DNA of 64,000 nt from an uncultured Desulfovibrionaceae bacterium (lineage in GTDB: Bacteria; Desulfobacterota; Desulfovibrionia; Desulfovibrionales; Desulfovibrionaceae). The translations under genes were made by a program, and so were the position numbers. Positions within the stretch are counted from its first letter, which is position 1. The number at the start of each line of letters is the position of its first letter. Positions 1 to 64,000 of this stretch are shown here, piece by piece. The stretch spans positions 1 through 64,000 of the forward strand of contig CASGAP010000003.1 in assembly GCA_949299515.1 (NCBI GenBank), in the 5' to 3' direction. The notes below the pieces were generated by a model. It searched no databases. It was not told the DNA's origin and saw nothing but the letters and a program-made list of their open reading frames with translations.

Positions 1-1240
<1,240 letters not shown>

Positions 1241-1308
1241 TTTCCAAAAACTTTCTTCTTTTTCTGTCAATTATATATTTAGCTCGCCTTTTGGCTTGAG
1301 CGCAAATT

Positions 1309-1428
1309 TGGCTTAGTGTCCATAGAGAAGAGGGTATACCCGATCCCATTCCGAACTCGGAAGTCAAGCTCTTCTTCGCCGATGATACTGCAGTTTCTAT
1401 TGTGGGAAAGTAGGACGATGCTAAGCCT
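1309..1428 (+). rRNA. 5S ribosomal RNA
   Basis: A sequence of about 119 bases lies some 70 bases after the 23S gene. Its ends pair as helix I: GGCTTAG at 1310-1316 with CTAAGCC at 1421-1427. The interior contains the conserved CCGATCCCATTCCGAACTCGG segment typical of 5S rRNA loops B and C. Position, length and closing helix all fit 5S rRNA in a standard 16S-23S-5S operon. Confidence 0.95.
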
Positions 1429-1461
1429 TTTCTTTTACCCTTTGTTTGACTTGATATTTAC

Positions 1462-1486
1462 GGCTGACCCTGTGTCAGCCTTTTTT
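1462..1486 (+). terminator. rRNA operon terminator
   Basis: A 7-bp perfect stem (GGCTGAC at 1462-1468 with GTCAGCC at 1474-1480) closes a 5-base loop and is followed by six T residues. It sits 34 bases after 5S rRNA and is the natural intrinsic terminator of the rRNA operon. Confidence 0.85.
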
Positions 1487-1647
1487 ATGTATATAAAGAA
1501 CACTTATTATGTAGGTGGAATACAAAATCTTTGATATAAGACTGTTTTTTTTTGGGTATACAATTGATGTATTTGTTAATTACAACCAAAGAAGGACATT
1601 TCCATGAAAGGCTCTAGACTATCATTTTTTATTTTTGAAATACAATT

Positions 1648-2225
1648 TCATAAGAAATTTTGAGAAATTTTATTTCTAAGATCAAATCTAAAGTTACATC
1701 CTTTTAGATACAAAATACATTTTTCATCTGTAAGACCATTAAATTTTGCTAATCTTCTTTTGGCAGTACTCAAAAATCTTTTTATTTCATTAATGTATGA
1801 TTTTTCCCTTACAAATTCATTTTTATAGAGAAACACCATGATAATGGCTACAATTGTTTACGATAAGCTCGTTATAAGCTTTTCATACTTTGTATGAATT
1901 ATGAAATTTTCAAGGATTAATTTTTGAGTTATAGGCATCAATTCTTCATTCTATCCGTGAGGAACTATGTTTACAATAACTTTTCTTTCTTGTTTTAGAA
2001 TTCATAAAAAGGATTTTTTCCGGTTGCTCTACGTCTCCGTTTCTTTTGATTCTTTTAGGTTCGAAATAATTTTCTTTGAACTCAAAAACTCCTATTTCTT
2101 TTGTTGTTCCGAACGCTTTTTTCAAGGATAAGTTCTCTGAATTCCGTCAAATAATGATTGATTTTTTTGATTATTTTTAATAATTTTCTTATTGTCGCGG
2201 CTGTTAAATTTATAACAAAGCAGTT
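1648..2225 (-). pseudogene. Decayed IS1595-family transposase
   Basis: Three minus-strand segments in three different frames together resemble an ISXO2-like (IS1595) transposase. The first (2225-2098) reads like the recognition part, with a TAATIRKLL...FRELI pattern. The second (2092-1985) has ENYFEPKRIKRNG, matching the family's DESYFGxKRxxxxG block; the catalytic D has become lost or changed. The third (1839-1648) has INEIKRFLSTAKRRLAKFNG and a closing LKGCNFRFDLRNK, matching INGIExFWSxxKRRLxxFNG and HLKECExRFNxR. At least two frameshifts separate them, so the gene is dead. No terminal repeats or target duplication were identified. The rest of 1487-2319 is AT-rich with no further gene seen. 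Confidence 0.7.
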
Positions 2226-2319
2226 AATAATTTTTTTATTTTTTATTTACTTAATCTATTGAATTTCATTATGTTATTAAAATATTATTTAATCTGACAG
2301 AATTTATTTTATGAATATA

Positions 2320-3417
2320 TTAAAAGATGTATCCTTTCAGTCGATATTTTTCCAAAATAGTATAAGCTTCTTTTTCTTTTTCTTTTTTATAAGTTGTGAT
2401 ATTTGCTATACTGTTTTCCTTTCCTAAAAGATATGCATTAATGGCATCTGCTAAATATAGTGTTCGTAAAATTGCTCCTTCGGCATTTGCATGGTATGCG
2501 GTGTCATAGGAATAGGGTAAATCAAGAGTTAATAGTTTAGGATTTCCTATTAAGGGTAAATGAAATTCAGCAAATTTCTTTTTGAATTTTTCTATAGAAA
2601 TTGCGTTTTCTTTTTTTGATAAATTAAACTGAGAATTATTAAACATGACAGGAAAAGTGAATAACAGTTGAATATTTTGTTTTTTTAAAGTATCAGCCAG
2701 AAGTTTCAATTCATTAAATCGAAAATTTTTAATATGTTCTAGGTTAATATAAGAGTAGGTAACTGTTTGGGGTAGTTTTGATTTTTGATCCATAAGTATT
2801 TCGCCGTAGAAATTTATTGAATTTCCATAGTCATATTTGTCAGAAAGCAATGCGGACATATTTTTATTTTTGACATATTCGTCATATGTTTTTATCGGTA
2901 GTTTAAAAGTACATTTTTTTAGCCTGTTATAGTAGGTAGACATTGCTTTTAGTATTATTTGGGTTCTGTCCAATAAATTGAAATCTTTTAAATATTCGAT
3001 GCCCCAAGTGGTTAAATTTTCTATTTGCCATCTGTTGAAAATTTTTTCCGAACAATAATATGAAAATTCCAATGGCATAAGAACAATATCGTTCGGTTCT
3101 GCATACTTTTTTGCGAGAATGATTAAAAATTCCAAAGGCAGACTTGCATGCAGTCCTAAATTTAATACATTGTAGCGGGTTTTTTCCTGCAATAATGATG
3201 AACATATTCCAAACAATGAATTTGAACCGCTTATAACAATAATTTTGGGTGAACGGATTTGTTTGTTATATTCATTTTTTATGGTAATTGCGTCTTTTAG
3301 CCAGTATTCAGCCTGCGTATATAAAGGGTATTTTGCAAAAAGCAATATGAAAAAGAAAGATAAAGCGAATAATAAAAAGCTGATAAGAAAAAAAAGTTTT
3401 ATTCTCTGTTTGTACAT
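2320..3417 (-). CDS. SGNH-type (DltD/AlgJ-like) membrane-anchored partner of an MBOAT acyltransferase
   Basis: A 365-residue protein with one N-terminal membrane segment (about residues 6-28) and a large extracytoplasmic part. A GSNSLFG block near residue 60 fits the nucleophile block I of SGNH hydrolases. A late DTAYHANAEG segment supplies the Asp/His pair of block V. Such proteins accompany MBOAT acyltransferases and finish the transfer of acetyl or other acyl groups to surface polysaccharide, as AlgJ/AlgX and DltD do. The start at 3417 was chosen because AAAGGA lies just upstream; a longer frame would run into the MBOAT gene. The MBOAT gene ends only 11 bases upstream, so the two form an operon. 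The acylated glycan is unknown. Confidence 0.75.
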   Translation of the reverse strand: MYKQRIKLFFLISFLLFALSFFFILLFAKYPLYTQAEYWLKDAITIKNEYNKQIRSPKIIVISGSNSLFGICSSLLQEKTRYNVLNLGLHASLPLEFLIILAKKYAEPNDIVLMPLEFSYYCSEKIFNRWQIENLTTWGIEYLKDFNLLDRTQIILKAMSTYYNRLKKCTFKLPIKTYDEYVKNKNMSALLSDKYDYGNSINFYGEILMDQKSKLPQTVTYSYINLEHIKNFRFNELKLLADTLKKQNIQLLFTFPVMFNNSQFNLSKKENAISIEKFKKKFAEFHLPLIGNPKLLTLDLPYSYDTAYHANAEGAILRTLYLADAINAYLLGKENSIANITTYKKEKEKEAYTILEKYRLKGYIF

Positions 3418-3428
3418 AAAATTTCCTT

Positions 3429-4850
3429 TTAAAATTGGAAATAAATGAATTCTTGCGTGTTTTCTGGAGAAAGAAGTTTTAAGACGCATAAAAAGAACAG
3501 AATCCCGCAATATACCGTGAATCGTTTTGTTTTGAATTTACGCTGCAACTGCTGGGTGTTTTTCAGAAAAACAAAAACAAACAATACGGCAAGAATACCG
3601 AGGGCTTTTTCAGGATAAAGGGAATCTGGGGCATTTATTTCTTTGATAAATGTTTTGCTGAACAAAAAGCCGTGCTGAAAAGCAAATGCATCGCCAAAAA
3701 CCGCCAGTCTGTCTAAATCCGTTATTCTGAATACAATCCAGGAAAAGTTGACGAATAAAAAAGTAATACCCCAAGATACGGCAACGGGCAGCTTAATGAA
3801 CTTTTTTTCTTTCCATATTCTGTGTACGATTAAAGCAATTCCGTGCAGTATTCCCCAGATTATGAACGTTACGGCGGCTCCGTGCCAAATCCCTCCTATA
3901 AGAAACGTGACAAACAGATTGAAATAGGTGCGTTTTTTTCCCTTTTTGCTGCCTCCGAGCGGAATATACAGATAATCTCTCAGCCAAACAGACAGGGTAA
4001 TGTGCCATCTTCTCCAAAAATCCTGTATGGATGTGGCTTTATAGGGAGAGAAAAAGTTATGGGGCAGTTTTATATTGAAAAAAAGGGCACTGCCCACAGC
4101 CATATCGGAATAACCCGAGAAATCAAAATAAAGCTGAAACGTATAGCATAAACTGCCGAACAGCGCTTCCAAAAAGGAAAGTTGATCCGTTTTGTCAAAG
4201 CAATATGCAACAAAAGGGGAAAGATTGTCGGCGATAAGCAGTTTTTTGGCAAGTCCCAGAGTGAAAAACATAATCGCGTAATGGATGTTTTTCCAGCGTA
4301 TGATTTGATTGCGGACAGAATGAAATTGGGGAATGATGTCTTTGTGGTGAACAATGGGGCCGGCTATCAGCTGCGGAAAAAAGCAGATGAAACAGCAATA
4401 ATTGAGAAAGCCTTCTCCGGAACTTATATGTTTTTGGGTATAACAGTCGGAAAGATAGGCGATTTGTTGAAAGGTGAAAAAGCTGATGCCTATGGGAAGG
4501 ATAATATGAAATAAGGGAAGCTGCTGATTGAAACAGTAATTGATAACAGAAACGGAAAAATCCAGATATTTGTAAATAAAAATTAAAAGAATATTAAATA
4601 ATACGGACAGAATAAATATTGTTTTTCTGAAATTGATTTCAGAACACAAAATTTTGCTGAAAACGTAGTTTGTTACAATGGAAATTAAAATAACAGACAA
4701 GTTTGTAGGGTTCCAGTAACCGTAAAAAAATATAGAAGCTGTAACAATGACAGGCAGCAAATATTGGGTAAATTTTTTATACAGACAGAAATAATAAACA
4801 GCAACTGTTATGAATAGAAAAACAAAATATTCAAAAGAACTGAATACCAT
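3429..4850 (-). CDS. MBOAT family membrane O-acyltransferase (AlgI/DltB-like)
   Basis: A 473-residue polytopic membrane protein. The central FWRRWHITLSVWLRDYLY block and the later GGIWHGAAVTFIIWG block carry the conserved histidines of the MBOAT family. The length matches AlgI and PatA proteins. These pass an acyl group from a cytoplasmic donor through the membrane to a periplasmic partner, here presumably the SGNH protein encoded 11 bases downstream. The start at 4850 follows a strong AGGAGGG site; a start 13 codons earlier has no such site. No polysaccharide synthase is adjacent, so the substrate cannot be named. Confidence 0.88.
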   Translation of the reverse strand: MVFSSFEYFVFLFITVAVYYFCLYKKFTQYLLPVIVTASIFFYGYWNPTNLSVILISIVTNYVFSKILCSEINFRKTIFILSVLFNILLIFIYKYLDFSVSVINYCFNQQLPLFHIILPIGISFFTFQQIAYLSDCYTQKHISSGEGFLNYCCFICFFPQLIAGPIVHHKDIIPQFHSVRNQIIRWKNIHYAIMFFTLGLAKKLLIADNLSPFVAYCFDKTDQLSFLEALFGSLCYTFQLYFDFSGYSDMAVGSALFFNIKLPHNFFSPYKATSIQDFWRRWHITLSVWLRDYLYIPLGGSKKGKKRTYFNLFVTFLIGGIWHGAAVTFIIWGILHGIALIVHRIWKEKKFIKLPVAVSWGITFLFVNFSWIVFRITDLDRLAVFGDAFAFQHGFLFSKTFIKEINAPDSLYPEKALGILAVLFVFVFLKNTQQLQRKFKTKRFTVYCGILFFLCVLKLLSPENTQEFIYFQF

Positions 4851-5236
4851 ACACCCTCCTCTTTCAATATATATATATAGGAAAGTCAAACCAAAATTTA
4901 ATGTTATTAATGAGGAATAGTTATAAAATTTTGGCTTTGGGGTTGTTATGAGCTTTTAACCAAAAGCTGGCTTTGTCATGAAATGAGTACAGTACCGGAT
5001 ATTATATAAATAAAATACGATTGAATTTATTTTGTTTGGGTATGAAAAAAATGTACTTGCAAATTAGGGTGTGTTTTTGAATTAATGTTATTGATTGAGA
5101 TAAAGATTTTTTTGGTCGTTCTTATTTACGTTATTAACGGAGCTGAATCCGAAACATTCGGATTCAGCTCCGTAAATTCAGTGTAATGAGGGGGGGGCGG
5201 GGAGAATCATTTCCCCCGCATAAAAATAAAAAAAAA
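4851..5236. other. Intergenic region with repeat copy A
   Basis: About 390 bases lie between the MBOAT gene and the alcohol dehydrogenase. The only structure is the palindromic repeat copy A at 5137-5219. No coding frame with a credible ribosome site was seen. Confidence 0.6.
5137..5219 (+). repeat. Dispersed palindromic repeat, copy A (short form)
   Basis: A perfect 17-bp inverted repeat (5137-5153 with 5157-5173, 3-base loop) opens the element. It is followed by a conserved GTGTAATGAGGGG-like stretch and an AATCATTT-containing tail at about 5206-5219. The same order of blocks recurs near 6638, 53978 and 54900. This copy lacks the inner module of about 70-80 bases found in the long copies. 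It is too far from the neighbouring genes, and its stem is not followed by a T-run, so a terminator is unlikely. Confidence 0.7.
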
Positions 5237-5262
5237 TTGCCCCTGTGCAGCAGGGGCAATGA
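5225..5262 (-). terminator. Terminator of the alcohol dehydrogenase gene
   Basis: A 10-bp stem (5236-5245 with 5251-5260) has a 5-base loop. On the minus strand it is followed by a long T-rich tract (5222-5235). It lies about 20 bases after the stop codon of the dehydrogenase. Confidence 0.85.
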
Positions 5263-5281
5263 GCATTTATATAAAATAATA

Positions 5282-6337
5282 TTACAAAACAACAACGGGT
5301 TTAATGAGATCTTTGGGTTTGTCTTTCATAAGCAGCAGGGCTTTTTCCATATTATCGAATCCGTCGAAACGGTGAGTAATCAATTTTGATAAATCAACTC
5401 TTTTATGCTGAACGAGTGCGGCAAGTTTTTCCATTCTCAGACGACCGCCGGGCATTAAACCGCTTGCAATAACTTTATGTCCCATACCGCAGCCCCATTC
5501 GACTCTCGGAACTTTCACATAATCGCCTGAACCTAAATAATTGACGCTGCCGATTCTTCCGCCCGGTTTCAGCATGGTGATTGCCTGGGCGTAGGTGTCA
5601 ACGGTACCGCCTGCAATAATGACTTTATCAACGCCTTTTCCTTTTGTTTTTTCCATTATTTGTTCGACAATATCGCCGTTTTTATAGTTTATGATGTCTG
5701 TTGCACCGTATTCTTTGGCTACTTCTGCGCATTTGGGGCGTGAGCCTACGGCAAAGAGGTTTGCGGCACCATGAAGCGCAGCTCCTGCTACAGCCATTAA
5801 GCCTACGGGGCCTATTCCGATGACGCACACATCATCTCCGAACGTTACCTGGGCAAGTTCGACTCCGTGAAAACCTGTAGGCATCATGTCGCAGAGCATA
5901 CAGGCACTTACAATATCTACGCCTTCCGGAAGAAGAGCCATGTTTCCGTCAGCTTCGTTGACGTGGAAAAGTTCTCCGAAAACACCGTCTTTAAAGTTGG
6001 AAAACTTCCAACCTGCAAGCATACCGCCTGAGTGCATGGAATAGCCGGCCTGTGCTTCAATTGATGACCAGTCTGGAGTAATGGCCGGAATAATGACTGT
6101 GTCACCCGGCTTGAAGTCCTTAACGAGAGATCCTACTTCAACGACACGGCCAACGGCTTCGTGGCCTAAAATCATGTCGTGCCTGTCTCCTATTGCGCCT
6201 TCCCAAACAGTATGAATATCAGAGGTACAGGGTGATACAGCTAAGGGCTCAACAATGGCGTCCAACGGGCCGCACTGCGGGGCTTGTTTTTCTATCCAAC
6301 CTACTTTGCCAATACCAAGCATAGCAAATCCTTTCAT
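5282..6337 (-). CDS. NADP-dependent secondary-alcohol (isopropanol) dehydrogenase, zinc type
   Basis: A 351-residue medium-chain dehydrogenase very close in sequence to the secondary-alcohol dehydrogenases of Clostridium beijerinckii and Thermoanaerobacter brockii. The catalytic zinc ligands fall at the same positions as in that family: Cys37, His59 and Asp150. The Rossmann motif GIGPVG is followed by a GSR segment that in the family reads the 2' phosphate of NADP. The expected reaction is reversible reduction of small ketones such as acetone to secondary alcohols. The start at 6337 follows AGGAGG; the longer frame has no such site. The gene is alone, ends at its own terminator and lies between two repeat copies, which together with the clostridial resemblance raises the possibility of transfer. 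Confidence 0.9.
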   Translation of the reverse strand: MKGFAMLGIGKVGWIEKQAPQCGPLDAIVEPLAVSPCTSDIHTVWEGAIGDRHDMILGHEAVGRVVEVGSLVKDFKPGDTVIIPAITPDWSSIEAQAGYSMHSGGMLAGWKFSNFKDGVFGELFHVNEADGNMALLPEGVDIVSACMLCDMMPTGFHGVELAQVTFGDDVCVIGIGPVGLMAVAGAALHGAANLFAVGSRPKCAEVAKEYGATDIINYKNGDIVEQIMEKTKGKGVDKVIIAGGTVDTYAQAITMLKPGGRIGSVNYLGSGDYVKVPRVEWGCGMGHKVIASGLMPGGRLRMEKLAALVQHKRVDLSKLITHRFDGFDNMEKALLLMKDKPKDLIKPVVVL

Positions 6338-6422
6338 GGTAGTCCTCCTATATTTTATTGCGTATTTTAACCATATCACCGGCTTATATTTTTTGTAAAT
6401 ATTGTGAAAATTATTTTATAAT

Positions 6423-6632
6423 TCAAGATATTATATTCACATAGCCCAAAATGATGGATAATAGTTTATAATTATAAATAATTTGTATAAGTATTATTTC
6501 ACATAACGCAAAAATTATAAAAAGGGACAGCAAAGGATAACGTTTAACTAGGTCGGCATTATAATATTTTAAACCGTAAGGAAGTTGATTTTTTTCATTT
6601 AGGAAAAAGAATTTTTTTGTTTTCTTATTCAC
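6423..6632 (-). CDS. Doubtful small hydrophobic protein
   Basis: A possible 69-residue product from a GTG start, with one hydrophobic stretch (about residues 34-64). There is no convincing ribosome site, and the start abuts repeat copy B. The AT-rich composition alone could create such a hydrophobic frame. I do not recognise it and list it only as a possibility. Confidence 0.2.
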   Translation of the reverse strand: MNKKTKKFFFLNEKNQLPYGLKYYNADLVKRYPLLSLFIIFALCEIILIQIIYNYKLLSIILGYVNIIS

Positions 6633-6637
6633 TGAAT

Positions 6638-6734
6638 GTACGGAGCTGAAGCAGATAATTCGGTAATGCTCCGTATATTTCGGTTAATGGCGGTGACTGC
6701 GGGGAAATCATTTTCTGCAGAAAATAATTTAGAA
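6638..6734 (+). repeat. Dispersed palindromic repeat, copy B (short form)
   Basis: The blocks follow the same order as copy A: TACGGAGCTGAAGC and ATTCGG...GCTCCGTA form an imperfect stem at about 6638-6677. A TTAATGGCGGTGA stretch and a GGGGAAATCATTTTC tail follow. It is more diverged than copy A and also lacks the inner module. It lies in the 475-base gap between the alcohol dehydrogenase and the symporter, which otherwise holds only the doubtful frame at 6423-6632 and a terminator. Confidence 0.6.
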
Positions 6735-6755
6735 AAATATTTTAGTGCAATTATA

Positions 6756-6787
6756 AAAAAAGACCTGCATTTTTGCAGGTCTTTTTG
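6756..6787. terminator. Bidirectional terminator after the symporter gene
   Basis: A stem of at least nine base pairs (AGACCTGCA at 6761-6769 with TGCAGGTCT at 6774-6782) has a TTTT loop and A/T runs on both flanks. It lies 25 bases after the symporter stop on the minus strand. Confidence 0.85.
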
Positions 6788-6812
6788 GGTTGTGCATAAA
6801 AAAACGTTATGA

Positions 6813-8018
6813 TTAATCCTGCATGGGCTGCATATCGTTTTCTGCTTTGGAAACTGCCAAAGCGCCTGTTGCGTCGCCGAGCACGTTAAGAGTTGTTCTC
6901 ATCATGTCAAGAACGCGGTCGATGCCGGCAATGAGGGCAATGGCTTCGAGCGGAATGCCGACTTGGGTAAATACCATGGAAATCATGATAACGCCTGCAC
7001 CCGGAACGCCCATGGTGCCTACAGAGGCGAGCATGGCGATGATAACGATGAGGATTTGTTTATCAAAGGTAAGGTCAATGCCGAAAAAGTTTGCGGCAAA
7101 AATGGAGCAGACGCCCATATAAATAGCGGTTCCGTCCATATTGATAGTATTGCCCAAAGGAATCATGAAGCTTGAAACAGGTTTGGATGCGCCCAAACGC
7201 TGTACGCTTTGCAGGTTGCTGGAAAGTGCGGCTGCGCTGGAGGCACTTGAAAAAGCGATAAGGATAGTAGAGGTGAGTTCATTGAAGAAGCGTTTAATCG
7301 GGACGCCGGAATATTTAACGCAGGGCAGGTAGATAATAACAACATGGATAAGGGAGGCGATAAACATTACGATAATGAGTTTTAAAAGCGGAAGCAGCAC
7401 TTCTGCTCCGTAGGTACCGACCGTGTATGTAAGAAGACCGAAAACGCCGATGGGAGCATAAAGCATAACCATGGAAGTAAGTTTAAGCATTGCTTCGGCG
7501 AAGCTGTCGAAAAACTGGTGGATATGGTTATGTTTTGAGCCCAGTGAGCTTACGGCAATACCGAGGAAAATCGCAAAGAAGATGATTTGCAGCATATTGC
7601 CGTCGGTCATGGATTTTACGGGGTTGGTTGGGATAATGCCCATGAAAACGGAAAGCAGGGAAGGAGGGGTAACGGCAACTGCTTTGGCCGTATCCGCATT
7701 GAGTTCAACACCGCTGGCCGGCTGCAGGATATTGGCAACAATCAAGCCGATAGTAACGGCAATGATAGTTGTAACGGTATAATAAATAAGGCTTTTTACG
7801 GCAATTTTTCCAAGGCGGCTCACATCGCCCACAGCGGCGGCACCGGCAACAAGGGTTGTAAATACCAACGGAACAACCAACATTTTAATAAGGTTGATAA
7901 AAACATCGCCCAGAGGTTTAAAATATCCCGGATCAATACCGATATTGGATACGATAAGACCGCAGATGCAGCCTGCAATCAGGGCAATCAACATTTGACT
8001 TGTAAGGCTAATTTTCAC
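6813..8018 (-). CDS. Dicarboxylate/amino acid:cation symporter (DAACS family)
   Basis: A 401-residue polytopic membrane protein of the DctA/GltP family. The diagnostic blocks are a serine-rich hairpin (FSSASSAAALSSN), PLGNTINMDGTAIYMG with the sodium and substrate residues, and GVPGAGVIM. Members import C4-dicarboxylates, aspartate/glutamate, or serine/threonine with sodium or protons. The serine-rich hairpin reads SSASSAAA rather than the more usual SSSSGAAT, so the exact substrate is left open. The gene stands alone, with its own terminator downstream. An AGG-type ribosome site precedes the start. Confidence 0.9.
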   Translation of the reverse strand: MKISLTSQMLIALIAGCICGLIVSNIGIDPGYFKPLGDVFINLIKMLVVPLVFTTLVAGAAAVGDVSRLGKIAVKSLIYYTVTTIIAVTIGLIVANILQPASGVELNADTAKAVAVTPPSLLSVFMGIIPTNPVKSMTDGNMLQIIFFAIFLGIAVSSLGSKHNHIHQFFDSFAEAMLKLTSMVMLYAPIGVFGLLTYTVGTYGAEVLLPLLKLIIVMFIASLIHVVIIYLPCVKYSGVPIKRFFNELTSTILIAFSSASSAAALSSNLQSVQRLGASKPVSSFMIPLGNTINMDGTAIYMGVCSIFAANFFGIDLTFDKQILIVIIAMLASVGTMGVPGAGVIMISMVFTQVGIPLEAIALIAGIDRVLDMMRTTLNVLGDATGALAVSKAENDMQPMQD

Positions 8019-8063
8019 AGCCGACCTCCCACAAAATAGAATAATTTTTTATACGTTTTTTTT

Positions 8064-8816
8064 TTATGAATTTGCAAGAAGAGGGATAACCTCGGAAAAG
8101 ACCTTTTGCACTTTTTGGGTATTTTTTTTCATAACGGCTTTAATTTCTTCCCAAGTTACCGGAGCGATATTTTCGCGCCATGTGTCGTAATCGGTGCTCA
8201 TGGCAATGGTTGCGTAGGGTATTTCCAGTTCAGCCGCCAAAATGGCTTCCGGTGCCACGCTCATATTGATAATGTCCGCTCCCCAAAGGCGGAACATATG
8301 GGATTCTGCTCTGGTAGAAAAGCGCGGGCCTTCAATGGTTATTACGGTTGCTTTGGGGTGATGGTCAAATTTTAGCAGTTCGCATACTTTTATCAGCGCA
8401 TTGCGGATAGTTTCGTTAAACGGGTCGGCAATGTTCAGATGGTGTATGCCGTCTTTGAAATTTTCGTGAAATGTATTGGCGCGGAATCTTGTAAAATCTA
8501 TAAACTGATCGGGAATAACCAAATGGCCGGGGTGAATTTCTTCGCGCAGGGAGCCGACTGCCGTGCTGGAAATGATATGGGTGCAGCCGATTTGTTTAAG
8601 CGCGGCGATATTGGCACGGTTGTTTACGTGTGTAGGCGTTATGGAATGGTCGTAGCCGTGGCGGGAAAGGAACGCTACCTGCACGTTGCCGAGCGTTCCT
8701 TCTGTAATCGGGGAAGACGGTTTGCCCCATTTTGTATCGATTTCCCTGACGGTGACGGATTGGATAAGGTCGGTTTTTTCTAAACCGCTTCCGCCGATAA
8801 TGGCGATTTTAGTCAT
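8064..8816 (-). CDS. mtnP: S-methyl-5'-thioadenosine phosphorylase
   Basis: A 250-residue nucleoside phosphorylase. It splits methylthioadenosine with phosphate into adenine and methylthioribose-1-phosphate. The GGSGLE phosphate loop, TAVGSLREEI block and NMSVAPEAILA block match the MTAP/PNP family. The late TDYDTW segment resembles TDYDCW of human MTAP rather than the Asn-bearing motif of inosine/guanosine phosphorylases. The start at 8816 follows GGAGAA; a longer frame runs deep into the upstream gene. The coding region overlaps the aldolase gene by eight bases, pointing to translational coupling in the same salvage operon. Confidence 0.92.
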   Translation of the reverse strand: MTKIAIIGGSGLEKTDLIQSVTVREIDTKWGKPSSPITEGTLGNVQVAFLSRHGYDHSITPTHVNNRANIAALKQIGCTHIISSTAVGSLREEIHPGHLVIPDQFIDFTRFRANTFHENFKDGIHHLNIADPFNETIRNALIKVCELLKFDHHPKATVITIEGPRFSTRAESHMFRLWGADIINMSVAPEAILAAELEIPYATIAMSTDYDTWRENIAPVTWEEIKAVMKKNTQKVQKVFSEVIPLLANS

Positions 8817-9486
8817 AATGTTCTCCTTTTTTACACGCGGTGCATTGCTTTTTGCGTGCTTCCTGGCAGATGAAAGCAAGCTGCGCCTCAATATGGGCAA
8901 TGCTCATGCCGTATAGCAAAATCCCTTCTTCATGGCCGAGCATGGCTATTATTCCTTCCGAGGGATATTTTTGTACGATTGCTGTTATGGCCTGTGCCAT
9001 TTCCGGGGTTCCGTAGGCAATGTCTTCGGCCGTTGACAGAGCGTTTTTTTCTTTCAGCAGGCTGAAAAGCGGCATATTATGGATATGCAGCACAAAGCGT
9101 GCGCTTGAGCTTGCGGCATAAACCGCGGCGTGGGACATGGTTTCCGAACTTGCGGGAAGCGGTCCTATGCTGTAAACCGTATTGTTTTTTATATCTGCTC
9201 CGCATACGAGCGTATAGCCGTCAATGCCGAGTTCTCTTGCTCCGCCTGTGCCGCTTGCGGTGATAATGAATTTGTCTTTGCAGCGGAAAGACAAATTGCC
9301 GTATCCTATGCCGTTTTCGTACATTCCGATAAAGGATTGGTCAAAAATCCGGGTTCTGAACCTGTCTGTTTCCTTCAGCAGACTCAGCAGCTCTTTATCA
9401 AGCGGCAGTTCTTGGCTGTTCCACTCCGCGTAGGTATGGCTGCAGCGGAATTTTATGCAGCCGTCTTTGGGGGCGTTGTGTGACAT
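8809..9486 (-). CDS. Class II aldolase family protein of methylthioadenosine salvage
   Basis: A 225-residue class II aldolase/adducin-fold protein. Metal ligands of the fold are visible as HIH within FVLHIHN and a later His in LGHEEG; SETMSHAA supplies the segment around the catalytic acid. Lying between mtnA and mtnP, it should act on methylthioribulose-1-phosphate. Two reactions fit: dehydration by MtnB, leading to full methionine recovery, or retro-aldol cleavage to dihydroxyacetone phosphate and methylthioacetaldehyde by the Ald2-type enzyme of anaerobic salvage. No later MtnC/MtnD genes are present here, and the oxygen-dependent MtnD step would not suit an anaerobe, so the aldolase reading is favoured but unproven. 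Confidence 0.8.
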   Translation of the reverse strand: MSHNAPKDGCIKFRCSHTYAEWNSQELPLDKELLSLLKETDRFRTRIFDQSFIGMYENGIGYGNLSFRCKDKFIITASGTGGARELGIDGYTLVCGADIKNNTVYSIGPLPASSETMSHAAVYAASSSARFVLHIHNMPLFSLLKEKNALSTAEDIAYGTPEMAQAITAIVQKYPSEGIIAMLGHEEGILLYGMSIAHIEAQLAFICQEARKKQCTACKKGEHYD

Positions 9487-9514
9487 GAATGTATTGTGTC
9501 CTTCGGGGTTTTGG

Positions 9515-10636
9515 TTACAGAAAGGCCTTTGCTTCCGGATAGCAGTTCAGAATGGCTTGTTCGTTGGCTTCAAGAATGCCGCGTTCGGTGATGAGTCCGG
9601 TTATCAGCGTATGCGGGGTTACGTCAAAAGCGTAATTGAGTCCTTTTGTTTGATAAGGGCATATTCTGACTTCCTGAATGCGGGCTGTTCCCGTATTGTC
9701 GTAAAATTCTCCGGTAACGTATTCGGTTTCTCTGGCACTGCGTTCTTCGATTTCAATTTCTTTGACGCCGTCTTTTACGGAAAAATCAAAGGTGGAAGAA
9801 GGAAGGGCCGCATAGAAGGGTACACTGTTTGCCAGGGCGGCAAGGGCTTTTAAATAGGTTCCGATTTTATTGGCCACATCGCCTTGGCGGCTGACTCTGT
9901 CTGCGCCGACAATTACCAGGTCAACCATGCCGTGCTGCATGAGGTGTCCGCCGACATTATCCGCGATAAGGGTGTGCGGGACGTTATGTTCGGCAAGTTC
10001 AAAGGCCGTAAGGCTTGCGCCTTGGTTGCGGGGCCTGGTTTCGTCTACATAGACATGAACGGGAATGCCGGCGTCAAAAGCCGTGTATACAGGCGAAAGG
10101 GCTGAACCGTAGTCGGTAAAGGCAAGCCAGCCTGCGTTGCAGTGGGTAAGGATATTGACGGGCTGCCCGTTTTTTTTGTCGGCGATTTCTTTTATCAGCG
10201 TTTTGCCGTGTTCGCCGATTTTTTTGCAGAAGCGTATGTCTTCCTCCGCAATGGCTATGGCTTCCTGTTTCAGCAGCGGCAGGGCTTCCGCAAAAGAGTT
10301 GTTTTGCCAGATTTTTGCCTGTCTGTCCAAGGCATAGGAAAGATTTTTTGCCGTGGGGCGGGTTTTTAGCAGTTTTGCGCATTCTTCGCGCATATATTCC
10401 TGCCAGTTGGTATTGCCGCAGAAATTTTTGGCAATACGGTAGACCCCGTAGCCTGCGGTAACGCCGATAAGCCCTGCACCGCGTACCTGCATGGAGGAAA
10501 TGGCGCGGCATACGTCTTCGTTGCTTTTCAGCGTAACGGTTTCAAAGACAAAGGGCAGTTTGGTCTGGTCGATAATCTGCAGGTCGTCGTCCTGCGTCAG
10601 CCAGATTGTTGTGTAGTGTTTTCCGTGAATCTGCAT
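9515..10636 (-). CDS. mtnA: S-methyl-5-thioribose-1-phosphate isomerase
   Basis: A 373-residue enzyme of the eIF-2B alpha/beta/delta-like fold that converts methylthioribose-1-phosphate to methylthioribulose-1-phosphate. The catalytic cysteine lies in THCNAGWLA and the catalytic aspartate in IVGADRV, both typical of MtnA. The early VRGAGLIGVTAGYG segment is also family-typical. The length is near the usual 340-370. The ATG lies one base after the stop codon of the AMIN-domain gene, so the two are cotranslated. It works with mtnP and the aldolase downstream. Confidence 0.93.
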   Translation of the reverse strand: MQIHGKHYTTIWLTQDDDLQIIDQTKLPFVFETVTLKSNEDVCRAISSMQVRGAGLIGVTAGYGVYRIAKNFCGNTNWQEYMREECAKLLKTRPTAKNLSYALDRQAKIWQNNSFAEALPLLKQEAIAIAEEDIRFCKKIGEHGKTLIKEIADKKNGQPVNILTHCNAGWLAFTDYGSALSPVYTAFDAGIPVHVYVDETRPRNQGASLTAFELAEHNVPHTLIADNVGGHLMQHGMVDLVIVGADRVSRQGDVANKIGTYLKALAALANSVPFYAALPSSTFDFSVKDGVKEIEIEERSARETEYVTGEFYDNTGTARIQEVRICPYQTKGLNYAFDVTPHTLITGLITERGILEANEQAILNCYPEAKAFL

Positions 10637-10637
10637 A

Positions 10638-11420
10638 TTATTTGAACACCAGCTGGTATTTTCTGCTGTGTATTCTGTACAGCAGAGAGGAGGAAACAGG
10701 GACTTTCAGGTCAAAAACAATGCGTGTTTTATCTCTTTGGGCATTGAAACGGATATCTTTTACCATGCGGTTGCTGATAAGGCGCGGAAGTTTTAAAATC
10801 CAGTAGCCCTCGATGTCCACCACAACGCGGTCGGGATCGTTCAGTCTGAACGTTTTGGGTTTAATCGGTTTGTCGCCTTCAAATACCAGGCCGACCTGGT
10901 TGCCGTCCATCATAAGTTCGGCATAAATAATGGTATTTGCGTTTTTTTTCGGTTCAAGGATACTGCGGGTTTTAAGGGAGTCTTCGACAAAAGGCACAGG
11001 CAGTTTGTCCTGCAGCACAACGGGTTTTGTTTCCTGTTTTGGTGCCGGACTTTCTTTTTTGTCTTCCAAAGCAGCCGGCTGCGGCATTGCTTCTTCAGTT
11101 TTTTCTTCTACGGCGTTTGCCTGCGGTTTGTGATTTTCAGGGGACAGCGGCTGTACTGCCGTATATGCTTTATTTTCTTCGGGGGCTGGCGGGGGTGTTG
11201 TTATGTCGGCTGTATTGTTTTGGGCGTTAAAGACCAAGGAATCCGCCGAAGGGGCGTCAAGGGGAGTATTGTCAGCCGTCAGCAGGCTTGCGTCCTGTTC
11301 CTGAAGCGCTGTTTCCTGTATGGGCTTGTTTGCGGCAGGTTCGGTAAAAACATAGGCAATGCACAGGGCGAGAATTAAAAATACCGCGCCTGAAGCAAGG
11401 TAGATCATGTTTTTTTTCAT
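10638..11420 (-). CDS. AMIN-domain envelope protein
   Basis: A 260-residue protein with one N-terminal membrane anchor (about residues 5-23), a long Pro/Glu/Ala-rich linker (25-150) and a C-terminal AMIN-type beta domain (about 165-260) containing the DRVVVDIEG and ARDKTRIVFDL-like signature. AMIN domains bind peptidoglycan or direct envelope proteins to a cell site. The start at 11420 follows AAAGGA; an ATG eight codons earlier lacks a good site. It sits between a TPR protein and mtnA, with almost no spacing, but its link to the metabolic genes is not obvious. A fuller function cannot be given. Confidence 0.75.
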   Translation of the reverse strand: MKKNMIYLASGAVFLILALCIAYVFTEPAANKPIQETALQEQDASLLTADNTPLDAPSADSLVFNAQNNTADITTPPPAPEENKAYTAVQPLSPENHKPQANAVEEKTEEAMPQPAALEDKKESPAPKQETKPVVLQDKLPVPFVEDSLKTRSILEPKKNANTIIYAELMMDGNQVGLVFEGDKPIKPKTFRLNDPDRVVVDIEGYWILKLPRLISNRMVKDIRFNAQRDKTRIVFDLKVPVSSSLLYRIHSRKYQLVFK

Positions 11421-11447
11421 AGCAACGTCCTTTATTTTGTTCATAGC

Positions 11448-12797
11448 TTATTTGTTAATGGCTTTTCTGCGCAGACATTCTTTGATAATTGCGGACAGGC
11501 GCACGGCAGGCGCAAGACCGTGTTCCAGATTAAGGGTTCTGTCAATGTACTCATTGGCTTTTTCATAGCGTCCCAGTTCATAGTACAGTCTGGCAACATT
11601 AAAAAAAGCGTGGCTGTCGTCCGGGCTGAGTTTGGTGCAGCGGATTGCCGCCACCAGTGCCAGGTCGTGCTGGTTTATTTTGCGCAGCTGAATGGCAAAA
11701 TCCGTAAACATATGTTTGTGGGCAGGGACAAAATTTGCCTCTTTATTGATGATATTGTGGAATTGCCGCAGCGCCATGTTCTTTTTGGACATATACCAAT
11801 GATTGAGGCTGACTTGGAATTCCGCACGCAGGAAATTGTCCAGTTTCTGTGCTTTTTCCGATTGGCTGATGGAAGTTTTGCTGCCTTTTGCGGGCAGCAG
11901 TCCCTCGTCTGCCCCGGGAGACGTGTTGGGTTCCGCTGTCTGAACAGTGGCCGGAAGCTCCGTTTTTTCTTCTTTGAACAGGTTGTTAAAAAATTCGTTG
12001 TCGCCGTCTATGGTTTGCGGTTCTGTTTTTTCCCGTCCTGTTCTGTGATGAACCAAAACTGTTTCCGGGGTCAGTTGTTTGGATTTCAGTCCGTAGAGAT
12101 TTTTTTCGAAGCCGGATCCGGCCTTTTCTTTTGTCTGAGGCTGTTTTTTGGGGTCGTTCAGGCTGTTTAAAATAGTGTCCAAACCAAAACGGTCGGCACA
12201 GAATTTTTCGTCAAAGGGGTGCTGGTCGGTATTTTTATCATATGGGTTATATTGTTTGCTGTTTTCGTGTATTGCCGCGCCCTGTTCCTTTTGCTGCGGG
12301 CTGTCGGAAAGATTGAGCTGAAACTCTTTTGACTGTTTGGAAGAAGGGGACTGAATAAGAGTGATGTCGTCCTCTTGGGTTTTGTAGGGATTTTTTTGAG
12401 CGGTTGTCCCCATTTGAAACGAAAATTCATTTGTTTTCTTTTTTGGGGGCTGCTCGTTTTGATGCTGAAAAATGGAATTGAACGCGGAATGGTTTTTGAA
12501 AAAGGAAGCAAAAAAAGACTCGTGCTTGTCTTTGTCCGTATCAAGCAGCTGCAGTGTTTTTTCCGCGGAACGTTTTAACAGCGCGTTTTTAACTTGGCGG
12601 AAGTTAACGCCGAAATAGGCAGGCGAAATTTTGTATTGTTCGGCTGTCGGCTTGTTTTCTTTGTCCAGCTTTTGAATGACGTATACCTTATTGTCTTGTT
12701 TCAGGTATACGTTCCAAAGCGAAGGGACATCAAGCATACCGGATGAGTCTTTCGGCGGATTGCCCGAATAAATGCCTAAAAAATGAAATCCTTCCAT
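11448..12797 (-). CDS. TPR-repeat protein of unknown function
   Basis: A 449-residue protein. The first 80 or so residues form a compact unknown domain. A long Gln/Lys/Pro/Ser-rich stretch (about 90-290) looks disordered. The C-terminal part (about 310-445) reads as helical repeats, including a clear TPR (SHAFFNVARLYYELGRYEKANEY). No signal peptide is evident, so it is probably cytoplasmic. It follows fhs by 14 bases and precedes the AMIN-domain gene by about 27. It may be a scaffold or adaptor; I do not recognise a named family. Confidence 0.7.
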   Translation of the reverse strand: MEGFHFLGIYSGNPPKDSSGMLDVPSLWNVYLKQDNKVYVIQKLDKENKPTAEQYKISPAYFGVNFRQVKNALLKRSAEKTLQLLDTDKDKHESFFASFFKNHSAFNSIFQHQNEQPPKKKTNEFSFQMGTTAQKNPYKTQEDDITLIQSPSSKQSKEFQLNLSDSPQQKEQGAAIHENSKQYNPYDKNTDQHPFDEKFCADRFGLDTILNSLNDPKKQPQTKEKAGSGFEKNLYGLKSKQLTPETVLVHHRTGREKTEPQTIDGDNEFFNNLFKEEKTELPATVQTAEPNTSPGADEGLLPAKGSKTSISQSEKAQKLDNFLRAEFQVSLNHWYMSKKNMALRQFHNIINKEANFVPAHKHMFTDFAIQLRKINQHDLALVAAIRCTKLSPDDSHAFFNVARLYYELGRYEKANEYIDRTLNLEHGLAPAVRLSAIIKECLRRKAINK

Positions 12798-12811
12798 AGT
12801 ACAGCCTGTTT

Positions 12812-14578
12812 CTAGAATATTCCGTAAACTTTGCCTGTTTCTGTGTTGACGTCTATTTTTCTGAAAGCCGGATTAGAGCCGGTGCCGGGCATAAGGCTGA
12901 TGTCGCCCGCGACGGGAACGATAAAGCCTGCTCCGCCGTAATACAGCACATCTCTTATTTTCAGGTTCCAATCCTTCGGCACGCCTTTAAGGTGCGGATT
13001 GTCGGAAAGGGAGAGGCTTGTTTTTACCATGCAAAGGCCGAGACCGCTTAAATCGTGCTCTTTTTCGAGGCGGCTGATTTTTTCTTTGGCAAGGGGAGAA
13101 AGTTCAATGTCTTTGGCTCCGTAAACCTCTTTTGCCACTTTGCCGATTCTGTCCGTAATGGGCATATCCCATGCGTACAGCGGGGCAAAGGATTTTTGAT
13201 CTTCGCAGGCATCGAGTACGGCGTCTGCCAGTTCCAGGGCTCCGCTGCCGCCTTTTGCCCAATGGTCGGAAACGGCAACGCGCACGCCGTCGTGTTCGCA
13301 CAATTCTTTGATTTTGGCTATTTCGGCTTTGGTATCGGTTACAAAAGCATTAATGCAGACAACAGGTTTGATGCCGGATTTTTTGACAATATTGATGTGA
13401 TGCAGCAGGTTTTGCGTGCCTTTTTCCACGTATTCTATATTTTCATGCTTATATTCGTCGGGCATGGGGCGGCCTGTCACAAACTCGGGGGCTCCGCCGT
13501 GGCTTTTCAGCGCTCTGACCGTGGCGACAATAACAACGGCATCGGGGGTCAGCCCGCTGAAATGGCATTTGAGGTTCCACATTTTTTCGTAGCCGATATC
13601 GGCGCCGAAGCCGGATTCGGTAATGTGGTAATCATTGAGCTTTAAAGAAACTCTGTCCGCAATAACGGAGCTTTGGCCTATGGAAATATTGGCAAAAGGC
13701 CCGGCGTGCACAAAAACCGGCTGTCCTTCGAGGCTTTGGATAACGTTCGGTTTTATGGCGTCAACGAGCCAGGCTGTCATGGCGCCGTCCACTTCAAGGT
13801 CATGGGTTGTTACGGCTTTGCCGTTTCTGTCATAGGCAACGATAATTTTTCCGATACGTTCGCGCATATCCTTAAGGTCGCTGCAAATGGCAAGTATGCC
13901 CATAATTTCGGACGCTACGGCAATATCGAAATGGGATTCCATGGTAAAGCCGTCTTTGGGGCCGCCGAGTCCGATAATGATATTTCTGAGGGATTGGCAG
14001 CAAAAATCAATGACAAAGCCTATGCTTACGCGTTTGGGGTCAATGTTGAGGCGGGCTTTTTTGCTGAGCCGCAGCAGGGTTTCGTCATCGTAGTTGCGTT
14101 CGTGCTGCATACGTGCCGTGAGGGCTGTCATGGCAAGGTTGTGGGCATTGCTGACGGCGTTGATGTCGCCGGTAAAACCTAAAGAATATTGGGTCAGGGG
14201 TATGCATTGAGAAAGGCCGCCGCCGGCAGCGGAGCCTTTGGTGCCCATGGTGGGGCCGCCGGAAGGCTGGCGTATGGCTGCAGCAACTTTTTTGCCGCGT
14301 TTGCCGAGTCCCTGCAAAAGTCCTATAGTGGAAGTGGATTTGCCTTCGCCGAGGGGCGTGGGCGTAATGGATGTTATGGTGATGTATTTGCCGTTGGGCG
14401 TGTTTTGATGTCTGTTCAGCACACTTTGATAATCGACTTTACCCATATAATGGCCGTAGGGCAGAAGTTCTTCTTCCCGAAGCTGCAGTTTTTTCCCGAT
14501 TTCCGTAATTTTAAGCATATTTTTTTCAAAATGTTCCGCAATTTCCCAGTCTGCCATCTGCGTAGGATTAATCGTCAT
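12812..14578 (-). CDS. fhs: Formate-tetrahydrofolate ligase
   Basis: A 588-residue enzyme that activates formate with ATP and tetrahydrofolate to 10-formyl-tetrahydrofolate, feeding one-carbon metabolism. The P-loop TPTPLGEGKST and the RQPSGGPTMGTKGSAAGGG block are diagnostic. Length is normal for the family (about 555-590). The start at 14578 follows GAGGACA. It is the first gene of a minus-strand operon with the TPR, AMIN, mtnA, aldolase and mtnP genes. It complements the glycine cleavage genes at 42832-47121, which supply methylene-tetrahydrofolate. Confidence 0.97.
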   Translation of the reverse strand: MTINPTQMADWEIAEHFEKNMLKITEIGKKLQLREEELLPYGHYMGKVDYQSVLNRHQNTPNGKYITITSITPTPLGEGKSTSTIGLLQGLGKRGKKVAAAIRQPSGGPTMGTKGSAAGGGLSQCIPLTQYSLGFTGDINAVSNAHNLAMTALTARMQHERNYDDETLLRLSKKARLNIDPKRVSIGFVIDFCCQSLRNIIIGLGGPKDGFTMESHFDIAVASEIMGILAICSDLKDMRERIGKIIVAYDRNGKAVTTHDLEVDGAMTAWLVDAIKPNVIQSLEGQPVFVHAGPFANISIGQSSVIADRVSLKLNDYHITESGFGADIGYEKMWNLKCHFSGLTPDAVVIVATVRALKSHGGAPEFVTGRPMPDEYKHENIEYVEKGTQNLLHHINIVKKSGIKPVVCINAFVTDTKAEIAKIKELCEHDGVRVAVSDHWAKGGSGALELADAVLDACEDQKSFAPLYAWDMPITDRIGKVAKEVYGAKDIELSPLAKEKISRLEKEHDLSGLGLCMVKTSLSLSDNPHLKGVPKDWNLKIRDVLYYGGAGFIVPVAGDISLMPGTGSNPAFRKIDVNTETGKVYGIF

Positions 14579-14674
14579 AGTGTCCTCGTATAAAATTCAT
14601 TGACAAAAATCCTATCATAAAATTAAATAATAATCTAGCTTGTTGCCGGCGGAATTTTTCGGTAAAAAAAGCCT

Positions 14675-16672
14675 ATGATTATGGTATGTAATCCTCTTTT
14701 TCGGGGTTTAATAACAGTCTTTTTGTCTTTGGTTTTGGCGTCCTGTTCGTTTTTTCAGAAGCAGGATTCTTTGGGTGTGCCCGGGCAGAAGGAACAGACT
14801 GCTGCCAAAAAACAGGAAACAAAACCGGCTTATGCCTATGAATTTGTTTTTGCGGAAAAAAACAATGCCGCCGATCCCCAAACGCGGCAGGCGATTTTGG
14901 ATCTTGTAAAAAAGAACAGCCAGCTTGAATTTTTGAAAAAACAGCCCATTGACAATGAATTTGCCTTGATACGCCGTATTAACAACGATGTGGAGGCCGC
15001 CAAGCAGGTGTTGGAGGCGTACGGTTATTATTCGGGCAGCGTTGCATATGAAATTCAAAAAAAAGACGGACTGGATTTTGTGCGCATTATTCTTGATCCC
15101 GGCGAGCGCTATACCATAGGCACCGTTGCGGTTCGCTATACGCACAGCACTGTTTTGCCGGAATATTTTTTAACATATGAAAATAAAAGGGAAAGTATTT
15201 TTAAAAAATATACTCCGTATACAATTCCCGTTTTTGAGAAGGAAGTACGCTTTGCCGACAGATATGCCGTTGCCGAGGATATTCTTGAAACAGTGGACCG
15301 TTTGCCCTATCCTTTGAAATCCAATGGCTATCCCAATGCCAAAGTTACTTCTTCCGCCTACAGTCTGGATAAAACCAGAAAAGAACTGAACGGCACGGTT
15401 TTTGTCAATCAGGGACTTCCTGCCGTTCTTGGCGATGTCAAGCTGTCGGGCAATACCGAAGTTTCTTCCGAATATATTCTGAAACTCTGCCCGTGGCGCA
15501 AAGGTGCCGTTTGGGATGTCCGGTATTTGTATCAATACCGCGATGCGCTGCAGAAAACGGGTTTGTTTGAAAGCGTAAAAATAGAATACGATAAAGCCGT
15601 GTACCGGGAGTATAACCAAAAATACAGGGAAGACAGAAAAGCCGAAAAAAACAAAGATATCGCCGTGGAGCCGGTTGAACTTCCCGTGGTTTTGGAAGTG
15701 ACCGAAGGCAAAAAGCGCAGTATCGGCGGTTCCGCGTTTTATTCTACCGATCAGGGACTGGGGGTAGAGGCTTCCTGGGAGCACAGGAATTTTTTCGGCA
15801 GCGGGGAAATTCTTAAGCTGAATATGCCGCTGAAAGACGAAGAACTGTATTTGGGAGCGGATTTGAAAAAGCCCGCTTTCGGTTTCAAAGAACAGAATTT
15901 GCTTGTGCGTTCCCGTATAGGCTATGAAAAAACCGATGCCTACAATCAGAAATTTGCGGAAATCGGTTTGGGCATTGACAGGGAAATTCATGAAAAATGG
16001 TGGCTTGAAAGCATAGTTTATGCCGATTATGTCATTCCGAAAAAATGGCAGGGCGAAGAATATTCGTCACTGACCTATTCCAATACGCTCAAATACCGCA
16101 ATACCGATTCCAAAATGAACCCGAAGCGGGGGTATGGCGCATCGCTGAAGCTGGCGCCCATGGCCGGCTTCGGCAATGTAAATTTTTCGGCGTTGGTGAC
16201 GGAGCTTGACGCGGCGTTTTATCTTCCGCTGGGCGAAAAAACCGTACTGGCGCTTCGCGGTGCCGTGGGGTCCATGCTCGGCGGTGATGAAAACATACCC
16301 CGAGGCAAGCGCTTTTTCCTGGGAGGCGGCGGTACCGTGCGCGGTTTTGAACATCAGGAAATAGGCAGGCATGACGGAAATAACGATCCTATGGGCGGTG
16401 TTTCCTATGTGCTGTTCAACAGCGAGATACGGCAGCATATTACAAAGGATTTTGTTTTGGTGCCTTTTTTGGACGGCGGCATGGTTTATGAGGACGTGCA
16501 GCCGGATTTGTCCGAAAAGTTTGCGCTCGGCGCGGGCATTGGCTTTCGCTACAATACGCCCGTTGGGCCGGTGCGTTTGGATATAGCCGTGCCGCTGACC
16601 GGCGCATACCCCGGAGATGAAAAGGAAATTACCGATTTTCAGCTGTATATCAGCATTGGGCAGGCATTTTGA
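14675..16672 (+). CDS. tamA: TamA-like outer membrane translocation protein (Omp85 family)
   Basis: A 665-residue Omp85 protein. After an export signal come POTRA-type domains (about 45-330) and a C-terminal 16-strand beta-barrel (about 345-665) containing the FFLGGGGTVRGFEHQ segment, the L6-loop [VR]RGF motif. TamA works with the inner-membrane-anchored TamB in assembling outer membrane proteins and lipid transport. tamB begins at the last base of this stop codon, so they are coupled. An oddity is the N-terminal SLVLASCSF, which fits a lipobox and suggests a lipid-modified Cys rather than a plain signal peptide. The two nearby ATGs (first and third codons) cannot be told apart. Confidence 0.9.
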   Translation: MIMVCNPLFRGLITVFLSLVLASCSFFQKQDSLGVPGQKEQTAAKKQETKPAYAYEFVFAEKNNAADPQTRQAILDLVKKNSQLEFLKKQPIDNEFALIRRINNDVEAAKQVLEAYGYYSGSVAYEIQKKDGLDFVRIILDPGERYTIGTVAVRYTHSTVLPEYFLTYENKRESIFKKYTPYTIPVFEKEVRFADRYAVAEDILETVDRLPYPLKSNGYPNAKVTSSAYSLDKTRKELNGTVFVNQGLPAVLGDVKLSGNTEVSSEYILKLCPWRKGAVWDVRYLYQYRDALQKTGLFESVKIEYDKAVYREYNQKYREDRKAEKNKDIAVEPVELPVVLEVTEGKKRSIGGSAFYSTDQGLGVEASWEHRNFFGSGEILKLNMPLKDEELYLGADLKKPAFGFKEQNLLVRSRIGYEKTDAYNQKFAEIGLGIDREIHEKWWLESIVYADYVIPKKWQGEEYSSLTYSNTLKYRNTDSKMNPKRGYGASLKLAPMAGFGNVNFSALVTELDAAFYLPLGEKTVLALRGAVGSMLGGDENIPRGKRFFLGGGGTVRGFEHQEIGRHDGNNDPMGGVSYVLFNSEIRQHITKDFVLVPFLDGGMVYEDVQPDLSEKFALGAGIGFRYNTPVGPVRLDIAVPLTGAYPGDEKEITDFQLYISIGQAF

Positions 16673-19600
16673 TGAAACGCATATCCCTTAGAAAAATAGT
16701 TGTAAAATTTGCCAAATATACTGGACTGACGGCGGCGGCTTTGATTTTTGCCGTGTTTTTTGCGTTTGTTTGTCTGCGTTTCGGTTTTGTGGAAGAAGCG
16801 GTAAAAAATTATGCTCTTTCTTCGGTAAATGCCGTGCTGTCCGCTTATAAACTGGAAGCCGATGCCGAAAAGCTGGATTTAAATCTGCCTTTTTCCGTGC
16901 GTGTCAGAAATGTGCGCCTGAAAGACGGGCAGGGCGAATTTCTTTCTTTGGAATCCCTGAATGTTGACAGCCGCTTTTTGGCTTTGCTCCGGTACAGGGT
17001 TGTTATTCCGAGCATTGAGTTCCGGGCACTTTCTCTGCAGCGCGTTCCCGGTATTGCCGTACCGGAAAAACCGCAGGAAGCAGACCCTCCTTTGTCTTTT
17101 AAAGAACAGTTTGAACAGGTACATACCCTTGCGTTCGGCAAATATATGCCGTCGGTGCTGGTAAGCAATATATCTTTTGTCAATGTCCGAATCAGTCCGG
17201 CCGTGCTCAATTCTCTGAAAAAATCCACTGCGGTTGCGGAAAAATTTTTTGACGAGCCTTTGCGTTTGGACGGCAGCTGGTATGCCGGCCTTGAAAAGGA
17301 ATTGTTTCGTTTCAGCGGAAAGCTTTCTGCCGGGTATCGGGAAAAAACGGCGTCCTGGCAGACAGGGCTCGATGTTTCCGCAGATAAAATAATCCGTCTT
17401 TCTGCCGAGTTGACGGACGGGCAGGGACTGTTTTCTTCTTTGGCGAAAAATGTGCTGAATCTGCCTGACACTCAAAAGGCCCATGCTGCGTTTTCTTTTC
17501 GTGCGGTGGGTACAATAGACAGTTTTGAAGCTGAAAGCAGTGCCGAAGTATTTGACGGTGATTTTTTGCGGGAACCGGCAGCTGCAAGTATGTATTACCG
17601 CACCAATCCTTATGCGGGCAGCCTGAATGTCAGTGCAAAACCTCTTGTGCCGGGTCTGTTTAATTCTGCGGACATCACTGCTGCCGTCAATTTGGATACG
17701 TTTTCCGTTTCGGAAAGCGGCGAACGTTTGGAAGACGCACCGAATATTACGGTCAAGGAAGCCTTGAAGGCAAAAACGGAAATTCCTAACAGAAATGTTG
17801 GTTTTTCGTATTCTCTGCAGTTTAAAAATATGAATTTTGTCAATCCCGCGCTGAAGGAATTGCTCGGCAGGGAACAGGAAATAACCGGACAGCTTGATGT
17901 GCAGTTTTTTACGCGGCAGCTGCCGAAGATAATGGCCAAAAATATTAATTTTATCGCGAAAAACGTACAATACAAAACCAATATTGATATTTCCAGAGAA
18001 ATTGCCGCCAATTCGGAATTTAAAATAAAGAGCTTTTCTTTTTTGGATACCCCGCTGCAGGCGGTGACGGGAACCATGCACGGTACGTTCAGCGCGTCCG
18101 GCAGGCTTGAGGATCCGAAACTTTCTTTTACTGCGGAAATACCGCAGTTTAAGGCAATGGTTTACGGCAGTGAGTCTGATAAAAAAGACGGGGTCAATGC
18201 TCAGGAATTTAAATTGGAAAATTTGAAGTTTTCCATAAAAAGCAATGGGTTTGAGAAACCGCAGGAGGTTATTCCCCTGGATATCGAGGCCCTGACTGCC
18301 CTGTATCGGAAACACCCGTATGCGGCCTCGATAAAGCGTATGCAGGAACTGTATCAGAGCGCCGTGAATTATCCGGTAAAACTGCTTTTTTCGTTCAAAG
18401 CGGATTATATGGATATCCATTCTGCCGTTGAGTCTGAAATCCGCATGAGCCCGAAAGTATTGGGGCTTGGTGAGGGCACGCAGAAATTTATAGAGCTGAA
18501 AACCTTGAAAGGAACTGTTTTCGGTGCCGGTTTGTCGGGAAATCTGCGGGTAGATATGCCATTGGGCGCTGCTGAAGCAGAAAAGTCCTCTGATACGGAT
18601 AATGCGAAGGAAAGCGCAGGCAATGAAGAAATGCAGGCTCTGCGCATCAGCGGGGCGCTCAAAGGCAGTATGCCCAAGGCCGAGGCATTGGAAAATGCGT
18701 TTTTTATTCCGCTGAAACTTGCAGATCTTGAATATTCGCTGGAATTTAAACACAGCAAGCAGAAAGGGCAGCAGGTTTTTGGCCGGGCCAGAGCCAAAAG
18801 CGGCAGTTACAACCTGTATGAATGGCAGGATTTTGATTTGCGCCTGGCACTTGGCGATTTGTGGGGCAAAGGGTCTGCTGATGCTTCGGTCGGCCTGAAA
18901 TTCCTTGAACTGGCCGATATAGGGAAAGTTACGGATTTAGCTGTTTCTTTGCAGGGGCCTTTTTCCAAAATGCGTCTGCGGGCGGGCTTTGGCGGAGATG
19001 CCGTTTTTGAAACGGAAGCGCAGCTGTCGACGGATTTAACGCACGTTTCCGGGGAAGTGCAGCGCTTTGTTTTTGATTACCCGTATAAAAAAACTAAAAT
19101 AGCATTAAAGAAAAAGGCCGGATTTTTTATTTCATCGGAGCAGATTGATTTAAGTCAAATTATTCTCAGTATTGCCCCCAAAGGCGAGCTTACGCTGAGC
19201 GGGGTGGCGTCGCAGCAGAAACTGGACTTGCGGGGGAACATGAAAAACATCGACCTTGCGTATCTGCCGAAAGATTTTAAAGGTTTGTTAAATTCTCATT
19301 TCACTGTTTCCGGAACTTCGTCCAAGCCTAAAGGAAGCATGGAAATTTTGCTGAAAGATTTTCAGACGCTTTCGAGCCCGAAAGCTTCTTTTTCGGTCAA
19401 AGGCAATATTGCGGAAGTCGGTCAGGAGCACAGGGCAAACTTTTCTTTAACTTTGCTGGACAAGGAAAAGTATGGCGTGCAGGAAGCGTTTGTATCTCTT
19501 CAGATTCCGCTGGCTTACGAACCTATGCTGCGTGTTTCCCAAAATAGGCCCGTCAATGGCAAAATCCGTTATAAAGGAAATCTGAAAACCCTTTGGGGAT

Positions 19601-20913
19601 ATGTTCCGCTTGACGGAAGAAAGCTGGAGGGAGAGCTGGATTTGTCGGGCACCATTTCCGGCAGTCTTTCCCGTATTGCCCTGACATTGGAAGCAGAATC
19701 CCAAAATGCCCGGTATGAAGATTTGCTGTTGGGCGTATTGTTTACGGAAATAAATTTAAAAACGACGCTGAAAAACGGACGGAGCCGCATAGAATTTTTT
19801 GCAAAAGACGGCAGAAAAGGCACGGTTTCGCTTAACGGTGCGGCAGACATTCCTTTCTTGTATCACGGCAAGTATTATCCGCATTATTTGGAAAAGGACA
19901 AAACTCTTTCCGGTGCGGAGTTGGAACGCAAAATCAAGCAGATGCAGCGTTCGCTGGCCGTTGTGGCCGTGGAGGCGAAAGTAAACGGATTTAATCCTTT
20001 TTACCGTAATGATTTTACGGCAACGCTTTCCGGGGACCTCAGCATTAAAGGCATGGTTGAAGCTCTGAAGATTGAAGGCGACATTACGGTTGACAGCGGT
20101 GAGGTGCATTTGGAAAATATCCGCTCCAGCTCCATTCCGAAACTGAATATTGTGGAAGATTCCGACAAGAGAATACGCCGCAAAAAAGCCGCAAACCGAG
20201 GCAATCTTGCCATAGCCGTGCATATTCTGAAAAATTTCGGCGTGTACGCTCCGGGAATTGAAACTATGTGGAAAGGAGAACTGCTTCTTCAGGGCAGACT
20301 GGATAATCCTGCAGTCAAAGGCACGCTGTCCGCATGGAAAGGCAGCATGAATATTTTGGGAACGGTGCTCAAGCTGAACAAAGGCGATATTGTTTTTAAC
20401 GGCGGAACGCCCATTGTGCCTGATCTTGATTTGAAATTGGAGCATACAGGCAACGGCGTTACTTCCTATATTACGTTAAAAGGCATGGCGTTCCGTCCGA
20501 AACTGGAGATGAGCAGCAATCCTTATCTGCCTTCCGACGAAGTGCTGGCGCATATTTTGTTCTCCCGTTCCATGTCGGAACTCAGTGATTTTGAAAAAAT
20601 CCGTTTGGCTACGGTGTTAACCAGTTTGGTAGGGTTTGATATCAGTTCGGGCATTACCGCCACTACCAAAAATTTATTCGGTTTGGATGTGTTGTCCATT
20701 GACAGCAGGCAAAGTGCCGGCGGAGAAGAGGAAGTGAGCGTGCAGCTCGGAAAATATCTGCGCAACAATGTGTATATTGGATTGGAGCAGGAAGTCAGTT
20801 CGCCCGATACCTCCGGTGTGCTGCAGTATGAAGTCAACGAAAATTTTTCTTTGGGCACAAAAGCCGGTACGGAAGAGAGCGAAATAGGTTTCAAATGGAA
20901 ATATGATTATTGA
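16672..20913 (+). CDS. tamB: TamB-like inner membrane-anchored protein (translocation and assembly module)
   Basis: A protein of about 1413 residues with a single N-terminal membrane segment (about residues 13-36) and a very long beta-rich periplasmic body. The C-terminal third, with NKGDIVFNGGTP and SDEVLAHILFSRSMSEL, is the TamB (DUF490) domain. TamB spans the periplasm to reach TamA and, with the AsmA-like family, is proposed to conduct phospholipids or aid barrel assembly. The start is the ATG at 16672, overlapping the tamA stop by one base. E. coli TamB has 1259 residues, so this is somewhat long. Confidence 0.93.
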   Translation: MKRISLRKIVVKFAKYTGLTAAALIFAVFFAFVCLRFGFVEEAVKNYALSSVNAVLSAYKLEADAEKLDLNLPFSVRVRNVRLKDGQGEFLSLESLNVDSRFLALLRYRVVIPSIEFRALSLQRVPGIAVPEKPQEADPPLSFKEQFEQVHTLAFGKYMPSVLVSNISFVNVRISPAVLNSLKKSTAVAEKFFDEPLRLDGSWYAGLEKELFRFSGKLSAGYREKTASWQTGLDVSADKIIRLSAELTDGQGLFSSLAKNVLNLPDTQKAHAAFSFRAVGTIDSFEAESSAEVFDGDFLREPAAASMYYRTNPYAGSLNVSAKPLVPGLFNSADITAAVNLDTFSVSESGERLEDAPNITVKEALKAKTEIPNRNVGFSYSLQFKNMNFVNPALKELLGREQEITGQLDVQFFTRQLPKIMAKNINFIAKNVQYKTNIDISREIAANSEFKIKSFSFLDTPLQAVTGTMHGTFSASGRLEDPKLSFTAEIPQFKAMVYGSESDKKDGVNAQEFKLENLKFSIKSNGFEKPQEVIPLDIEALTALYRKHPYAASIKRMQELYQSAVNYPVKLLFSFKADYMDIHSAVESEIRMSPKVLGLGEGTQKFIELKTLKGTVFGAGLSGNLRVDMPLGAAEAEKSSDTDNAKESAGNEEMQALRISGALKGSMPKAEALENAFFIPLKLADLEYSLEFKHSKQKGQQVFGRARAKSGSYNLYEWQDFDLRLALGDLWGKGSADASVGLKFLELADIGKVTDLAVSLQGPFSKMRLRAGFGGDAVFETEAQLSTDLTHVSGEVQRFVFDYPYKKTKIALKKKAGFFISSEQIDLSQIILSIAPKGELTLSGVASQQKLDLRGNMKNIDLAYLPKDFKGLLNSHFTVSGTSSKPKGSMEILLKDFQTLSSPKASFSVKGNIAEVGQEHRANFSLTLLDKEKYGVQEAFVSLQIPLAYEPMLRVSQNRPVNGKIRYKGNLKTLWGYVPLDGRKLEGELDLSGTISGSLSRIALTLEAESQNARYEDLLLGVLFTEINLKTTLKNGRSRIEFFAKDGRKGTVSLNGAADIPFLYHGKYYPHYLEKDKTLSGAELERKIKQMQRSLAVVAVEAKVNGFNPFYRNDFTATLSGDLSIKGMVEALKIEGDITVDSGEVHLENIRSSSIPKLNIVEDSDKRIRRKKAANRGNLAIAVHILKNFGVYAPGIETMWKGELLLQGRLDNPAVKGTLSAWKGSMNILGTVLKLNKGDIVFNGGTPIVPDLDLKLEHTGNGVTSYITLKGMAFRPKLEMSSNPYLPSDEVLAHILFSRSMSELSDFEKIRLATVLTSLVGFDISSGITATTKNLFGLDVLSIDSRQSAGGEEEVSVQLGKYLRNNVYIGLEQEVSSPDTSGVLQYEVNENFSLGTKAGTEESEIGFKWKYDY

Positions 20914-20944
20914 TGTTTTGCACTGGCCTGTTTTAAAAATTTAA

Positions 20945-21199
20945 TTGTTTGCAGGGGTCTTAAAAAACAGGATAGGTTTTGCAGAAATACTGTCTTTGGG
21001 CAAGGGCAGAGCGTTTGGAAAATATTTTCGGAATGCTGCTGCAAAAAAATCCCTTCTGCCGCGGCTGCTTGATAAAACTGCGGCAGGGCAGGGCATGGCC
21101 GAAGCATATGCCTATATGGCAGAACACTCCGGCATAGACAGCGAATACAAAGAACAGTACCGCAAAACCGCGGCTTTGATGCGTGCGGCAGGCCTTTAG
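20945..21199 (+). CDS. Small hypothetical protein after tamB
   Basis: An 84-residue frame downstream of tamB. The second half (about residues 38-84) has the codon choice of real genes here and a helical, Ala/Tyr/Lys-rich makeup. The start is unclear: the first possible codon is TTG with no good ribosome site. It may be the remains of a larger gene or a true small gene in the tam operon. It ends four bases into the tail of the convergent gene at 21196. No family recognised. Confidence 0.4.
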   Translation: MFAGVLKNRIGFAEILSLGKGRAFGKYFRNAAAKKSLLPRLLDKTAAGQGMAEAYAYMAEHSGIDSEYKEQYRKTAALMRAAGL

Positions 21200-21495
21200 A
21201 AAAAGTCAAATCCGTCCTGCGGGGTTTGCGCAAAATCCCTGAAAGGTTCTTTATTGAGTATGGCGTTGATTATGAGGGCTTTGCTGTCAAGCATGGCGCG
21301 CTGCTGTATTTCCGCTTCCACCTGTTTGGCATAGCTGTTTACGTTTTTGGGCGGAATGCCTTTTTCGGCAAGCACTAGTTCCGCAAACTGCGTTTGTTCC
21401 CAAACGCTTAACAGTTCGTCATCGGAAAGAAGCTGAAGATCAAGCGCCTGTGCCGGCAGATTTGCCGTATCGGAAAAAGAAAAAATCGAAAACAT
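21196..21495 (-). CDS. Hypothetical 99-residue protein
   Basis: A 99-residue soluble, mainly helical protein. Its start at 21495 follows an AGGAGT ribosome site, which supports expression. No signal peptide, membrane segment or metal site is visible. It lies alone on the minus strand between tamB and flhA, both on the plus strand. The C-terminus is rich in Phe/Asp (DGFDFF). I do not recognise the family. Confidence 0.6.
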   Translation of the reverse strand: MFSIFSFSDTANLPAQALDLQLLSDDELLSVWEQTQFAELVLAEKGIPPKNVNSYAKQVEAEIQQRAMLDSKALIINAILNKEPFRDFAQTPQDGFDFF

Positions 21496-21678
21496 ACTTA
21501 ACTCCTCGGCAATTCATAATACGAAAATTTTCTTCTTGCAAGTCTAGAAATTTTCTAATATTTTTGTTACAGTTTATATGTTGCACGGAAAAAAGGATGG
21601 TTTAAACAAAAACGCGGTTTTCCCCCGGAAGAAAGCTTTTGTTTATCTGTCTTGTTTTATTGCTAAAATGGAAGGTTT

Positions 21679-23811
21679 ATGACGCAGCGACTGGCAAAAA
21701 ATGCAGAAAGGTTCCGCGGCAAAGGCGATATAGCGCTTGCTGCCGGCGTTGTATTGATTTTGGGATTAATGCTGATTCCCCTGCCAACCATTGTTTTGGA
21801 TCTTATGCTTTCTTTCAGCATTTCTTTGTCCTTTCTTGTGCTGCTGACTTCTATGTTTATGATAAGTCCGCTGGAATTTTCCATTTTTCCGACTCTGCTT
21901 CTTGTTACCACTTTGCTTCGGCTCGGCCTGAACGTTGCTTCTACCAGGCTTATTTTGCTGAACGGCGACAAAGGCGCCGCGGCAGCGGGGGAAATTATCC
22001 AGTCTTTTGCTGAATTTGTTGTGGGCGGCTCCTATGTTGTGGGTGCCGTTATCTTTTTAATTCTTTTTATTTTGAATAAAGTCGTTATTACTGCCGGTAC
22101 CACGCGTATTGCGGAAGTTGCCGCACGCTTTACTTTGGACGCCATGCCCGGCAAGCAAATGGCCATTGAAGCGGATTTGAATGCCGGCATCATTTCTGAA
22201 CAGGAAGCTATTGAACAGCGTAAAAATATCCGACGCGAAGCGGATTTTTACGGTGCTATGGACGGTGCGGGCAAGTTTGTTCAGGGTGACGTGACCGCAG
22301 GTATGTTTATTACCTTCGTCAATATCATAGGCGGGGTTATTATCGGCGTTCTGCAGTTTGATATGGATTTTCAGACAGCCCTGAAAACATATGCTCTGCT
22401 GACTATTGGCGACGGCCTGGTTGCTACCATTCCTTCCATTATTATTTCCGTTTCCGCCGGTATTATTGTTTCCCGCGCTGCTGCTGAAAGCAAAATGGGT
22501 GAGGAGTTTTTAACCCAGCTTACGTATAATTCCAAAGTGCTGAAAATGGTTTCCGGCGTGTTGTTTTTGCTCGGCATCGTACCGGGTCTGCCGCTGGTTC
22601 CGTTTTGGACGTTCAGCGCCCTGCTCTTTTTGGTAACCAGAATTTTAGGCGATAATGAAGCGTTGGGCGCAAAATCCGGGTCGCCGGCAGGCAAAAAAGC
22701 CGTTGGCGGCGGTGCAGGCGGCAAAGCGCTCGGCCCCGGGGCCAAAGCTTCGGAAAATTTGGACAGCCCGGAAGAAGTGCAGAAGCTTCTGCCGCTTGAT
22801 TTGCTTGAACTGGAAGTGGGCTACGGGCTTATCCCCCTTGTGGACGAAGAGCAGAACGGCAACCTGCTTTCGCGTATCCGTTCCATACGCCGGCAGTTTG
22901 CTTTGGATATGGGTGTTGTTATTCCTGCTTTGCATCTTAGGGACAATCTGCAGCTGCGGCCGGGGCAGTATTCTTTGCTTATTAAAGGAAATCAGGTGGC
23001 TACGGCAGAAATTCTTATAGATCATTATCTTGCCATGGACCCTGGCAATGCCACGAAAAAAATCGACGGTATCGAAACCACGGAGCCGGCATTTAATTTG
23101 CCCGCACTGTGGATAAGCGAAATGCAGAAAGAGGCTGCCATGGTGGCAGGATATACCGTGGTTGACCCGGCAACGGTTATTGCAACCCATATCACGGAAG
23201 TATTCCGCCGCAACCTGCCGGAGTTTCTTGGCCGTCAGGAAGTGCAGGGATTGCTTGATACGCTGGCCAAAACCGCACCGCGCGTTGTGGACGAACTGGT
23301 ACCCGGCGTGCTGCAGCTCGGACAGGTGCAGAAGGTTTTGCAGAATCTTGTGCGTGAAAATGTCAGCATACGCGATATGCTGACCATCGTCGAAACGTTG
23401 GCCGACTACGGGCAAGTAAATAAAAATCCCGATACGCTTACGGAATTTGTGCGCGAACGCATGGCACGAACCATTATCCGTCCGTATCTTGACGACGAAA
23501 ACGCTCTCGTAGTGATGACGCTCGATCCGCAGGCAGACAAAACTATTCAGGAATCGCTGCGTCAAACGGACAGCGGAGCGTTTCTTGCATTAAATCCCAT
23601 GGCTGCACAGAAATTTATAACCAATATAAGTCAATTGGTTGACAATGCGGTGATGTTTTCCAGCCAGCCCGTTTTGTTGACATCACCGATGATACGGCCC
23701 CATGTGGCACAGCTTGTAATGCGCTTTCTGCCTAATGTGCCGGTGCTTTCGCAGGTTGAAATACCTGCGGATATCCGTTTGCATTCCGCAGGAACGGTAG
23801 GAATTGAATAA
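21679..23811 (+). CDS. flhA: Flagellar export apparatus protein FlhA
   Basis: A 710-residue FHIPEP-family protein, the large core of the flagellar type III export gate. The N-terminal half (about residues 20-330) holds the membrane segments and the cytoplasmic FHIPEP loop (LNAGIISEQEA region). The C-terminal half is the cytosolic ring domain that binds chaperone-substrate complexes. Length matches the family. The stop overlaps the flhF start by one base. It opens a plus-strand flagellar operon running to 28381. Confidence 0.96.
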   Translation: MTQRLAKNAERFRGKGDIALAAGVVLILGLMLIPLPTIVLDLMLSFSISLSFLVLLTSMFMISPLEFSIFPTLLLVTTLLRLGLNVASTRLILLNGDKGAAAAGEIIQSFAEFVVGGSYVVGAVIFLILFILNKVVITAGTTRIAEVAARFTLDAMPGKQMAIEADLNAGIISEQEAIEQRKNIRREADFYGAMDGAGKFVQGDVTAGMFITFVNIIGGVIIGVLQFDMDFQTALKTYALLTIGDGLVATIPSIIISVSAGIIVSRAAAESKMGEEFLTQLTYNSKVLKMVSGVLFLLGIVPGLPLVPFWTFSALLFLVTRILGDNEALGAKSGSPAGKKAVGGGAGGKALGPGAKASENLDSPEEVQKLLPLDLLELEVGYGLIPLVDEEQNGNLLSRIRSIRRQFALDMGVVIPALHLRDNLQLRPGQYSLLIKGNQVATAEILIDHYLAMDPGNATKKIDGIETTEPAFNLPALWISEMQKEAAMVAGYTVVDPATVIATHITEVFRRNLPEFLGRQEVQGLLDTLAKTAPRVVDELVPGVLQLGQVQKVLQNLVRENVSIRDMLTIVETLADYGQVNKNPDTLTEFVRERMARTIIRPYLDDENALVVMTLDPQADKTIQESLRQTDSGAFLALNPMAAQKFITNISQLVDNAVMFSSQPVLLTSPMIRPHVAQLVMRFLPNVPVLSQVEIPADIRLHSAGTVGIE

Positions 23812-24860
23812 TGCAGGTTAAAACATATACAGGAAACAGCACCAAGGAAGTTCTTGATGCCATAAAAGCCGAACTTGGCAGTGATGCGGTTATTTTGTCC
23901 AGCAGGGAGCGGCAGAAAGACGGCCGCAGGGTTTTTGAGATAACTGCGGGTACGGAACGTGCGGAACAGAACCGCAGTGCGGATAAGGGCGCGGCAGCCG
24001 GCGTGCCGAGCGGCTGGGACGACTGGCACAGGGAATGGAGCAGGCTGAAAGAGCATATCTATACCCTTATGCAGCCTTCTCTGCATTTGGAAAAACTGAC
24101 GCCGCATCAGCGTGTCGCTTTGGAATATCTGCAGCGCGAAGGTGTTGAAAACGAAGTAATCGTCGAATTTTACAATATGCTTATGGCAAGGCAGGCGGAA
24201 GATCCTTCCATGCTGAAAGTGCTTGCCTCGCTGGTGCCGGTGAAAAGCTTTATGTTTGAAAATTATCCGCAGCGCATTCATATTGTCACCGGGCCTTACG
24301 GTGCGGGAAAAACAAGCACTGCGCTGCGACTTGCCCTTTTGCGCAAGCAGCAGAAACCGCATCATAAGGTTGCCTTTGTCAATACGGACAGCCTGCGCGG
24401 AAACGGCAGGCTGGTGCTGCGGCATTGGGCGGATTTGTCCGGTTTTCCGTATTTTGAAGCGCCGGATAAGGAAGCGATGTTTGCCGCGCTCAAAGCCTGC
24501 GGAGAGGCAAACTGCATATTTATTGATATGCAGGGGCTTGCAAAAAACGAAAAATTGGAAGATAAAGTACGTATGTTTGGGCTGGATTCCGTGCAGGCGC
24601 ACGTGCATATCGTGCTGTCGCCGCATTACAGATATCTGAAAGAACTGCTGAAACGCTACAAAAGCGCTTTTCCTTCTTCTCTGGTCTGGACAAAACTTGA
24701 CGAAGCCGAACATTTTGCCGAGCTCATCAATATAGCCGTTTGGACGGGTATGCCTGTTTCTGCTTTGTCGTTCGGCGCAGAGCTGCAGGGATCGCTGCTG
24801 CCCGCAGACGAGGCGCAGTTATGGCGTTTGATTTTAAAACATCAATTGCCGAAAGGATAG
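23811..24860 (+). CDS. flhF: Flagellar placement GTPase FlhF (SRP-type)
   Basis: A 349-residue SRP-family GTPase that sets the site of polar flagella. The N-terminus (VKTYTGNSTKEVLDAIKAELG) is typical of FlhF. The P-loop GPYGAGKTST is intact and a TKLDE segment fits G4. The expected G2 region (DTYRxAA-like) reads NTDSLRGNG, and the G3 DTAGR motif reads IDMQGLA, so nucleotide hydrolysis may differ from model FlhF. It lies between flhA and flhG, the usual order. Confidence 0.9.
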   Translation: MQVKTYTGNSTKEVLDAIKAELGSDAVILSSRERQKDGRRVFEITAGTERAEQNRSADKGAAAGVPSGWDDWHREWSRLKEHIYTLMQPSLHLEKLTPHQRVALEYLQREGVENEVIVEFYNMLMARQAEDPSMLKVLASLVPVKSFMFENYPQRIHIVTGPYGAGKTSTALRLALLRKQQKPHHKVAFVNTDSLRGNGRLVLRHWADLSGFPYFEAPDKEAMFAALKACGEANCIFIDMQGLAKNEKLEDKVRMFGLDSVQAHVHIVLSPHYRYLKELLKRYKSAFPSSLVWTKLDEAEHFAELINIAVWTGMPVSALSFGAELQGSLLPADEAQLWRLILKHQLPKG

Positions 24861-24865
24861 GGTAT

Positions 24866-25687
24866 ATGAATATACAAAATCAGACAATGCCAAAGGTCAT
24901 TACCGTCACTTCCGGTAAGGGCGGAGTCGGAAAAACCAATATTTCCGTTAACTTAGCCTGCTGTTTGGCAAAACAGGGAAAACGTGTTATCCTTGTTGAC
25001 GCCGATTTGGGGCTGGCCAACGTAGACGTGATCTTGGGACTGACGCCGCAGTACACTGTTTATGATCTGTTCAGGGGAAAAGATCTTGCGGAAATTCTTT
25101 TTGATACGCCGTACGGGTTTAAAATTTTGCCGGCATCTTCCGGCGTAAGCGACATGATGTCCCTTGAAACGGGGCAGAAGCTGGAACTTCTGGAAGCGTT
25201 TGACGCGTTTGACGAAACAATAGATTATCTGATTGTTGATACCGGAGCAGGCATTCACGATACGGTTCTGTATTTCAATCTGGCGGCGCAGGAACGGCTT
25301 GTGGTGCTGACTACGGAGCCGACTTCGCTTACCGATGCTTATGCGTTGATAAAGGTACTGAAACAGCGTCACGGTGTTTCAAGCTTTAAAATTTTGGTTA
25401 ACGCAGCTTCAAACGAAACTATGGCAAAGGAAATGTTTACGCGGCTATATACGGCTTGCGATCATTTTTTGGAGGGGGTAAGTTTGGATTATCTCGGTTA
25501 TATTCCGAAAGATACGGCCGTGCGCAAAGCCATTATGGCGCAGACGCCTTTTTGTATCGGCGATCCGAACTCTCAGGCAGCCAAGGCATTGGAAAAAATT
25601 TCCAAAACTGTACAGAATTGGGACAGTCCCGATTCTGTCGACGGCAATATAAAGTTTTTCTGGAAAAAACTTCTCTTTAGAGGATAG
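24866..25687 (+). CDS. flhG: Flagellar number regulator FlhG (MinD-like ATPase)
   Basis: A 273-residue ParA/MinD ATPase. The deviant Walker A TSGKGGVGKTN, the VDADLGLANVD block and the DTGAGI Walker B region are clear. FlhG limits flagellar number and stimulates FlhF. The start at 24866, five bases after the flhF stop, is chosen because of the upstream AAGGATAGGG and because upstream frames only overlap flhF. The residues before the Walker A (MNIQNQTMPK) are short; the DQAxxLR activation helix found in many FlhG proteins is not apparent in this start choice, though a longer form beginning at 24821 cannot be excluded. Confidence 0.92.
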   Translation: MNIQNQTMPKVITVTSGKGGVGKTNISVNLACCLAKQGKRVILVDADLGLANVDVILGLTPQYTVYDLFRGKDLAEILFDTPYGFKILPASSGVSDMMSLETGQKLELLEAFDAFDETIDYLIVDTGAGIHDTVLYFNLAAQERLVVLTTEPTSLTDAYALIKVLKQRHGVSSFKILVNAASNETMAKEMFTRLYTACDHFLEGVSLDYLGYIPKDTAVRKAIMAQTPFCIGDPNSQAAKALEKISKTVQNWDSPDSVDGNIKFFWKKLLFRG

Positions 25688-25690
25688 AGT

Positions 25691-26440
25691 ATGACTCCCT
25701 GGGTAGAAATGGAAGGCGGAGAGAAAGTTTGGGACGATTTCTCTTCCATTGAAAAAGAAATACTGATAAAGCACTATGCCCCGCAAATCCGCTATTTGGC
25801 GTATAGGATGAAAGCTAAGCTGCCTAAGAGTATTGATATGTCTGAACTGATTAGCGCCGGAACGCTCGGCCTTATGGAATCGCTGAAAAAATATCGGGCA
25901 GACCTTGGCATACGCTTCGAAACATATGCCGAAAGCAGAATACGCGGTGCAATGCTTGACGAGCTGCGCCGTCTTGATTGGTTTTCCAGAGGGCTTCGGC
26001 AGCGGGTGCGTCAGCTTGACGAAGCGGTCTGGCAGCTGGAGCAGGAGCTTGGAAGGCAGCCTTCCCTTGAAGAAATACACGAAAGAACCGGGCTCAGCGA
26101 AAAAGAAATCCACCAAGGCATGGAAGCTTTGCAGAGTCAGCTTGCCATTCCTTTGGACAGCATAGAAGACACGCTTGCCAATGAAGGGGATAAAAACGGC
26201 GAGCCTTTTCACGATACCGTATTTAATGAACTGACCGAAAAAATTGCCGTGCTTATAGACAGATTGACAGATAAAGAAAAATTGGTACTATCTCTTTATT
26301 ACACCGAAGAACTTAACATGAGGGAAGTTGCGGAGGTGTTGGGAGTAACCGAAGGCAGGGTGTCTCAGCTGCATTCGCAGGCGATATCGCGCCTCAGAAG
26401 GGAGTTTGTACACAGCTTCGGCGACGGCGGATTATTTTAA
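25691..26440 (+). CDS. fliA: Flagellar RNA polymerase sigma-28 factor FliA
   Basis: A 249-residue sigma-70-family factor lacking region 1, as FliA/WhiG factors do. Region 2 spans about residues 15-90 (SAGTLGLMESLKKY, FETYAESRIRGAMLDELR), region 3 about 95-150 and region 4 about 185-245 (LNMREVAEVLGVTEGRVSQ helix-turn-helix). It directs late flagellar gene transcription. It starts three bases after flhG. No anti-sigma FlgM gene is in the window. Confidence 0.95.
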   Translation: MTPWVEMEGGEKVWDDFSSIEKEILIKHYAPQIRYLAYRMKAKLPKSIDMSELISAGTLGLMESLKKYRADLGIRFETYAESRIRGAMLDELRRLDWFSRGLRQRVRQLDEAVWQLEQELGRQPSLEEIHERTGLSEKEIHQGMEALQSQLAIPLDSIEDTLANEGDKNGEPFHDTVFNELTEKIAVLIDRLTDKEKLVLSLYYTEELNMREVAEVLGVTEGRVSQLHSQAISRLRREFVHSFGDGGLF

Positions 26441-26501
26441 TCTTTAAAGAAATTAAAAGTATTGCCGATATACTTTTTATAAAACATAAAATGAGGGAAA
26501 T

Positions 26502-26882
26502 ATGCCATTTGATCCGAATATGCAAGTGCTGATTGTTGACGATTTTTCCACAATGCGTCGTATAGTAAAAAATATTCTCCGTCAGCTGGGTTTCAATAAT
26601 ATCGTTGAAGCCGATGACGGTACGACTGCCTGGGAAATCCTGCAGAAGCAAAAAATTGATTTTATTGTTTCCGACTGGAATATGCCTCAGATGACGGGCA
26701 TTGAACTTCTGCGCAAAGTCCGTGCCGACGAACGAATCGGACATTTGCCGTTTTTAATGGTAACGGCGGAAGCGCAGCAGGAAAATATTTTGGAAGCGGC
26801 GCAGGCTAAAGTTTCCAACTATATCGTAAAACCGTTTACTGCCGATACGCTGAAAAAGAAAATTGACAAAATTTTCCCGTAG
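26502..26882 (+). CDS. cheY: Chemotaxis response regulator CheY
   Basis: A 126-residue stand-alone receiver domain. The acidic pocket Asp13/Asp14, the phosphorylation site Asp58 (SDWNMP), Thr88 and Lys110 (VKPF) are all present. As in model CheY, the aromatic-bearing DWNMPQMTG segment follows the phosphosite. It should carry the signal from CheA to the flagellar switch. The gene is in the flagellar operon; a good GAGG site lies just upstream of the ATG. Confidence 0.94.
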   Translation: MPFDPNMQVLIVDDFSTMRRIVKNILRQLGFNNIVEADDGTTAWEILQKQKIDFIVSDWNMPQMTGIELLRKVRADERIGHLPFLMVTAEAQQENILEAAQAKVSNYIVKPFTADTLKKKIDKIFP

Positions 26883-26902
26883 CATGAAAAAAGGGCCGTG
26901 TT

Positions 26903-27595
26903 GTGAGTCAGACACAAGAAAAAGTCTCTCAGACCATTGAAAGCGCAGGTGACGAAAATCTGCCTGCGGCAAAAGAAGACGATGATTTTCTTGCCTTGGC
27001 GTCTGATAAAGTTGCCTTGGACTTGGAAGATGCGCCCTTTTTAAATGAAGAACCGGAAGTAAAAGAAGAAAAAAAAGAAAATAAAGAAAGCAAGACCGAA
27101 AGCGCAGAAAAAAATGAGGATGAAGCCGCTCCTTCGTCCAAAAAGAAGAAGTTCATTCTTATCGGCGTCGGTGTTGCTTTACTTTTAATTATTATTGTCG
27201 GAGTGTTTGTTGTTCCGCGTTTTTTGGCCGAAGAACCCATTCTGCAGAACGTGATCGTTGTGCCCAGCAGTGAGGTGCGGACACCTCCGAAAGTTCATCA
27301 GATAAAACTGGATCCTTTTGTTCTGCAGTGTGCCGATGCTATGGGCAATATGCGCTTTGTCAAAGCCAGTTTTATTCTGTCAACTGCCGATTACAATGTT
27401 TTTCATGAAATTTCCAATAATCAGAAAGTGCTGCGCGATGCCATTTATTATTATTTGGAAATTCAGGATGCGGAAATTCTTTTGGATACGACAAATCAGC
27501 AGAGTATCAAAGTAGGGCTTTTGGAAGCCGTCAATAAATATGTTGTCAACGGAAAGGTTGATGAGCTTTATATAGACAGTTTTTTGGTTTTCTAA
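26903..27595 (+). CDS. fliL: Flagellar basal body protein FliL
   Basis: A 230-residue single-pass membrane protein. Residues 1-80 are acidic and charged, one membrane segment follows (about 83-105), then a periplasmic FliL domain (about 120-230) ending with the typical short Val/Phe tail. The acidic N-terminus makes it longer than the 150-170 residues usual for FliL. FliL rings surround the stator and stabilise its torque. The start is a GTG at 26903 with an upstream AAGGG. Confidence 0.85.
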   Translation: MSQTQEKVSQTIESAGDENLPAAKEDDDFLALASDKVALDLEDAPFLNEEPEVKEEKKENKESKTESAEKNEDEAAPSSKKKKFILIGVGVALLLIIIVGVFVVPRFLAEEPILQNVIVVPSSEVRTPPKVHQIKLDPFVLQCADAMGNMRFVKASFILSTADYNVFHEISNNQKVLRDAIYYYLEIQDAEILLDTTNQQSIKVGLLEAVNKYVVNGKVDELYIDSFLVF

Positions 27596-27623
27596 CCTCT
27601 TTTGCAATATATAAGGAGGGTTT

Positions 27624-27941
27624 ATGAGTAATGAAATAGTTCCGCTCCTTAATGCCCAGCAGCAGGGAATGTCTGTCACTATTGCCAATATTGCCAACAG
27701 GCAGGAAGTTTTTGCCCAAGTGGCACAGGTTGTGGCGGCGCAGACCGTTGCGGAGGAAAACAAAAAATTGGAAAAAACGGCAGAAGACCCGCAGGCTGCC
27801 CTTGTCAGCCGAGACGGAGGGGGAAACGGTTCGGGATTTCAGGAAAAGCCTGCCCCCCGCCATGAAAAAGATGAAGATGTCGAAACCTGTCCGTCTTATC
27901 ACAATCCTTTGGCCGGTAAACTGGTAAATGCCAAAGTCTGA
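27624..27941 (+). CDS. Hypothetical protein in flagellar operon
   Basis: A 105-residue soluble protein with an Ala/Gln/Val-rich helical N-terminal half and a charged, Gly/Pro/Glu-rich C-terminal half. The AAGGAGG site before the ATG supports expression. It follows fliL by 28 bases and precedes the coiled-coil membrane protein by 23. No known domain is recognised; the N-terminus (about 15-50) may form a coiled coil. A link to flagella is inferred only from its place. Confidence 0.65.
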   Translation: MSNEIVPLLNAQQQGMSVTIANIANRQEVFAQVAQVVAAQTVAEENKKLEKTAEDPQAALVSRDGGGNGSGFQEKPAPRHEKDEDVETCPSYHNPLAGKLVNAKV

Positions 27942-27964
27942 GAGGAACGTTACCGAGGGGTTAT

Positions 27965-28381
27965 ATGAATTTGCTTGTGTTAGCATTGATCACCGCAGCT
28001 GAACTTGTGCTGATTATTTTGGTTTTGATCTTTTTTAAGCGTCTGCGCAAGTCCGAACAGGTGCTTTTGGCCATGCAGAATAATCAGGACGAACTTATGG
28101 ACAGAATGGTGCGTAATGCTAATTTGGAGCAGGAGCTTGTGGCAACCTTTGTGCAGCGTCAGGCAGAATTGGAACGGCTTAATATTGCCATGGAAGAGCG
28201 TATTTTTATGCTGAAAAAACTGCTGAAGCAGGCGGAGGAAATCAGCCATTCCCCGTATCTTTTGCGCGAAGTTATTTTAAACGCGCGCAAAAAAGGCATG
28301 AACAGTGCCATGATAGCTCAAAAAACAGGGCTGGCAAAAGACGAAATCGAGTTAATTTTAAAAAAGGAAAATCTGCTGTAA
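27965..28381 (+). CDS. Membrane-anchored coiled-coil protein, DUF2802-like
   Basis: A 138-residue protein: one N-terminal membrane segment (about residues 3-24), a charged coiled coil (25-90), and a C-terminal helix-turn-helix-like segment (about 98-138: YLLREVILNARKKGM...IAQKTGLAKDEIELIL). This architecture resembles the DUF2802 proteins found at the end of flhF-fleN-fliA-che operons in Pseudomonas and relatives. The function there is not settled. It is the last gene of the flagellar run; the next coding region starts 79 bases later. Confidence 0.7.
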   Translation: MNLLVLALITAAELVLIILVLIFFKRLRKSEQVLLAMQNNQDELMDRMVRNANLEQELVATFVQRQAELERLNIAMEERIFMLKKLLKQAEEISHSPYLLREVILNARKKGMNSAMIAQKTGLAKDEIELILKKENLL

Positions 28382-28460
28382 TTTTCCGTTCCGCTTTGTG
28401 TTGACAGCCTGCAAAGCTTTTTGTACCGTATAAAAAAGAAATAAAGGCATTGCTGCAAGT

Positions 28461-31268
28461 ATGAGCTATCCTCTGAAAAAAACTCTGATAACCTGTCATC
28501 AAAATGCGGATTTTGACGCTTTGTGTTCGTTGTTCAGCGTTTCGCTGTTTTTCCCGGGAGCCCAGATTGTGTATCCGGGGTCGCAGGAAAAAATTGTGCA
28601 GGCTTTTGTGCATGAAGTCATTGATCCTTTGTTTTCTTATATAACCCCGAAAGAAGCGGATTATGAAAATATTGAACGGCTTGTGGTGGTGGATACGTCC
28701 CATACAAGCCGTTTGACGCATATTCAGCCTTTGCTTGACAGGCTGGGATTTAAGCAAAACTGCGATGAACTGCAGGAATGCGGCGATATCGAAATCATTG
28801 TTTTTGACCATCACCCCCAAACAAATATTAAGGCACATGGCGGCAGGATTGAGCTGGTAGGCTCCACGGCGACATTAATCTGCGAAAAAATTCAAAAAGA
28901 ATGCGAAAATATTCCCTGTGAGTTTTTGCATCTGCTCGGTCTTGGCCTGTATTCCGATACCGGGGCTTTTACCTACAATTCCGTGACTCCCCGTGAAACC
29001 AGAGTGCTCACCTGGCTTGTGGAACAGGGGTTTGAACCGGATTTTGTTACTCCTTATGTCAGCAAGCAGATTAATAAAGAACAGCTTTTTGCATTGAATG
29101 ATTTGGTGGAGTCTGCAAGGTTTTATGATATAGCCGGGATTAAATTTGCGCTGGCAAGTTCCAAGTTTGAAGAATGTTTGTATGACATAGCATCGCTGAC
29201 ACCGCTTTTTTTGGAAATTTATCCTTGTGACGTGCTCTTTATGGTGGCTGCCATGGACGGCAAAGTTCAGGTTGTCGCGCGCAGCAAGGATTATTCCGTT
29301 GACGTGGGGCAGATTATGACTTTGCTCGGCGGCGGCGGGCATGCCTATGCCGCGGCTGCCACAGTGAAAGACAAAAGTATGCACGACGTGCTGACGTTTA
29401 TCGAAAGCCAGATTATGCTTTTTTCCCATAAAGACAAGACGGTGCGCAGGTTAATGTCTGCTCCTGTCATCGGCATTGACGAAAACGACAGCATCGACGC
29501 CGCAACCGATGCCATGATGCATTACGGTTTTAAAGCCATTCCAATTTGGACAGAAAAAAACAAGCGCTGTGTGGGAATTTTGGAATACCAGACGGCAGCA
29601 AGGGCCGTTAAGCACGGTTTTGGCGGCTGCAGGGTCAGCCAGTTTATGAGCCGCAATATCCGCTGTGCCACATTGGAAACCGACCTGCAGACTCTTATGG
29701 ATATTATTATCGAAGACAGGCAGCGCCTTGTACCTATTGTTTCGTCGCACACGCTGGGCGAACAGCCCTTGAGCGAGGAAATGTATAAGGATTTGCCGGT
29801 AATCGGTGTGGTGACCAGAACAGATTTGGTGCGGCTGTTTTTGGACGAGCAAAATACGGCCCTTTCCAAGAAAAAGGCCCATAGGCTGAATAAGCGCAAT
29901 GTGCAGCGGCTTTTGCGCGTGCGTACGCCCAAAGAGTGTGTAAAGCTTTTGGAAATAGCGGGACAGCTTGCGGAGGAAATGGGTATTTCCGTGTATGTTG
30001 TGGGCGGTTTTGTGCGCGATTTGATTATGGACAGGGAAAAATGGCGCTGGCCCAATATGGATATTGATTTGGTGGTGGAAGGGGACGGCATTTTGTTTGC
30101 CCATTATCTGGCAGGCAAACTTGGGGGCCGCGTGCGCGAGCATAAAGAATTTATGACTGCCCTTGTGCTTTTTCCTTCTTCCGCGCTGGAAGACGAAACC
30201 ATGCATTTTGAATATGCCGCGCAGGAACTTCGGGTTGATGTTGCTACGGCACGGCTTGAGTATTATCTGAGTCCGGCAGTGCTGCCCACTGTGGAGCTTT
30301 CTTCTATCCGTATGGATTTAACCCGCCGGGATTTTACCATTAACGCCATGGCCATAAAACTCAATACGTCAAATTTCGGCGAACTGGAAGATTATTTTGA
30401 CGGTCAGGGCGACATTAAGCAAAAATCGATCCGTATGCTACACGCGCTCAGTTTTGTTGATGATCCTACCCGTGCCATGCGGGCAATCCGTTTTGAACAG
30501 CGCTATGATTTTAAAATCTGTATGCAGTGCGATCGTTTGATACGAAACGCCATAGCCCTGCAGGTTATGCAGAAGCTGGACGGCAAACGCATTCTTACAG
30601 AGCTTGAAATTATTTTGCATGAAGAAAATGTGCTGCAGTGTATTTTGCGTATGCAGGATTTCGGTTTGCTGAAGGAAATTCATCCGTGTCTTGAATTGAG
30701 CACTGACGAAGAAGCCGCGTTCGTTACCGAAGCGTATAAGGTTTTGGACTGGTACCGTATGCTGTATCTGCACGAAGAAATTGATGAAGTGCTGTTTTTT
30801 GTGCTGGCCATGGGCAAGGGTGTCGGTACGTCTGATATTGGGGAGCTTTTGCAGCGTTTGTGCCTGTCCGAACAGCAGACAGAAAAATATTTGGAAGTGC
30901 GTTCGCAGCTGATTGGGGTTCAGCCCAAGGTTGAAGCATGGTTTAGAAATAAGGAGCCTATGAGTGTTCTGCATCTGCTTTTGAAAAATCTCGCCATGGA
31001 AGCCGTGCTGTATATGGTTGTGCGGCTGGAGGAAATTTTGGGCGAGGAAATAAAAAAACAGCTTTCTTATTATATTTATCAGGTTCGGTATGAAAAAATA
31101 GAGCTTACCGGCAATGATATTATTGCATTGGGCGTAAAGCAGGGGCCTGTTGTGGGAACAATTCTGCAAGAGGTGCTTGCCGCTAAAATTGACGGAAAAG
31201 TTTCCGGTTATGACGAGGAAATTGCCTTTGCGCATGCGTGTGCCCGCAATGCCGCCTTGCAGGACTGA
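28461..31268 (+). CDS. DHH-CBS-tRNA nucleotidyltransferase fusion (CCA- or A-adding enzyme)
   Basis: A 935-residue multidomain protein. Residues 1-310 form a DHH phosphoesterase-like domain (NADFDALCS, VVDTSH, FDHHPQ, GGGGHAYAAA). Two CBS domains follow (about 315-460), then a class II polymerase-beta nucleotidyltransferase head (about 490-650) with VVGGFVRD, DIDLVVEG and RRDFTINAMA, and a helical RNA-binding region to the end. In bacteria with split activities, this long form adds A or CCA to tRNA 3' ends; the DHH part may degrade short RNA or pApA-type nucleotides. Whether it does the full CCA cannot be told from the sequence alone. Its own ribosome site is weak. Confidence 0.9.
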   Translation: MSYPLKKTLITCHQNADFDALCSLFSVSLFFPGAQIVYPGSQEKIVQAFVHEVIDPLFSYITPKEADYENIERLVVVDTSHTSRLTHIQPLLDRLGFKQNCDELQECGDIEIIVFDHHPQTNIKAHGGRIELVGSTATLICEKIQKECENIPCEFLHLLGLGLYSDTGAFTYNSVTPRETRVLTWLVEQGFEPDFVTPYVSKQINKEQLFALNDLVESARFYDIAGIKFALASSKFEECLYDIASLTPLFLEIYPCDVLFMVAAMDGKVQVVARSKDYSVDVGQIMTLLGGGGHAYAAAATVKDKSMHDVLTFIESQIMLFSHKDKTVRRLMSAPVIGIDENDSIDAATDAMMHYGFKAIPIWTEKNKRCVGILEYQTAARAVKHGFGGCRVSQFMSRNIRCATLETDLQTLMDIIIEDRQRLVPIVSSHTLGEQPLSEEMYKDLPVIGVVTRTDLVRLFLDEQNTALSKKKAHRLNKRNVQRLLRVRTPKECVKLLEIAGQLAEEMGISVYVVGGFVRDLIMDREKWRWPNMDIDLVVEGDGILFAHYLAGKLGGRVREHKEFMTALVLFPSSALEDETMHFEYAAQELRVDVATARLEYYLSPAVLPTVELSSIRMDLTRRDFTINAMAIKLNTSNFGELEDYFDGQGDIKQKSIRMLHALSFVDDPTRAMRAIRFEQRYDFKICMQCDRLIRNAIALQVMQKLDGKRILTELEIILHEENVLQCILRMQDFGLLKEIHPCLELSTDEEAAFVTEAYKVLDWYRMLYLHEEIDEVLFFVLAMGKGVGTSDIGELLQRLCLSEQQTEKYLEVRSQLIGVQPKVEAWFRNKEPMSVLHLLLKNLAMEAVLYMVVRLEEILGEEIKKQLSYYIYQVRYEKIELTGNDIIALGVKQGPVVGTILQEVLAAKIDGKVSGYDEEIAFAHACARNAALQD

Positions 31269-31308
31269 ATATCAAGGGATCAGTCATAATTGCTGACAGG
31301 GGAAATAT

Positions 31309-32511
31309 ATGGAAGCAGAAGCGTTTTATGAACTGTGCCAGCTGAAATATCGGCAGAAAATTTTAGATATTAAAAAGCGGGCTGCAGAGGGCAGAAAAAT
31401 CCGTGTGGGATTTTTTATGCATTTTTTGCCGGCTTTTGCTTCTGTGCTATATGATGTTTTTAAAAAAGACCCGGTATTCAGCGTAAAAATTGTTTTTCAG
31501 GCAAGTATCTTTCGTGACGATTATCAGGCGGATCTTGAAAAGGCCCGGCAGCTGTACGGCAAAGAAAATGTCCTGACTTCTTTTTCAGAAAGCGGCGGTT
31601 TCAGAAATTTCGATAATTATTTTGATATAATTATTTTTGGCGCCGGTTATGACAGCATTGTCCCGAAAGAACAAAAAATGGAACATTTTGCCGAACTTGG
31701 CATTTTAACCGTGTATATTCCTTACGGCCTGCTGGTTTCCAATACCATGCTGGATGTTTTCAGAAAAGGCCGCGCAATGAACTGCCTGTGGCGCTATTAT
31801 TTGGATACCAAGGCAACATATGAAGAATATCTGCGGCATTCTGTCATGAAGGACAGGAACGGACGGTTTTTGGGGTATCCGAAAATGGACAGGCTTCCGG
31901 AGCTTTCCGCTGCGCCGAGAGGGCGGAAAAGAGTTATCATTGCTTCGCATCACAGTATTTTTGAAGATGTCGGGGTACGTTTTTCCTGTTTTTTGCGGTA
32001 TTATGATTTTTTTATCCGTCTGGCCAAAATGTATCCGGAAACAGACTTTGTTTTTCGTCCGCACCCTGCATGGGAAAATTCTCTGCGCAGATATTGGCCG
32101 CAGGCTATGATTGACGAGTATTACCAAAGGATTGAGGAACAGCCCAATATGTTTTTGCATACCGATCCCGATTATTTCGGTTTATTTTCGGTTTCTCATG
32201 CCATGATTAATGACTGCGGTTCGTATTTGGGGGAATATATGTATACCGGCAGGCCCCTTTGTTTTCTTTCCAAAGGAAAAATTCAGGACAGAATGAATTA
32301 TAATGAACATTTTGCCCAGCAATGCATTAAACACCATTATTCCGCAGTCTGTGAATTGGAAATTTTTGCTTTTATCGAAGACGTGGTTTTGAAGGGAAAT
32401 GATGTGATGAAAGAAGCGCGTATGGCTTTTTTTGAAAAGGAAGTCAGGGGATATTGGCCGCATTCTTCGGAATGTATTTATCAAGATATTAAAAATGCGG
32501 TTTTGGGATAA
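31309..32511 (+). CDS. CDP-glycerol glycerophosphotransferase-like enzyme
   Basis: A 400-residue protein with the GT-B-like fold of TagB/TagF enzymes. The FVFRPHPAWEN segment and the later INDCGSYLGEYMYTGRPLCFL segment correspond to the conserved HP and SS...E motifs that bind the CDP-linked donor. Members transfer glycerol-phosphate or related groups onto lipid-linked sugars, including in Gram-negative capsules and O-antigens. No signal or membrane segment is seen. It is followed after three bases by the phosphatase, cytidylyltransferase-like and methyltransferase genes. The donor is inferred, not shown. Confidence 0.75.
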   Translation: MEAEAFYELCQLKYRQKILDIKKRAAEGRKIRVGFFMHFLPAFASVLYDVFKKDPVFSVKIVFQASIFRDDYQADLEKARQLYGKENVLTSFSESGGFRNFDNYFDIIIFGAGYDSIVPKEQKMEHFAELGILTVYIPYGLLVSNTMLDVFRKGRAMNCLWRYYLDTKATYEEYLRHSVMKDRNGRFLGYPKMDRLPELSAAPRGRKRVIIASHHSIFEDVGVRFSCFLRYYDFFIRLAKMYPETDFVFRPHPAWENSLRRYWPQAMIDEYYQRIEEQPNMFLHTDPDYFGLFSVSHAMINDCGSYLGEYMYTGRPLCFLSKGKIQDRMNYNEHFAQQCIKHHYSAVCELEIFAFIEDVVLKGNDVMKEARMAFFEKEVRGYWPHSSECIYQDIKNAVLG

Positions 32512-32514
32512 AAA

Positions 32515-33114
32515 ATGGTCAGATTTATCTTTGATTTGGACGGTACGCTGACAACCTGCGAAACATTGCCGGTTATTTCCGACCATTTTGCCTTGCAGGA
32601 AAAAATTGCGGATTTGACCAGGCTGACAGTGCAGGGCAATATTCCGTTTATCGAATCCTTTATCCGCAGAGTAGGCGTTTTGGGAAAATGTTCAGTTTCG
32701 CAGATTTCGGATTTGCTGGAAAAAGTTCCTTTGCACGAAAAAATTTGTGCGTTTATTGCGGAAAATCCCGAACACTGTGTTATTGCAACCGGCAATTTAT
32801 ACTGTTGGGTGGATAAGCTTGTCCGCAGAATAGGCTGTCAGGCATTTTGCTCCGAAGCTGTGGTGCAGGAAGATAGTGTAACCAAGATATCCTCAATTCT
32901 GAAAAAAGAATCGCTGGTGACGTTTTACAGGGACAGGGGAGATACCGTTGTTTTTATCGGTGACGGGAATAATGATATGGAGGCCATGCGGCTTGCCGAT
33001 GTGGCCATCGCCGCAGGGCTTATTCATTTTCCGGCTCACAGTATTCTGACTGTGGCGGATTATGCTGTTTATGATGAGGGGGCGTTATGCCGTTTGCTCG
33101 GTCAGTTATTATAA
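32515..33114 (+). CDS. HAD-family phosphatase (PSPase-like, subclass IB)
   Basis: A 199-residue HAD hydrolase. Motif I DLDGTLT carries the nucleophile, motif II is IATGN, and motif IV is GDGNNDMEAM. A helical cap sits between motifs I and II, as in phosphoserine phosphatase. In this cluster it may remove phosphate from a small precursor such as a phosphorylated polyol or amino alcohol before or after activation. It overlaps the next gene by 28 bases, evidence of tight coupling. The substrate cannot be read from the sequence. Confidence 0.82.
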   Translation: MVRFIFDLDGTLTTCETLPVISDHFALQEKIADLTRLTVQGNIPFIESFIRRVGVLGKCSVSQISDLLEKVPLHEKICAFIAENPEHCVIATGNLYCWVDKLVRRIGCQAFCSEAVVQEDSVTKISSILKKESLVTFYRDRGDTVVFIGDGNNDMEAMRLADVAIAAGLIHFPAHSILTVADYAVYDEGALCRLLGQLL

Positions 33115-33737
33115 GTTGTGCCGGCATAGGTTCCCGTCTGGGACTCGGTACGACTAAAGCGCTTATCGAGATTAATGGAAAAACTCTGATACGCTGGCAG
33201 CTGGAACAGTTTTGCGATGTGGAAGATGTGCGGGTTGTTGTCGGTTTTCAGGCGCAGGATGTTATCGATGAGGTTCTTTCTTACAGGAAAGATGTTATTT
33301 TTGTTTATAATCACAATTATTTTGAAACCAAAACCGGTGCCAGTTATTATCTTGGGGCAAGACACGGCAACGAATACGCTTTTGAATATGACGGCGATTT
33401 GCTTGTTCACCCGGACGATATAAAAATGCTGCTGGAAACGGAAGGCGAATGGATTGCATATTCCGATAAAATGTCTGACGATGCGGTATATGTTCGGCTG
33501 AACGGACGGGGAGAGGTTACTGCTTTTTCAAAGGAACTGGGAGGTTTTGAGTGGACGGGCCCTTGCTGCATACAAAAAAATAAACTGAAATACCTTTCCG
33601 GAAATGTCTATAATCAGCTGGAGCCGTATTTGCCTATGCGGGGTATAAAAATCCGTGCCTGTGACATTGATACGTATGACGATTACCAGCGGGCACTGGT
33701 TTGGACAAAAGAAAATTTTGCTGGAACTTGGAAATGA
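33087..33737 (+). CDS. Nucleotidyltransferase (LicC/MobA-like, probable cytidylyltransferase)
   Basis: A 216-residue GT-A-fold nucleotidyltransferase. The glycine-rich ISCAGIGSRLGLGTTKAL loop binds the nucleotide and YDGDLLVHPDD provides the metal-binding Asp. The family activates phosphocholine, phosphoethanolamine or sugar phosphates with CTP or another NTP. With a CDP-glycerol-type transferase nearby, a CDP-alcohol product is the simplest reading. The start overlaps the HAD gene and the stop overlaps the methyltransferase start (ATGA). Substrate not determined. Confidence 0.8.
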   Translation: MPFARSVIISCAGIGSRLGLGTTKALIEINGKTLIRWQLEQFCDVEDVRVVVGFQAQDVIDEVLSYRKDVIFVYNHNYFETKTGASYYLGARHGNEYAFEYDGDLLVHPDDIKMLLETEGEWIAYSDKMSDDAVYVRLNGRGEVTAFSKELGGFEWTGPCCIQKNKLKYLSGNVYNQLEPYLPMRGIKIRACDIDTYDDYQRALVWTKENFAGTWK

Positions 33738-34369
33738 ACGAAAAGGTTTTGGAGTTTTTTGCCGGGTTGGCACAAAGGGAAAATGTGTCTCGGACTGCGG
33801 TTAAATTTTCGGATAAAAATGATTTTACTTCGTATGATGCCGAATTTATTTTGGGGTTTGTTTCCGCTGATTCACAGCTGTTGGATATGGGGGCGGGGAC
33901 AGGACTTATTGTCAATAAATTGTATGATAAAGTACGGTATATCGAAGCCGTGGAGCCTTTTGAAGCATATTCCCGGTTTATTGTCCGGGCGGATAATGTG
34001 CATATCGTCAATGCTACCCATGAAACATATACGATAAGAAAACAGTTTGATTTTCTTTTGTGTTTTGGGTTTTGTCAGTATCTGAACGCACGGGAAGCAG
34101 GGGATTTTTATAAAAAATTTTATCATGCCTTAAAAGACGGAGGAAAAATTTTGGTAAAAAATCAGTTTGGCGTGTCGGAAGATGTTACGGTCGACAGCTT
34201 TTCTGAAGAAATCAAAACCGTATATTTTTCCGAATACAGAACGCTGGAACACGAGCAAAAACTTTTGTCAGAAGCCGGATTTAAGCATTTTGAAGTTATT
34301 GATATTTATCCTTCCGAATGCAGCCGCTGGGATAATACGCATTATTATGCAGTCGTTGCTGAAAAATAA
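33734..34369 (+). CDS. SAM-dependent methyltransferase
   Basis: A 211-residue class I methyltransferase. Motif I is LLDMGAGTG near residue 47, followed by the post-I acidic segment (IEAVEPF). The ATG at 33734 overlaps the previous stop as ATGA, so this start is favoured over one 11 codons earlier. It is the last gene in the cluster. It might methylate the transferred head group (for example ethanolamine towards choline) or a sugar; neither can be shown here. Confidence 0.75.
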   Translation: MNEKVLEFFAGLAQRENVSRTAVKFSDKNDFTSYDAEFILGFVSADSQLLDMGAGTGLIVNKLYDKVRYIEAVEPFEAYSRFIVRADNVHIVNATHETYTIRKQFDFLLCFGFCQYLNAREAGDFYKKFYHALKDGGKILVKNQFGVSEDVTVDSFSEEIKTVYFSEYRTLEHEQKLLSEAGFKHFEVIDIYPSECSRWDNTHYYAVVAEK

Positions 34370-34442
34370 CGGCAAAGCGGAAATTTTAATTGTCGCTTTT
34401 TGGGGATTTGATTTTCTCCGGGTTTTAATGGTAAAATAATAC

Positions 34443-34470
34443 TTGACTTTTTATAAAACAATGCTAATTT
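34443..34470 (+). promoter_or_regulatory. Likely sigma-70 promoter of tRNA-Met
   Basis: TTGACT at 34443-34448 and TAATTT at 34465-34470 are separated by 16 bases. The mature tRNA begins 12 bases after the -10 element, which fits a short leader. Confidence 0.55.
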
Positions 34471-34481
34471 ATTTGCTTGCG

Positions 34482-34558
34482 TGGGACCTTAGCTCAGTTG
34501 GCAGAGCTACCGGCTCATAACCGGTTGGTCGCAAGTTCAACCCTTGCAGGTCCCACCA
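34482..34558 (+). tRNA. tRNA-Met (CAT anticodon), elongator type
   Basis: A 77-base cloverleaf with encoded CCA. The acceptor arms TGGGACC (34482-34488) and GGTCCCA (34549-34555) pair fully, unlike an initiator. The anticodon CAT lies at 34516-34518 between CCGG/CCGG stem strands, and a T-arm GCAAGTTCAACCCTTGC is present. CAT could also be a lysidine-modified tRNA-Ile, but the sequence fits elongator tRNA-Met better. Confidence 0.92.
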
Positions 34559-34567
34559 TATATTTCA

Positions 34568-34604
34568 AGGACTTATGGAGCAATGCTCATAAGTCCTCTT
34601 TTTG
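34568..34604 (+). terminator. tRNA-Met terminator
   Basis: A stem of 13 pairs with one bulge (34568-34581 with 34585-34597) is followed by CTTTTTG. It lies 10 bases after the tRNA. A second shorter hairpin with a TTTTATT tail (34624-34646) may act as a backup. Confidence 0.85.
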
Positions 34605-34646
34605 TTTTGCGACAGCAAAAGAAAAAGCCTCAAACGAGGCTTTTAT

Positions 34647-35029
34647 TGTATCTCAAATATAGTAAAAAAATAAGTGCTGTTTTCTTGTACGTTCACCATC
34701 CTTATTTAGTTGGCATTGAGCCGATTTATTATATCCCCTCAGGTCAGACCAATTTACAATAAATATCTGCTCAATGCCAAATTCATAAGGTTAATCAACT
34801 TTGCGCGGCAAAGTATCATAACAACCATAACAATACGTACTAATTTGCAAATTGCATACCAAATATCAAACAAACAATTTCAAATAGTTATAACATGATG
34901 TTTGTATGCTGTGAGTATTTTTGTTACATTGCAGTTTAAATACTGTAACTTTTTTACACGGTTTGCTGTAAATTTTATTGCTTGCAAAGCGTTTTAAATG
35001 TAATTAATAAATCTGTAGAGGTCGAGAAA
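34647..35029. other. AT-rich intergenic region
   Basis: About 380 bases with no convincing gene. The only feature is a dyad, GTTACA at 34923-34928 and TGTAAC at 34944-34949 (15-base spacer), some 80 bases before the TauE/SafE start. It may be an operator; no regulator can be assigned. Confidence 0.5.
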
Positions 35030-35770
35030 ATGGATTATTTGTTTTTTGTCTGTATCTGGGCTGCAGCTGGTTTTGTTAATGGCATAAGCGGTATGGGCGC
35101 AGCGCTTATGGCTGTGCCGCTGATGACACTTTTTATGGATATTCGGCTGATTGTACCGCTTTCCTGCATATTGGTAACGGTTCTTTCGTCTACTTTGGCA
35201 ATAAAATACCGGCAGGAGTTTCATGTGCGCATTGTTTTGCCTGCTCTTTTGGGGGCAGTGCCGGGGGCTGTGCTCGGAACTGCTGTTCTTAAAACTGTAT
35301 CGCCGGTGATACTTGAAGTGGTAATGGCTGTATTTTTGATTAGTTATGTGCTGTGGAGTTTTTGCCGCAGCTTTTCTGTCAGCGAAGAAAGAAACAGCAC
35401 GGCGCTGGGGGCAGTGTGCGGATTTTTTTCCGGTTTTTTCGGTTCTACTATTTCTTTTACCGGGCCGCCGCTGGCAATATATATTTTATATACGGGCTGG
35501 AAACAGCAAAAAGCTTTGGGTGCGCTTGGGTCTGCTTTGATTATTATTACCGGCACCAGTTGTCTGAGCCATTATGCGGCCGGATTGTATACTTCTGAAT
35601 TTATAACTTATCTTTGTATCGGCGCACCGGCCGGAATTGCCGGAATGCTGGCGTCTTTTCCATTTATAAAATATATTACGCAGGAAACGTTCAGAAAAAT
35701 TTTATTGCTGGTAATCGGTTTTGCAGGTTTTGTCTGTCTTGGCCGTGTAATGATGCATTTTTTCAGCTGA
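35030..35770 (+). CDS. TauE/SafE family sulfite/anion exporter-like membrane protein
   Basis: A 246-residue protein with about seven or eight membrane segments. The N-terminal GFVNGISGMGAALMAVPL and the second-half FFSGFFGSTISFTGPPLAIY are the two internally repeated glycine-rich signatures of TauE/SafE. Members export sulfite, sulfoacetate or other small anions produced in sulfonate metabolism; the real substrate here is unknown. The start at 35030 follows AGAGG; the earlier ATG has no site. It stands alone and converges on queH, overlapping its tail by eight bases. Confidence 0.85.
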   Translation: MDYLFFVCIWAAAGFVNGISGMGAALMAVPLMTLFMDIRLIVPLSCILVTVLSSTLAIKYRQEFHVRIVLPALLGAVPGAVLGTAVLKTVSPVILEVVMAVFLISYVLWSFCRSFSVSEERNSTALGAVCGFFSGFFGSTISFTGPPLAIYILYTGWKQQKALGALGSALIIITGTSCLSHYAAGLYTSEFITYLCIGAPAGIAGMLASFPFIKYITQETFRKILLLVIGFAGFVCLGRVMMHFFS

Positions 35771-36602
35771 GTTTTTTCTGCAGTTTTTCGTACTCGCGTT
35801 TTGCCATATGTTCCAGGCTTTCCAGACGGCTCAGAACGCAGCCGCACCATTTTTGCCTGTAGATATTAAGTTCTTTGGATTTTTCTATGCCTTGCTGCCA
35901 AAAATTCCGAAAATCCGCATAGTAAAAATGCAGGGCAGTTTCACTGCCGCGGTTGGCAAGGTTGACGGCGTTTTCAATGGTTGTGCAGATATCCTCGTGG
36001 TTTTGGTATTTGGAATAGAGAAGGCTTGAGGTAAAATTGCCGCAGCCCTGTTCTTTTGCATAGAACACGCTTTGCACCATGCGTTCTTTATAGCATTCTT
36101 TGCAGCGTTCCTGTTCCTTGTACGTGCTTAAATGCCGCACAAAGGCATAGCTGTCCACGGCCAGGAGTGCGCGTACAAGTTCTGCATCGGCGTTTTCAAT
36201 ATGGGCTTTGTCGGCATAAATGCATAAATTTTCAAACATTTCTCCGGGAAAAAGCTCGGCATAGGCTTTCCATTTGGCAAGAATTTTTTCTATGGCCTGC
36301 CGCATAAGAGGGGCTGGCTGAAAAATTTCGTTTTTTCCTTCTCTTAAAGCATTTATATTCAGCGGCTTATCTTCTTGTCTGACTGCTTTAAAAAAATTTT
36401 CGTTGCTGCCAGCCGTGAGCGGCACGCGATAATGCTCCGCGACCTGCCGCATGGCCGCAAGGCGCAGAAAATATTCTTTTTGCGGGTGAATGTTCGGATT
36501 ATAGTAAAATACCGCGGGTTCAAAATCATTTTTTTGCAGGTATTCTATGCACATGGCGGAACAGGGACCGCAGCAGGCATGGAGCAGGATTTTTTTGTTC
36601 AT
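35763..36602 (-). CDS. queH: Epoxyqueuosine reductase QueH, long form
   Basis: A 279-residue QueH (DUF208) protein. The cysteine pair in HACCGPCS, the RCKECYKERM block, and YRQKWCGCVLS near the C-terminus are the metal-site motifs for the last step of queuosine synthesis in tRNA. Typical QueH proteins have about 190-220 residues; this one has an extra stretch around residues 70-140 before RCKECY. The ATG at 36602 starts directly at the conserved part. The gene diverges from the ligase at 36798. Confidence 0.88.
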   Translation of the reverse strand: MNKKILLHACCGPCSAMCIEYLQKNDFEPAVFYYNPNIHPQKEYFLRLAAMRQVAEHYRVPLTAGSNENFFKAVRQEDKPLNINALREGKNEIFQPAPLMRQAIEKILAKWKAYAELFPGEMFENLCIYADKAHIENADAELVRALLAVDSYAFVRHLSTYKEQERCKECYKERMVQSVFYAKEQGCGNFTSSLLYSKYQNHEDICTTIENAVNLANRGSETALHFYYADFRNFWQQGIEKSKELNIYRQKWCGCVLSRLESLEHMAKREYEKLQKKLS

Positions 36603-36741
36603 GGAAAAACCGGTCTTATGTTGCTGAAAATTATTATATGCAATATCAATTGGTTATACCGTAGCGTATTTCCCAAAAAAAGGCAATATTTGTAAAAATT
36701 GTATATAACATATTGAAATTTTGAAACAAATAAAAAAGTTC

Positions 36742-36770
36742 TTGCATTTTGCTTTTAACGTATGTATAGT
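36742..36770 (+). promoter_or_regulatory. Sigma-70 promoter of the PaaK-like gene
   Basis: TTGCAT (36742-36747) and TATAGT (36765-36770) have the ideal 17-base spacing. They lie 28 bases before the ATG of the ligase gene. Confidence 0.6.
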
Positions 36771-36797
36771 GCTTGCATAATTCAAAGTGAGGTTGCC

Positions 36798-38063
36798 ATG
36801 ACCCGTAAAGACCGTACAGAAGGCATTTACAGCCGCCGCGAAGTTTTGGATGAAAGTGAACGCAAGCAATATAATTTAATTCAATTAAAAGAATTGCTTT
36901 CTTATGCGTATCGCTATTCCGAAGACGTAAAGAAGCGTTTTGACAGGGCCCAGTTCAATATTGAAAAATTCAAAACCCTTTCCGATATTAAACATATTCC
37001 CATTCTGAAAAAGAAAGAACTGATCTTTTTGCAGACCATGGGACCGCGTCTTGGCGGACTGCTGACCAAGGACATCGGCGAACTGCGCCGCATATTCCTT
37101 TCTCCCGGACCTATTTTTGACCCGGAAGACAGACATGACGATTACTGGGGCTATACCGAAGCGTTTTATTCCGTAGGTTTTCGTCCCGGCGATCCCGTGC
37201 AGGTGACGTTTAACTATCACCTTGCTCCCGCTGGTCTTATGTTTGAAGAACCGCTGCGCAACCTGAGCTGCGCCACTATTCCCGCAGGTCCCGTAGATGC
37301 CGCCACCCAGCTGGACATTATGCAGAAACTGCGTGTTTCCGGTTATGTGGGCACACCGAGCTTTTTGATGCACTTAGCACAGAAAGCCGAAGAAAAAGGC
37401 ATTGACCTGCGCAAGGATTTGTTCCTTGAAGTTGCCTTTGTGACAAGCGAGCGCCTGACGGAAAAAATGCGTTCCCAGCTTGAAAAGAAATTCGATATTA
37501 TTGTGCGTCAAGGCTACGGAACCGCTGACGTGGGCTGCATCGGCTATGAATGTTTCCATAAAAACGGTCTGCATATTTCCAACAGATGTTATGTGGAAAT
37601 TTGCCACCCGGATACGGGCATTCCGCTCAAAGACGGGGAAGTGGGCGAAGTTGTCGTTACTTCTTTCAATAAGACGTATCCGCTTATCCGTTTTGCAACC
37701 GGCGATTTGTCTTATATTGACAGAACGCCCTGCGCCTGCGGCCGTACCAGTCCGAGGCTCGGCAACATTGTGGGCCGCGTAGACACCACGGCGCGTATTA
37801 AGGGCATTTTTGTATATCCGCATCAGGTTGAACAGGTAATGGCACGTTTTGAAGAAATTAAGCGCTGGCAGATTGAAGTTACCAATCCGGGCGGCATTGA
37901 TGAAATGACCCTGTACATCGAAGCCAGCAACTTTAAGCGTGAAGACGAACTTATGCACCTGTTCCGCGAACGCATTAAACTTCGTCCCGAACTTAAAATC
38001 CTTGCTCCGGCTACATTGCCTGCCGCTATTCGTCCCATTGAAGACAAGCGTACCTGGGATTAA
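36798..38063 (+). CDS. Phenylacetate-CoA ligase-like AMP-forming enzyme (PaaK family)
   Basis: A 421-residue adenylate-forming enzyme related to PaaK. The RQGYGTADVG segment and the C-terminal subdomain with FATGDLSY and GRVDTTARIKG match PaaK motifs A5-A8. PaaK activates phenylacetate and similar aryl acids to CoA esters. Many anaerobes have PaaK paralogues of uncertain substrate. The start at 36798 follows GAGG; a start 12 codons earlier lacks one. Terminators at 38096 and 38129 follow. No other aromatic-acid gene is adjacent, so it may act in amino acid or indole/phenyl acid turnover. Confidence 0.87.
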   Translation: MTRKDRTEGIYSRREVLDESERKQYNLIQLKELLSYAYRYSEDVKKRFDRAQFNIEKFKTLSDIKHIPILKKKELIFLQTMGPRLGGLLTKDIGELRRIFLSPGPIFDPEDRHDDYWGYTEAFYSVGFRPGDPVQVTFNYHLAPAGLMFEEPLRNLSCATIPAGPVDAATQLDIMQKLRVSGYVGTPSFLMHLAQKAEEKGIDLRKDLFLEVAFVTSERLTEKMRSQLEKKFDIIVRQGYGTADVGCIGYECFHKNGLHISNRCYVEICHPDTGIPLKDGEVGEVVVTSFNKTYPLIRFATGDLSYIDRTPCACGRTSPRLGNIVGRVDTTARIKGIFVYPHQVEQVMARFEEIKRWQIEVTNPGGIDEMTLYIEASNFKREDELMHLFRERIKLRPELKILAPATLPAAIRPIEDKRTWD

Positions 38064-38095
38064 TCCGACAGCAGTAAATCGGCAAATAAATCAGC

Positions 38096-38123
38096 AGCCC
38101 CTTTTTGAAGGGGCTTTTTTTTT
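38096..38123 (+). terminator. Terminator of the PaaK-like gene
   Basis: AGCCCCTT (38096-38103) pairs with AAGGGGCT (38108-38115) and is followed by a long T-run. It lies 32 bases after the stop of the ligase. Confidence 0.85.
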
Positions 38124-38128
38124 CGCAT

Positions 38129-38162
38129 AAAAAAAGACCGCCTGTGCCGGCGGTCTTTTTTG
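38129..38162. terminator. Bidirectional terminator between paaK-like gene and ahbD
   Basis: A 12-bp stem (38131-38142 with 38149-38160) with A-run and T-run flanks serves the minus-strand ahbD operon and can back up the plus-strand terminator. Confidence 0.85.
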
Positions 38163-38179
38163 TATTGTTAATAGCGTGA

Positions 38180-39427
38180 TTATGCTTTCTTTTTTGGGAT
38201 ATAGGTACAGAGCGGTTCCTGCGCCATGGGGTTGTTGTCCATGGAGTAGGCTCTGGCACGGCAGCCGCCGCAGACTTTGTGAAATTCGCAGACCCCGCAT
38301 TTGCCTTCGTAGTCTTGCTGGTTTCTGAACTTTTTGAACCATGGCGTATTTTTCCACAATTCGGGAAAATAGGTATCGCGCACATTGCCGCAGTCAAGTT
38401 CGAGATAACCGCAGGGCTGAACTTGGCCTGTATGGCTGATGAAACAAAAGCCTGTACCGCCGAGGCAGCCGCGTGTCATGGCGTCCATGCCGAAATTCTC
38501 AAAGTTTACCGGAATGTTTTCTTCTGCCGCTTTTTGGCGCATAATGCGGTAGTAATGCGGTGCGCAGGTGGCTTTGAGGTGCATGGAGGTTGTTTTGCGG
38601 AAATCATAGAACCAGTGCAGAACTTCTTCGTATTCTTCGGCGGTAATCACTTCTCCCGCAAGGCTGGCGGCTCTGCCCATGGGCACAAGGAGGAAAATAT
38701 GCCAGGCCGCTGCGCCTATGCGTTCGCACAGCTCAAAAATCTGCTTGAAGGTGTGCAGATTGGTTTTTGTTACCGTGGTGTTGATCTGAAATTCAATGCC
38801 GTGCTGTTTGAGAAGTTCAATGCCGCGCATGGAAGCGTCAAAGGCTCCCTGAACGCCGCGGAACGCGTCGTGGCTTGCGGCGTCGTGGCCGTCTATGGAA
38901 ATGGAACAGCGGGCAAAGCCGGCTTCTTTTATTTTCAGCACGGACTGTTCGTCAATCAAGGTGCCGTTGGGGCTCATTACGCAGCGCAGTCCCTGTTCCT
39001 TGGCATAGCCCGCAAGTTCATACACGTCGGGGCGTATCATGGGATCGCCGCCCGTAAAAATGATAATGGGGTCGCCGACTTCTTTAAAGCTGTCAATAAG
39101 CTTTTTGGCTTCGGCGGTGGAAAGTTCGCCTTCGTAAGGTTCCGGGTGGGCTTCCGCGCGGCAGTGTTTGCACGCAAGGTTGCAGGAACGCGTAACTTCC
39201 CAGGCTATAAGGCGGCATTTCGGGGTAATGCCGTCCGCCAGAAAGCGGTTGGCGTGCGGGTGCATTCCCGCAAGGCTGTGCGGCGGCGTTTTGCCGTCGG
39301 CGGCATGGCTTTGTCCGTGCATATGTCCGGGGTGTTTATTGTTTGAGGCTTGGCTGGCGGCATGGGGACATTGTTTTTCAAGATCGCTCATGTCCGGCAC
39401 AAGTTCGGTGCAGTGGGGTTTGTTCAT
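38180..39427 (-). CDS. ahbD: Radical SAM haem synthase AhbD
   Basis: A 415-residue radical SAM/SPASM protein. The cluster motif CNLACKHC binds the SAM iron-sulfur cluster, and a C-terminal SPASM set (CGYLELDCG...CGVCEFHKVCGGC) binds auxiliary clusters. In the siroheme-dependent haem route of sulfate reducers and archaea, AhbD oxidatively decarboxylates Fe-coproporphyrin III to haem b. Its pairing with hemB, 14 bases upstream, strongly supports this choice over other SPASM enzymes. The first 65 residues form an unusual His-rich extension (repeated HP, HMH, HSH) that may bind metal. AhbA/B/C are outside the window. Confidence 0.88.
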   Translation of the reverse strand: MNKPHCTELVPDMSDLEKQCPHAASQASNNKHPGHMHGQSHAADGKTPPHSLAGMHPHANRFLADGITPKCRLIAWEVTRSCNLACKHCRAEAHPEPYEGELSTAEAKKLIDSFKEVGDPIIIFTGGDPMIRPDVYELAGYAKEQGLRCVMSPNGTLIDEQSVLKIKEAGFARCSISIDGHDAASHDAFRGVQGAFDASMRGIELLKQHGIEFQINTTVTKTNLHTFKQIFELCERIGAAAWHIFLLVPMGRAASLAGEVITAEEYEEVLHWFYDFRKTTSMHLKATCAPHYYRIMRQKAAEENIPVNFENFGMDAMTRGCLGGTGFCFISHTGQVQPCGYLELDCGNVRDTYFPELWKNTPWFKKFRNQQDYEGKCGVCEFHKVCGGCRARAYSMDNNPMAQEPLCTYIPKKKA

Positions 39428-39441
39428 AGAGGTCCTTGTTT

Positions 39442-40431
39442 TTATTTTATAATGTCTTTTTCCAGCAGTTCTTCGGCAAAATAGGTGATAATGAGTTTTG
39501 CGCCGGCGCGTTTCATGCCGATAAGCGATTCCATGATAACGGCTTCTTCATTGATCCAGCCGTTTATGCCCGCGGCTTTGATCATGGAATATTCGCCGCT
39601 GACCTGATAGGCGGCAAGGGGGACGTCGGTACGGTCGTATACCATGCGGATAATGTCCTGATAGGCTCCTGCAGGCTTGATAATGAAAATATCCGCGCCT
39701 TCTTCAATGTCGGCATACATTTCCCGCATGGCTTCGGAAACATTGCGGAAGTCCATTTGATAGGTGCGTCTGTCGCCAAACTGCGGGGCGGATTCGGCCG
39801 CATCACGGAAGGGGCCGTAGTAGGCGGAGGCGTATTTTACCGCATAGGACATAATCGGTGTTTGTTTAAAGCCTTCTTTGTCCAAAGCTTGGCGCAGTGC
39901 CTGGATTCTGCCGTCCATCATGTCGGAGGGGGCAACAATGTCGGCGCCGGCTTTGGCGTGGGATACTGCGGTTTTGGCAAGCAGTTCCAGGGTGCTGTCG
40001 TTGATGACAAGGCCTTGCTTGTCACCTTCTTTCAGCAGGCCGCAGTGACCGTGGGAAGTGTATTCGCAAAGGCATACGTCGGTAATAATTATCAAAGACG
40101 GATAATTTTGTTTCAGCATTCTTACGGCCTGCTGTACAATGCCGCTGTCGTTGTAGGCTTCTGAGGCAACGGCGTCCTTTACTTTGGGAATGCCGAAAAG
40201 CAGTACGGATTTCAGGCCGTTGGCAACGGCTTTTCCTACGGTTTCGTTCAATTGTTTGAGGGAAAGCTGATATTGTCCCGGCATGGAAGCAATGGGGCTT
40301 TTAAAATTTTCGTCATCGGTTTCCACAACAAAATAGGGCATAATTAAGTCATTGGCCGTGATTTGGGTTTCAGCCATAAGGTCACGAAGAGCAGCACTGT
40401 TGCGTAAGCGGCGTCCGCGGAAAAATTCCAT
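39442..40431 (-). CDS. hemB: Delta-aminolevulinic acid dehydratase (porphobilinogen synthase)
   Basis: A 329-residue enzyme that joins two molecules of 5-aminolevulinate into porphobilinogen. The two Schiff-base lysines lie in SYAVKYAS and IIKPAGAY. The DVCLCEYTSHGHCG segment has the Cys triad of the zinc-dependent form. The start at 40431 follows AGGAG. It is the first gene in a two-gene operon with ahbD and diverges from the WYL regulator. Confidence 0.97.
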   Translation of the reverse strand: MEFFRGRRLRNSAALRDLMAETQITANDLIMPYFVVETDDENFKSPIASMPGQYQLSLKQLNETVGKAVANGLKSVLLFGIPKVKDAVASEAYNDSGIVQQAVRMLKQNYPSLIIITDVCLCEYTSHGHCGLLKEGDKQGLVINDSTLELLAKTAVSHAKAGADIVAPSDMMDGRIQALRQALDKEGFKQTPIMSYAVKYASAYYGPFRDAAESAPQFGDRRTYQMDFRNVSEAMREMYADIEEGADIFIIKPAGAYQDIIRMVYDRTDVPLAAYQVSGEYSMIKAAGINGWINEEAVIMESLIGMKRAGAKLIITYFAEELLEKDIIK

Positions 40432-40603
40432 GGTATCTCCTTTCATTGCTTTTTATAACGCAATGAGATTATTATATTAATTGTTGACTGTTAATGTATG
40501 CAAAATTGTGTTGTCCGTCAAGCAAAACAAAAAATGCACATGGCAGTCCGGGCTTGTGGCCGTTGGCAATTTGGCGTATGCTGTGCCTAGAGCGGAGGGG
40601 CAT

Positions 40604-41578
40604 ATGCCGTACGAGAAAACACAGGATATTTTGGATTTGGCAATTTGGATGCAGTCCAATCGGGAAGGGGTGTCGCTGCAGGACATTATGGAGCGTTTCG
40701 GGGTTGCGCGGCGCACGGCGGAACGTATGCGCGATCTTATTGTCGACAGATTTCCGCAGACTAAAATGCGCATAGGCGGCAATAATTTAAAGTATTGGTA
40801 TATTCCGCAGGGCACGCTTAAGGATTTTATTCAGTTCAGCGCAGAAGAACTTGTTGCTTTGGAAAAGGCCGCGGCATTCATGCGTTCGGCCAATTTGGCG
40901 GAAAATGCGGAAATACTGCAGGGGATTTCGGAAAAAATCCGGGCTAATATCGTGGATAAAACCTATGTGCGCATTGATACCGATGCCGAGGTTCTGCTTG
41001 AAGCGGAAGGCTTTGCCCACAGAGTGGGGCCGAAAATTGTGGTGCCTCAGGAAATTTTGCAGAAAATACGGCAGGCTGTTTTGGGATTCAGACAGATTGA
41101 TGTTGTGTACAAAAGCAAAGCGTCGGGCAAAGTCCGGGAATTTCGGCTTTTGCCTTACGGCATTTTGTACGGGGACAGAAACCATTACTTGGTCGCCAAG
41201 CACAGCGACGGTTACGGCGCCAACAAAGTGCATTATTTTATTTTGAGCAATATTGTATCCATGGAAGTAACGGAAGAGCGTTTTGAAATGGATGAAGGGG
41301 TCAGTCTGCAAGCATTGGCGGAAAATTCTTTCGGTGTTTTTCAGGAAGAGCCGTTTGAGGTGGAATGGCGCTTTGATAAAAGCGTTGCCGAAGAGGTAAA
41401 ACGTTATGAATTTCACCCCAAACAAGTTATGACCGAAAATGCCGACGGTTCCGTTACCGTGCGGTTTTTTGCCGGCGGCCGTCTGGAGATGGACTGGCAT
41501 CTGTATACGTGGGGCGATTCCGTTCGGGTGATAAAGCCCGAAGATTGGTATGATTCCGCCAAGTACTGCGCAGGCTAG
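40604..41578 (+). CDS. WYL-domain transcriptional regulator
   Basis: A 324-residue regulator: an N-terminal helix-turn-helix (about residues 8-60; VSLQDIMERFGVARRTAERMRD), a central WYL ligand domain (about 140-225) and a C-terminal WCX-type extension. WYL proteins sense nucleic acid or nucleotide ligands and often control DNA-damage, defence or metabolism genes. The start at 40604 follows GGAGGGG; the longer frame has no site. It diverges from hemB and converges on the DUF616 gene. Targets cannot be inferred. Confidence 0.87.
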   Translation: MPYEKTQDILDLAIWMQSNREGVSLQDIMERFGVARRTAERMRDLIVDRFPQTKMRIGGNNLKYWYIPQGTLKDFIQFSAEELVALEKAAAFMRSANLAENAEILQGISEKIRANIVDKTYVRIDTDAEVLLEAEGFAHRVGPKIVVPQEILQKIRQAVLGFRQIDVVYKSKASGKVREFRLLPYGILYGDRNHYLVAKHSDGYGANKVHYFILSNIVSMEVTEERFEMDEGVSLQALAENSFGVFQEEPFEVEWRFDKSVAEEVKRYEFHPKQVMTENADGSVTVRFFAGGRLEMDWHLYTWGDSVRVIKPEDWYDSAKYCAG

Positions 41579-41607
41579 TCGTTTGCCGGCACGGAATGTT
41601 ACGGGCT

Positions 41608-42729
41608 TTAGCGGATTGTTATGGTTTTTTTGTGGGCTATTACGGCAAAATCGTGTTTCAGCGTGCGGTAGGCATAGGGGCAGAGCCACTCAGGCTGCTG
41701 TTTGTTTTTCCATAAAATGTACATAAGCGAAACTTGGTCGCGCACGGAATAGTGTTCCAGCATATGCCACCATTCTTCCATGAGCTTTATGCACAGGGGA
41801 GTGTGATGTCTGCGGTACAGTATGCCTGTTTCGCTCAGTCCCCAGTGCGGGGGAAAGCGGTTTTCCGTCAGCAGATTTTTGACATTTTCCAGCTTTTGTC
41901 TGCTTTCTTTCTGTCCGCGCAGGCAGGCTAGAATTTCTTCGTAAATGCAGTCGCGCACGGGGTGAACGAATTGACCGAGAACAAACTGTTCTGCTTGTTC
42001 CATAGAAAAATATTTTTGTTTTTCTTCAATAATTTCAAAAAGGTATGGGCTCAGTATATTGATGTTCCCGTCAATGTACAGGCTTTGTTCGCTGTTTGGC
42101 AGTATGAGGTGCGGGTGGGTTTTGTGCCAGCGGCCCGTCAGCTGTTTGTTTTCCGTTTTAAAGTGCAGGGGCAGTATGCGCCAGTGTCCCACGGTTTTTT
42201 GCTTCAGATACTCTTTGTTGTCGGTAAAGCAGCAGTAGTCCCAGTCTTTGGCCTGCCATGTGTGCTGGATAAGGGCGTCGTATCCGCCCGTTATGCAGGT
42301 GTAGACCGTTTTTTTCCCGTTACGCTGTTTATGAGGCTGTGCCTGCGGTGCTGTTTGGGACTGTTTTCGTTTGTATTCCCGTACATGGACAGTTTTTTTG
42401 ACTGGATCGCAGATTAAGCTTATCGCGGGATTGAGCTTTTCCCGGCATAGGGTCTGTACATTGCCGATAAGCGCGCTGAATTTTTTTTCGTTCGGCTGTC
42501 CGTATACAGCCGTGAAATACAGTTCAATGCACTGATATGCTGCTGCGGCATTTTGAGAATGCATGTCTGCGGCTGCGGCGCAGGCTGTCAGTTCTTTTGC
42601 AAATTCAAGAGCCTGTTCGGCCGTGACCGTGTCTGCCCATGCAGCGGGCGTGGGGCTGTGTCCGCCGGCAAGTTCGGCAAGCAGATCGGGCAGGGGGGAA
42701 TTTTTCAGAGATTTAGGAATGAACGGCAT
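41608..42729 (-). CDS. DUF616/TOD1-MUCI70-type glycosyltransferase domain protein
   Basis: A 373-residue protein. The first 120 or so residues are helical and of unknown role. The C-terminal part (about 137-373) begins VYTCITGGYDAL and holds YIDGNINI and SVRDQVSLMYILWK, the pattern of DUF616-type glycosyltransferases. The sugar donor and target are unknown. It lacks signal and membrane segments. It lies alone between the WYL regulator and the gcv operon. Confidence 0.75.
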   Translation of the reverse strand: MPFIPKSLKNSPLPDLLAELAGGHSPTPAAWADTVTAEQALEFAKELTACAAAADMHSQNAAAAYQCIELYFTAVYGQPNEKKFSALIGNVQTLCREKLNPAISLICDPVKKTVHVREYKRKQSQTAPQAQPHKQRNGKKTVYTCITGGYDALIQHTWQAKDWDYCCFTDNKEYLKQKTVGHWRILPLHFKTENKQLTGRWHKTHPHLILPNSEQSLYIDGNINILSPYLFEIIEEKQKYFSMEQAEQFVLGQFVHPVRDCIYEEILACLRGQKESRQKLENVKNLLTENRFPPHWGLSETGILYRRHHTPLCIKLMEEWWHMLEHYSVRDQVSLMYILWKNKQQPEWLCPYAYRTLKHDFAVIAHKKTITIR

Positions 42730-42789
42730 AATGAACGTGATTTTGTTTGCGGGACGGTTTGGCTGAAATACGCAACAGCGGAGAAGGGT

Positions 42790-42822
42790 ATAAAAATCCC
42801 CTGCCTTTTGTAAAGGCAGGGG
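42790..42822 (-). terminator. Terminator of the gcv operon
   Basis: An 11-bp perfect stem (42798-42808 with 42812-42822) with a 3-base loop, followed on the minus strand by ATTTTTATA. It lies 10 bases after gcvPB. Confidence 0.85.
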
Positions 42823-42831
42823 ACGGGTTGT

Positions 42832-44268
42832 TTATTCTTCTTCCTGTTTCAGAACCATGCTTCTGGCGGCCAGGGTTTCGTCCAAGCGGCGAAGCGGCGT
42901 CGTAAGCGGCATTTGCTGCAGGAAGCTGGGGTCTTGTTTGCCTTTTTCGACAAATTCTTGCATAAGGGTAACAAGGTTGTCCAAAGTGTCTTTGTTTTCC
43001 GTTTCTGTCGGTTCAAACATGAGGCATTCATGGACAATAAGCGGGAAGTAAATTGTCGGTGCGTGGATGCCGTATTCCAAAAGGGCTTTGGCAAGGTCAA
43101 GCGCTTTCATGCCTTCCGGCGGAGTGGAAACAAATTCGTGCATACAGATACGGTCAAAAGGCACGGTAAGGAATGATTCCATTTTTTTGCGCAGATAGTT
43201 GGCATTGAGGACTGCATATTCCGCGGCTCTCGGAATGCCTTCTTTGCCGAGGCGGCTGATATAGGCAAGCGCTTTTACATATACGGAGAAGTTGCCGAGG
43301 AAAGGCGCAATATAGCCTATGGATTTCGGGTAGTCGAAATTAAGTCTGTATGTGCCTTCAGCGGTTTTTTCGACGCGGCCGACAGGCAGATACGGCACAA
43401 GGCGTTCGCTGACGCCTACGGCGCCTGAACCGGGGCCGCCGCCGCCGTGGGGAGTGCCCATGGTTTTGTGCAGGTTGAGATGCACGACGTCAAAGCCCAC
43501 GTCGCCTACGCGCATTTTGCCCATGATAGCGTTGAGATTTGCTCCGTCATAGTAAAGAAGCGCGTCGATTTTGCGGAGTTTTTCCACAATTTTCGGCAGA
43601 TTGCGCTCAAAAAGACCCAATGTGTTGGGGCAGGTCATCATAAGGGCGGCCACGTCGTCGGTAAGGTTCTTTTCCAGTACGTCGGGGTCAACCATGCCGT
43701 CGACGGAAGGAATGTTTACAACCTCATAGCCTGCCATCATGGCAGAAGCGGGGTTTGTTCCGTGGGCGGAGTCAGGCACAATGATTTTTGTTTTTTTGTT
43801 GCCTTTGTCTTTGTGATATGCGGCAATAAGCATAACGCCCGTAAATTCTCCGTTGGCGCCGGACATGGGCTGCATGGTAAAGGCTTTCATGCCGTTGATT
43901 TCGCAAAGCAGCTGTTCTGCTTCGTATACGGCCTGCAGGGCGCCTTGGGTATATTGTTCGCCGTTTTTAAGCTGGGCGATGAGCGGGTGAATTTGCGTAA
44001 AGCCCGGAAGCGCTGCAATGTGTTCCAGCACTTTGGCATTGTATTTCATGGTGCAGGAGCCGAGCGGATAGAAATTGCCGTCTACGGAAAAGTTTTTGTG
44101 GGAATTTTCCGTAAAATGGCGGATAACGTCAAGTTCTGAAAGTTCGGGCAAATGTGCCGGTTTTGCGCGTAGCAGATTTTGCGGAAGCATATCCCCGGCT
44201 TGTTTTTCAGGCATTGCAGGAACTACAGCCGTGCGGCCTTTTGCGGATTTGTCAAAAAGTGTTCTCAT
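42832..44268 (-). CDS. gcvPB: Glycine dehydrogenase (decarboxylating) subunit 2
   Basis: A 478-residue subunit of the split P-protein, which holds the pyridoxal phosphate lysine in NLHKTMGTPHGGGGPG. Together with GcvPA it decarboxylates glycine and loads the aminomethyl group onto the lipoyl arm of GcvH. The start overlaps the gcvPA stop by four bases (ATGA), so the two subunits are made in equal ratio. It is the last gene of gcvT-H-PA-PB and is followed by a terminator. Confidence 0.97.
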   Translation of the reverse strand: MRTLFDKSAKGRTAVVPAMPEKQAGDMLPQNLLRAKPAHLPELSELDVIRHFTENSHKNFSVDGNFYPLGSCTMKYNAKVLEHIAALPGFTQIHPLIAQLKNGEQYTQGALQAVYEAEQLLCEINGMKAFTMQPMSGANGEFTGVMLIAAYHKDKGNKKTKIIVPDSAHGTNPASAMMAGYEVVNIPSVDGMVDPDVLEKNLTDDVAALMMTCPNTLGLFERNLPKIVEKLRKIDALLYYDGANLNAIMGKMRVGDVGFDVVHLNLHKTMGTPHGGGGPGSGAVGVSERLVPYLPVGRVEKTAEGTYRLNFDYPKSIGYIAPFLGNFSVYVKALAYISRLGKEGIPRAAEYAVLNANYLRKKMESFLTVPFDRICMHEFVSTPPEGMKALDLAKALLEYGIHAPTIYFPLIVHECLMFEPTETENKDTLDNLVTLMQEFVEKGKQDPSFLQQMPLTTPLRRLDETLAARSMVLKQEEE

Positions 44269-45596
44269 AAAAGACCTCCGAGAGTTTCCACAAAGGAATT
44301 GATTTGTTCTTCGGTATTTTTTTCCGTGCAGGAAACAAGAAGAACATTGTCCATGCCCTGATAATACTGGCCGGCGGGGAAGCCGCAGAGATAGCCTTTT
44401 TCTGCCATTTTTTCCGCGATTTCTTCGGCGTTTTTGGGAAGCTTAACCGCAAATTCGTTGCCGAAGGGCGCATTGTTCAAAAGACTCACCTGCGGCAGTT
44501 TTGTCAGTTTGTCCGCAAGGCTGCGGGCGCGGCACATGGAAGTTTCCGCGGTTCTTTTCAGTCCTTCGGGGCCTAAAAGCGCCATATGGATAATGCTTCT
44601 GAGGGCGCACAGGCCTTGGTTTGAGCAGATATTGGACGTTGCTTTGGCGCGGCGTATGTGCTGTTCGCGGGCCTGCAGGGTGAGCACAAAGCCTTCTTTG
44701 CCGTTAAGGTCTTTGGTTTTGCCCACAATACGGCCGGGCATTTGGCGGATATAGTCTTTTTTGCAGGCGATAATGCCAAGATACGGGCCGCCGAAAGCAA
44801 GGGGCATACCGAGGCTTTGTCCTTCGGCTACGGCAATGTCAGCGCCCATTTCGCCGGGGGTTTTGAGAACGGACTGCATGACCGGATACACGGAAATGAT
44901 GCCGAGGGCTTTGTGTTCTTTGGCTTTGCTGAAAAGTTCCGTAAAGTCGTCAATGGCGCCGAAGAAGTTGGGGTTCTGCACCAAAACGGCGGCACAGGTA
45001 TCGTCAATGGCTTTCATTAAGCCGTTTTTGTCGGATTTGCCGTCGATGTGCGGAACGGTAACGATGTTCATTTCCTGCTTTGCACTGTAGGTGGCAAGCA
45101 TTTTGCGCCAAATGGGGTTTATGGCTTCGTCCACAACCCATGTGCTTCTTTTGGTCTGGCGTGCGGCCATCATGCCTGCTTCAAAAAGGGCATGGCCCAC
45201 GTCAAAGAGGGAAGCGTTGGTGCAGTCCATGTCAAGCAGGCGGCAGACGGCGGTTTGGTACTCGAAAATGGATTGGAGCGTACCTTGGCTTACTTCGGGC
45301 TGATACGGGGTATAGGAAGTCAGAAATTCGCCGCGGGAAGAAAGGGCGTCCACGGCTTTCGGGATATAGTGGTCGTAATAGCCTGCTCCGAGGAAGCTGA
45401 TAAAATCGGTTTTATTTTTTCCTGCCATTTTTTCAAAGTAGGCAGTAAGTTCGGCTTCGCTTTTTCCTTCGGGAAGATTGAAGGATTTCGGACGCATATC
45501 GGGTTTGATGTCTGCAAAAAGGTCGTCAAGGCTGTTTACGCCGATGACGCCGAGCATTTCCTGCAGTTCTTCGGGGGTATGTGGGATATAAGGCAT
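44265..45596 (-). CDS. gcvPA: Glycine dehydrogenase (decarboxylating) subunit 1
   Basis: A 443-residue first subunit of the split P-protein. The N-terminus YIPHTPEELQEMLG and the SFLGAGYYDHYIP block are family-typical. It pairs with GcvPB. It starts after AAAGGACA. A hairpin lies between it and gcvH, so its level may be set apart from gcvTH. Confidence 0.96.
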   Translation of the reverse strand: MPYIPHTPEELQEMLGVIGVNSLDDLFADIKPDMRPKSFNLPEGKSEAELTAYFEKMAGKNKTDFISFLGAGYYDHYIPKAVDALSSRGEFLTSYTPYQPEVSQGTLQSIFEYQTAVCRLLDMDCTNASLFDVGHALFEAGMMAARQTKRSTWVVDEAINPIWRKMLATYSAKQEMNIVTVPHIDGKSDKNGLMKAIDDTCAAVLVQNPNFFGAIDDFTELFSKAKEHKALGIISVYPVMQSVLKTPGEMGADIAVAEGQSLGMPLAFGGPYLGIIACKKDYIRQMPGRIVGKTKDLNGKEGFVLTLQAREQHIRRAKATSNICSNQGLCALRSIIHMALLGPEGLKRTAETSMCRARSLADKLTKLPQVSLLNNAPFGNEFAVKLPKNAEEIAEKMAEKGYLCGFPAGQYYQGMDNVLLVSCTEKNTEEQINSFVETLGGLL

Positions 45597-45616
45597 AGGC
45601 TGTCCTTTTATGAAAT

Positions 45617-45644
45617 TAAAAAACTTCTCCGCAGGGAGAAGTTT
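45617..45644 (-). terminator. Hairpin between gcvH and gcvPA
   Basis: A 10-bp perfect stem (45621-45630 with 45635-45644) with a GCAG loop and T-rich flank on the minus strand looks like an intrinsic terminator inside the gcv operon. It could lower readthrough from gcvTH into gcvPAB, or protect the 3' end. Confidence 0.7.
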
Positions 45645-45649
45645 TTATA

Positions 45650-46024
45650 TTAATGAACGCATTTACCGGCGTAGTCCTGAACGTTTAAGAGCCCGTCCGT
45701 GGAGCCTTTGATGGCTACGCGGATAAGCCAGCCGTTGCCGAAGGGATCTTTGTTTACGATTTCGGGGTTGTTGAGGGCTTCTTCGTTGACGGCAATGACT
45801 TCGCAGTCGCAGGGCATATAAATGTCGCTGGCGGCTTTAACGGATTCCACTGTTCCCATTTCCTGACCTTTGCTGAAGCTTTCGCCTACTTGCGGAAGTT
45901 CGATGAACGTAATGTCGCCGAGAGAGTCCTGCGCAAAATCGGTAATGCCGACAATGCCTTCGCTGCCTTCGACTTTGAGCCATTCGTGGCTTTCTGCATA
46001 TAAAAGATTTTCTGGGTTTTTCAT
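45650..46024 (-). CDS. gcvH: Glycine cleavage system H protein
   Basis: A 124-residue lipoyl carrier. The lipoylated lysine is Lys63 in GTVESVKAASD. It shuttles the aminomethyl group from GcvP to GcvT and is then re-oxidised by dihydrolipoyl dehydrogenase, which is not encoded here. It starts 11 bases after the gcvT stop. Confidence 0.97.
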   Translation of the reverse strand: MKNPENLLYAESHEWLKVEGSEGIVGITDFAQDSLGDITFIELPQVGESFSKGQEMGTVESVKAASDIYMPCDCEVIAVNEEALNNPEIVNKDPFGNGWLIRVAIKGSTDGLLNVQDYAGKCVH

Positions 46025-46035
46025 ATGTGTCTCCG

Positions 46036-47121
46036 TTATGAAAGTTTTATTCTTGCCGTTCCTTCGGTGTAGAAGGGGGCAGTTGTTTTTTTGGCTGCAA
46101 TTTCGCTTCTGCCGGCTTTAAGCACAAAACTGCCGTTGTCGGCGTATTCTTTTTTTACAAATGCAAATGCAACGGCAAAGCCGAGGGAGGGGGCGAAAGA
46201 TCCGCTGGCCACCGTGCCTATCGCTTCGTCGCTGCCGGATTCTTTGATAACCAAATCACCGTTGCGGACCGTGCGTCTGCCTTCAAGTTTCAGGGGAACA
46301 AGCACTTCGCTTTTTATTTCTTTGGCATGGGCTTTTCCTATATAATCGGCTTCGGAAGTAAGCATACCTGCAAGGCCTGATTCGGCAACGGTGTGCTCTT
46401 CGTTGAGTTCGTGGCCGTACAGGGCAAGGCCGCATTCAAGGCGCAGGGTGTCGCGTGCGCCGAGGCCTGCCGGTTTGACAAGTTCATGGCCGAGCAAATC
46501 TTCCCACAGGGTAAGCACAGCTTCGCGCGGGCAGTAAAGTTCGTAGCCGAGTTCGCCGGTATAGCCTGTGCGGCTTACCAGGATTTTGTGGCCTTTGTAG
46601 TCAATGTGGGTAAAGGAGAAATATTTCAGGTCGCGGAAGCTTTGTTTGGTTACCGCTTCGAGAACTTCCGGGGATTTTGGCCCCTGCAGGTCGATTTTTC
46701 CTGATTTCGGGGAAATATTCTCGATATTTTCTTTGCCGAGGCGTTCCTGAAGGGTGCTGAAATCTTTTTCGGCACAGCCTGCGTTCACTACCAGGAAGAA
46801 ATGGTCTTCGCCGAGGTGGTAAACAATCAGATCGTCAATGACGGTTCCCTGTTCCGTAAGCAGAAAGCCGTAGCGGCATTTGCCCACTGCCAGGGTATCA
46901 AGGTTATGGCTGACGGCTTTTTTTAGCAGTTCCGCCACATTGCTGCCTTTGACCATAAACTGCGCCATGTGGCAGATGTCAAAAACAGAAGCCTGGGTGC
47001 GGGTGTGGGCGTGTTCGGCCAGTATGCCGTCTTCGTATTGGATAGGCATATCCCAGCCGGCAAAAGGCGCCGTTTTGGCATTGTGGGCTTTATGCCATTC
47101 ATATAAAGGTGTTTGTAGCAT
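46036..47121 (-). CDS. gcvT: Aminomethyltransferase (glycine cleavage T protein)
   Basis: A 361-residue folate enzyme that releases ammonia from the aminomethyl-lipoyl group and makes methylene-tetrahydrofolate. The early HMAQFMVKG segment, RTGYTGELGYEL and the catalytic-Asp block ARDTLRLE are present. It is the first gene in the operon. The 163-base gap to mfd is too short and lacks the paired cores needed for a tandem glycine riboswitch. Confidence 0.96.
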   Translation of the reverse strand: MLQTPLYEWHKAHNAKTAPFAGWDMPIQYEDGILAEHAHTRTQASVFDICHMAQFMVKGSNVAELLKKAVSHNLDTLAVGKCRYGFLLTEQGTVIDDLIVYHLGEDHFFLVVNAGCAEKDFSTLQERLGKENIENISPKSGKIDLQGPKSPEVLEAVTKQSFRDLKYFSFTHIDYKGHKILVSRTGYTGELGYELYCPREAVLTLWEDLLGHELVKPAGLGARDTLRLECGLALYGHELNEEHTVAESGLAGMLTSEADYIGKAHAKEIKSEVLVPLKLEGRRTVRNGDLVIKESGSDEAIGTVASGSFAPSLGFAVAFAFVKKEYADNGSFVLKAGRSEIAAKKTTAPFYTEGTARIKLS

Positions 47122-47284
47122 GGTAACAATCCTTTTTCGGTAAACTGGCTTTTCTTAGCTTAAATTTTTTGTTTTGTAAATAGAATTTGTTTATTGTGAA
47201 TAATAACTTTAATTAAAATTTTATGTGATAATTTCTTGAAAAGAAAAGAACTTATTGCTATATGTCTTTGCTTGGAGCCAATCA

Positions 47285-50200
47285 ATGAATAACTCAGCGG
47301 AAATAGTACAGGTTTTATTTGAAAAAAGCGGACAGAGCATTCACAGAAGCGGATTTGCCGGTCTGGCCAAGCTTATGGCGCAGGCAGTTTCCGAAAACAG
47401 GTATGCCGCGGCTGTTGTAAAGAACAGGGAAGAACTGTCGGCGCTGAAATCTTTTTTGTCGTTGTTCATTGCCGATCTTTCCGTGGGAAAAGACAAAGGA
47501 AGCCTGCGCGGCAAAGATGTTCCGCTTTTTTTTGAAACTCCGTTTGTGAGCATGGGGCCTTTTAATCGGCGTTCCTTGAACCGCGAAGGCTGGGCGGAAC
47601 GGCTTTCCGCGCTGTATGCCCTGGGACAGGGAAGTGCCAAAGCCGTTATTCTGACGGCAGATGCCCTTATTCCGTATTTGCCCGAAAAAGATTTTTTTGA
47701 CAGGCATGAACTGTTTTTGAAAATCCATGACGACATGGCGCCGGAAATTCTTATGGAACAGCTTGTGGATTGGGGCTATCAGCGCGAATCCATGGTTTCC
47801 CGTCCGGGTGATGTGGCTCGCCGCGGCGATATTTTGGATATTTATCCTGCCGGTTACGAAAAGCCTATACGCCTTGATTTTTTCGGTGATACCATTGACG
47901 AAATGCGGTTTTTTGATCCTTCCACCCAGCGTTCCGTCGGAACGGCAAGGGAATTATGCCTTATTCCCGTAATTCCCATAGCTCAGGACGAAAAATCCCG
48001 TGCGTCCGTTCATAAGCGTCTTGCCAATCTGTTTCAGCAGGGAAAGCTGACGGAATTTAGGCAGGCAAATATTATGCGCGCCGTAGAGCAGGGGGATCTG
48101 CGCCTGCTTCCCGGAAATATTTATGAACGGCCGACAACTGTGGAAGACTGGCTGCCCAAAGACTGTCTGTGGTTTTTGCCGGGCAGGGCGGATTTGAAAG
48201 AATATGTTGAGGAAGCCGCAAGTCAGTGGCAGGACGCTCTCGAAGCCGACAGAAAAGAATCAGGCTTTGATCAGGCCGATTATTTGTCGTTCAGAAACAC
48301 TTCCGAAATTTTTCCCGTGCTTGCCGAGTGCAGGCACTGCCATATGGAGCCGCTGCGCATGGGGACGCAGGTGCAGGGTTTTGATTTGGCCGAAAAAAAT
48401 TATTTCGGTTTTGAAGAACTGTTTCAGGACAGGGACGCCGAAACCGAGCGGCCGTGGCAGCAGCTTGTTGCCGGTCTTCGCCGCTATGTAAAGGAAAAGG
48501 ATCAGGTAGTTTTGACTTTTTCTTCGGAAAGGGGGCGTCAGAAATTTTTAAAGCTTGCCGAGCAGGACGGCATATATCCCCATCTGCGCTATGACGCGAA
48601 AAGCAGAGGGCTTTTTGCGCTGATTGCCAATGTGCACGGCGCGGCGGAGCTTACCTGGGAAAAAATACTTATTATTCCCGAAGAAATGCTTCAGCCCAAA
48701 GGAAATCAGGTAAAACGCCAGGCAAGCAAGGCATTTAAGGGGCTTGATTCCTATGACGGACTTGCTGCGGGCGATTTGCTGGTGCACAGGGATTACGGCA
48801 TAGGCCGTTTCGGCGGTCTGCACCGCATGACCGTCGGCGGTGTCGAAAACGATTATTTATTGCTTGAATACGCAGACAATGCCAAGCTGTATATGCCTGT
48901 GGACAGGCTTTCCATTATTCAGCGTTTCAAGGCGGGTGAGGGCATCAGCCCTGTTTTGGACAGGCTGGGCAGCCAGGCATGGACGGCAAGCAAGGAAAAG
49001 GCTAAAAAGGCTGTTGAAAAAATTGCCCGGGACTTGGTGGAAATGTATGCCTGGCGCAAGGTGGCCAAGGGGTTCAGCTACAGCCCGGTTGGCGAACTGT
49101 ATCGGGAATTTGAAGCGACGTTCGGTTTTGAGGAAACGCCGGATCAGGCCAAGGCCATTCAGGAAGTTTTGGCAGATATGGAAAAGCCTGAACCTATGGA
49201 CAGGCTGGTCTGCGGCGATGTAGGCTTCGGCAAAACCGAAGTTGCCTTGCGTGCGGCTTTCCGCGCTGCCTGTGACGGCAGGCAGGTTGCCATGCTTTGC
49301 CCCACCACCGTGCTGGCGGAACAGCATTATCAGACATTCCGTTCGCGTTTGGCCGGTTTTCCCATAAATGTCGGACTGCTGAGCCGTTTTGTGAGCCGTT
49401 CGAAACAGACGGAAGTGCTCAATATGGCCGCCAAGGGGCAAATGGACATTCTTATCGGCACGCACCGTCTTTTGTCCAAAGATGTGGAGCTGCCCAATTT
49501 GGGGCTGCTTATTTTGGATGAAGAGCAGCGTTTTGGGGTACGCCATAAGGAACGGCTGAAACAGATCAAGAAAAATGTCGATGTGCTGACGCTGACGGCA
49601 ACGCCCATTCCAAGGACGCTGCAGCTGTCCATGTCGGGCATACGCGAACTTTCCGTTATCGAAACCGCTCCGCTGGAACGCAAGCCCGTGGCCACACATC
49701 TGATAGATAAAGACAAAAATGTCCTGCGGCAGGTGCTGGAGCGCGAACTCGAACGTGAGGGCCAGGTTTTTTGGGTATACAACAGGGTTAACGGCTTGGA
49801 AAAAGTTGCTTCCTATGTGCAGGAGCTGGTGCCCGGAGCCCGCGTGGGCATGGCTCACGGCCAGATGAGCGAAAGAGAGCTGGAAACAACCATGCACAAG
49901 TTTTGGCACGGCGAGCTTGATGTGCTTGTGTGTACGTCTATTGTGGAGTCCGGTCTTGATTTTCCGAAAGCCAATACGCTTATTGTGGATCAGGCGCAGC
50001 TGTTCGGTCTTGGGCAGCTTTATCAGCTTCGCGGCCGTGTCGGACGTTCCGACAGGCAGGCCTATGCGTATTTTGTGGTGAACGATGTTTCCCATATGAC
50101 GGAAATTGCCGAAGAGCGTATGCGCATTATTTTGGAAATGGATTATCTTGGGGCCGGTTTTCAGGTTGCCATGGAAGATTTGCGGCTGCGCGGGGCAGGC

Positions 50201-50773
50201 AATATTTTGGGCGAGGCTCAGTCCGGTCATATGGCGCGGGTTGGGCTTGATATGTATTTGGAAATGCTGGAAGAGGCAGTGGCCAAGGCCAAGGGCGAGG
50301 GTGAAGCCCTGCGCAGTCAGGATATCGAAATCAATATCGGACTGCCTGCTTTTATTCCCGAATCGTATATCGAAGACGGCAAGGAGCGCCTGAAATATTA
50401 TAAAATGCTTTCCTGTGCCTTTGACAGTGCACAGCGAAACAGTATAGAAATGGAACTTCGCGACAGATACGGGCAGATACCCGTCGAACTGGAAACTTTT
50501 ATCGAAGTTTTGGATTTTAAATTCGATATGAAAAATATCGGCGTGTATAAAGCGGATATCTTTGCCGACAGGGTTAAGGTAAGCTTTATGGACGGCCAGC
50601 GCAAAGTGGAAGCGGAAACTTTGGTCAGGTTTATTCAAAAGCACGGCAGTTCGGCAAAGCTGTATCCTCCGGCAAGTCTTGAAATACGGCTTGAAAGCTT
50701 TGCGCAGAAGGGCGACAGCCATGCCAAAATCATACGCAGGGCCAAGGAGCTGCTGCTTTCATTGGCAAAATAG
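47285..50773 (+). CDS. mfd: Transcription-repair coupling factor Mfd
   Basis: An 1162-residue ATP-driven translocase that removes stalled RNA polymerase and recruits UvrA. In order: UvrB-like N-terminal part (about 1-350), CarD-like RNA polymerase interaction domain (about 480-560; GDLLVHRDYGIGRFGGL), helicase domains with GDVGFGKTEVALRAAF and DEEQRFGV (about 620-950), and the C-terminal UvrA-binding regulatory domain. Size matches E. coli Mfd (1148). The ATG at 47285 follows TTGGAG; an ATG-like codon 10 codons earlier is less likely. It begins the mfd-surA-surA-rodZ run. Confidence 0.97.
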   Translation: MNNSAEIVQVLFEKSGQSIHRSGFAGLAKLMAQAVSENRYAAAVVKNREELSALKSFLSLFIADLSVGKDKGSLRGKDVPLFFETPFVSMGPFNRRSLNREGWAERLSALYALGQGSAKAVILTADALIPYLPEKDFFDRHELFLKIHDDMAPEILMEQLVDWGYQRESMVSRPGDVARRGDILDIYPAGYEKPIRLDFFGDTIDEMRFFDPSTQRSVGTARELCLIPVIPIAQDEKSRASVHKRLANLFQQGKLTEFRQANIMRAVEQGDLRLLPGNIYERPTTVEDWLPKDCLWFLPGRADLKEYVEEAASQWQDALEADRKESGFDQADYLSFRNTSEIFPVLAECRHCHMEPLRMGTQVQGFDLAEKNYFGFEELFQDRDAETERPWQQLVAGLRRYVKEKDQVVLTFSSERGRQKFLKLAEQDGIYPHLRYDAKSRGLFALIANVHGAAELTWEKILIIPEEMLQPKGNQVKRQASKAFKGLDSYDGLAAGDLLVHRDYGIGRFGGLHRMTVGGVENDYLLLEYADNAKLYMPVDRLSIIQRFKAGEGISPVLDRLGSQAWTASKEKAKKAVEKIARDLVEMYAWRKVAKGFSYSPVGELYREFEATFGFEETPDQAKAIQEVLADMEKPEPMDRLVCGDVGFGKTEVALRAAFRAACDGRQVAMLCPTTVLAEQHYQTFRSRLAGFPINVGLLSRFVSRSKQTEVLNMAAKGQMDILIGTHRLLSKDVELPNLGLLILDEEQRFGVRHKERLKQIKKNVDVLTLTATPIPRTLQLSMSGIRELSVIETAPLERKPVATHLIDKDKNVLRQVLERELEREGQVFWVYNRVNGLEKVASYVQELVPGARVGMAHGQMSERELETTMHKFWHGELDVLVCTSIVESGLDFPKANTLIVDQAQLFGLGQLYQLRGRVGRSDRQAYAYFVVNDVSHMTEIAEERMRIILEMDYLGAGFQVAMEDLRLRGAGNILGEAQSGHMARVGLDMYLEMLEEAVAKAKGEGEALRSQDIEINIGLPAFIPESYIEDGKERLKYYKMLSCAFDSAQRNSIEMELRDRYGQIPVELETFIEVLDFKFDMKNIGVYKADIFADRVKVSFMDGQRKVEAETLVRFIQKHGSSAKLYPPASLEIRLESFAQKGDSHAKIIRRAKELLLSLAK

Positions 50774-50784
50774 AAAGAGGGCAT

Positions 50785-51825
50785 ATGAAAAAAATCATCG
50801 GATTGTTTATTATTGTTATTTGTCTGCTTTTTGTGAGCTATGATAAAATATTTTCGTTTTTTGTGAAAAAAGACGAAAATATTTTGGCAAAAGTAAACGG
50901 GGAAATCGTGACGCTGGAGGAAGTGGAAACATTGTACGATATGCGCAATGTTCATCTGAACACCCCTGCCCCCGATGTGGAGCGCATTCAGCAGGAATAT
51001 GCCGGAATTTTATATAACAGAATAAAGCAAATCCTTATTTCCCAGGAACTTAAAAAACGCGGTGTCGCGGTTTCCGAGGGTGAGGTCAAGGCGCTGGAAA
51101 ATGTTATCAAGGAAAGCTATACCGATGTGCTGAACGATAAGCTGACTTTTGAAAAGTACTTGGAAGAAAACGGCATTGATTACGGGCAGTGGATGCAGCA
51201 AATTCATTCCCAGCTTGAAAACGACAAGCTGCAGGCTTTGCTTTTGGAAGAAATAACCCTGTCTTCCGAGGAAACCCTGCAGTATGCCGAAAAAATTAAA
51301 GAACAGAAACAAAACGATTTTGAACAAATCCGCTTTTTTATGATTAAAGCAAAACCCGAACTGTTGGAAGAGCTTCGGAAAGATACGGCTTTTTCCGCTG
51401 AAAACGTAGCGAACAACGGTTTTTCCGATTTGGATTTCGTAAGCCATTTCGAGCAGAAGGGTGCTGTGGTTTTTCAGTCGCTTTTTGACAGCGCAAGTCT
51501 TCCGGAACAGTATAAAAAAGTTTTGGTCGGTATGCAGAAAAATACTTTTTCCGAAATTTTGACCGAAGACGACAGTTCCTATATTTTATATCTTTTGGAC
51601 AAAAAAACTCCTGAAGAGGAAGACGCCGTTGACTTGTATCTGATAGCCGAAGAGCATCTTCTGCAGGAAAAGCTTCCTCAGGCTTTTGATGCATGGCTGG
51701 CAGGAGCCATTGCCGGATCGGATATTTACATTGTTGATTCCTTTAATCCGAATAAAATTAAAAAAGAAAAAGATACCAATAAGATAGAAAAGCTTCAAGA
51801 AATGCTCACCGAAATTGAAAACTGA
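50785..51825 (+). CDS. SurA-N-like periplasmic chaperone, first of a pair
   Basis: A 346-residue protein with an N-terminal membrane anchor or signal (about residues 4-23) followed by a SurA-type chaperone domain (ILAKVNGEIVTLEEVETLY). The C-terminal part (about 180-310) resembles a diverged parvulin domain with poor active-site conservation, so isomerase activity is doubtful. A Lys/Glu-rich tail closes it. It starts 12 bases after mfd. It should help fold outer membrane proteins, alongside the second copy. Confidence 0.8.
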   Translation: MKKIIGLFIIVICLLFVSYDKIFSFFVKKDENILAKVNGEIVTLEEVETLYDMRNVHLNTPAPDVERIQQEYAGILYNRIKQILISQELKKRGVAVSEGEVKALENVIKESYTDVLNDKLTFEKYLEENGIDYGQWMQQIHSQLENDKLQALLLEEITLSSEETLQYAEKIKEQKQNDFEQIRFFMIKAKPELLEELRKDTAFSAENVANNGFSDLDFVSHFEQKGAVVFQSLFDSASLPEQYKKVLVGMQKNTFSEILTEDDSSYILYLLDKKTPEEEDAVDLYLIAEEHLLQEKLPQAFDAWLAGAIAGSDIYIVDSFNPNKIKKEKDTNKIEKLQEMLTEIEN

Positions 51826-51892
51826 ATATTCTTTATTTGCCAATCCTGAAAAAAAAGGATACCATACATAAAGCTTATATAAGGAGAGTCCT

Positions 51893-52825
51893 TTGAAAAT
51901 ACTGTCAATACTGCTTGCATTGGGTTTTGTGTTTATTGCCCCCCATGCCGGTTCCGCTGCTCCGCGAGCTTCTATTGTCGCTACCATAAATAATGAAATG
52001 ATAACCCGTTTCGAATTGGATAAAAACGTTAAACTTGCGCTGCTGACCAAAGGCAAAGACCCTGCCAAAGTTTCCGCAGAAGAATTAAAGGAAACGGAAC
52101 AGTCCGTTATCCGTGATCTTGTAAAAGAAAGCATTATTTTGCAGGAAGCGAAAAATCAAAATATTACAGTCAGTGATAAAGAAATAGACGCAGAAATCGA
52201 TGCGTCCGTTAAACGCGCCGGAATTACCAAGGAAAAATTTTACGGTGATTTGGCAAAACAGGGATATGACGAGGCGTTTTACAGGGAAAAAATTAAAAAT
52301 ACTTTGCTGACTCAGCGTTTAATCAACCGCAATGTGCTGAGAAAAATCATTGTTACCAATGACGAAGTTTTGGAATTTTATCTTGCAAACGGCGGAAAAG
52401 TGCTGGGAAAAGCCAATGTTGCTCTGATAGTTTACCCCAGCAGCGAAGATATGGATACATATGCCGAAGAGCTTATAAAAGATTCCGATGATTTTGAAAG
52501 CATTGCCAAGAAAATTTCCGTGGGCCCTTATGCGGAAAACGGCGGTGTTTTCGGTGAAATGGCCATTTCCGATTTGGCTGCACCTATACAGACCGCTATT
52601 CAAAATTTGGAGCAGGACGAAGTTTCCAAAGTGTTTACCCTGAACGGGGCATATGCTCAGGTTAAACTTCTTTCAAAATCAACTTCCAGCGATAATTTGT
52701 CAGAAATTATCGATCCTGCTGTGGTTGCTCAGATACAGGACGGCCTGCGCATGAAAAAAGCCGGCGGCAAAATCGAAGAATATATTGCCGGGCTTGAGAA
52801 AAAAGCAATTGTTAATATCAGATAG
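51893..52825 (+). CDS. SurA-like peptidyl-prolyl isomerase/chaperone, second of a pair
   Basis: A 310-residue exported protein. A cleavable signal peptide (about residues 1-22, ending GSAAP) is followed by a SurA N-terminal chaperone domain (IVATINNEMITRFELD) and one parvulin-like segment (about 175-265; YAENGGVFGEM). The start is TTG, supported by an AAGGAGA site eight bases upstream. Its place after the first SurA-like gene and before rodZ fits an envelope biogenesis operon. Confidence 0.88.
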   Translation: MKILSILLALGFVFIAPHAGSAAPRASIVATINNEMITRFELDKNVKLALLTKGKDPAKVSAEELKETEQSVIRDLVKESIILQEAKNQNITVSDKEIDAEIDASVKRAGITKEKFYGDLAKQGYDEAFYREKIKNTLLTQRLINRNVLRKIIVTNDEVLEFYLANGGKVLGKANVALIVYPSSEDMDTYAEELIKDSDDFESIAKKISVGPYAENGGVFGEMAISDLAAPIQTAIQNLEQDEVSKVFTLNGAYAQVKLLSKSTSSDNLSEIIDPAVVAQIQDGLRMKKAGGKIEEYIAGLEKKAIVNIR

Positions 52826-52833
52826 GAAATATT

Positions 52834-53877
52834 ATGAATTTAGCCGAACTTGGTTCCGTTTTGGAAAAAAAGCGCCAAAGCAAAAATCTTAGTTTTGACG
52901 ATGTTTCAAAAGCCATCAAAATTCCCGTAAAAAGCCTTATTGCGCTTGAACACGGCGACTTGGAATATATAGGGTATGAAACGTATTATAAAAACTTTTT
53001 AAAATGTTATGCGCTTTATTTGGGGTATTCTCTTGATGAATATACGGAATTGACTAAAGATGTTACGGAATTTTCCGCACAGATAATGCCTCCTAAAAGT
53101 CTTGAAGCACAGCTTGCGGAAACACAGCCGGAAATGACAAAACCGCGCGGCAGAAAGCTTGCCGTTCAGCTGCTTGTGCTTGCCATTATCGGAGGCAGTG
53201 CGTATTTTTACCTGTCCCAAAAGGATTCCGTTATGGCAACGTTTGTCGGTGCGCAGGATGAACAAAAAATAGAAACAAAAGAAATTCAGCCTGCTCCCAA
53301 ATCTTCCGATGTACAGTCTGAAGAGGCTTCTTCCGTCCAAGCAGCACAGGAAGTCACTGAAACTGTGAATGCCGTTCAGCAGGGTAATGCCGCAGCAGGC
53401 CAGGATACTGCCGGAACGCAGGGGACTGCCGCGCAAAATGAGCAGCAGGCGCCTGTTTCTGCTGCCGAAACCGGTAAACCCGTTCAGAAAGAAGATGTTT
53501 TGCAGACAGCAGCAGATAATGCAGGGCTGGTTGAACAAAAAATGCCCGAGGACGATAAAAACGAAGAGCAATTTGATCTGCAGGCATTTTTAAAAGACAA
53601 TCCTTCTGCCAAAGTGATAGACTGGACACAGGTAAAAGAACCTGTTCAAGGTATGCAGCAGGCTGTTATGCACGCAAAACAGGATTGTTGGATGCAGTAT
53701 ACGCAGGACGGAAAAAGCAGTCATTTTACGCTTAAACGCGGAGAACAGCGGGTGTTTGATTTTAAAAAAAGTTTAAGTTTCCGTATTGCCAACGGTTCTG
53801 CAATAACGCTGTATCATAATAAAAAGCCGGTTACTGTCGGCGATTCTTCCAAAATGCGCGAAGTTACATTAAAATAA
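52834..53877 (+). CDS. rodZ: RodZ-like cytoskeleton/HTH protein
   Basis: A 347-residue protein with a cytoplasmic helix-turn-helix domain (about residues 5-75), one membrane segment (about 110-130), an Ala/Gln/Glu-rich periplasmic linker (140-240) and a C-terminal beta domain of the DUF4115 type (about 265-347). This is the RodZ layout, a protein that links MreB to the envelope for rod shape. It follows surA by eight bases and is closed by a terminator. Confidence 0.87.
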   Translation: MNLAELGSVLEKKRQSKNLSFDDVSKAIKIPVKSLIALEHGDLEYIGYETYYKNFLKCYALYLGYSLDEYTELTKDVTEFSAQIMPPKSLEAQLAETQPEMTKPRGRKLAVQLLVLAIIGGSAYFYLSQKDSVMATFVGAQDEQKIETKEIQPAPKSSDVQSEEASSVQAAQEVTETVNAVQQGNAAAGQDTAGTQGTAAQNEQQAPVSAAETGKPVQKEDVLQTAADNAGLVEQKMPEDDKNEEQFDLQAFLKDNPSAKVIDWTQVKEPVQGMQQAVMHAKQDCWMQYTQDGKSSHFTLKRGEQRVFDFKKSLSFRIANGSAITLYHNKKPVTVGDSSKMREVTLK

Positions 53878-53889
53878 AAACTGTAAAAC

Positions 53890-53918
53890 AAAAAAAGCCG
53901 TTCAACACGGCTTTTTTT
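53890..53918 (+). terminator. Terminator after rodZ
   Basis: AGCCGT (53896-53901) pairs with ACGGCT (53907-53912), extended by an A-run and a T-run. It lies about 15 bases after the stop. Confidence 0.85.
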
Positions 53919-53977
53919 TATGGATAGTATACAGAGATTGGGAATGCTTTTATTAGGCTGTGTTTTTTGATTTTTTC

Positions 53978-54157
53978 TGGGGGAAATGATTGCGTTGCTG
54001 TTCATTGGCGTAAAGTTCGCAAGCTCGCTTACGCAAACTATTTGTCGCTCTTTGGGTGGCTTTCCCCGTCTCTCTCATTATGCGGTATATACGGAACCTT
54101 GCCGAATTTTTCGGCTTCGGTTCCGCAAATACCGTGAATGCGAATGAAAGAAAATCT
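53978..54157 (-). repeat. Dispersed palindromic repeat, copy D (long form, reverse)
   Basis: Read on the minus strand, this has the same blocks as copy C: TTTTCTTTCATTCG lead, GCGGAACCGAAGCCGAA...TTCGGCAAGGTTCCGT stem, a TAATGAGAG...GGGGA step, an inner module with GCGAGCTTGCGAAC, then AATCATTTCC. It is inverted relative to copy C about 740 bases away. Reading frames across both copies give similar peptides, but no ribosome site is seen and homology is best at the DNA level, so I do not call a gene. Confidence 0.75.
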
Positions 54158-54351
54158 TTTTCCCAAAACAAACTGCTTTATAATGGCTTGTTTCTCTTGA
54201 TATTTTTTATAATTGCTATAATTAATGGCATTAATTCGGAAACATACCCCAAAAAATCTTAAATTTGTAACAAATATCAATAAAGTTACGCATCTGTGCC
54301 TTACATAATGATTTTTGCTTGTGCTTTGTTGAACCAATACTTTTTTAATTT
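54158..54351. other. AT-rich spacer
   Basis: An AT-rich stretch between repeat copy D and the remnant at 54352. Nothing further is seen. Confidence 0.4.
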
Positions 54352-54501
54352 TTAACTTTTCTTAATGGGGTGCAGTATAACACGTTTCATCAAAGAAGCC
54401 GCAATGCTTGTTGCCGTTCTGTACCGCATTTCTCTGATGTACGGGTCGGGGTGTGAATACGGTAAGGCTAAACAAATTTTCTTGCCTTGCACATTGGACA
54501 T
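54352..54501 (-). pseudogene. Truncated DUF1937/nucleoside deoxyribosyltransferase-like fragment
   Basis: A 49-codon frame whose first 40 residues (KICLALPYSHPDP, then IREMRYRTATSIAASLMKR) match the start of DUF1937-type proteins (KIYLAxPYSHPDPxVRxxRF...A..LM). The family continues with a GHxVFSPIxHSHP block and 80 or more further residues, but here the frame changes to ILHPIKKS and stops. It is therefore a truncated remnant. It lies directly after the terminator of initiator tRNA. Such genes are often carried by prophages. Confidence 0.5.
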
Positions 54502-54502
54502 A

Positions 54503-54540
54503 AAAAAACTCCATAAAGAGTTTCTTTATGGAGTTTCAAA
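54503..54540 (-). terminator. Terminator of initiator tRNA
   Basis: A 13-bp perfect stem (54507-54519 with 54525-54537) is followed on the minus strand by a T-run. It lies about 25 bases after the tRNA. Confidence 0.85.
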
Positions 54541-54564
54541 TATATATCGAAAAAATAATTTTCT

Positions 54565-54641
<77 letters not shown>

Positions 54642-54899
54642 TCAATGTGAAAATATATTTACTTCAATCATGGTACATTGTCAAGAATTTTTTATATAAA
54701 TTTTGTTTTTTTTGCCGTTTTTTTCGCCAAACAAAGAGTTTTCAATAATATATTGCAATATAGAGCAAATACGACAAATTTAAAATTTTAAGCTTTCTGA
54801 TTATATTTTGAATGAAACATATTCATTTCAAGCTTGCCGCTCTGCAAACAACTATCAGTAAATTCAAAGAATATGCTTTCTTATTTTAATTACAGGAAA
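54642..54899. other. AT-rich spacer upstream of tRNA-fMet
   Basis: About 260 AT-rich bases that probably include the tRNA promoter on the minus strand. No gene is seen. Confidence 0.4.
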
Positions 54900-55080
54900 A
54901 ATTTTCTTTCATTCGTATTTGCGGAGCCGAAGCCGAAATTTTCGGCAAGGTTCCGTAAATACCGTGTAATGAGGGGATTGGGGAGTCACCCTAAGGGCGA
55001 CGAGCCGTTTGCGTTAGTGAGCTTGCAAACTTTATGCAAACGGACAACAACACAATCATTTTCCTCGGAAAATGATTTTT
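54900..55080 (+). repeat. Dispersed palindromic repeat, copy C (long form)
   Basis: The order is a TTTTCTTTCATTCG lead, an imperfect palindrome (GCGGAGCCGAAGCCGAA...TTCGGCAAGGTTCCGT, about 54921-54957), GTGTAATGAGGGG...GGGGAG, an inner module of about 75 bases, and a tail with its own palindrome (AATCATTTTCC/GGAAAATGATT, 55054-55077). It is inverted relative to copy D and shares its inner module. It lies between tRNA-fMet and the heme-binding-like gene. Confidence 0.75.
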
Positions 55081-55095
55081 AGATATATTGATCAT

Positions 55096-55126
55096 AAAAA
55101 AAGCTGCCGTTTGGCAGCCTTTTTTG
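55096..55126. terminator. Terminator after the heme-binding-like gene
   Basis: GGCTGCC-type stem with a short loop, flanked by A-run and T-run, about 16 bases after the minus-strand stop at 55142. It can work on both strands. Confidence 0.8.
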
Positions 55127-55141
55127 ATGATTGGAATTTTC

Positions 55142-55624
55142 TTATTTAATAGCAGCGGCACCTGCTTTTGCAACGTTCATATCTTCCTGAACGCTGCCGC
55201 CGCTGACGCCGATAGCACCGATAATCATGTTGTCGCGGATAATGAGTTCGCCGCCGCCGAAGATAACAAGACCGTCGTTTGTTACTTCAATGCCGTACAG
55301 GGATTTGTCGGGCAGGGATTCTTTGCCCAAAGTTTCTGTAGACATATTGAAGAGGCGGGCTGTTTTTGCTTTTTTGGTGGAAACGTCAATGCTGCCGATA
55401 AACGCACCGTCCATGCGCAGGAAAGCTTTTAAATTTCCGCCGGCATCGACAATGGCGATGTTCATGGGAACGCCCTGAGCTTTTGCTTTTACGAGAGCAG
55501 CATCAAGAACTTGCTGTGCTTCTTCCATTGTCATATCTTGCGGCAATTGGGTAAGAGCGGGTTTTGCCTGAACTGTTGTTGCTAAACAGAAAACAAAAGC
55601 TAAGGTTAATAATACGTAACGCAT
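55142..55624 (-). CDS. Exported GlcG/HbpS-family heme-binding-like protein
   Basis: A 160-residue protein with a clear signal peptide (about residues 1-20, ending VQA). The body matches GlcG/HbpS (DUF336): MTMEEAQQVLDAAL, IAIVDAGGNLKAFLRMDGA, and GGGELII...GAIGVSGGSVQED. Members bind heme or iron, or act with oxidoreductases, in the periplasm. A GGAGG-like site precedes the ATG. It is 40 bases after the FeoA-type gene and may be part of the same iron locus or an independent gene. Confidence 0.85.
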   Translation of the reverse strand: MRYVLLTLAFVFCLATTVQAKPALTQLPQDMTMEEAQQVLDAALVKAKAQGVPMNIAIVDAGGNLKAFLRMDGAFIGSIDVSTKKAKTARLFNMSTETLGKESLPDKSLYGIEVTNDGLVIFGGGELIIRDNMIIGAIGVSGGSVQEDMNVAKAGAAAIK

Positions 55625-55664
55625 ACAAAACCTCCAAAATTATAATTGGCTGTTGCCAGCTTTT

Positions 55665-56396
55665 TTACATTGCTGTTTCTGAATATGAAACTATTATAGC
55701 TTCTGCCTGATCCTTTTTCAAGTAAATTCTTAAACCGGCTTTGTTGGTCAGAATAAAGCGTTCTCCCTGGGCAAGTTTGAAAACAGGTGCATTTTCAACG
55801 GTTTCGAGAACAAGAATATCGCCTTTGCATATGTTGAAAGCCTGCATAATTTTTTGTGTGTTTTCGCCGCCTATGACTTTTTCTACGGTAAAGTTGCTGC
55901 CGGCACAGCCGTTGGCAAACTGGCAGTGTTCGCCGTTTTCCAGCGTGCCCAAAATTTTTGCTGCCATGCCTTCGGAAAGGCGTTCGCGCCGTTTTCCGTT
56001 GATCAGGGTAATGTATTCCATGGGCGGCAGAATCCGGATCATTTCAAATTCCTGTCCGTGTTCAAGTCCCAGGCTTTTCATGGCGCAAAGCAAATCATTT
56101 CCGCCTTCTACGGCTTCGATATGGCCTTTTTCCCCGACTTTCATTTCCGTAAGGGCAATTATTCTGCCGTCGTCGAGATGTCCCAGCACCTTGCCGCCCA
56201 TGCCCCCGCTCAGAACGGTATCGCCGCCTTTGTGGCGGATTTTGACGGTATGCAGATCAAGTTCCGCATTCATACGGTAAATTATACTGCCAACCGTTAT
56301 GCCCGTTCGGAAGAGTTCTTTTTCCAGCTGTTCGCTGTTTATTCTTTCTATGCAGAGAGCTGACCCGTGCGGCGCGTGGATGAAATTGGTAAACAT
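55665..56396 (-). CDS. FeoA-domain protein, multi-domain
   Basis: A 243-residue soluble protein with two or three FeoA-like SH3 domains: about residues 1-75, 80-150 (ALTEMKVGEKGHIEAVEGG...SEGMAAKILG) and 155-243. FeoA domains modulate FeoB or occur at the C-terminus of iron-responsive DtxR regulators. It follows the SCA-type ATPase by 12 bases, so it is cotranscribed. It may adjust or sense iron in the locus. No helix-turn-helix is seen. Confidence 0.75.
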   Translation of the reverse strand: MFTNFIHAPHGSALCIERINSEQLEKELFRTGITVGSIIYRMNAELDLHTVKIRHKGGDTVLSGGMGGKVLGHLDDGRIIALTEMKVGEKGHIEAVEGGNDLLCAMKSLGLEHGQEFEMIRILPPMEYITLINGKRRERLSEGMAAKILGTLENGEHCQFANGCAGSNFTVEKVIGGENTQKIMQAFNICKGDILVLETVENAPVFKLAQGERFILTNKAGLRIYLKKDQAEAIIVSYSETAM

Positions 56397-56408
56397 AGGT
56401 ACTCCGTA

Positions 56409-58514
56409 TTAGGCTTTTTTGGGGGCTTTGGTTGCGGAAGAAGCTGTATAGCCGAGGATAGCAATTGTGCTTAAATTATGCAAGAGGGCAGACTTTACGG
56501 GGGTGAGTTTTCCCAGTGTGGCAAGCAGCATAATGAGCGAATTGGCGCTGATGGTGGAGTAGAAGGCATTTTTTAAAATTTGCTGATTTTTCGTGGCGAT
56601 GCCGCGGGCAAGCACCAATGCAGACAAATCTTCTTCCAGCAGAACAACCTGTGCGGATTCGCGCGCAAGATCCGCTCCTTTGGGCATACAAATTCCCACA
56701 TTGGCGGAAAGCAGGGCCGGCGCATCGTTGACGCCGTCGCCCGCAAAACCCAAAATACGGCCTTGGCTTTGCAGTTTTTGGACAATTTGCGCTTTGTCTT
56801 CCGGCTTCAGTTCCCAGAAGACTTCGTCAATATACTGCAGTTCTTCGCAGATTGCCTTGGCTGTGTCTTTGTGGTCGCCCGTAAGCATGACAAAGTGTTT
56901 GATGCCGAGTTTCCTAAGCTGTTTCAGGGTTTCGGGCGCTTCCGGCCGTATTTCGTCGCGCATGGCAATAATGCCGATGAGGGCGTTTTCTTCGGCGATA
57001 TATAAAATGGATTTTCCCTGACTGCGCAGTTTTCCGTCGTATTTGTCCGCATTTTTGCAGGAAATGTGTTCATCGTCTTCCAAAAAGTGGCGGCTGCCCA
57101 CAAGGATTTGTTTTTTGTTTACATAGGCGGAAACGCCGTGGGCAACAATAAAGTCCACCTGGCTGACTTTGGGCAGGGAAAGGTTTCTGTTTTTGGCTTC
57201 CTGCACCACTGCGCGCGCCACGGGGTGTCCGTAGTGTTCTTCCGCGCCTGCGGCAAGAGCCAGCAGTTCATTGTCTGAAAGGGCGTTGCTGAAAGAAATA
57301 ACGTCGGTAATTTCCAGATTTCCTTTGGTCAGCGTGCCTGTTTTGTCAAAAACCAGGGTATCGATCTGCGAAAGCCTGTCCAGTGCCTGGCCGCCTTTGA
57401 GCAGAACACCGTTTTTGCCTGTGCAGTGCATACCGGATTTTACGGCAACAGGCGCGGCAAGTTTCAGGGCGCAGGAATAGTCCACGGTCAGGGCGGAGGC
57501 AGCGCGGCTTAAATCCCTGGTCAGGGCAAAAATGCCCAGTCCAAGTCCAAAAGTGACGGGTACCAGCTTGTCTGCAAGGGCTGTGCTTTGTTTTTGGATA
57601 TCGGAAGGATTGCGCAGGGAGTTTTCCAAAAAGCGGTTGATGCGTGCCATGCTGGTTTCGCGGCCTACGTGGCTGGCCCGTATGCGTATGCGGCCGTCTT
57701 CAATAACGGCGCCCGAAAGGACGTCGTCGCCTTCCTGCACATGGATTGGCAGCGATTCGCCCGTAATGGAACTTTGGTTTACGGCAGCTTCGCCGGAAAC
57801 AACGGTGCCGTCGACGGGGATAAGTTCGCCTGTGCCGCAGATGACGATGTCGCCGACGGCCAGCTCTTTAAACGGAACGGAAATTTCCTTGGCATCGCGT
57901 TCCACCCATACGGTTTCAACCTGCGGTTTGAGCAGTTCCGTCAGCAGGTCGTTGGATTTGTTTTCCGTCCATTGTTCCAGCCAGGAACCAATGCCGAGCA
58001 GGGCGACTATGCTGTTTGCCGTGGCATAGTCTTTGCGCAGAAGAGAAATGAGAACGGCCGTGGCGTCCAGCACTTCCACTTTCAATCCGTCTTTCAGCAG
58101 AGTCTGCACGCCTTTGCTTATTGTGGGGAACCCGAACAGGCAGCTTAGGGCGGAACGTATGCCGGGGGACTGCCATTTGGTGCTTAGGGCGTTGGCTGTT
58201 TTTGCGGCAACGGTTAAAGGGCTTACTTCTTCGTCATGGTATTCTTTTTGTCTGTAAGCGTCGTGGGGAATATGGCTGAGATAACGGATAAAGGCCTGTT
58301 TATGGGCAAATTCGCCGTCATATTCCATAACAATGCTGGCCGCTTTGGGATTGATGCGCACCAAAGAGATTCCCGGCAGGGAAGAAAGGGCAGCCTGCAG
58401 GTAGGCAATGTCAAGATACGGGTCAAGAAGTTTTTTGCCGCTGAAACGGATACGCTTTGCGGTTTCGTGGTTTATTTTAAAGACGCTTTTTTCTTTGGCG
58501 TTCTTTAAGCTCAT
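56409..58514 (-). CDS. fezB: P1B-type metal ATPase with SCA motif (FezB-like, ferrosome)
   Basis: A 701-residue P-type ATPase. Residues 10-80 form a diverged HMA domain without CxxC. TGES (251-254), the phosphorylation motif DKTGTLT (Asp390), the HP signature in YGHPVARAV, and GDGVNDAPAL are all intact, so it should be active. The metal-binding helix reads DYSCALKLAAP (Ser347-Cys348-Ala349) instead of CPC, SPC or TPC. I associate this SCA signature with the P1B-6 group, whose member FezB is needed for ferrosomes. It probably moves iron into a membrane compartment. The start at 58514 follows GGAG; a TTG four codons upstream lies within that site. Confidence 0.8.
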   Translation of the reverse strand: MSLKNAKEKSVFKINHETAKRIRFSGKKLLDPYLDIAYLQAALSSLPGISLVRINPKAASIVMEYDGEFAHKQAFIRYLSHIPHDAYRQKEYHDEEVSPLTVAAKTANALSTKWQSPGIRSALSCLFGFPTISKGVQTLLKDGLKVEVLDATAVLISLLRKDYATANSIVALLGIGSWLEQWTENKSNDLLTELLKPQVETVWVERDAKEISVPFKELAVGDIVICGTGELIPVDGTVVSGEAAVNQSSITGESLPIHVQEGDDVLSGAVIEDGRIRIRASHVGRETSMARINRFLENSLRNPSDIQKQSTALADKLVPVTFGLGLGIFALTRDLSRAASALTVDYSCALKLAAPVAVKSGMHCTGKNGVLLKGGQALDRLSQIDTLVFDKTGTLTKGNLEITDVISFSNALSDNELLALAAGAEEHYGHPVARAVVQEAKNRNLSLPKVSQVDFIVAHGVSAYVNKKQILVGSRHFLEDDEHISCKNADKYDGKLRSQGKSILYIAEENALIGIIAMRDEIRPEAPETLKQLRKLGIKHFVMLTGDHKDTAKAICEELQYIDEVFWELKPEDKAQIVQKLQSQGRILGFAGDGVNDAPALLSANVGICMPKGADLARESAQVVLLEEDLSALVLARGIATKNQQILKNAFYSTISANSLIMLLATLGKLTPVKSALLHNLSTIAILGYTASSATKAPKKA

Positions 58515-58544
58515 GGTTTGCTCCAACGGATTTAACGGAAACGG

Positions 58545-58880
58545 TTACTTTTTCTTGGGCGTGTTTTGGTATGTGTGCAGGGCGCAGAGTCCCAAAAAAG
58601 TCAGGCCTGCGGCAGTATGCACTTTTTTGCCGTACGGCACGGGCAAAAAGCCGGACAAAGCCGTAACCGCAAGGCTGGCAATCATGCCGTGCTTGACAAG
58701 TCTGCGTTTGTCTTTGCTGCTGAGTTTGGGCAGGTTGAAAGCGCATTTAGCGGTGCTTTTTTCTGCTGAGGAACAGGAGCACGTGCTTTCGGATGTATTT
58801 TCGCCGGCTGTGTTTTGCGGTGCTGCTTCGGCATTGCCGCAGCAGGCGGAGCAGGCTGTGTTTTCGGTAATTTCGCTCAT
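58545..58880 (-). CDS. Small Cys-rich two-helix membrane protein in ferrosome-like locus
   Basis: A 111-residue protein. The soluble N-terminus has cysteines at 10, 13, 14, 34, 36 and 46 in CxxCC and CxC patterns, fit for metal binding. Two membrane helices follow (about 62-77 and 85-103) with His residues on them (KHGMIASL, KVHTAAG, ALHTYQN) that resemble heme-ligating helices of DUF4405-like proteins. It lies 30 bases upstream of the SCA ATPase gene in the same direction. A metal or electron-transfer role at the compartment membrane is plausible but unproved. Confidence 0.7.
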   Translation of the reverse strand: MSEITENTACSACCGNAEAAPQNTAGENTSESTCSCSSAEKSTAKCAFNLPKLSSKDKRRLVKHGMIASLAVTALSGFLPVPYGKKVHTAAGLTFLGLCALHTYQNTPKKK

Positions 58881-58909
58881 GGCAAATCCTTATTGTTTTT
58901 GGGGGTAGG

Positions 58910-59269
58910 CTATTCTTCGTTGCTGAGTTCCGCTTTAATATCCTGGATCTGTTCTTTCATTTCTTCAAAGCTGCCCTGTACGGAGGTAAAAAGGCGGACG
59001 GAAGCCGCAATCACGGCTTGCTGCACTGTTTTATTGGTGGCGACATAGGCAATGCCGGCTCCGAGCAGCAGACCCTTTAAAAAGGCCGGGCTTTTGTACA
59101 GCGGGGTTTGGGCTGATGTTGTGTCTGTTGCGCTCATGTTGGGAAAATCCTTTATAAAATCTTGTGCGTTGGTAAATTTGTAATTTTCAAAAAGTTTCGC
59201 GGCAGCATCGGGGTTGTCTTTGTACGATTTATATGCGTCAAGCGATTTGTTGAGAAAATCTTTGGGCAT
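58910..59269 (-). CDS. Small single-pass membrane protein in ferrosome-like locus
   Basis: A 119-residue protein: an amphipathic, charged N-terminal part (1-58), one membrane segment (about 62-78, FLKGLLLGAGIAYVA), then an amphipathic helix and an acidic coiled-coil tail (95-119). The FxKGLxxGAG segment recurs in the neighbouring 236-residue protein, so the two share a membrane module. Related small proteins with glycine-rich helices (DUF6110/YtxH-like) accompany P1B-6 ATPases in ferrosome clusters; the match is by pattern only. Confidence 0.7.
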   Translation of the reverse strand: MPKDFLNKSLDAYKSYKDNPDAAAKLFENYKFTNAQDFIKDFPNMSATDTTSAQTPLYKSPAFLKGLLLGAGIAYVATNKTVQQAVIAASVRLFTSVQGSFEEMKEQIQDIKAELSNEE

Positions 59270-59299
59270 GGCATATTCCTTTGCTTTTTTTGCTGCCTT

Positions 59300-59653
59300 T
59301 TATTCGGCGGCGGTATCGGCCTGTTCGGAAGTGCTGTTTTGGGCTTCGGTGCTGTCGTCGGTCAGTGCGCTGTCCAAAGCGTATTTGGTGCCTGCCGTGA
59401 CCAGGGCAACGCTGGCAATGGAAAGAATGCCGCTTATGCCCAAAAGCGCCGTGGCCGTAACGCCGACGCTGGTGGCAAGGCCAAGGCTTCCTGATTCTTT
59501 AATGATTTCTTTGCCTGCCTGTTTCGGGGTCATTTCGCCTTTTTTAATTTTTTTCAGGGTACGGACGCTTGTAAGCGTTGCGCCTGTTACTACTCCGGCA
59601 ATAAAACCGCCGAAAGCCGTGGCTGCGATAACCGGTTTTGGTGAAGCTGCCAT
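59300..59653 (-). CDS. MamC-like (Mms13-like) membrane protein in ferrosome-like locus
   Basis: A 117-residue protein with two hydrophobic helices (about 8-29 and 57-92) joined by a charged loop (30-55). By eye it lines up with magnetosome protein MamC: VRxLK, then (I/M)T...A...KE, GLAT, a Gly/Ala-rich second helix, ALV and KYAxD. In MamC the equivalent loop lies in the magnetosome lumen and binds growing magnetite. If the match holds, this protein may steer iron mineral or bind the compartment content. It is only four bases from the upstream gene. The acidic C-terminal tail (97-117) is unlike MamC. Confidence 0.7.
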   Translation of the reverse strand: MAASPKPVIAATAFGGFIAGVVTGATLTSVRTLKKIKKGEMTPKQAGKEIIKESGSLGLATSVGVTATALLGISGILSIASVALVTAGTKYALDSALTDDSTEAQNSTSEQADTAAE

Positions 59654-59656
59654 TGT

Positions 59657-60367
59657 TTATTCCTCGCTTTCCGCATTTGCGGGTTCATCGGCCTGCGTGC
59701 AGCCGCATTGTTCGGTTTCTTCCGTTGCCGCCTGTGATGCGAAAAGTCCGGCAAGCATGGTTTTCAGCGGAGTGCAGTTAAAAAGCAGAACGGCGCCTGC
59801 TCCTATTGCCAGTCCTTTCCAAAAATCGCCGTTGGTGCCCTGCAGTATGCCGAGGAGTTTGCCCGGGTCGGGGTTGCCGTTTATGGCGTCGTTCACGACG
59901 GCATAAATTTCCTGAATTTTTTCTTGGGTAAGGCCTTGGCGCTGTGCGGCGTTATTGTCGCGGGCATCGTCGGAATCCGCATTTTGTCCTAAGGGGCCGA
60001 ATGCGGCAAATCCCGGATTTTGCTGTGCGTATGCGGCCTGCTGCGCCATGAAGGGCGGGCAGTACGGGTAATGTCCGAAACGGTGCATACCGTAAGCATG
60101 GAAAGGCGGATACGCCATGTATACGGGAGCGCCGTAGGGGACGGCAAAGCCCGGGGTCTGTCCTTGGTACGGGCCGTATCCCTGATAGGCATTTGCGTAT
60201 GCCGCGGCATTTTGGGCTGCGGGATTTTCTTCCGTATCGCCGTTGTTTTCCGCGGGAACAAAACCGTACACCGGATCAAAGCGGTAGGTTTGATTGGGGT
60301 CAAAAGCCGGTGCCGCCGTATTCTGCACCGTCGGCTGAACATAGGGGTCTTTTGCTGAACTGCTCAT
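59657..60367 (-). CDS. Tyr/Pro/Ala-rich membrane protein in ferrosome-like locus
   Basis: A 236-residue protein. Residues 1-130 are low complexity, rich in Ala, Pro, Tyr, Gly and Asn with PY-type turns (YGPYQG, GFAVPYGAPVY, HYPYCPPF). A helical stretch (145-178) and one membrane helix (about 182-198, FWKGLAIGAGAVLLF) follow, then a tail with a CGC pair. Such low-complexity regions can self-assemble, so it may organise or coat the compartment. The start at 60367 follows GAGG; a 30-codon longer frame overlaps the HMA gene and lacks a site. The helix resembles that of the 119-residue neighbour. Confidence 0.7.
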   Translation of the reverse strand: MSSSAKDPYVQPTVQNTAAPAFDPNQTYRFDPVYGFVPAENNGDTEENPAAQNAAAYANAYQGYGPYQGQTPGFAVPYGAPVYMAYPPFHAYGMHRFGHYPYCPPFMAQQAAYAQQNPGFAAFGPLGQNADSDDARDNNAAQRQGLTQEKIQEIYAVVNDAINGNPDPGKLLGILQGTNGDFWKGLAIGAGAVLLFNCTPLKTMLAGLFASQAATEETEQCGCTQADEPANAESEE

Positions 60368-60377
60368 AATAACCTCG

Positions 60378-60692
60378 TCAGGCCAACAGTTTTGCGTGGT
60401 ATTCTTCCGCAAGCTGAAGAAAGCGTTCTTCGTTCTTGGTGGTAAGAATTTCTTCAAAATCGTCAGCCTTGATACTGTCGGTATCGTATTTGATTGTTAT
60501 TGTTTGGGTAAAAATATTGACTTTGGTATCCAAAATGGCTTTGGGCATGGGTTTGTTTTTAAACTCTGCAATAAGCTCTTGCACCTTTGGGTCGGAAAGG
60601 GCGGCAAAAGCAATTTTCAGTTTAATTGTTCCTGCTTTGTGTTCGGCAAGTGTAAGGTATCTGCGCAGTGCGGCAAGGCTTGCTTTGTTCAT
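60378..60692 (-). CDS. Stand-alone HMA-like domain protein in ferrosome-like locus
   Basis: A 104-residue protein with a diverged heavy-metal-associated fold (HMA_2-like): EHKAGTIKLKI, then a helix, then ITIKYDTDSI, then a closing helix. No CxxC is present. The same pattern forms the N-terminus of both ATPases here. A free HMA-domain protein (FezC) is a named part of described fez clusters, so this is the likely counterpart. It overlaps the upstream ATPase stop by four bases. Confidence 0.75.
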   Translation of the reverse strand: MNKASLAALRRYLTLAEHKAGTIKLKIAFAALSDPKVQELIAEFKNKPMPKAILDTKVNIFTQTITIKYDTDSIKADDFEEILTTKNEERFLQLAEEYHAKLLA

Positions 60693-62926
60693 GATCGCTC
60701 CGTTTGCGGTAATGATTTTGGATTTTTCTTTACATCATAATAGACTAAACGGGTTGAGTTAGCAAGAACGCCCATGGTGTGGGCAATGTGCAGAAAACCT
60801 GCCGTAACGGGCGACAGTATGCCGAAAGCGGCAAGAAAGAGCCCTGCCAGGTTGGAGCCCGTGGCTATCCAGAAATTTTGGTAAACGGTTTTTATGGTTT
60901 GTTTGCTGAGGGCATGGACATAGACAATACCATTCAGATTATCGTCCACAAGGGTAATGTCTGCCGCTTCCACCGCTACTTCCGAACCGCCGTCGCCCAT
61001 GGCGATTCCTATGTCGGCACGGGCTAGCGCCATGGCGTCGTTTATACCGTCGCCTATCATGATGACGGAGCCGTGTTTTTCCTGCAGTTCTTTGATGATT
61101 GCGCCTTTGTCTTCGGGCATTACGGAGGAATAAAAGGTATCAATGCCCAGTTTGCCGCAAAGTTTTTGTGCGGAATAATATTCGTCGCCCGTAATCAGAT
61201 AGGTATGTCTAATACCGCTGTTTTTGAGGGTCTGAATAACTTCTTTTGCTTCGCTGCGGATAATGTTGTCAAAGGTCAGCAGGGCTATAAGTTCTTTGTT
61301 TTTGGCTGCGTACAGCATGGTTTGGCCGTTGTGTACGCACTCTTTTTCATAGGCGGTGACTGCGGCGTCCTGAATGTTTATGCCGTGCTGCCGCATGATT
61401 TTTGCGTTGCCGACAATGATTTCGTTGCCGAGGACTTCCGCCAGAATGCCCATGCCCAGGAAATATTCGCAGAACGTATGGGGAATGGGGGATATGCCGT
61501 GTTTTTCCGCTTCATGCTTAATGGCCGCGGCCAAGGGGTGATGGTTGTGGCTTTCAGCGGAAACAAGCATCTGCAGGAACGCTTTTTCTTCGGGCAGGTT
61601 CTTGTCTTCCGCATTCAGGTAATAGGCATTGCTTTCTTTGAGCAGTTTTATGTCCACAAGTTCCGGTTCCGTGGTAGTAAGCGTGCCGGTTTTGTCAAAG
61701 CATACGCAGGAGGCCGTGCCGACCTGTTCCAGATATTTGCCGCCTTTGATAAGGATTTTGCGTTTGACGGCGGCGTTCATGGCCGCGCTTACCGCAGTGC
61801 TTGCCGCAAGAACCGTGGCGCAGGGGCAGGCCATGACCAGCATGACCGTAAAAGCGCGCCATATGTTTTGGGTAAGCAGATAGGTGGCGCCGGTGGCGAT
61901 AAGTCCCAAACGCACCAGATTTTTGGCAAGGCGGTCGGCAACCAGTTCGACCGGGGCTTTGTTTTTCAGGCTGTCTTCCACTTGGCATAAGATGCGGGAC
62001 AGGTAGGTTTCGTCCCCTACTTTGTCGGCGCATACGTAAATAAGCCCCTGACGGACAAAGGTACCCGCAAGCACGGTGTCGCCTATGTTGCGGGGAATGA
62101 AATCCGTTCTGCCGGTTATGGGAGATTCGTCGATAAGGGCGTTGCCGTCGATAATTTCGCCGTCTATGCAGATTTTTTCGCCTGTATGCAGAACAACGAT
62201 GTCGCCTTTTTTCAGGTCTTCGGTTTTTACTTCGACTTCAACGCCTTCCACCAGCTTAAATGTATGGTGTGACGTTGCCTGCAGTATGCCGGCAATGGAT
62301 TTTCTTGAGCGTTCGGTAATCCATGCCTGCAAGAGTTCCGCTCCGGAGTTGATCCATAAAATTTCCAGGGCTGTCAGAGCCTGGCCCGACAGTACGGAAG
62401 CAATGCAGCCTCCGCCCAGGAAGGCGTCCAGACCGAATTTTTTCTTTTTAAAGCTTTTGTATCCGTCATAAATGAGCGGAAGGGAGAAAAGCGTGCTTAT
62501 GATGCCGACGGGGCTGAACAGGGTTTGGCTGACGGCAATGCCGAAAACGGTGCTGCGCAGAAAAACGCCGCCCATAACCGCAGACAGCACGCCAAAGCGC
62601 GCCAGAGCCGGTTTTACCAGTTTTTCTTCCGAGCTTATGGAGCATACTTCGCAGTTCTGGCATTGGACTTTCTGCGGTTTATGCAGGCCGGAACCGGCAA
62701 GACGCGCTTCCAAGAAAGCGATAAGGTCTTTGAGCGGCAGAACCGTGCTGTCGTAATTGATGACAACGGAACGGCAGGCACTGTTGGAACGGACAAAGAA
62801 TACGCCTTCAATCGCGCCGAGGCTGGTTTCAAGGGTTTTGTACGCGTCCTGTCCAAAGGAGCTGCGGCTGATTTTTATTCTCAGTCTGCCTTTGATATTG
62901 TGTTTTATGCTGAAACTTTTTTTCAT
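60689..62926 (-). CDS. P1B-type metal ATPase with CPC motif and HMA-like N-terminus
   Basis: A 745-residue P-type ATPase. Residues 5-75 are an HMA_2-like domain without CxxC. A Cys set (Cys89, Cys92, Cys95) follows and may bind metal. The transport motif is ACPCATVLA, and DKTGTLT and GDGINDAMAL are present. The actuator loop reads TGRTD where TGES is usual, so the conserved dephosphorylation Glu is missing; this is a notable oddity. The HP motif reads HHPLAAAIKHE. CPC P1B pumps usually move Cu(I), but the substrate here is open. It is the first gene of the locus. Confidence 0.85.
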   Translation of the reverse strand: MKKSFSIKHNIKGRLRIKISRSSFGQDAYKTLETSLGAIEGVFFVRSNSACRSVVINYDSTVLPLKDLIAFLEARLAGSGLHKPQKVQCQNCEVCSISSEEKLVKPALARFGVLSAVMGGVFLRSTVFGIAVSQTLFSPVGIISTLFSLPLIYDGYKSFKKKKFGLDAFLGGGCIASVLSGQALTALEILWINSGAELLQAWITERSRKSIAGILQATSHHTFKLVEGVEVEVKTEDLKKGDIVVLHTGEKICIDGEIIDGNALIDESPITGRTDFIPRNIGDTVLAGTFVRQGLIYVCADKVGDETYLSRILCQVEDSLKNKAPVELVADRLAKNLVRLGLIATGATYLLTQNIWRAFTVMLVMACPCATVLAASTAVSAAMNAAVKRKILIKGGKYLEQVGTASCVCFDKTGTLTTTEPELVDIKLLKESNAYYLNAEDKNLPEEKAFLQMLVSAESHNHHPLAAAIKHEAEKHGISPIPHTFCEYFLGMGILAEVLGNEIIVGNAKIMRQHGINIQDAAVTAYEKECVHNGQTMLYAAKNKELIALLTFDNIIRSEAKEVIQTLKNSGIRHTYLITGDEYYSAQKLCGKLGIDTFYSSVMPEDKGAIIKELQEKHGSVIMIGDGINDAMALARADIGIAMGDGGSEVAVEAADITLVDDNLNGIVYVHALSKQTIKTVYQNFWIATGSNLAGLFLAAFGILSPVTAGFLHIAHTMGVLANSTRLVYYDVKKNPKSLPQTERS

Positions 62927-62927
62927 G

Positions 62928-63000
62928 ATATATACTTTTTTTATTGTTTAATGTTGCAAAAAGTATATACTATTTAATTTAATATGTAAATGAATTTCAA
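62928..63000 (-). promoter_or_regulatory. Promoter and inverted-repeat operator before the ferrosome-like locus
   Basis: On the minus strand TTGAAA (63000-62995) and TTAAAT (62977-62972) have 17-base spacing and could be a sigma-70 promoter. Directly after it is a 12-bp inverted repeat, AAAAAGTATATA at 62958-62969 with TATATACTTTTT at 62929-62940, spaced by 17 bases. It ends just before the ATG at 62926. It could be an operator or an mRNA stem near the start. The sequence is not a Fur box. Confidence 0.5.
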
Positions 63001-63045
63001 CTTCATGGTTTTAAAAAAATAATCGTAAAAGATAATCTGTTGATT

Positions 63046-63843
63046 TTATTTAAAAAGTAACTGCGTAAGTTTTTGAAACTGTATGGGGCTCAGCATTTCG
63101 GCACGGACTTCCTTTTGAATTTCAAGTTCATTCCAAATATTTTCCGTGTAGCGGTCGGGAAAGGCTTTCTGCAAAATGCCGTGTAGCTGCTTTCTGCGCT
63201 GGCTGAACGAGGCTTTTATTACTTTGGCTAGGTTTTCGGGGTCTTTGGGGAGCTGATCTTTGGGAAGCGGCCTGAAAACAATAATTTCGGAGTCTACTTT
63301 CGGTGGGGGCGTAAATGCGCTCGGACGAATGACAAAGCCTTTTTCCGTTTTGCAGAAGCTCTGTATCCATGCGGAAAGAGCGCCGTATGTTTTGCTGCCT
63401 TCTTTTGCGCGTATGCGTTCAGCCACTTCTTTTTGAATCATAAAAACGGCTTTTTGCAGGTGCGGAACTTTGCTGACAATGTCCCACATCATGGGCGAAG
63501 CCACGTTGTAGGGCAAGTTGCCCATAATTTTCCAGTTTCCTTCCAGTTCGTGCCAGGGAAAGGTCAGGGCGTCCATATGGAAAACCCGCATATGGTCTAG
63601 ACCGTGTTCCTGCGCATACTGTGCGTGATTTTGGGCAAAAACGTCGTCTTTTTCCAGCAGCCAAAGTTTTTGGCAGGGCAGGGTGCGCAGTATGCCCGTA
63701 AGCGCACCGGGGCCGGGGCCTATTTCCATAACCTGATCTGCAGGGGAAATTTCGCCCAATTCGATAATTTTGCCGATGACGCTTTCGTTTTTGAGAAAGT
63801 GCTGGCCTAAGCTTTTCTTTGCAATGATTTTATCGGTATTCAT
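63046..63843 (-). CDS. rsmA: 16S rRNA dimethyladenosine transferase
   Basis: A 265-residue RNA methyltransferase that dimethylates two adjacent adenines near the 3' end of 16S rRNA. KKSLGQHFL, EIGPGPGALT and NLPYNVASP (motif IV) are diagnostic of RsmA/KsgA. The start at 63843 directly precedes the conserved region; a longer frame would overlap the upstream gene. It is 10 bases after the EF-G stop codon, an unusual pairing that suggests cotranscription. Its length is normal. Confidence 0.95.
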   Translation of the reverse strand: MNTDKIIAKKSLGQHFLKNESVIGKIIELGEISPADQVMEIGPGPGALTGILRTLPCQKLWLLEKDDVFAQNHAQYAQEHGLDHMRVFHMDALTFPWHELEGNWKIMGNLPYNVASPMMWDIVSKVPHLQKAVFMIQKEVAERIRAKEGSKTYGALSAWIQSFCKTEKGFVIRPSAFTPPPKVDSEIIVFRPLPKDQLPKDPENLAKVIKASFSQRRKQLHGILQKAFPDRYTENIWNELEIQKEVRAEMLSPIQFQKLTQLLFK

Positions 63844-63853
63844 GGTTTGCTCG

Positions 63854-64000
63854 TTAAATGGTGTCGTATCGCAGGAACTGCATGGTAAGTCCTGCTCTGC
63901 CCTGAGTCGCGGAGCGCAGTTTGGTGGCAAAGCCGAACAGTTCCTGCATGGGCGCAAGGGCGGTAATGCATTTTAAATTTTGTTTTTCGTACAGCTGTTC
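63854..64000 (-). CDS. Elongation factor G, C-terminal end (partial)
   Basis: The last 48 codons of a gene that continues beyond the window. The translated end, with [19 protein letters not shown] and [18 protein letters not shown], matches domain V of translation factor EF-G (family: APLxxMFGYxTxLRSxTQGRAxxTMxFxxY). EF-G drives ribosome translocation. The stop is TAA at 63854-63856. Whether it is the main fusA or a paralogue cannot be told from this piece. Confidence 0.9.

Follow-up and report, generated by a model that had tools for sequence, protein, structure and literature searches.

A predicted ferrosome operon enlarged by a second P1B ATPase that lacks the TGE glutamate

Why would a bacterial operon that resembles those of ferrosomes, the organelles recognised in 2022, encode two heavy-metal P-type ATPases, one of which has lost a residue of the catalytic cycle? 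The locus that raises this question lies in a window of 64,000 nucleotides from an uncultured Desulfovibrionaceae bacterium, which we take to be a gut-dwelling relative of sulfate reducers. The answer that we favour, with a probability of roughly three in four, is drawn from comparisons of sequences and predicted structures: the operon would build and run an iron-storage compartment, E7 loading it with Fe(II) and E1 acting as a phosphorylation-locked or slow partner. The operon itself appears to be of the six-gene fez kind, enlarged by E1, a second P1B ATPase, and by E8, a protein with three FeoA domains.

The locus comprises eight minus-strand open reading frames at 55665-62926, here named E1 to E8 in transcription order, with neighbours spaced from a 4-base overlap up to about 30 bases and with ksgA (63046-63957) and an HbpS-like gene (55142-55624) on the flanks (Table 1). 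Re-deriving the open reading frames bore out the gene number, strand, short gaps, coordinates and lengths given in an earlier sequence-only reading of this DNA. The same holds for its two heavy-metal P-type ATPases, one with an SCA motif (E7) and one with a CPC motif (E1), both of which contain Pfam P-type ATPase domains (E 1e-28 to 1e-40), and for its free HMA domain without CxxC (E2). Two starts allow alternatives: the length of E3 is counted from an internal ATG, a longer TTG form overlapping E2, and E7 starts at TTG or alternatively at ATG 58514. An inverted repeat, seen by eye only, lies close to the E1 start codon.

Table 1. Features of the operon and its upstream gap, with coordinates in the window.
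Feature	Position	Strand	Evidence
E1, 745 aa, second P1B-type ATPase, HMA_2 N-terminus	60689..62926	-	Pfam PF00122 8.8e-36
E1 codons 271-273, T-G-R replacing the dephosphorylation motif T-G-E	62108..62116	-	alignment, 42 E1 and 82 other ATPases
E2, 104 aa, free HMA-like domain without CxxC	60378..60692	-	HMM to fez HMA proteins
E3, 236 aa, low-complexity N-terminus and one FWKG...GA transmembrane segment	59657..60367	-	synteny, HMM
E4, 117 aa, MamC-like membrane protein	59300..59653	-	NCBIfam MamC 4e-8, 33.4 bits
E5, 119 aa, YtxH/DUF5132/PacL-like, one TM and amphipathic KEQIQDIKAE helix	58910..59269	-	alignment, HMM, Pfam of members
E6, 111 aa, FezC-like two-TM protein, invariant Lys, Gly, two His	58545..58880	-	alignment, HMM
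E7, 705 aa, FezB-type P1B-6 ATPase, DYSCALKL in M4, TGES kept	56409..58526	-	tree, motif table
E8, 243 aa, three tandem FeoA-like (SH3) domains	55665..56396	-	Pfam, model, hhalign
Gap upstream of E1 to ksgA, promoter-like pair at 62962-62990	62927..63045	-	

The gene order E1-E2-E3-E4-E5-E6-E7-E8 recurs in about 28-30 loci of Desulfobacterota, KSB3 and Deferribacterales, collected by an E7 search of relatives with gene calls on 20 loci, by an independent MamC-profile search and from further loci; gene calls in relatives relied on codon usage, longest-ORF calls being unsuited to the GC-rich ones. Within the host's family, 183 of the 288 genomes carry an E7 match under 1e-115, and these matches fall into two classes, the window type in about 44 genomes (about 670 bits and more) and a weaker, canonical type in the remainder. 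The operon is present in four of the six genomes of the window's genus, including the relative G004. A scan of 84,980 species for the E1 membrane motif led to KSB3, Deferribacterales, Sulfurospirillum, Pararhodospirillum oryzae, Desulfuromusa and Chromatiaceae. Most of these E1 genes have fez surroundings, some contigs being too short to judge; in Rhabdochromatium E1 and the fez genes are on separate contigs. Found through E1 alone, the complete order appears again in KSB3, Deferribacterales, Desulfuromusa and another deltaproteobacterial locus. The same array, recovered in about 28 loci and once more in loci fetched via E1 alone, is far beyond chance. E1 and E7 also share their history, their pairwise distances being correlated over 36 loci (r=0.84; 0 of 2000 permutations as high). 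No plasmid-borne E1 above about 33% identity was found among the matches listed, and a reading as a defence system was dropped, PADLOC giving no match for E1, E3 or E8.

The sequence-only reading had named a placement of the SCA ATPase outside P1B-6 as one outcome that would refute its ferrosome assignment, and in a tree of 102 ATPases (IQ-TREE, LG+C20) E7 fell inside the FezB clade rather than outside it. Specifically, this clade (99% support) unites E7 with the FezB of a reference genome that we take to be Desulfovibrio magneticus RS-1 and with the FezBs of six-gene fez loci from Azospirillum, Arcobacter, Vibrio and Cereibacter; the six-gene FezBs are the nearest to E7. The M4 motif D[YF]SCAxKL, or a close form, runs through the entire clade. 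The FezBs of Rhodopseudomonas share 70-71% identity with the Azospirillum one and sit in loci of the six-gene order, the ferrosome genes of R. palustris being RPA2333-2338 (PMC12016538). Rhodopseudomonas pseudopalustris, considered as a fez reference, was rejected, being without FezB. By phylogeny and motif, E7 is thus assigned as a FezB-type P1B-6 ATPase.

For the small proteins, claims rest on un-iterated HMMs built only from window-type loci, because iterated E2, E3, E5 and E6 models drifted into each other through shared HMA_2 and transmembrane parts. The E2 model recovers the HMA proteins of fez loci at 1e-16 to 1e-19 and that of E5 reaches six-gene fez loci at 1e-12 to 1e-28, while E3, syntenic in about 28 loci, has matches in the fez loci of Vibrio, Cereibacter and Rhabdochromatium. 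E4 finds fez-locus proteins at 1e-7 to 1e-23, its homologues occupying the corresponding position in six-gene loci of Arcobacter, Vibrio, Sulfurospirillum, Pararhodospirillum and others. Its scores are weak (0.03 to 8.5) for six-gene operons of the Rhodopseudomonas and Azospirillum type, and the syntenic protein of the Rhodopseudomonas loci resembles E4 weakly. The E6 model reaches RS-1 FezC at 2.6e-10 and Arcobacter at 1e-21 but gives 0.11 or no match in operons of this type, and these weak scores of E4 and E6 weigh against the favoured account; in the alignment with RS-1 FezC a Lys, a Gly, H88 and H102 are invariant, and 8 of 21 E6 members match DUF4405. A haem b cytochrome, FezC is a relative of DUF4405 proteins, and haem binding has been shown for one FezC (PMC11334425); E6 is best described as a FezC-like protein with putative haem histidines. 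The four small membrane proteins announced by the earlier reading are present, but E6 among them is not anonymous. The proposed profile comparison with Fez proteins gave counterparts for E2, E4, E5 and E6 alike, and, judged by homology, all six counterparts of the six-gene fez operons (E2, E3, E4, E5, E6 and E7) are present here.

This complement bears on the chief rival for the locus as a whole, an island for metal efflux or resistance that would detoxify iron or another metal at the plasma membrane and form no organelle. P1B ATPases usually export metals. Frequent neighbours in relatives' loci are feoA/feoB, Fur-family regulators and a DUF4198-like protein; the feoAB and Fur-family genes speak for the ferrosome reading but would also fit iron homeostasis without a compartment. 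The E2-E6 set, however, is the one known from fez operons, and the FezB with which E7 groups belongs to an operon (RPA2333-2338) that makes ferrosomes (PMC12016538); we consider such an island unlikely.

E4 invites another thought, that the compartment is magnetosome-like, with E4 a true MamC and the operon mineralising iron oxide. Indeed, 21 of the 23 E4 family members match NCBIfam MamC (best 2.9e-15), a match consistent across the family; Pfam matches of E4 to MnhB and TMEM65 were set aside. Yet the equivalog NF038051 has a cut-off of 100 bits, from which every family member stays far away (33.4 bits for E4, 61 for its best relative), so E4 is related to MamC without being MamC proper. No further magnetosome gene is present in the operon, and relatives of E4 occur in six-gene fez loci, which leaves mineralisation of this kind very improbable. 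Of the parts that had been taken to make this locus a variant, the CPC ATPase and the FeoA-type protein stand as additions, whereas the MamC-like E4 is already a member of six-gene fez operons.

The first of these additions to consider, E8, was foreseen as a FeoA-type protein, and its Pfam match (FeoA PF04023, 9.6e-12) agrees; it is not a lone FeoA domain of about 75 aa, however, but carries three repeats in its 243 aa, which align with each other by hhalign at 93-96%. Its structural model (pLDDT 90) resembles FeoA and DtxR-type SH3 structures with Z about 10, and the poor Foldseek E-values are explained by the alignment of single domains. Upstream regions and genome content were also searched for an iron context. 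Fur-box-like sites score above shuffled sequence in about 15 of the 41 upstream regions; in the window's own upstream region the match (12/19) is not above chance, a point against the favoured account. The host genome (1.76 Mb, 16 contigs) has no match to ferritin (PF00210) in an assembly of 91% completeness, from which a ferritin may be missing, and the same-genus genome G003, which is without the operon, has a clear one. This pattern, seen in few genomes, fits a ferrosome serving as iron store.

The most unusual feature of the locus, absent from the earlier reading, is the lost TGE glutamate of E1. In the 102-ATPase tree E1 forms a clade of its own with 100% support, and in one alignment the glutamate occurs in 0 of 42 E1 proteins and in 82 of 82 other ATPases, the window protein reading DESPITGRTDF at the motif. 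A wider set gave the same division, with the residue absent from 54 of 54 E1-clade rows (at least two of them the same contigs reached twice) and kept in 87 of 87 others. After removal of the motif columns the 54 Glu-less rows still formed one clade (support 0.998), requiring a single change. Of 80 loci retrieved with the E1 motif, the E1 matches and a single close relative are without the glutamate; in two more rows the position is gapped, and the others keep it. The replacing residue is Arg in most members and otherwise Asn, Val, Gln, Cys or His. In P-type ATPases this glutamate drives hydrolysis of the aspartyl phosphate (E2P), and the E161Q form of KdpB has no activity and keeps its phosphoenzyme stable (PMC7535926).

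The remainder of E1 has been preserved. The family keeps DKTGT (42/42), GDGxND (42/42), HP (40/42) and TGD; its M4 motif is ACPCAT with an invariant CPC, and the last helix has an HxxH with both histidines invariant, so E1 probably still binds metal. E1 is under strong purifying selection and is not decaying, because dN to the nearest relative is low (0.19, with dS saturated), the AlphaFold model shows a full P1B fold matching CopA and ZntA, and the E1-E7 distance correlation is as high as given above.

The chief rival account makes E1 a pump that cycles normally and exports a second metal (Zn, Cu, Mn or Fe), dephosphorylated via another residue or a solvent route, in which case the ferrosome would hold two metals or E1 would empty it. 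The kept DKTGT, TGD and GDGxND, the CPC, the two histidines, the fold and the selection all suit such a pump, and the conserved Cys2His2-like membrane site could mean that transport persists; on the other hand, the glutamate is gone from all 54 clade members, no single substitute is conserved in its place, and NDxP has become NDAL or NDAM in most members, which together place the cycling pump clearly below even odds, as a possibility to be taken seriously. The locked or slow partner is the reading that we prefer. E1 would probably be phosphorylated on Asp411, and without the TGE glutamate the aspartyl phosphate would be hydrolysed slowly or never; since the residue is lost and hydrolysis would be slow or absent, E1 is most likely a metal-bound, phosphorylation-locked partner of FezB (a switch, gate or scaffold) rather than a cycling pump.

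In the compartment that we favour, E7 would load cytoplasmic Fe(II) into a membrane vesicle, as its kinship with FezB suggests, and E6, the FezC-like putative haem protein, may shift electrons towards iron storage or release. E3, E4 and E5, to judge by their conservation, could shape or populate the vesicle membrane, and E2, together with the HMA_2 N-termini of E1 and E7, would provide CxxC-less cytoplasmic domains for handling or docking. E8, through its three FeoA domains, may tie the system to the ferrous iron supply. The role of E1 need not be iron-specific, given that some TGE-less relatives adjoin a P2-type ATPase or lie outside any fez context. We tentatively extend the idea, at slightly less than even odds, to a natural non-pumping P-type ATPase that lost its glutamate once while retaining the sites for phosphorylation and metal, and that now serves HMA_2-containing pumps as a phospho-locked switch or scaffold. 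If so, its partners would be FezB in ferrosome operons and, in another kind of cluster, the P2-type pump, and a bacterial organelle would need E1, as a pseudo-pump, for its construction or control.

Whether working pump or switch, E1 represents a P-type ATPase family without the textbook reset route. The locus would define a widespread two-ATPase form of ferrosome operon, a novelty judged from sources other than the primary ferrosome papers of 2022-2023, and the MamC-like protein, belonging as it does to many fez operons, suggests a possible tie to magnetosomes. Cultured hosts with the operon or with E1 include Solidesulfovibrio alcoholivorans (strain DSM 5433 has the operon) and Pararhodospirillum oryzae.

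Among known systems, the closest is the six-gene fez operon (R. palustris RPA2333-2338, Shewanella putrefaciens and the Azospirillum type), which likewise encodes a DYSCALKL FezB, an HMA protein, a transmembrane protein and E4-like, E5-like and FezC-like proteins, often beside a Fur-family gene. Unlike the window locus, it has neither a second P1B ATPase of the E1 clade nor a triple-FeoA protein, and its FezC carries a fused HMA_2 domain, whereas E6 corresponds to the TM-His half alone. The D. magneticus RS-1 fez cluster, of which three genes were seen (86 aa, FezB of 725 aa, FezC of 146 aa), shares a P1B-6 FezB and a FezC whose two histidines are invariant with E6; its FezB, however, belongs to a different branch (39% identity to E7 over the aligned part), and E1, E2, E4 and E8 are without equivalents there. 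C. difficile fezAB, compared by description, is alike in that ferrosomes require a P1B-6 pump together with a small membrane protein (PMC12574912), with no MamC-like protein, E1 or E8 reported. MamC (Mms13) aligns with E4 over nearly the whole profile (5-92 of 97), yet at 33 bits against a cut-off of 100 and in a fez context instead of a magnetosome island. The nearest parallel to E1 is found in KdpB E161Q and other TGE-Glu mutants, which have lost the same glutamate and kept the phosphorylated Asp (PMC7535926); those are laboratory mutants that trap the phosphoenzyme, whereas E1 is a natural, conserved clade.

Directly downstream of E8, the window's protein of three tandem FeoA-like domains, lies a gene for an HbpS-like (PF03928) protein whose start resembles a signal peptide; such a gene also follows the operon in locus L035, and among the loci examined none was seen adjoining the operon other than in these two. 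At the opposite end, just ahead of the start codon of E1, the second P1B ATPase, a candidate inverted repeat (TATACTTTTT / AAAAAGTATA) was spotted by eye. Within the genus, the member that lacks the operon (G003) gave a strong ferritin match; in the operon-bearing genomes G000, G001, G002 and G004, the ferritin match was weak or absent.

Several Desulfovibrionaceae encode, directly after E8, a third ATPase related to FezB, here termed E7b, with a motif that mostly reads D[FY]ACAVK. In some loci a Fur-family gene precedes E7b, and further small Fez-like proteins, encoded as a second, convergent set, follow it. In Campylobacterota fez loci (Arcobacter, Sulfurospirillum) the operon includes a gene for a DUF2202 protein, which carries that annotation in Arcobacter; the Sulfurospirillum protein has a similar start.

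Positions of features in the window and in compared loci
Feature	Locus	Position
HbpS-like gene	window	55142-55624
Candidate inverted repeat	window	about 62925-62970
E7b	L037	12776-14869
E7b	L100	11329-13413
E7b	L102	12169-14229
E7b	L103	5791-7884
E7b	L113	10222-12372
DUF2202 protein	L086	3336-4019
DUF2202 protein	L123	10578-11297
E1 relative	L267	1670-3604

One E1 relative, in a genome that also carries fez genes, has lost CPC as well (AFPAEA instead), and TGH replaces its TGE. In five further loci (L254, L256, L258, L261 and L262), TGE-less E1-like ATPases adjoin a P2-type ATPase of roughly 880-1060 aa with a PEGLP motif; in one copy that was checked, the N-terminus carries an HMA_2 domain. 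HMA_2 proteins and a DUF5132 protein are also neighbours, as is metK in several of these loci. These groups make up a second, fez-like cluster with a different pump at its centre.

Follow-up and report, generated by a model that had tools for sequence, protein, structure and literature searches.

The window, a 64,000-nucleotide stretch of DNA, encodes a small protein that is, judged from its sequence, a genuine relative of the magnetosome membrane protein MamC. Its gene lies in a ferrosome-type operon. Since a genuine relative of MamC is found in a ferrosome cluster, the two iron organelles have a common building block. In our view it is likely that this protein belongs to the MamC family as a divergent member, that it is a structural component of the ferrosome membrane, and that it shares a common ancestral membrane protein with MamC.

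Homology with MamC

A first reading of the sequence alone had proposed an ORF of 117 residues that resembles MamC. The ORF is found on the minus strand, with an ATG start and GAGGA 7 bases upstream. All the motifs quoted in the sequence-only reading are present: VRTLK (residues 30-34), T42...A46...KE52-53, GLAT (58-61), ALV and KYALD (90-94). The best family for the protein is NCBIfam NF038051 (MamC), with 33.4 bits and E 4e-8. Residues 9-96 align with positions 5-92 of the profile (88 of its 97 positions), and the similarity takes in the charged loop and the KY..D end. A genome-wide search for the MamC family gives this single match in the genome of the window. The remark in the sequence-only reading that the window has no further mam gene was checked for this one family.

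A set of 30 relatives from the same family as the window was then compared with MamC. All 30 match MamC (best E 3e-17) and none of the other families is matched consistently. With a custom MamC HMM, built from 20 true MamC sequences, the window protein scores 34.1 bits and the 30 relatives score 24.0-61.6 bits. The best of 6,000 composition-preserving shuffles reaches 13.6 bits and the best reversed sequence 3.0. The HMM-HMM comparison that had been suggested as a check gives 99.3% in hhalign for the profile of the relatives against true MamC (E 9.1e-21, 102 columns). Controls with other small proteins of the cluster, 20 column shuffles and a reversed profile give at most 2.3%. Thus, the homology is significant and nearly full-length, and the proposed resemblance to MamC is borne out by the profile match, by hhalign and by the predicted helix boundaries described below. 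Pfam contains a family for neither MamC nor the ferrosome-type group, and a PDB sequence search with the window protein returned no match.

Among the MamC matches, that of the window protein belongs to the weaker ones (33 bits). Because it is only 23% identical to MamC in single-sequence comparison, its case leans on intermediates such as L023, which shows 50% identity over 70 columns with the MamC of Magnetospirillum moscoviense.

By its score and its surroundings, the window protein is a relative of MamC and not MamC. NF038051 is an equivalog model with a curated cut-off of 100 bits, which the window protein does not reach. True MamC sequences score 117-149 bits, and the highest ferrosome-type relative 62. 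The true MamC genes whose surroundings were scanned with NCBIfam sit among mam genes. In contrast, the window gene was placed outside a magnetosome cluster from the start, rightly so, and its neighbors are ferrosome-type genes. MamC (Mms13), a magnetosome membrane protein of magnetotactic Pseudomonadota, and the window protein are of the same length class, and their domains align without gaps. G20, G24, E53, G58, A60, K90, Y91 and D94, mainly structural residues, are common to the MamC and ferrosome-type sets; the window protein also shares T61 with MamC. It differs from MamC by the absence of the N-terminal FxLA..LAxS segment and of the magnetite-contacting pair, and by its ferrosome-type operon without mam genes.

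Organization of the ferrosome-type operon

The operon is composed of eight closely spaced genes on the same strand, from 62926 down to 55665 (Table 1). It starts with a CPC ATPase, followed by the HMA-like, Gly/Pro/Tyr-rich and MamC-like genes, the small membrane protein, the FezC-like protein, a DYSCA ATPase and the FeoA-domain protein. The DYSCA motif contains SCA, which we take to be the mark of P1B-6 ATPases. For this reason, the DYSCA ATPase is likely FezB, of P1B-6-like type, as far as its sequence motif tells. The match of the FezC-like protein to Pfam DUF4405 is below the cut-off (E 0.16). The protein nevertheless keeps, in alignment, both of the histidines that do not vary across its relatives and that are common to DUF4405/FezC cytochromes. 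FezC itself is described as a DUF4405-like cytochrome (PMC10979944).

Table 1 Features of the operon and of its MamC-like protein, in window positions
Feature	Position	Strand	Evidence or remark
First cluster P1B-type ATPase, called FezB1 here; CPC motif, N-terminal HMA_2-like	60689..62926	(-)	TIGR01525 E 1e-143, motif
Small HMA-like protein, cluster-conserved	60378..60692	(-)	Position, relatives
Gly/Pro/Tyr-rich protein, hydrophobic tail, cluster-conserved	59657..60457	(-)	True start probably inside listed ORF
MamC-like ferrosome membrane protein (predicted location)	59300..59653	(-)	117 aa; NCBIfam MamC E 4e-8, hhalign, shuffle control
Predicted helix 1 (residues 6-37), glycine-zipper G20, G24	59543..59638	(-)	AlphaFold2, pLDDT about 79 there
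Loop equivalent to MamC magnetite-interacting segment (residues 31-53, RTLKKIKKGEMTPKQAGKEIIKE)	59495..59563	(-)	Joint alignment, charge count
Predicted helix 2 (residues 43-71), KE 52-53 and GLAT 58-61	59441..59527	(-)	AlphaFold2
Predicted helix 3 (residues 76-108), KYALD 90-94	59330..59428	(-)	AlphaFold2
Small membrane protein, charged C-terminal helix, cluster-conserved	58910..59269	(-)	
FezC-like (DUF4405-like cytochrome family) protein, two invariant histidines	58545..58880	(-)	Weak DUF4405 match, alignment
P-type ATPase with DYSCA motif, likely FezB (P1B-6 type)	56409..58526	(-)	TIGR01525 E 5e-147, motif
FeoA-domain protein, operon end	55665..56396	(-)	Pfam FeoA E 1e-11

The operon of the window resembles the Fez operons as outlined in Grant 2022 and PMC10979944: a P1B-6-like ATPase with SCA is encoded together with a FezC-like protein and a number of small membrane proteins. 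It differs by its two different P-type ATPases and its FeoA-domain protein. At some loci (L025:10139-12229, L087:10645-12729 and L041:12032-14146) a third P-type ATPase, of FezB2 type, follows the FeoA-domain gene. The AT-rich stretch before the operon (62927-63045) contains AGTATATACT as well as a second AGTATATAT, which might be a site for a regulator.

Predicted structure and the MamC loop

AlphaFold2 models of the window protein and of MamC were made from separate alignments. The window protein is predicted with helices at residues 6-37, 43-71 and 76-108, at middling confidence (pLDDT 73, pTM 0.47). In the MamC model (pLDDT 69) helices span 13-37, 43-68 and 74-122, in a numbering that corresponds to that of the window protein without gaps. 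The comparison with the MamC hairpin that had been called for therefore yields near-identical predicted helix boundaries in the two models. The glycines of helix 1, G20 and G24, are common to MamC. A Foldseek search with the predicted models gave no significant match. The best fold matches of the models of the window protein and of a MamC (L049:9001-9369) include Tim17/22/23-type or complex I B14.7/NDUFA11-type proteins, at Z 5-8, which is below the trusted level for helical proteins.

MamC contacts magnetite through an acidic pair, Glu66/Asp70 (PMC6206293, PMC6584501; the former prints the letters as Asp66/Glu70). This pair is not kept in the window protein, where Gln45/Glu49 replace it and the net charge of the loop is +5. 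Both positions are acidic in 30 of the 32 MamC proteins versus 21 of the 58 ferrosome-type proteins. As read from the alignments, the scaffold is conserved between MamC and the ferrosome set, and the magnetite-contacting acidic pair is not.

The sequence-only reading had raised the idea of a shared mineral-templating module. According to it, the loop helix would face the lumen as in MamC, and its acidic residues would steer nucleation or growth of the iron deposit. Several features are consistent with such a role: the loop can be aligned with the MamC segment, its invariant KE motif is mostly kept (E in 49/58 ferrosome-type proteins), both acids are retained in L023, the closest ferrosome-type relative of MamC, and the profile of the relatives, when used alone, finds 6eqz, a MamC loop fusion in the PDB, albeit only at E 0.64. 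Against this stand the replaced pair, the positive charge of the loop and its low conservation, lower than in any other part of the ferrosome-set proteins. Moreover, ferrosome granules are described as rich in Fe, in some cases with P and O, and as distinct from magnetosomes (PMC9160268). We regard templating as unlikely, and for the window protein the idea is unsupported.

Distribution of the MamC-like genes

In the family of the window, 149 genomes were compared. A MamC-like match (threshold 1e-3) is present in 27 of them, and the first cluster ATPase (threshold 1e-120) in 27 as well; the two lists are identical. Under independence we estimate the probability of this at about 1 in 10^29, but shared ancestry means that far fewer events are truly independent. 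The 27 genomes belong to 14 of the 44 genera. Within the family, the MamC-like genes are in or beside a fez-type cluster and the gene order is the same. The same position is observed at ten further loci from a search of the class; the loci inspected do not include those of five matching genomes (G191, G201, G208, G213 and G292). Ferrosome-type clusters also carry the gene in this slot in other families of Desulfobacterota (L080-L086) and in Pseudomonadota (L135-L139). Its place among ferrosome operon genes is fixed in several phyla. The conserved slot and the exact co-occurrence with the cluster ATPase bear out the ferrosome setting.

About 700 genomes were sampled across two phyla. Magnetosome or ferrosome-type clusters account for all matches that reach E 1e-4, with the exception of L079. 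None of the 14 control genomes has a MamC-like match at E 1e-4, and the plasmid records contain no MamC-like match and distant ATPases only. A search with a MamC query identified three real MamC loci, confirmed by NCBIfam.

The exception is an orphan MamC-like gene (L079:2776-3153, 61 bits) in a Desulfobacterota genome where FezB was not found. In addition, a MamC-like hairpin stretch is present inside a 657-residue protein (L092:1074-3047), which is encoded on a short contig devoid of fez genes. It scores 28 bits with the NCBIfam model and 17.7 bits with the custom MamC model, hinting at a wider superfamily. A satellite mini-operon is observed near the main fez cluster at L087:13211-14399, L088:11866-13072 and L089:1289-2532. 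Besides an HMA piece and an HMA-like small protein, it encodes a small membrane protein and a second MamC-like protein. Among these additional MamC-like copies are those closest to true MamC. Some genomes with true mamC also have a ferrosome-type cluster (L183:7886-11524, also L181 and L182). In L183, a very divergent protein fills the slot that lies between the HMA-like gene and FezB, and its match to the ferrosome MamC-like model reaches only E 4e-3.

Another explanation is that the proteins belong to a broad and functionally mixed glycine-zipper family of membrane hairpins, of which we would see two branches, the link with iron organelles being incidental. The hairpin stretch of L092, the orphan copy of L079 and the Tim17/22/23-type and B14.7/NDUFA11-type fold matches would fit a generic hairpin. 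However, the confinement of the matches at E 1e-4 to iron-organelle clusters in the sampled genomes, save L079, and the empty control genomes make this explanation improbable. Least probable by far is a chance imitation of MamC by Gly/Ala-rich helices without common descent: Gly, Ala, Thr and Ser are indeed abundant in the protein and its single-sequence identity with MamC is low, but composition fails to account for the similarity, which extends to the charged loop and to the KY..D end, and the shuffle controls, with relatives at 24-62 bits versus at most 13.6 for shuffles, and at most 2.3% for column-shuffled and reversed profiles in hhalign, rule it out.

FezC-like proteins in magnetosome clusters

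The FezC model also matches small two-histidine proteins in magnetosome clusters. The corresponding genes are at L142:9043-9417, L143:11272-11595, L166:8729-9040 and L171:8545-8874. The distance from mamC is about 0.3 kb in L142 and 2 kb in L143. In L166, the neighbors are MamX, MamZ, MamH and a MamD/Mms6-like protein. Comparison of ferrosome-only and magnetosome-only FezC profiles gives 97.9% (E 6e-13), and the control comparison of the MamC-like profile with FezC gives 0.3%. On the basis of these profiles, the FezC-like protein is a second part common to ferrosome and some magnetosome clusters. This link is less specific than that of MamC, because the FezC family is also found elsewhere in MamC-bearing genomes (L175-L178).

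Possible role in the ferrosome membrane

The location of the window protein in a ferrosome membrane, as well as the formation of ferrosomes by this organism, are predicted from the genes only. As a structural component, the protein would insert its glycine-zipper helices in the membrane of the ferrosome, next to FezB and the remaining small proteins of the cluster. The hairpins may pack with each other and with neighboring small proteins around FezB, giving a scaffold. This scaffold would set the shape or the size of the vesicle and keep the iron deposit at the membrane. By analogy, such a role would be comparable to the control of crystal size in magnetosomes by MamGFDC (title of Scheffel 2008, as cited in PMC6584501). 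Direct contact with the iron mineral would be optional, and possible for the members that keep the acidic pair. This contact is probably weak here, since the window protein lacks MamC's acidic pair.

Relation between the two organelles

In a tree of 90 domains, MamC forms one clade with 100/100 support and a long stem of 0.84 changes per column. The tree, built on an 87-column domain, is unrooted and so does not point to a source organelle; the MamC branch separates MamC from all ferrosome-type sequences, which leaves no nesting to be read from it. Magnetosome MamC and the window protein would descend from one ancestral membrane protein. A tentative view, to which we give somewhat less than even weight, is that part of the magnetosome membrane kit came from ferrosomes. 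MamC would then derive from an older and widespread ferrosome membrane protein, and a FezC-type cytochrome would also have entered the magnetosome clusters of magnetococcus-like bacteria.

The sequence-only reading had suggested either an evolutionary link between ferrosomes and magnetosomes or a shared templating module. The first part stands, on the profile match, hhalign, the predicted helix boundaries, the conserved slot and the co-occurrence; for the window protein, the second does not. A partial survey of papers mentioning both ferrosomes and MamC, without the main ferrosome papers (Grant 2022, Pi 2023), found none that claims a relation. There is a modest chance that the homology with MamC already stands in those main papers.

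Ferrosomes and magnetosomes usually count as two genetically separate solutions for membrane-bound iron handling. With a common conserved membrane protein, and in some lineages a related cytochrome as well, the question of whether one organelle reused parts of the other can be put in concrete terms. The ferrosome relative may also serve as a magnetite-free system for learning the role of MamC-type proteins.
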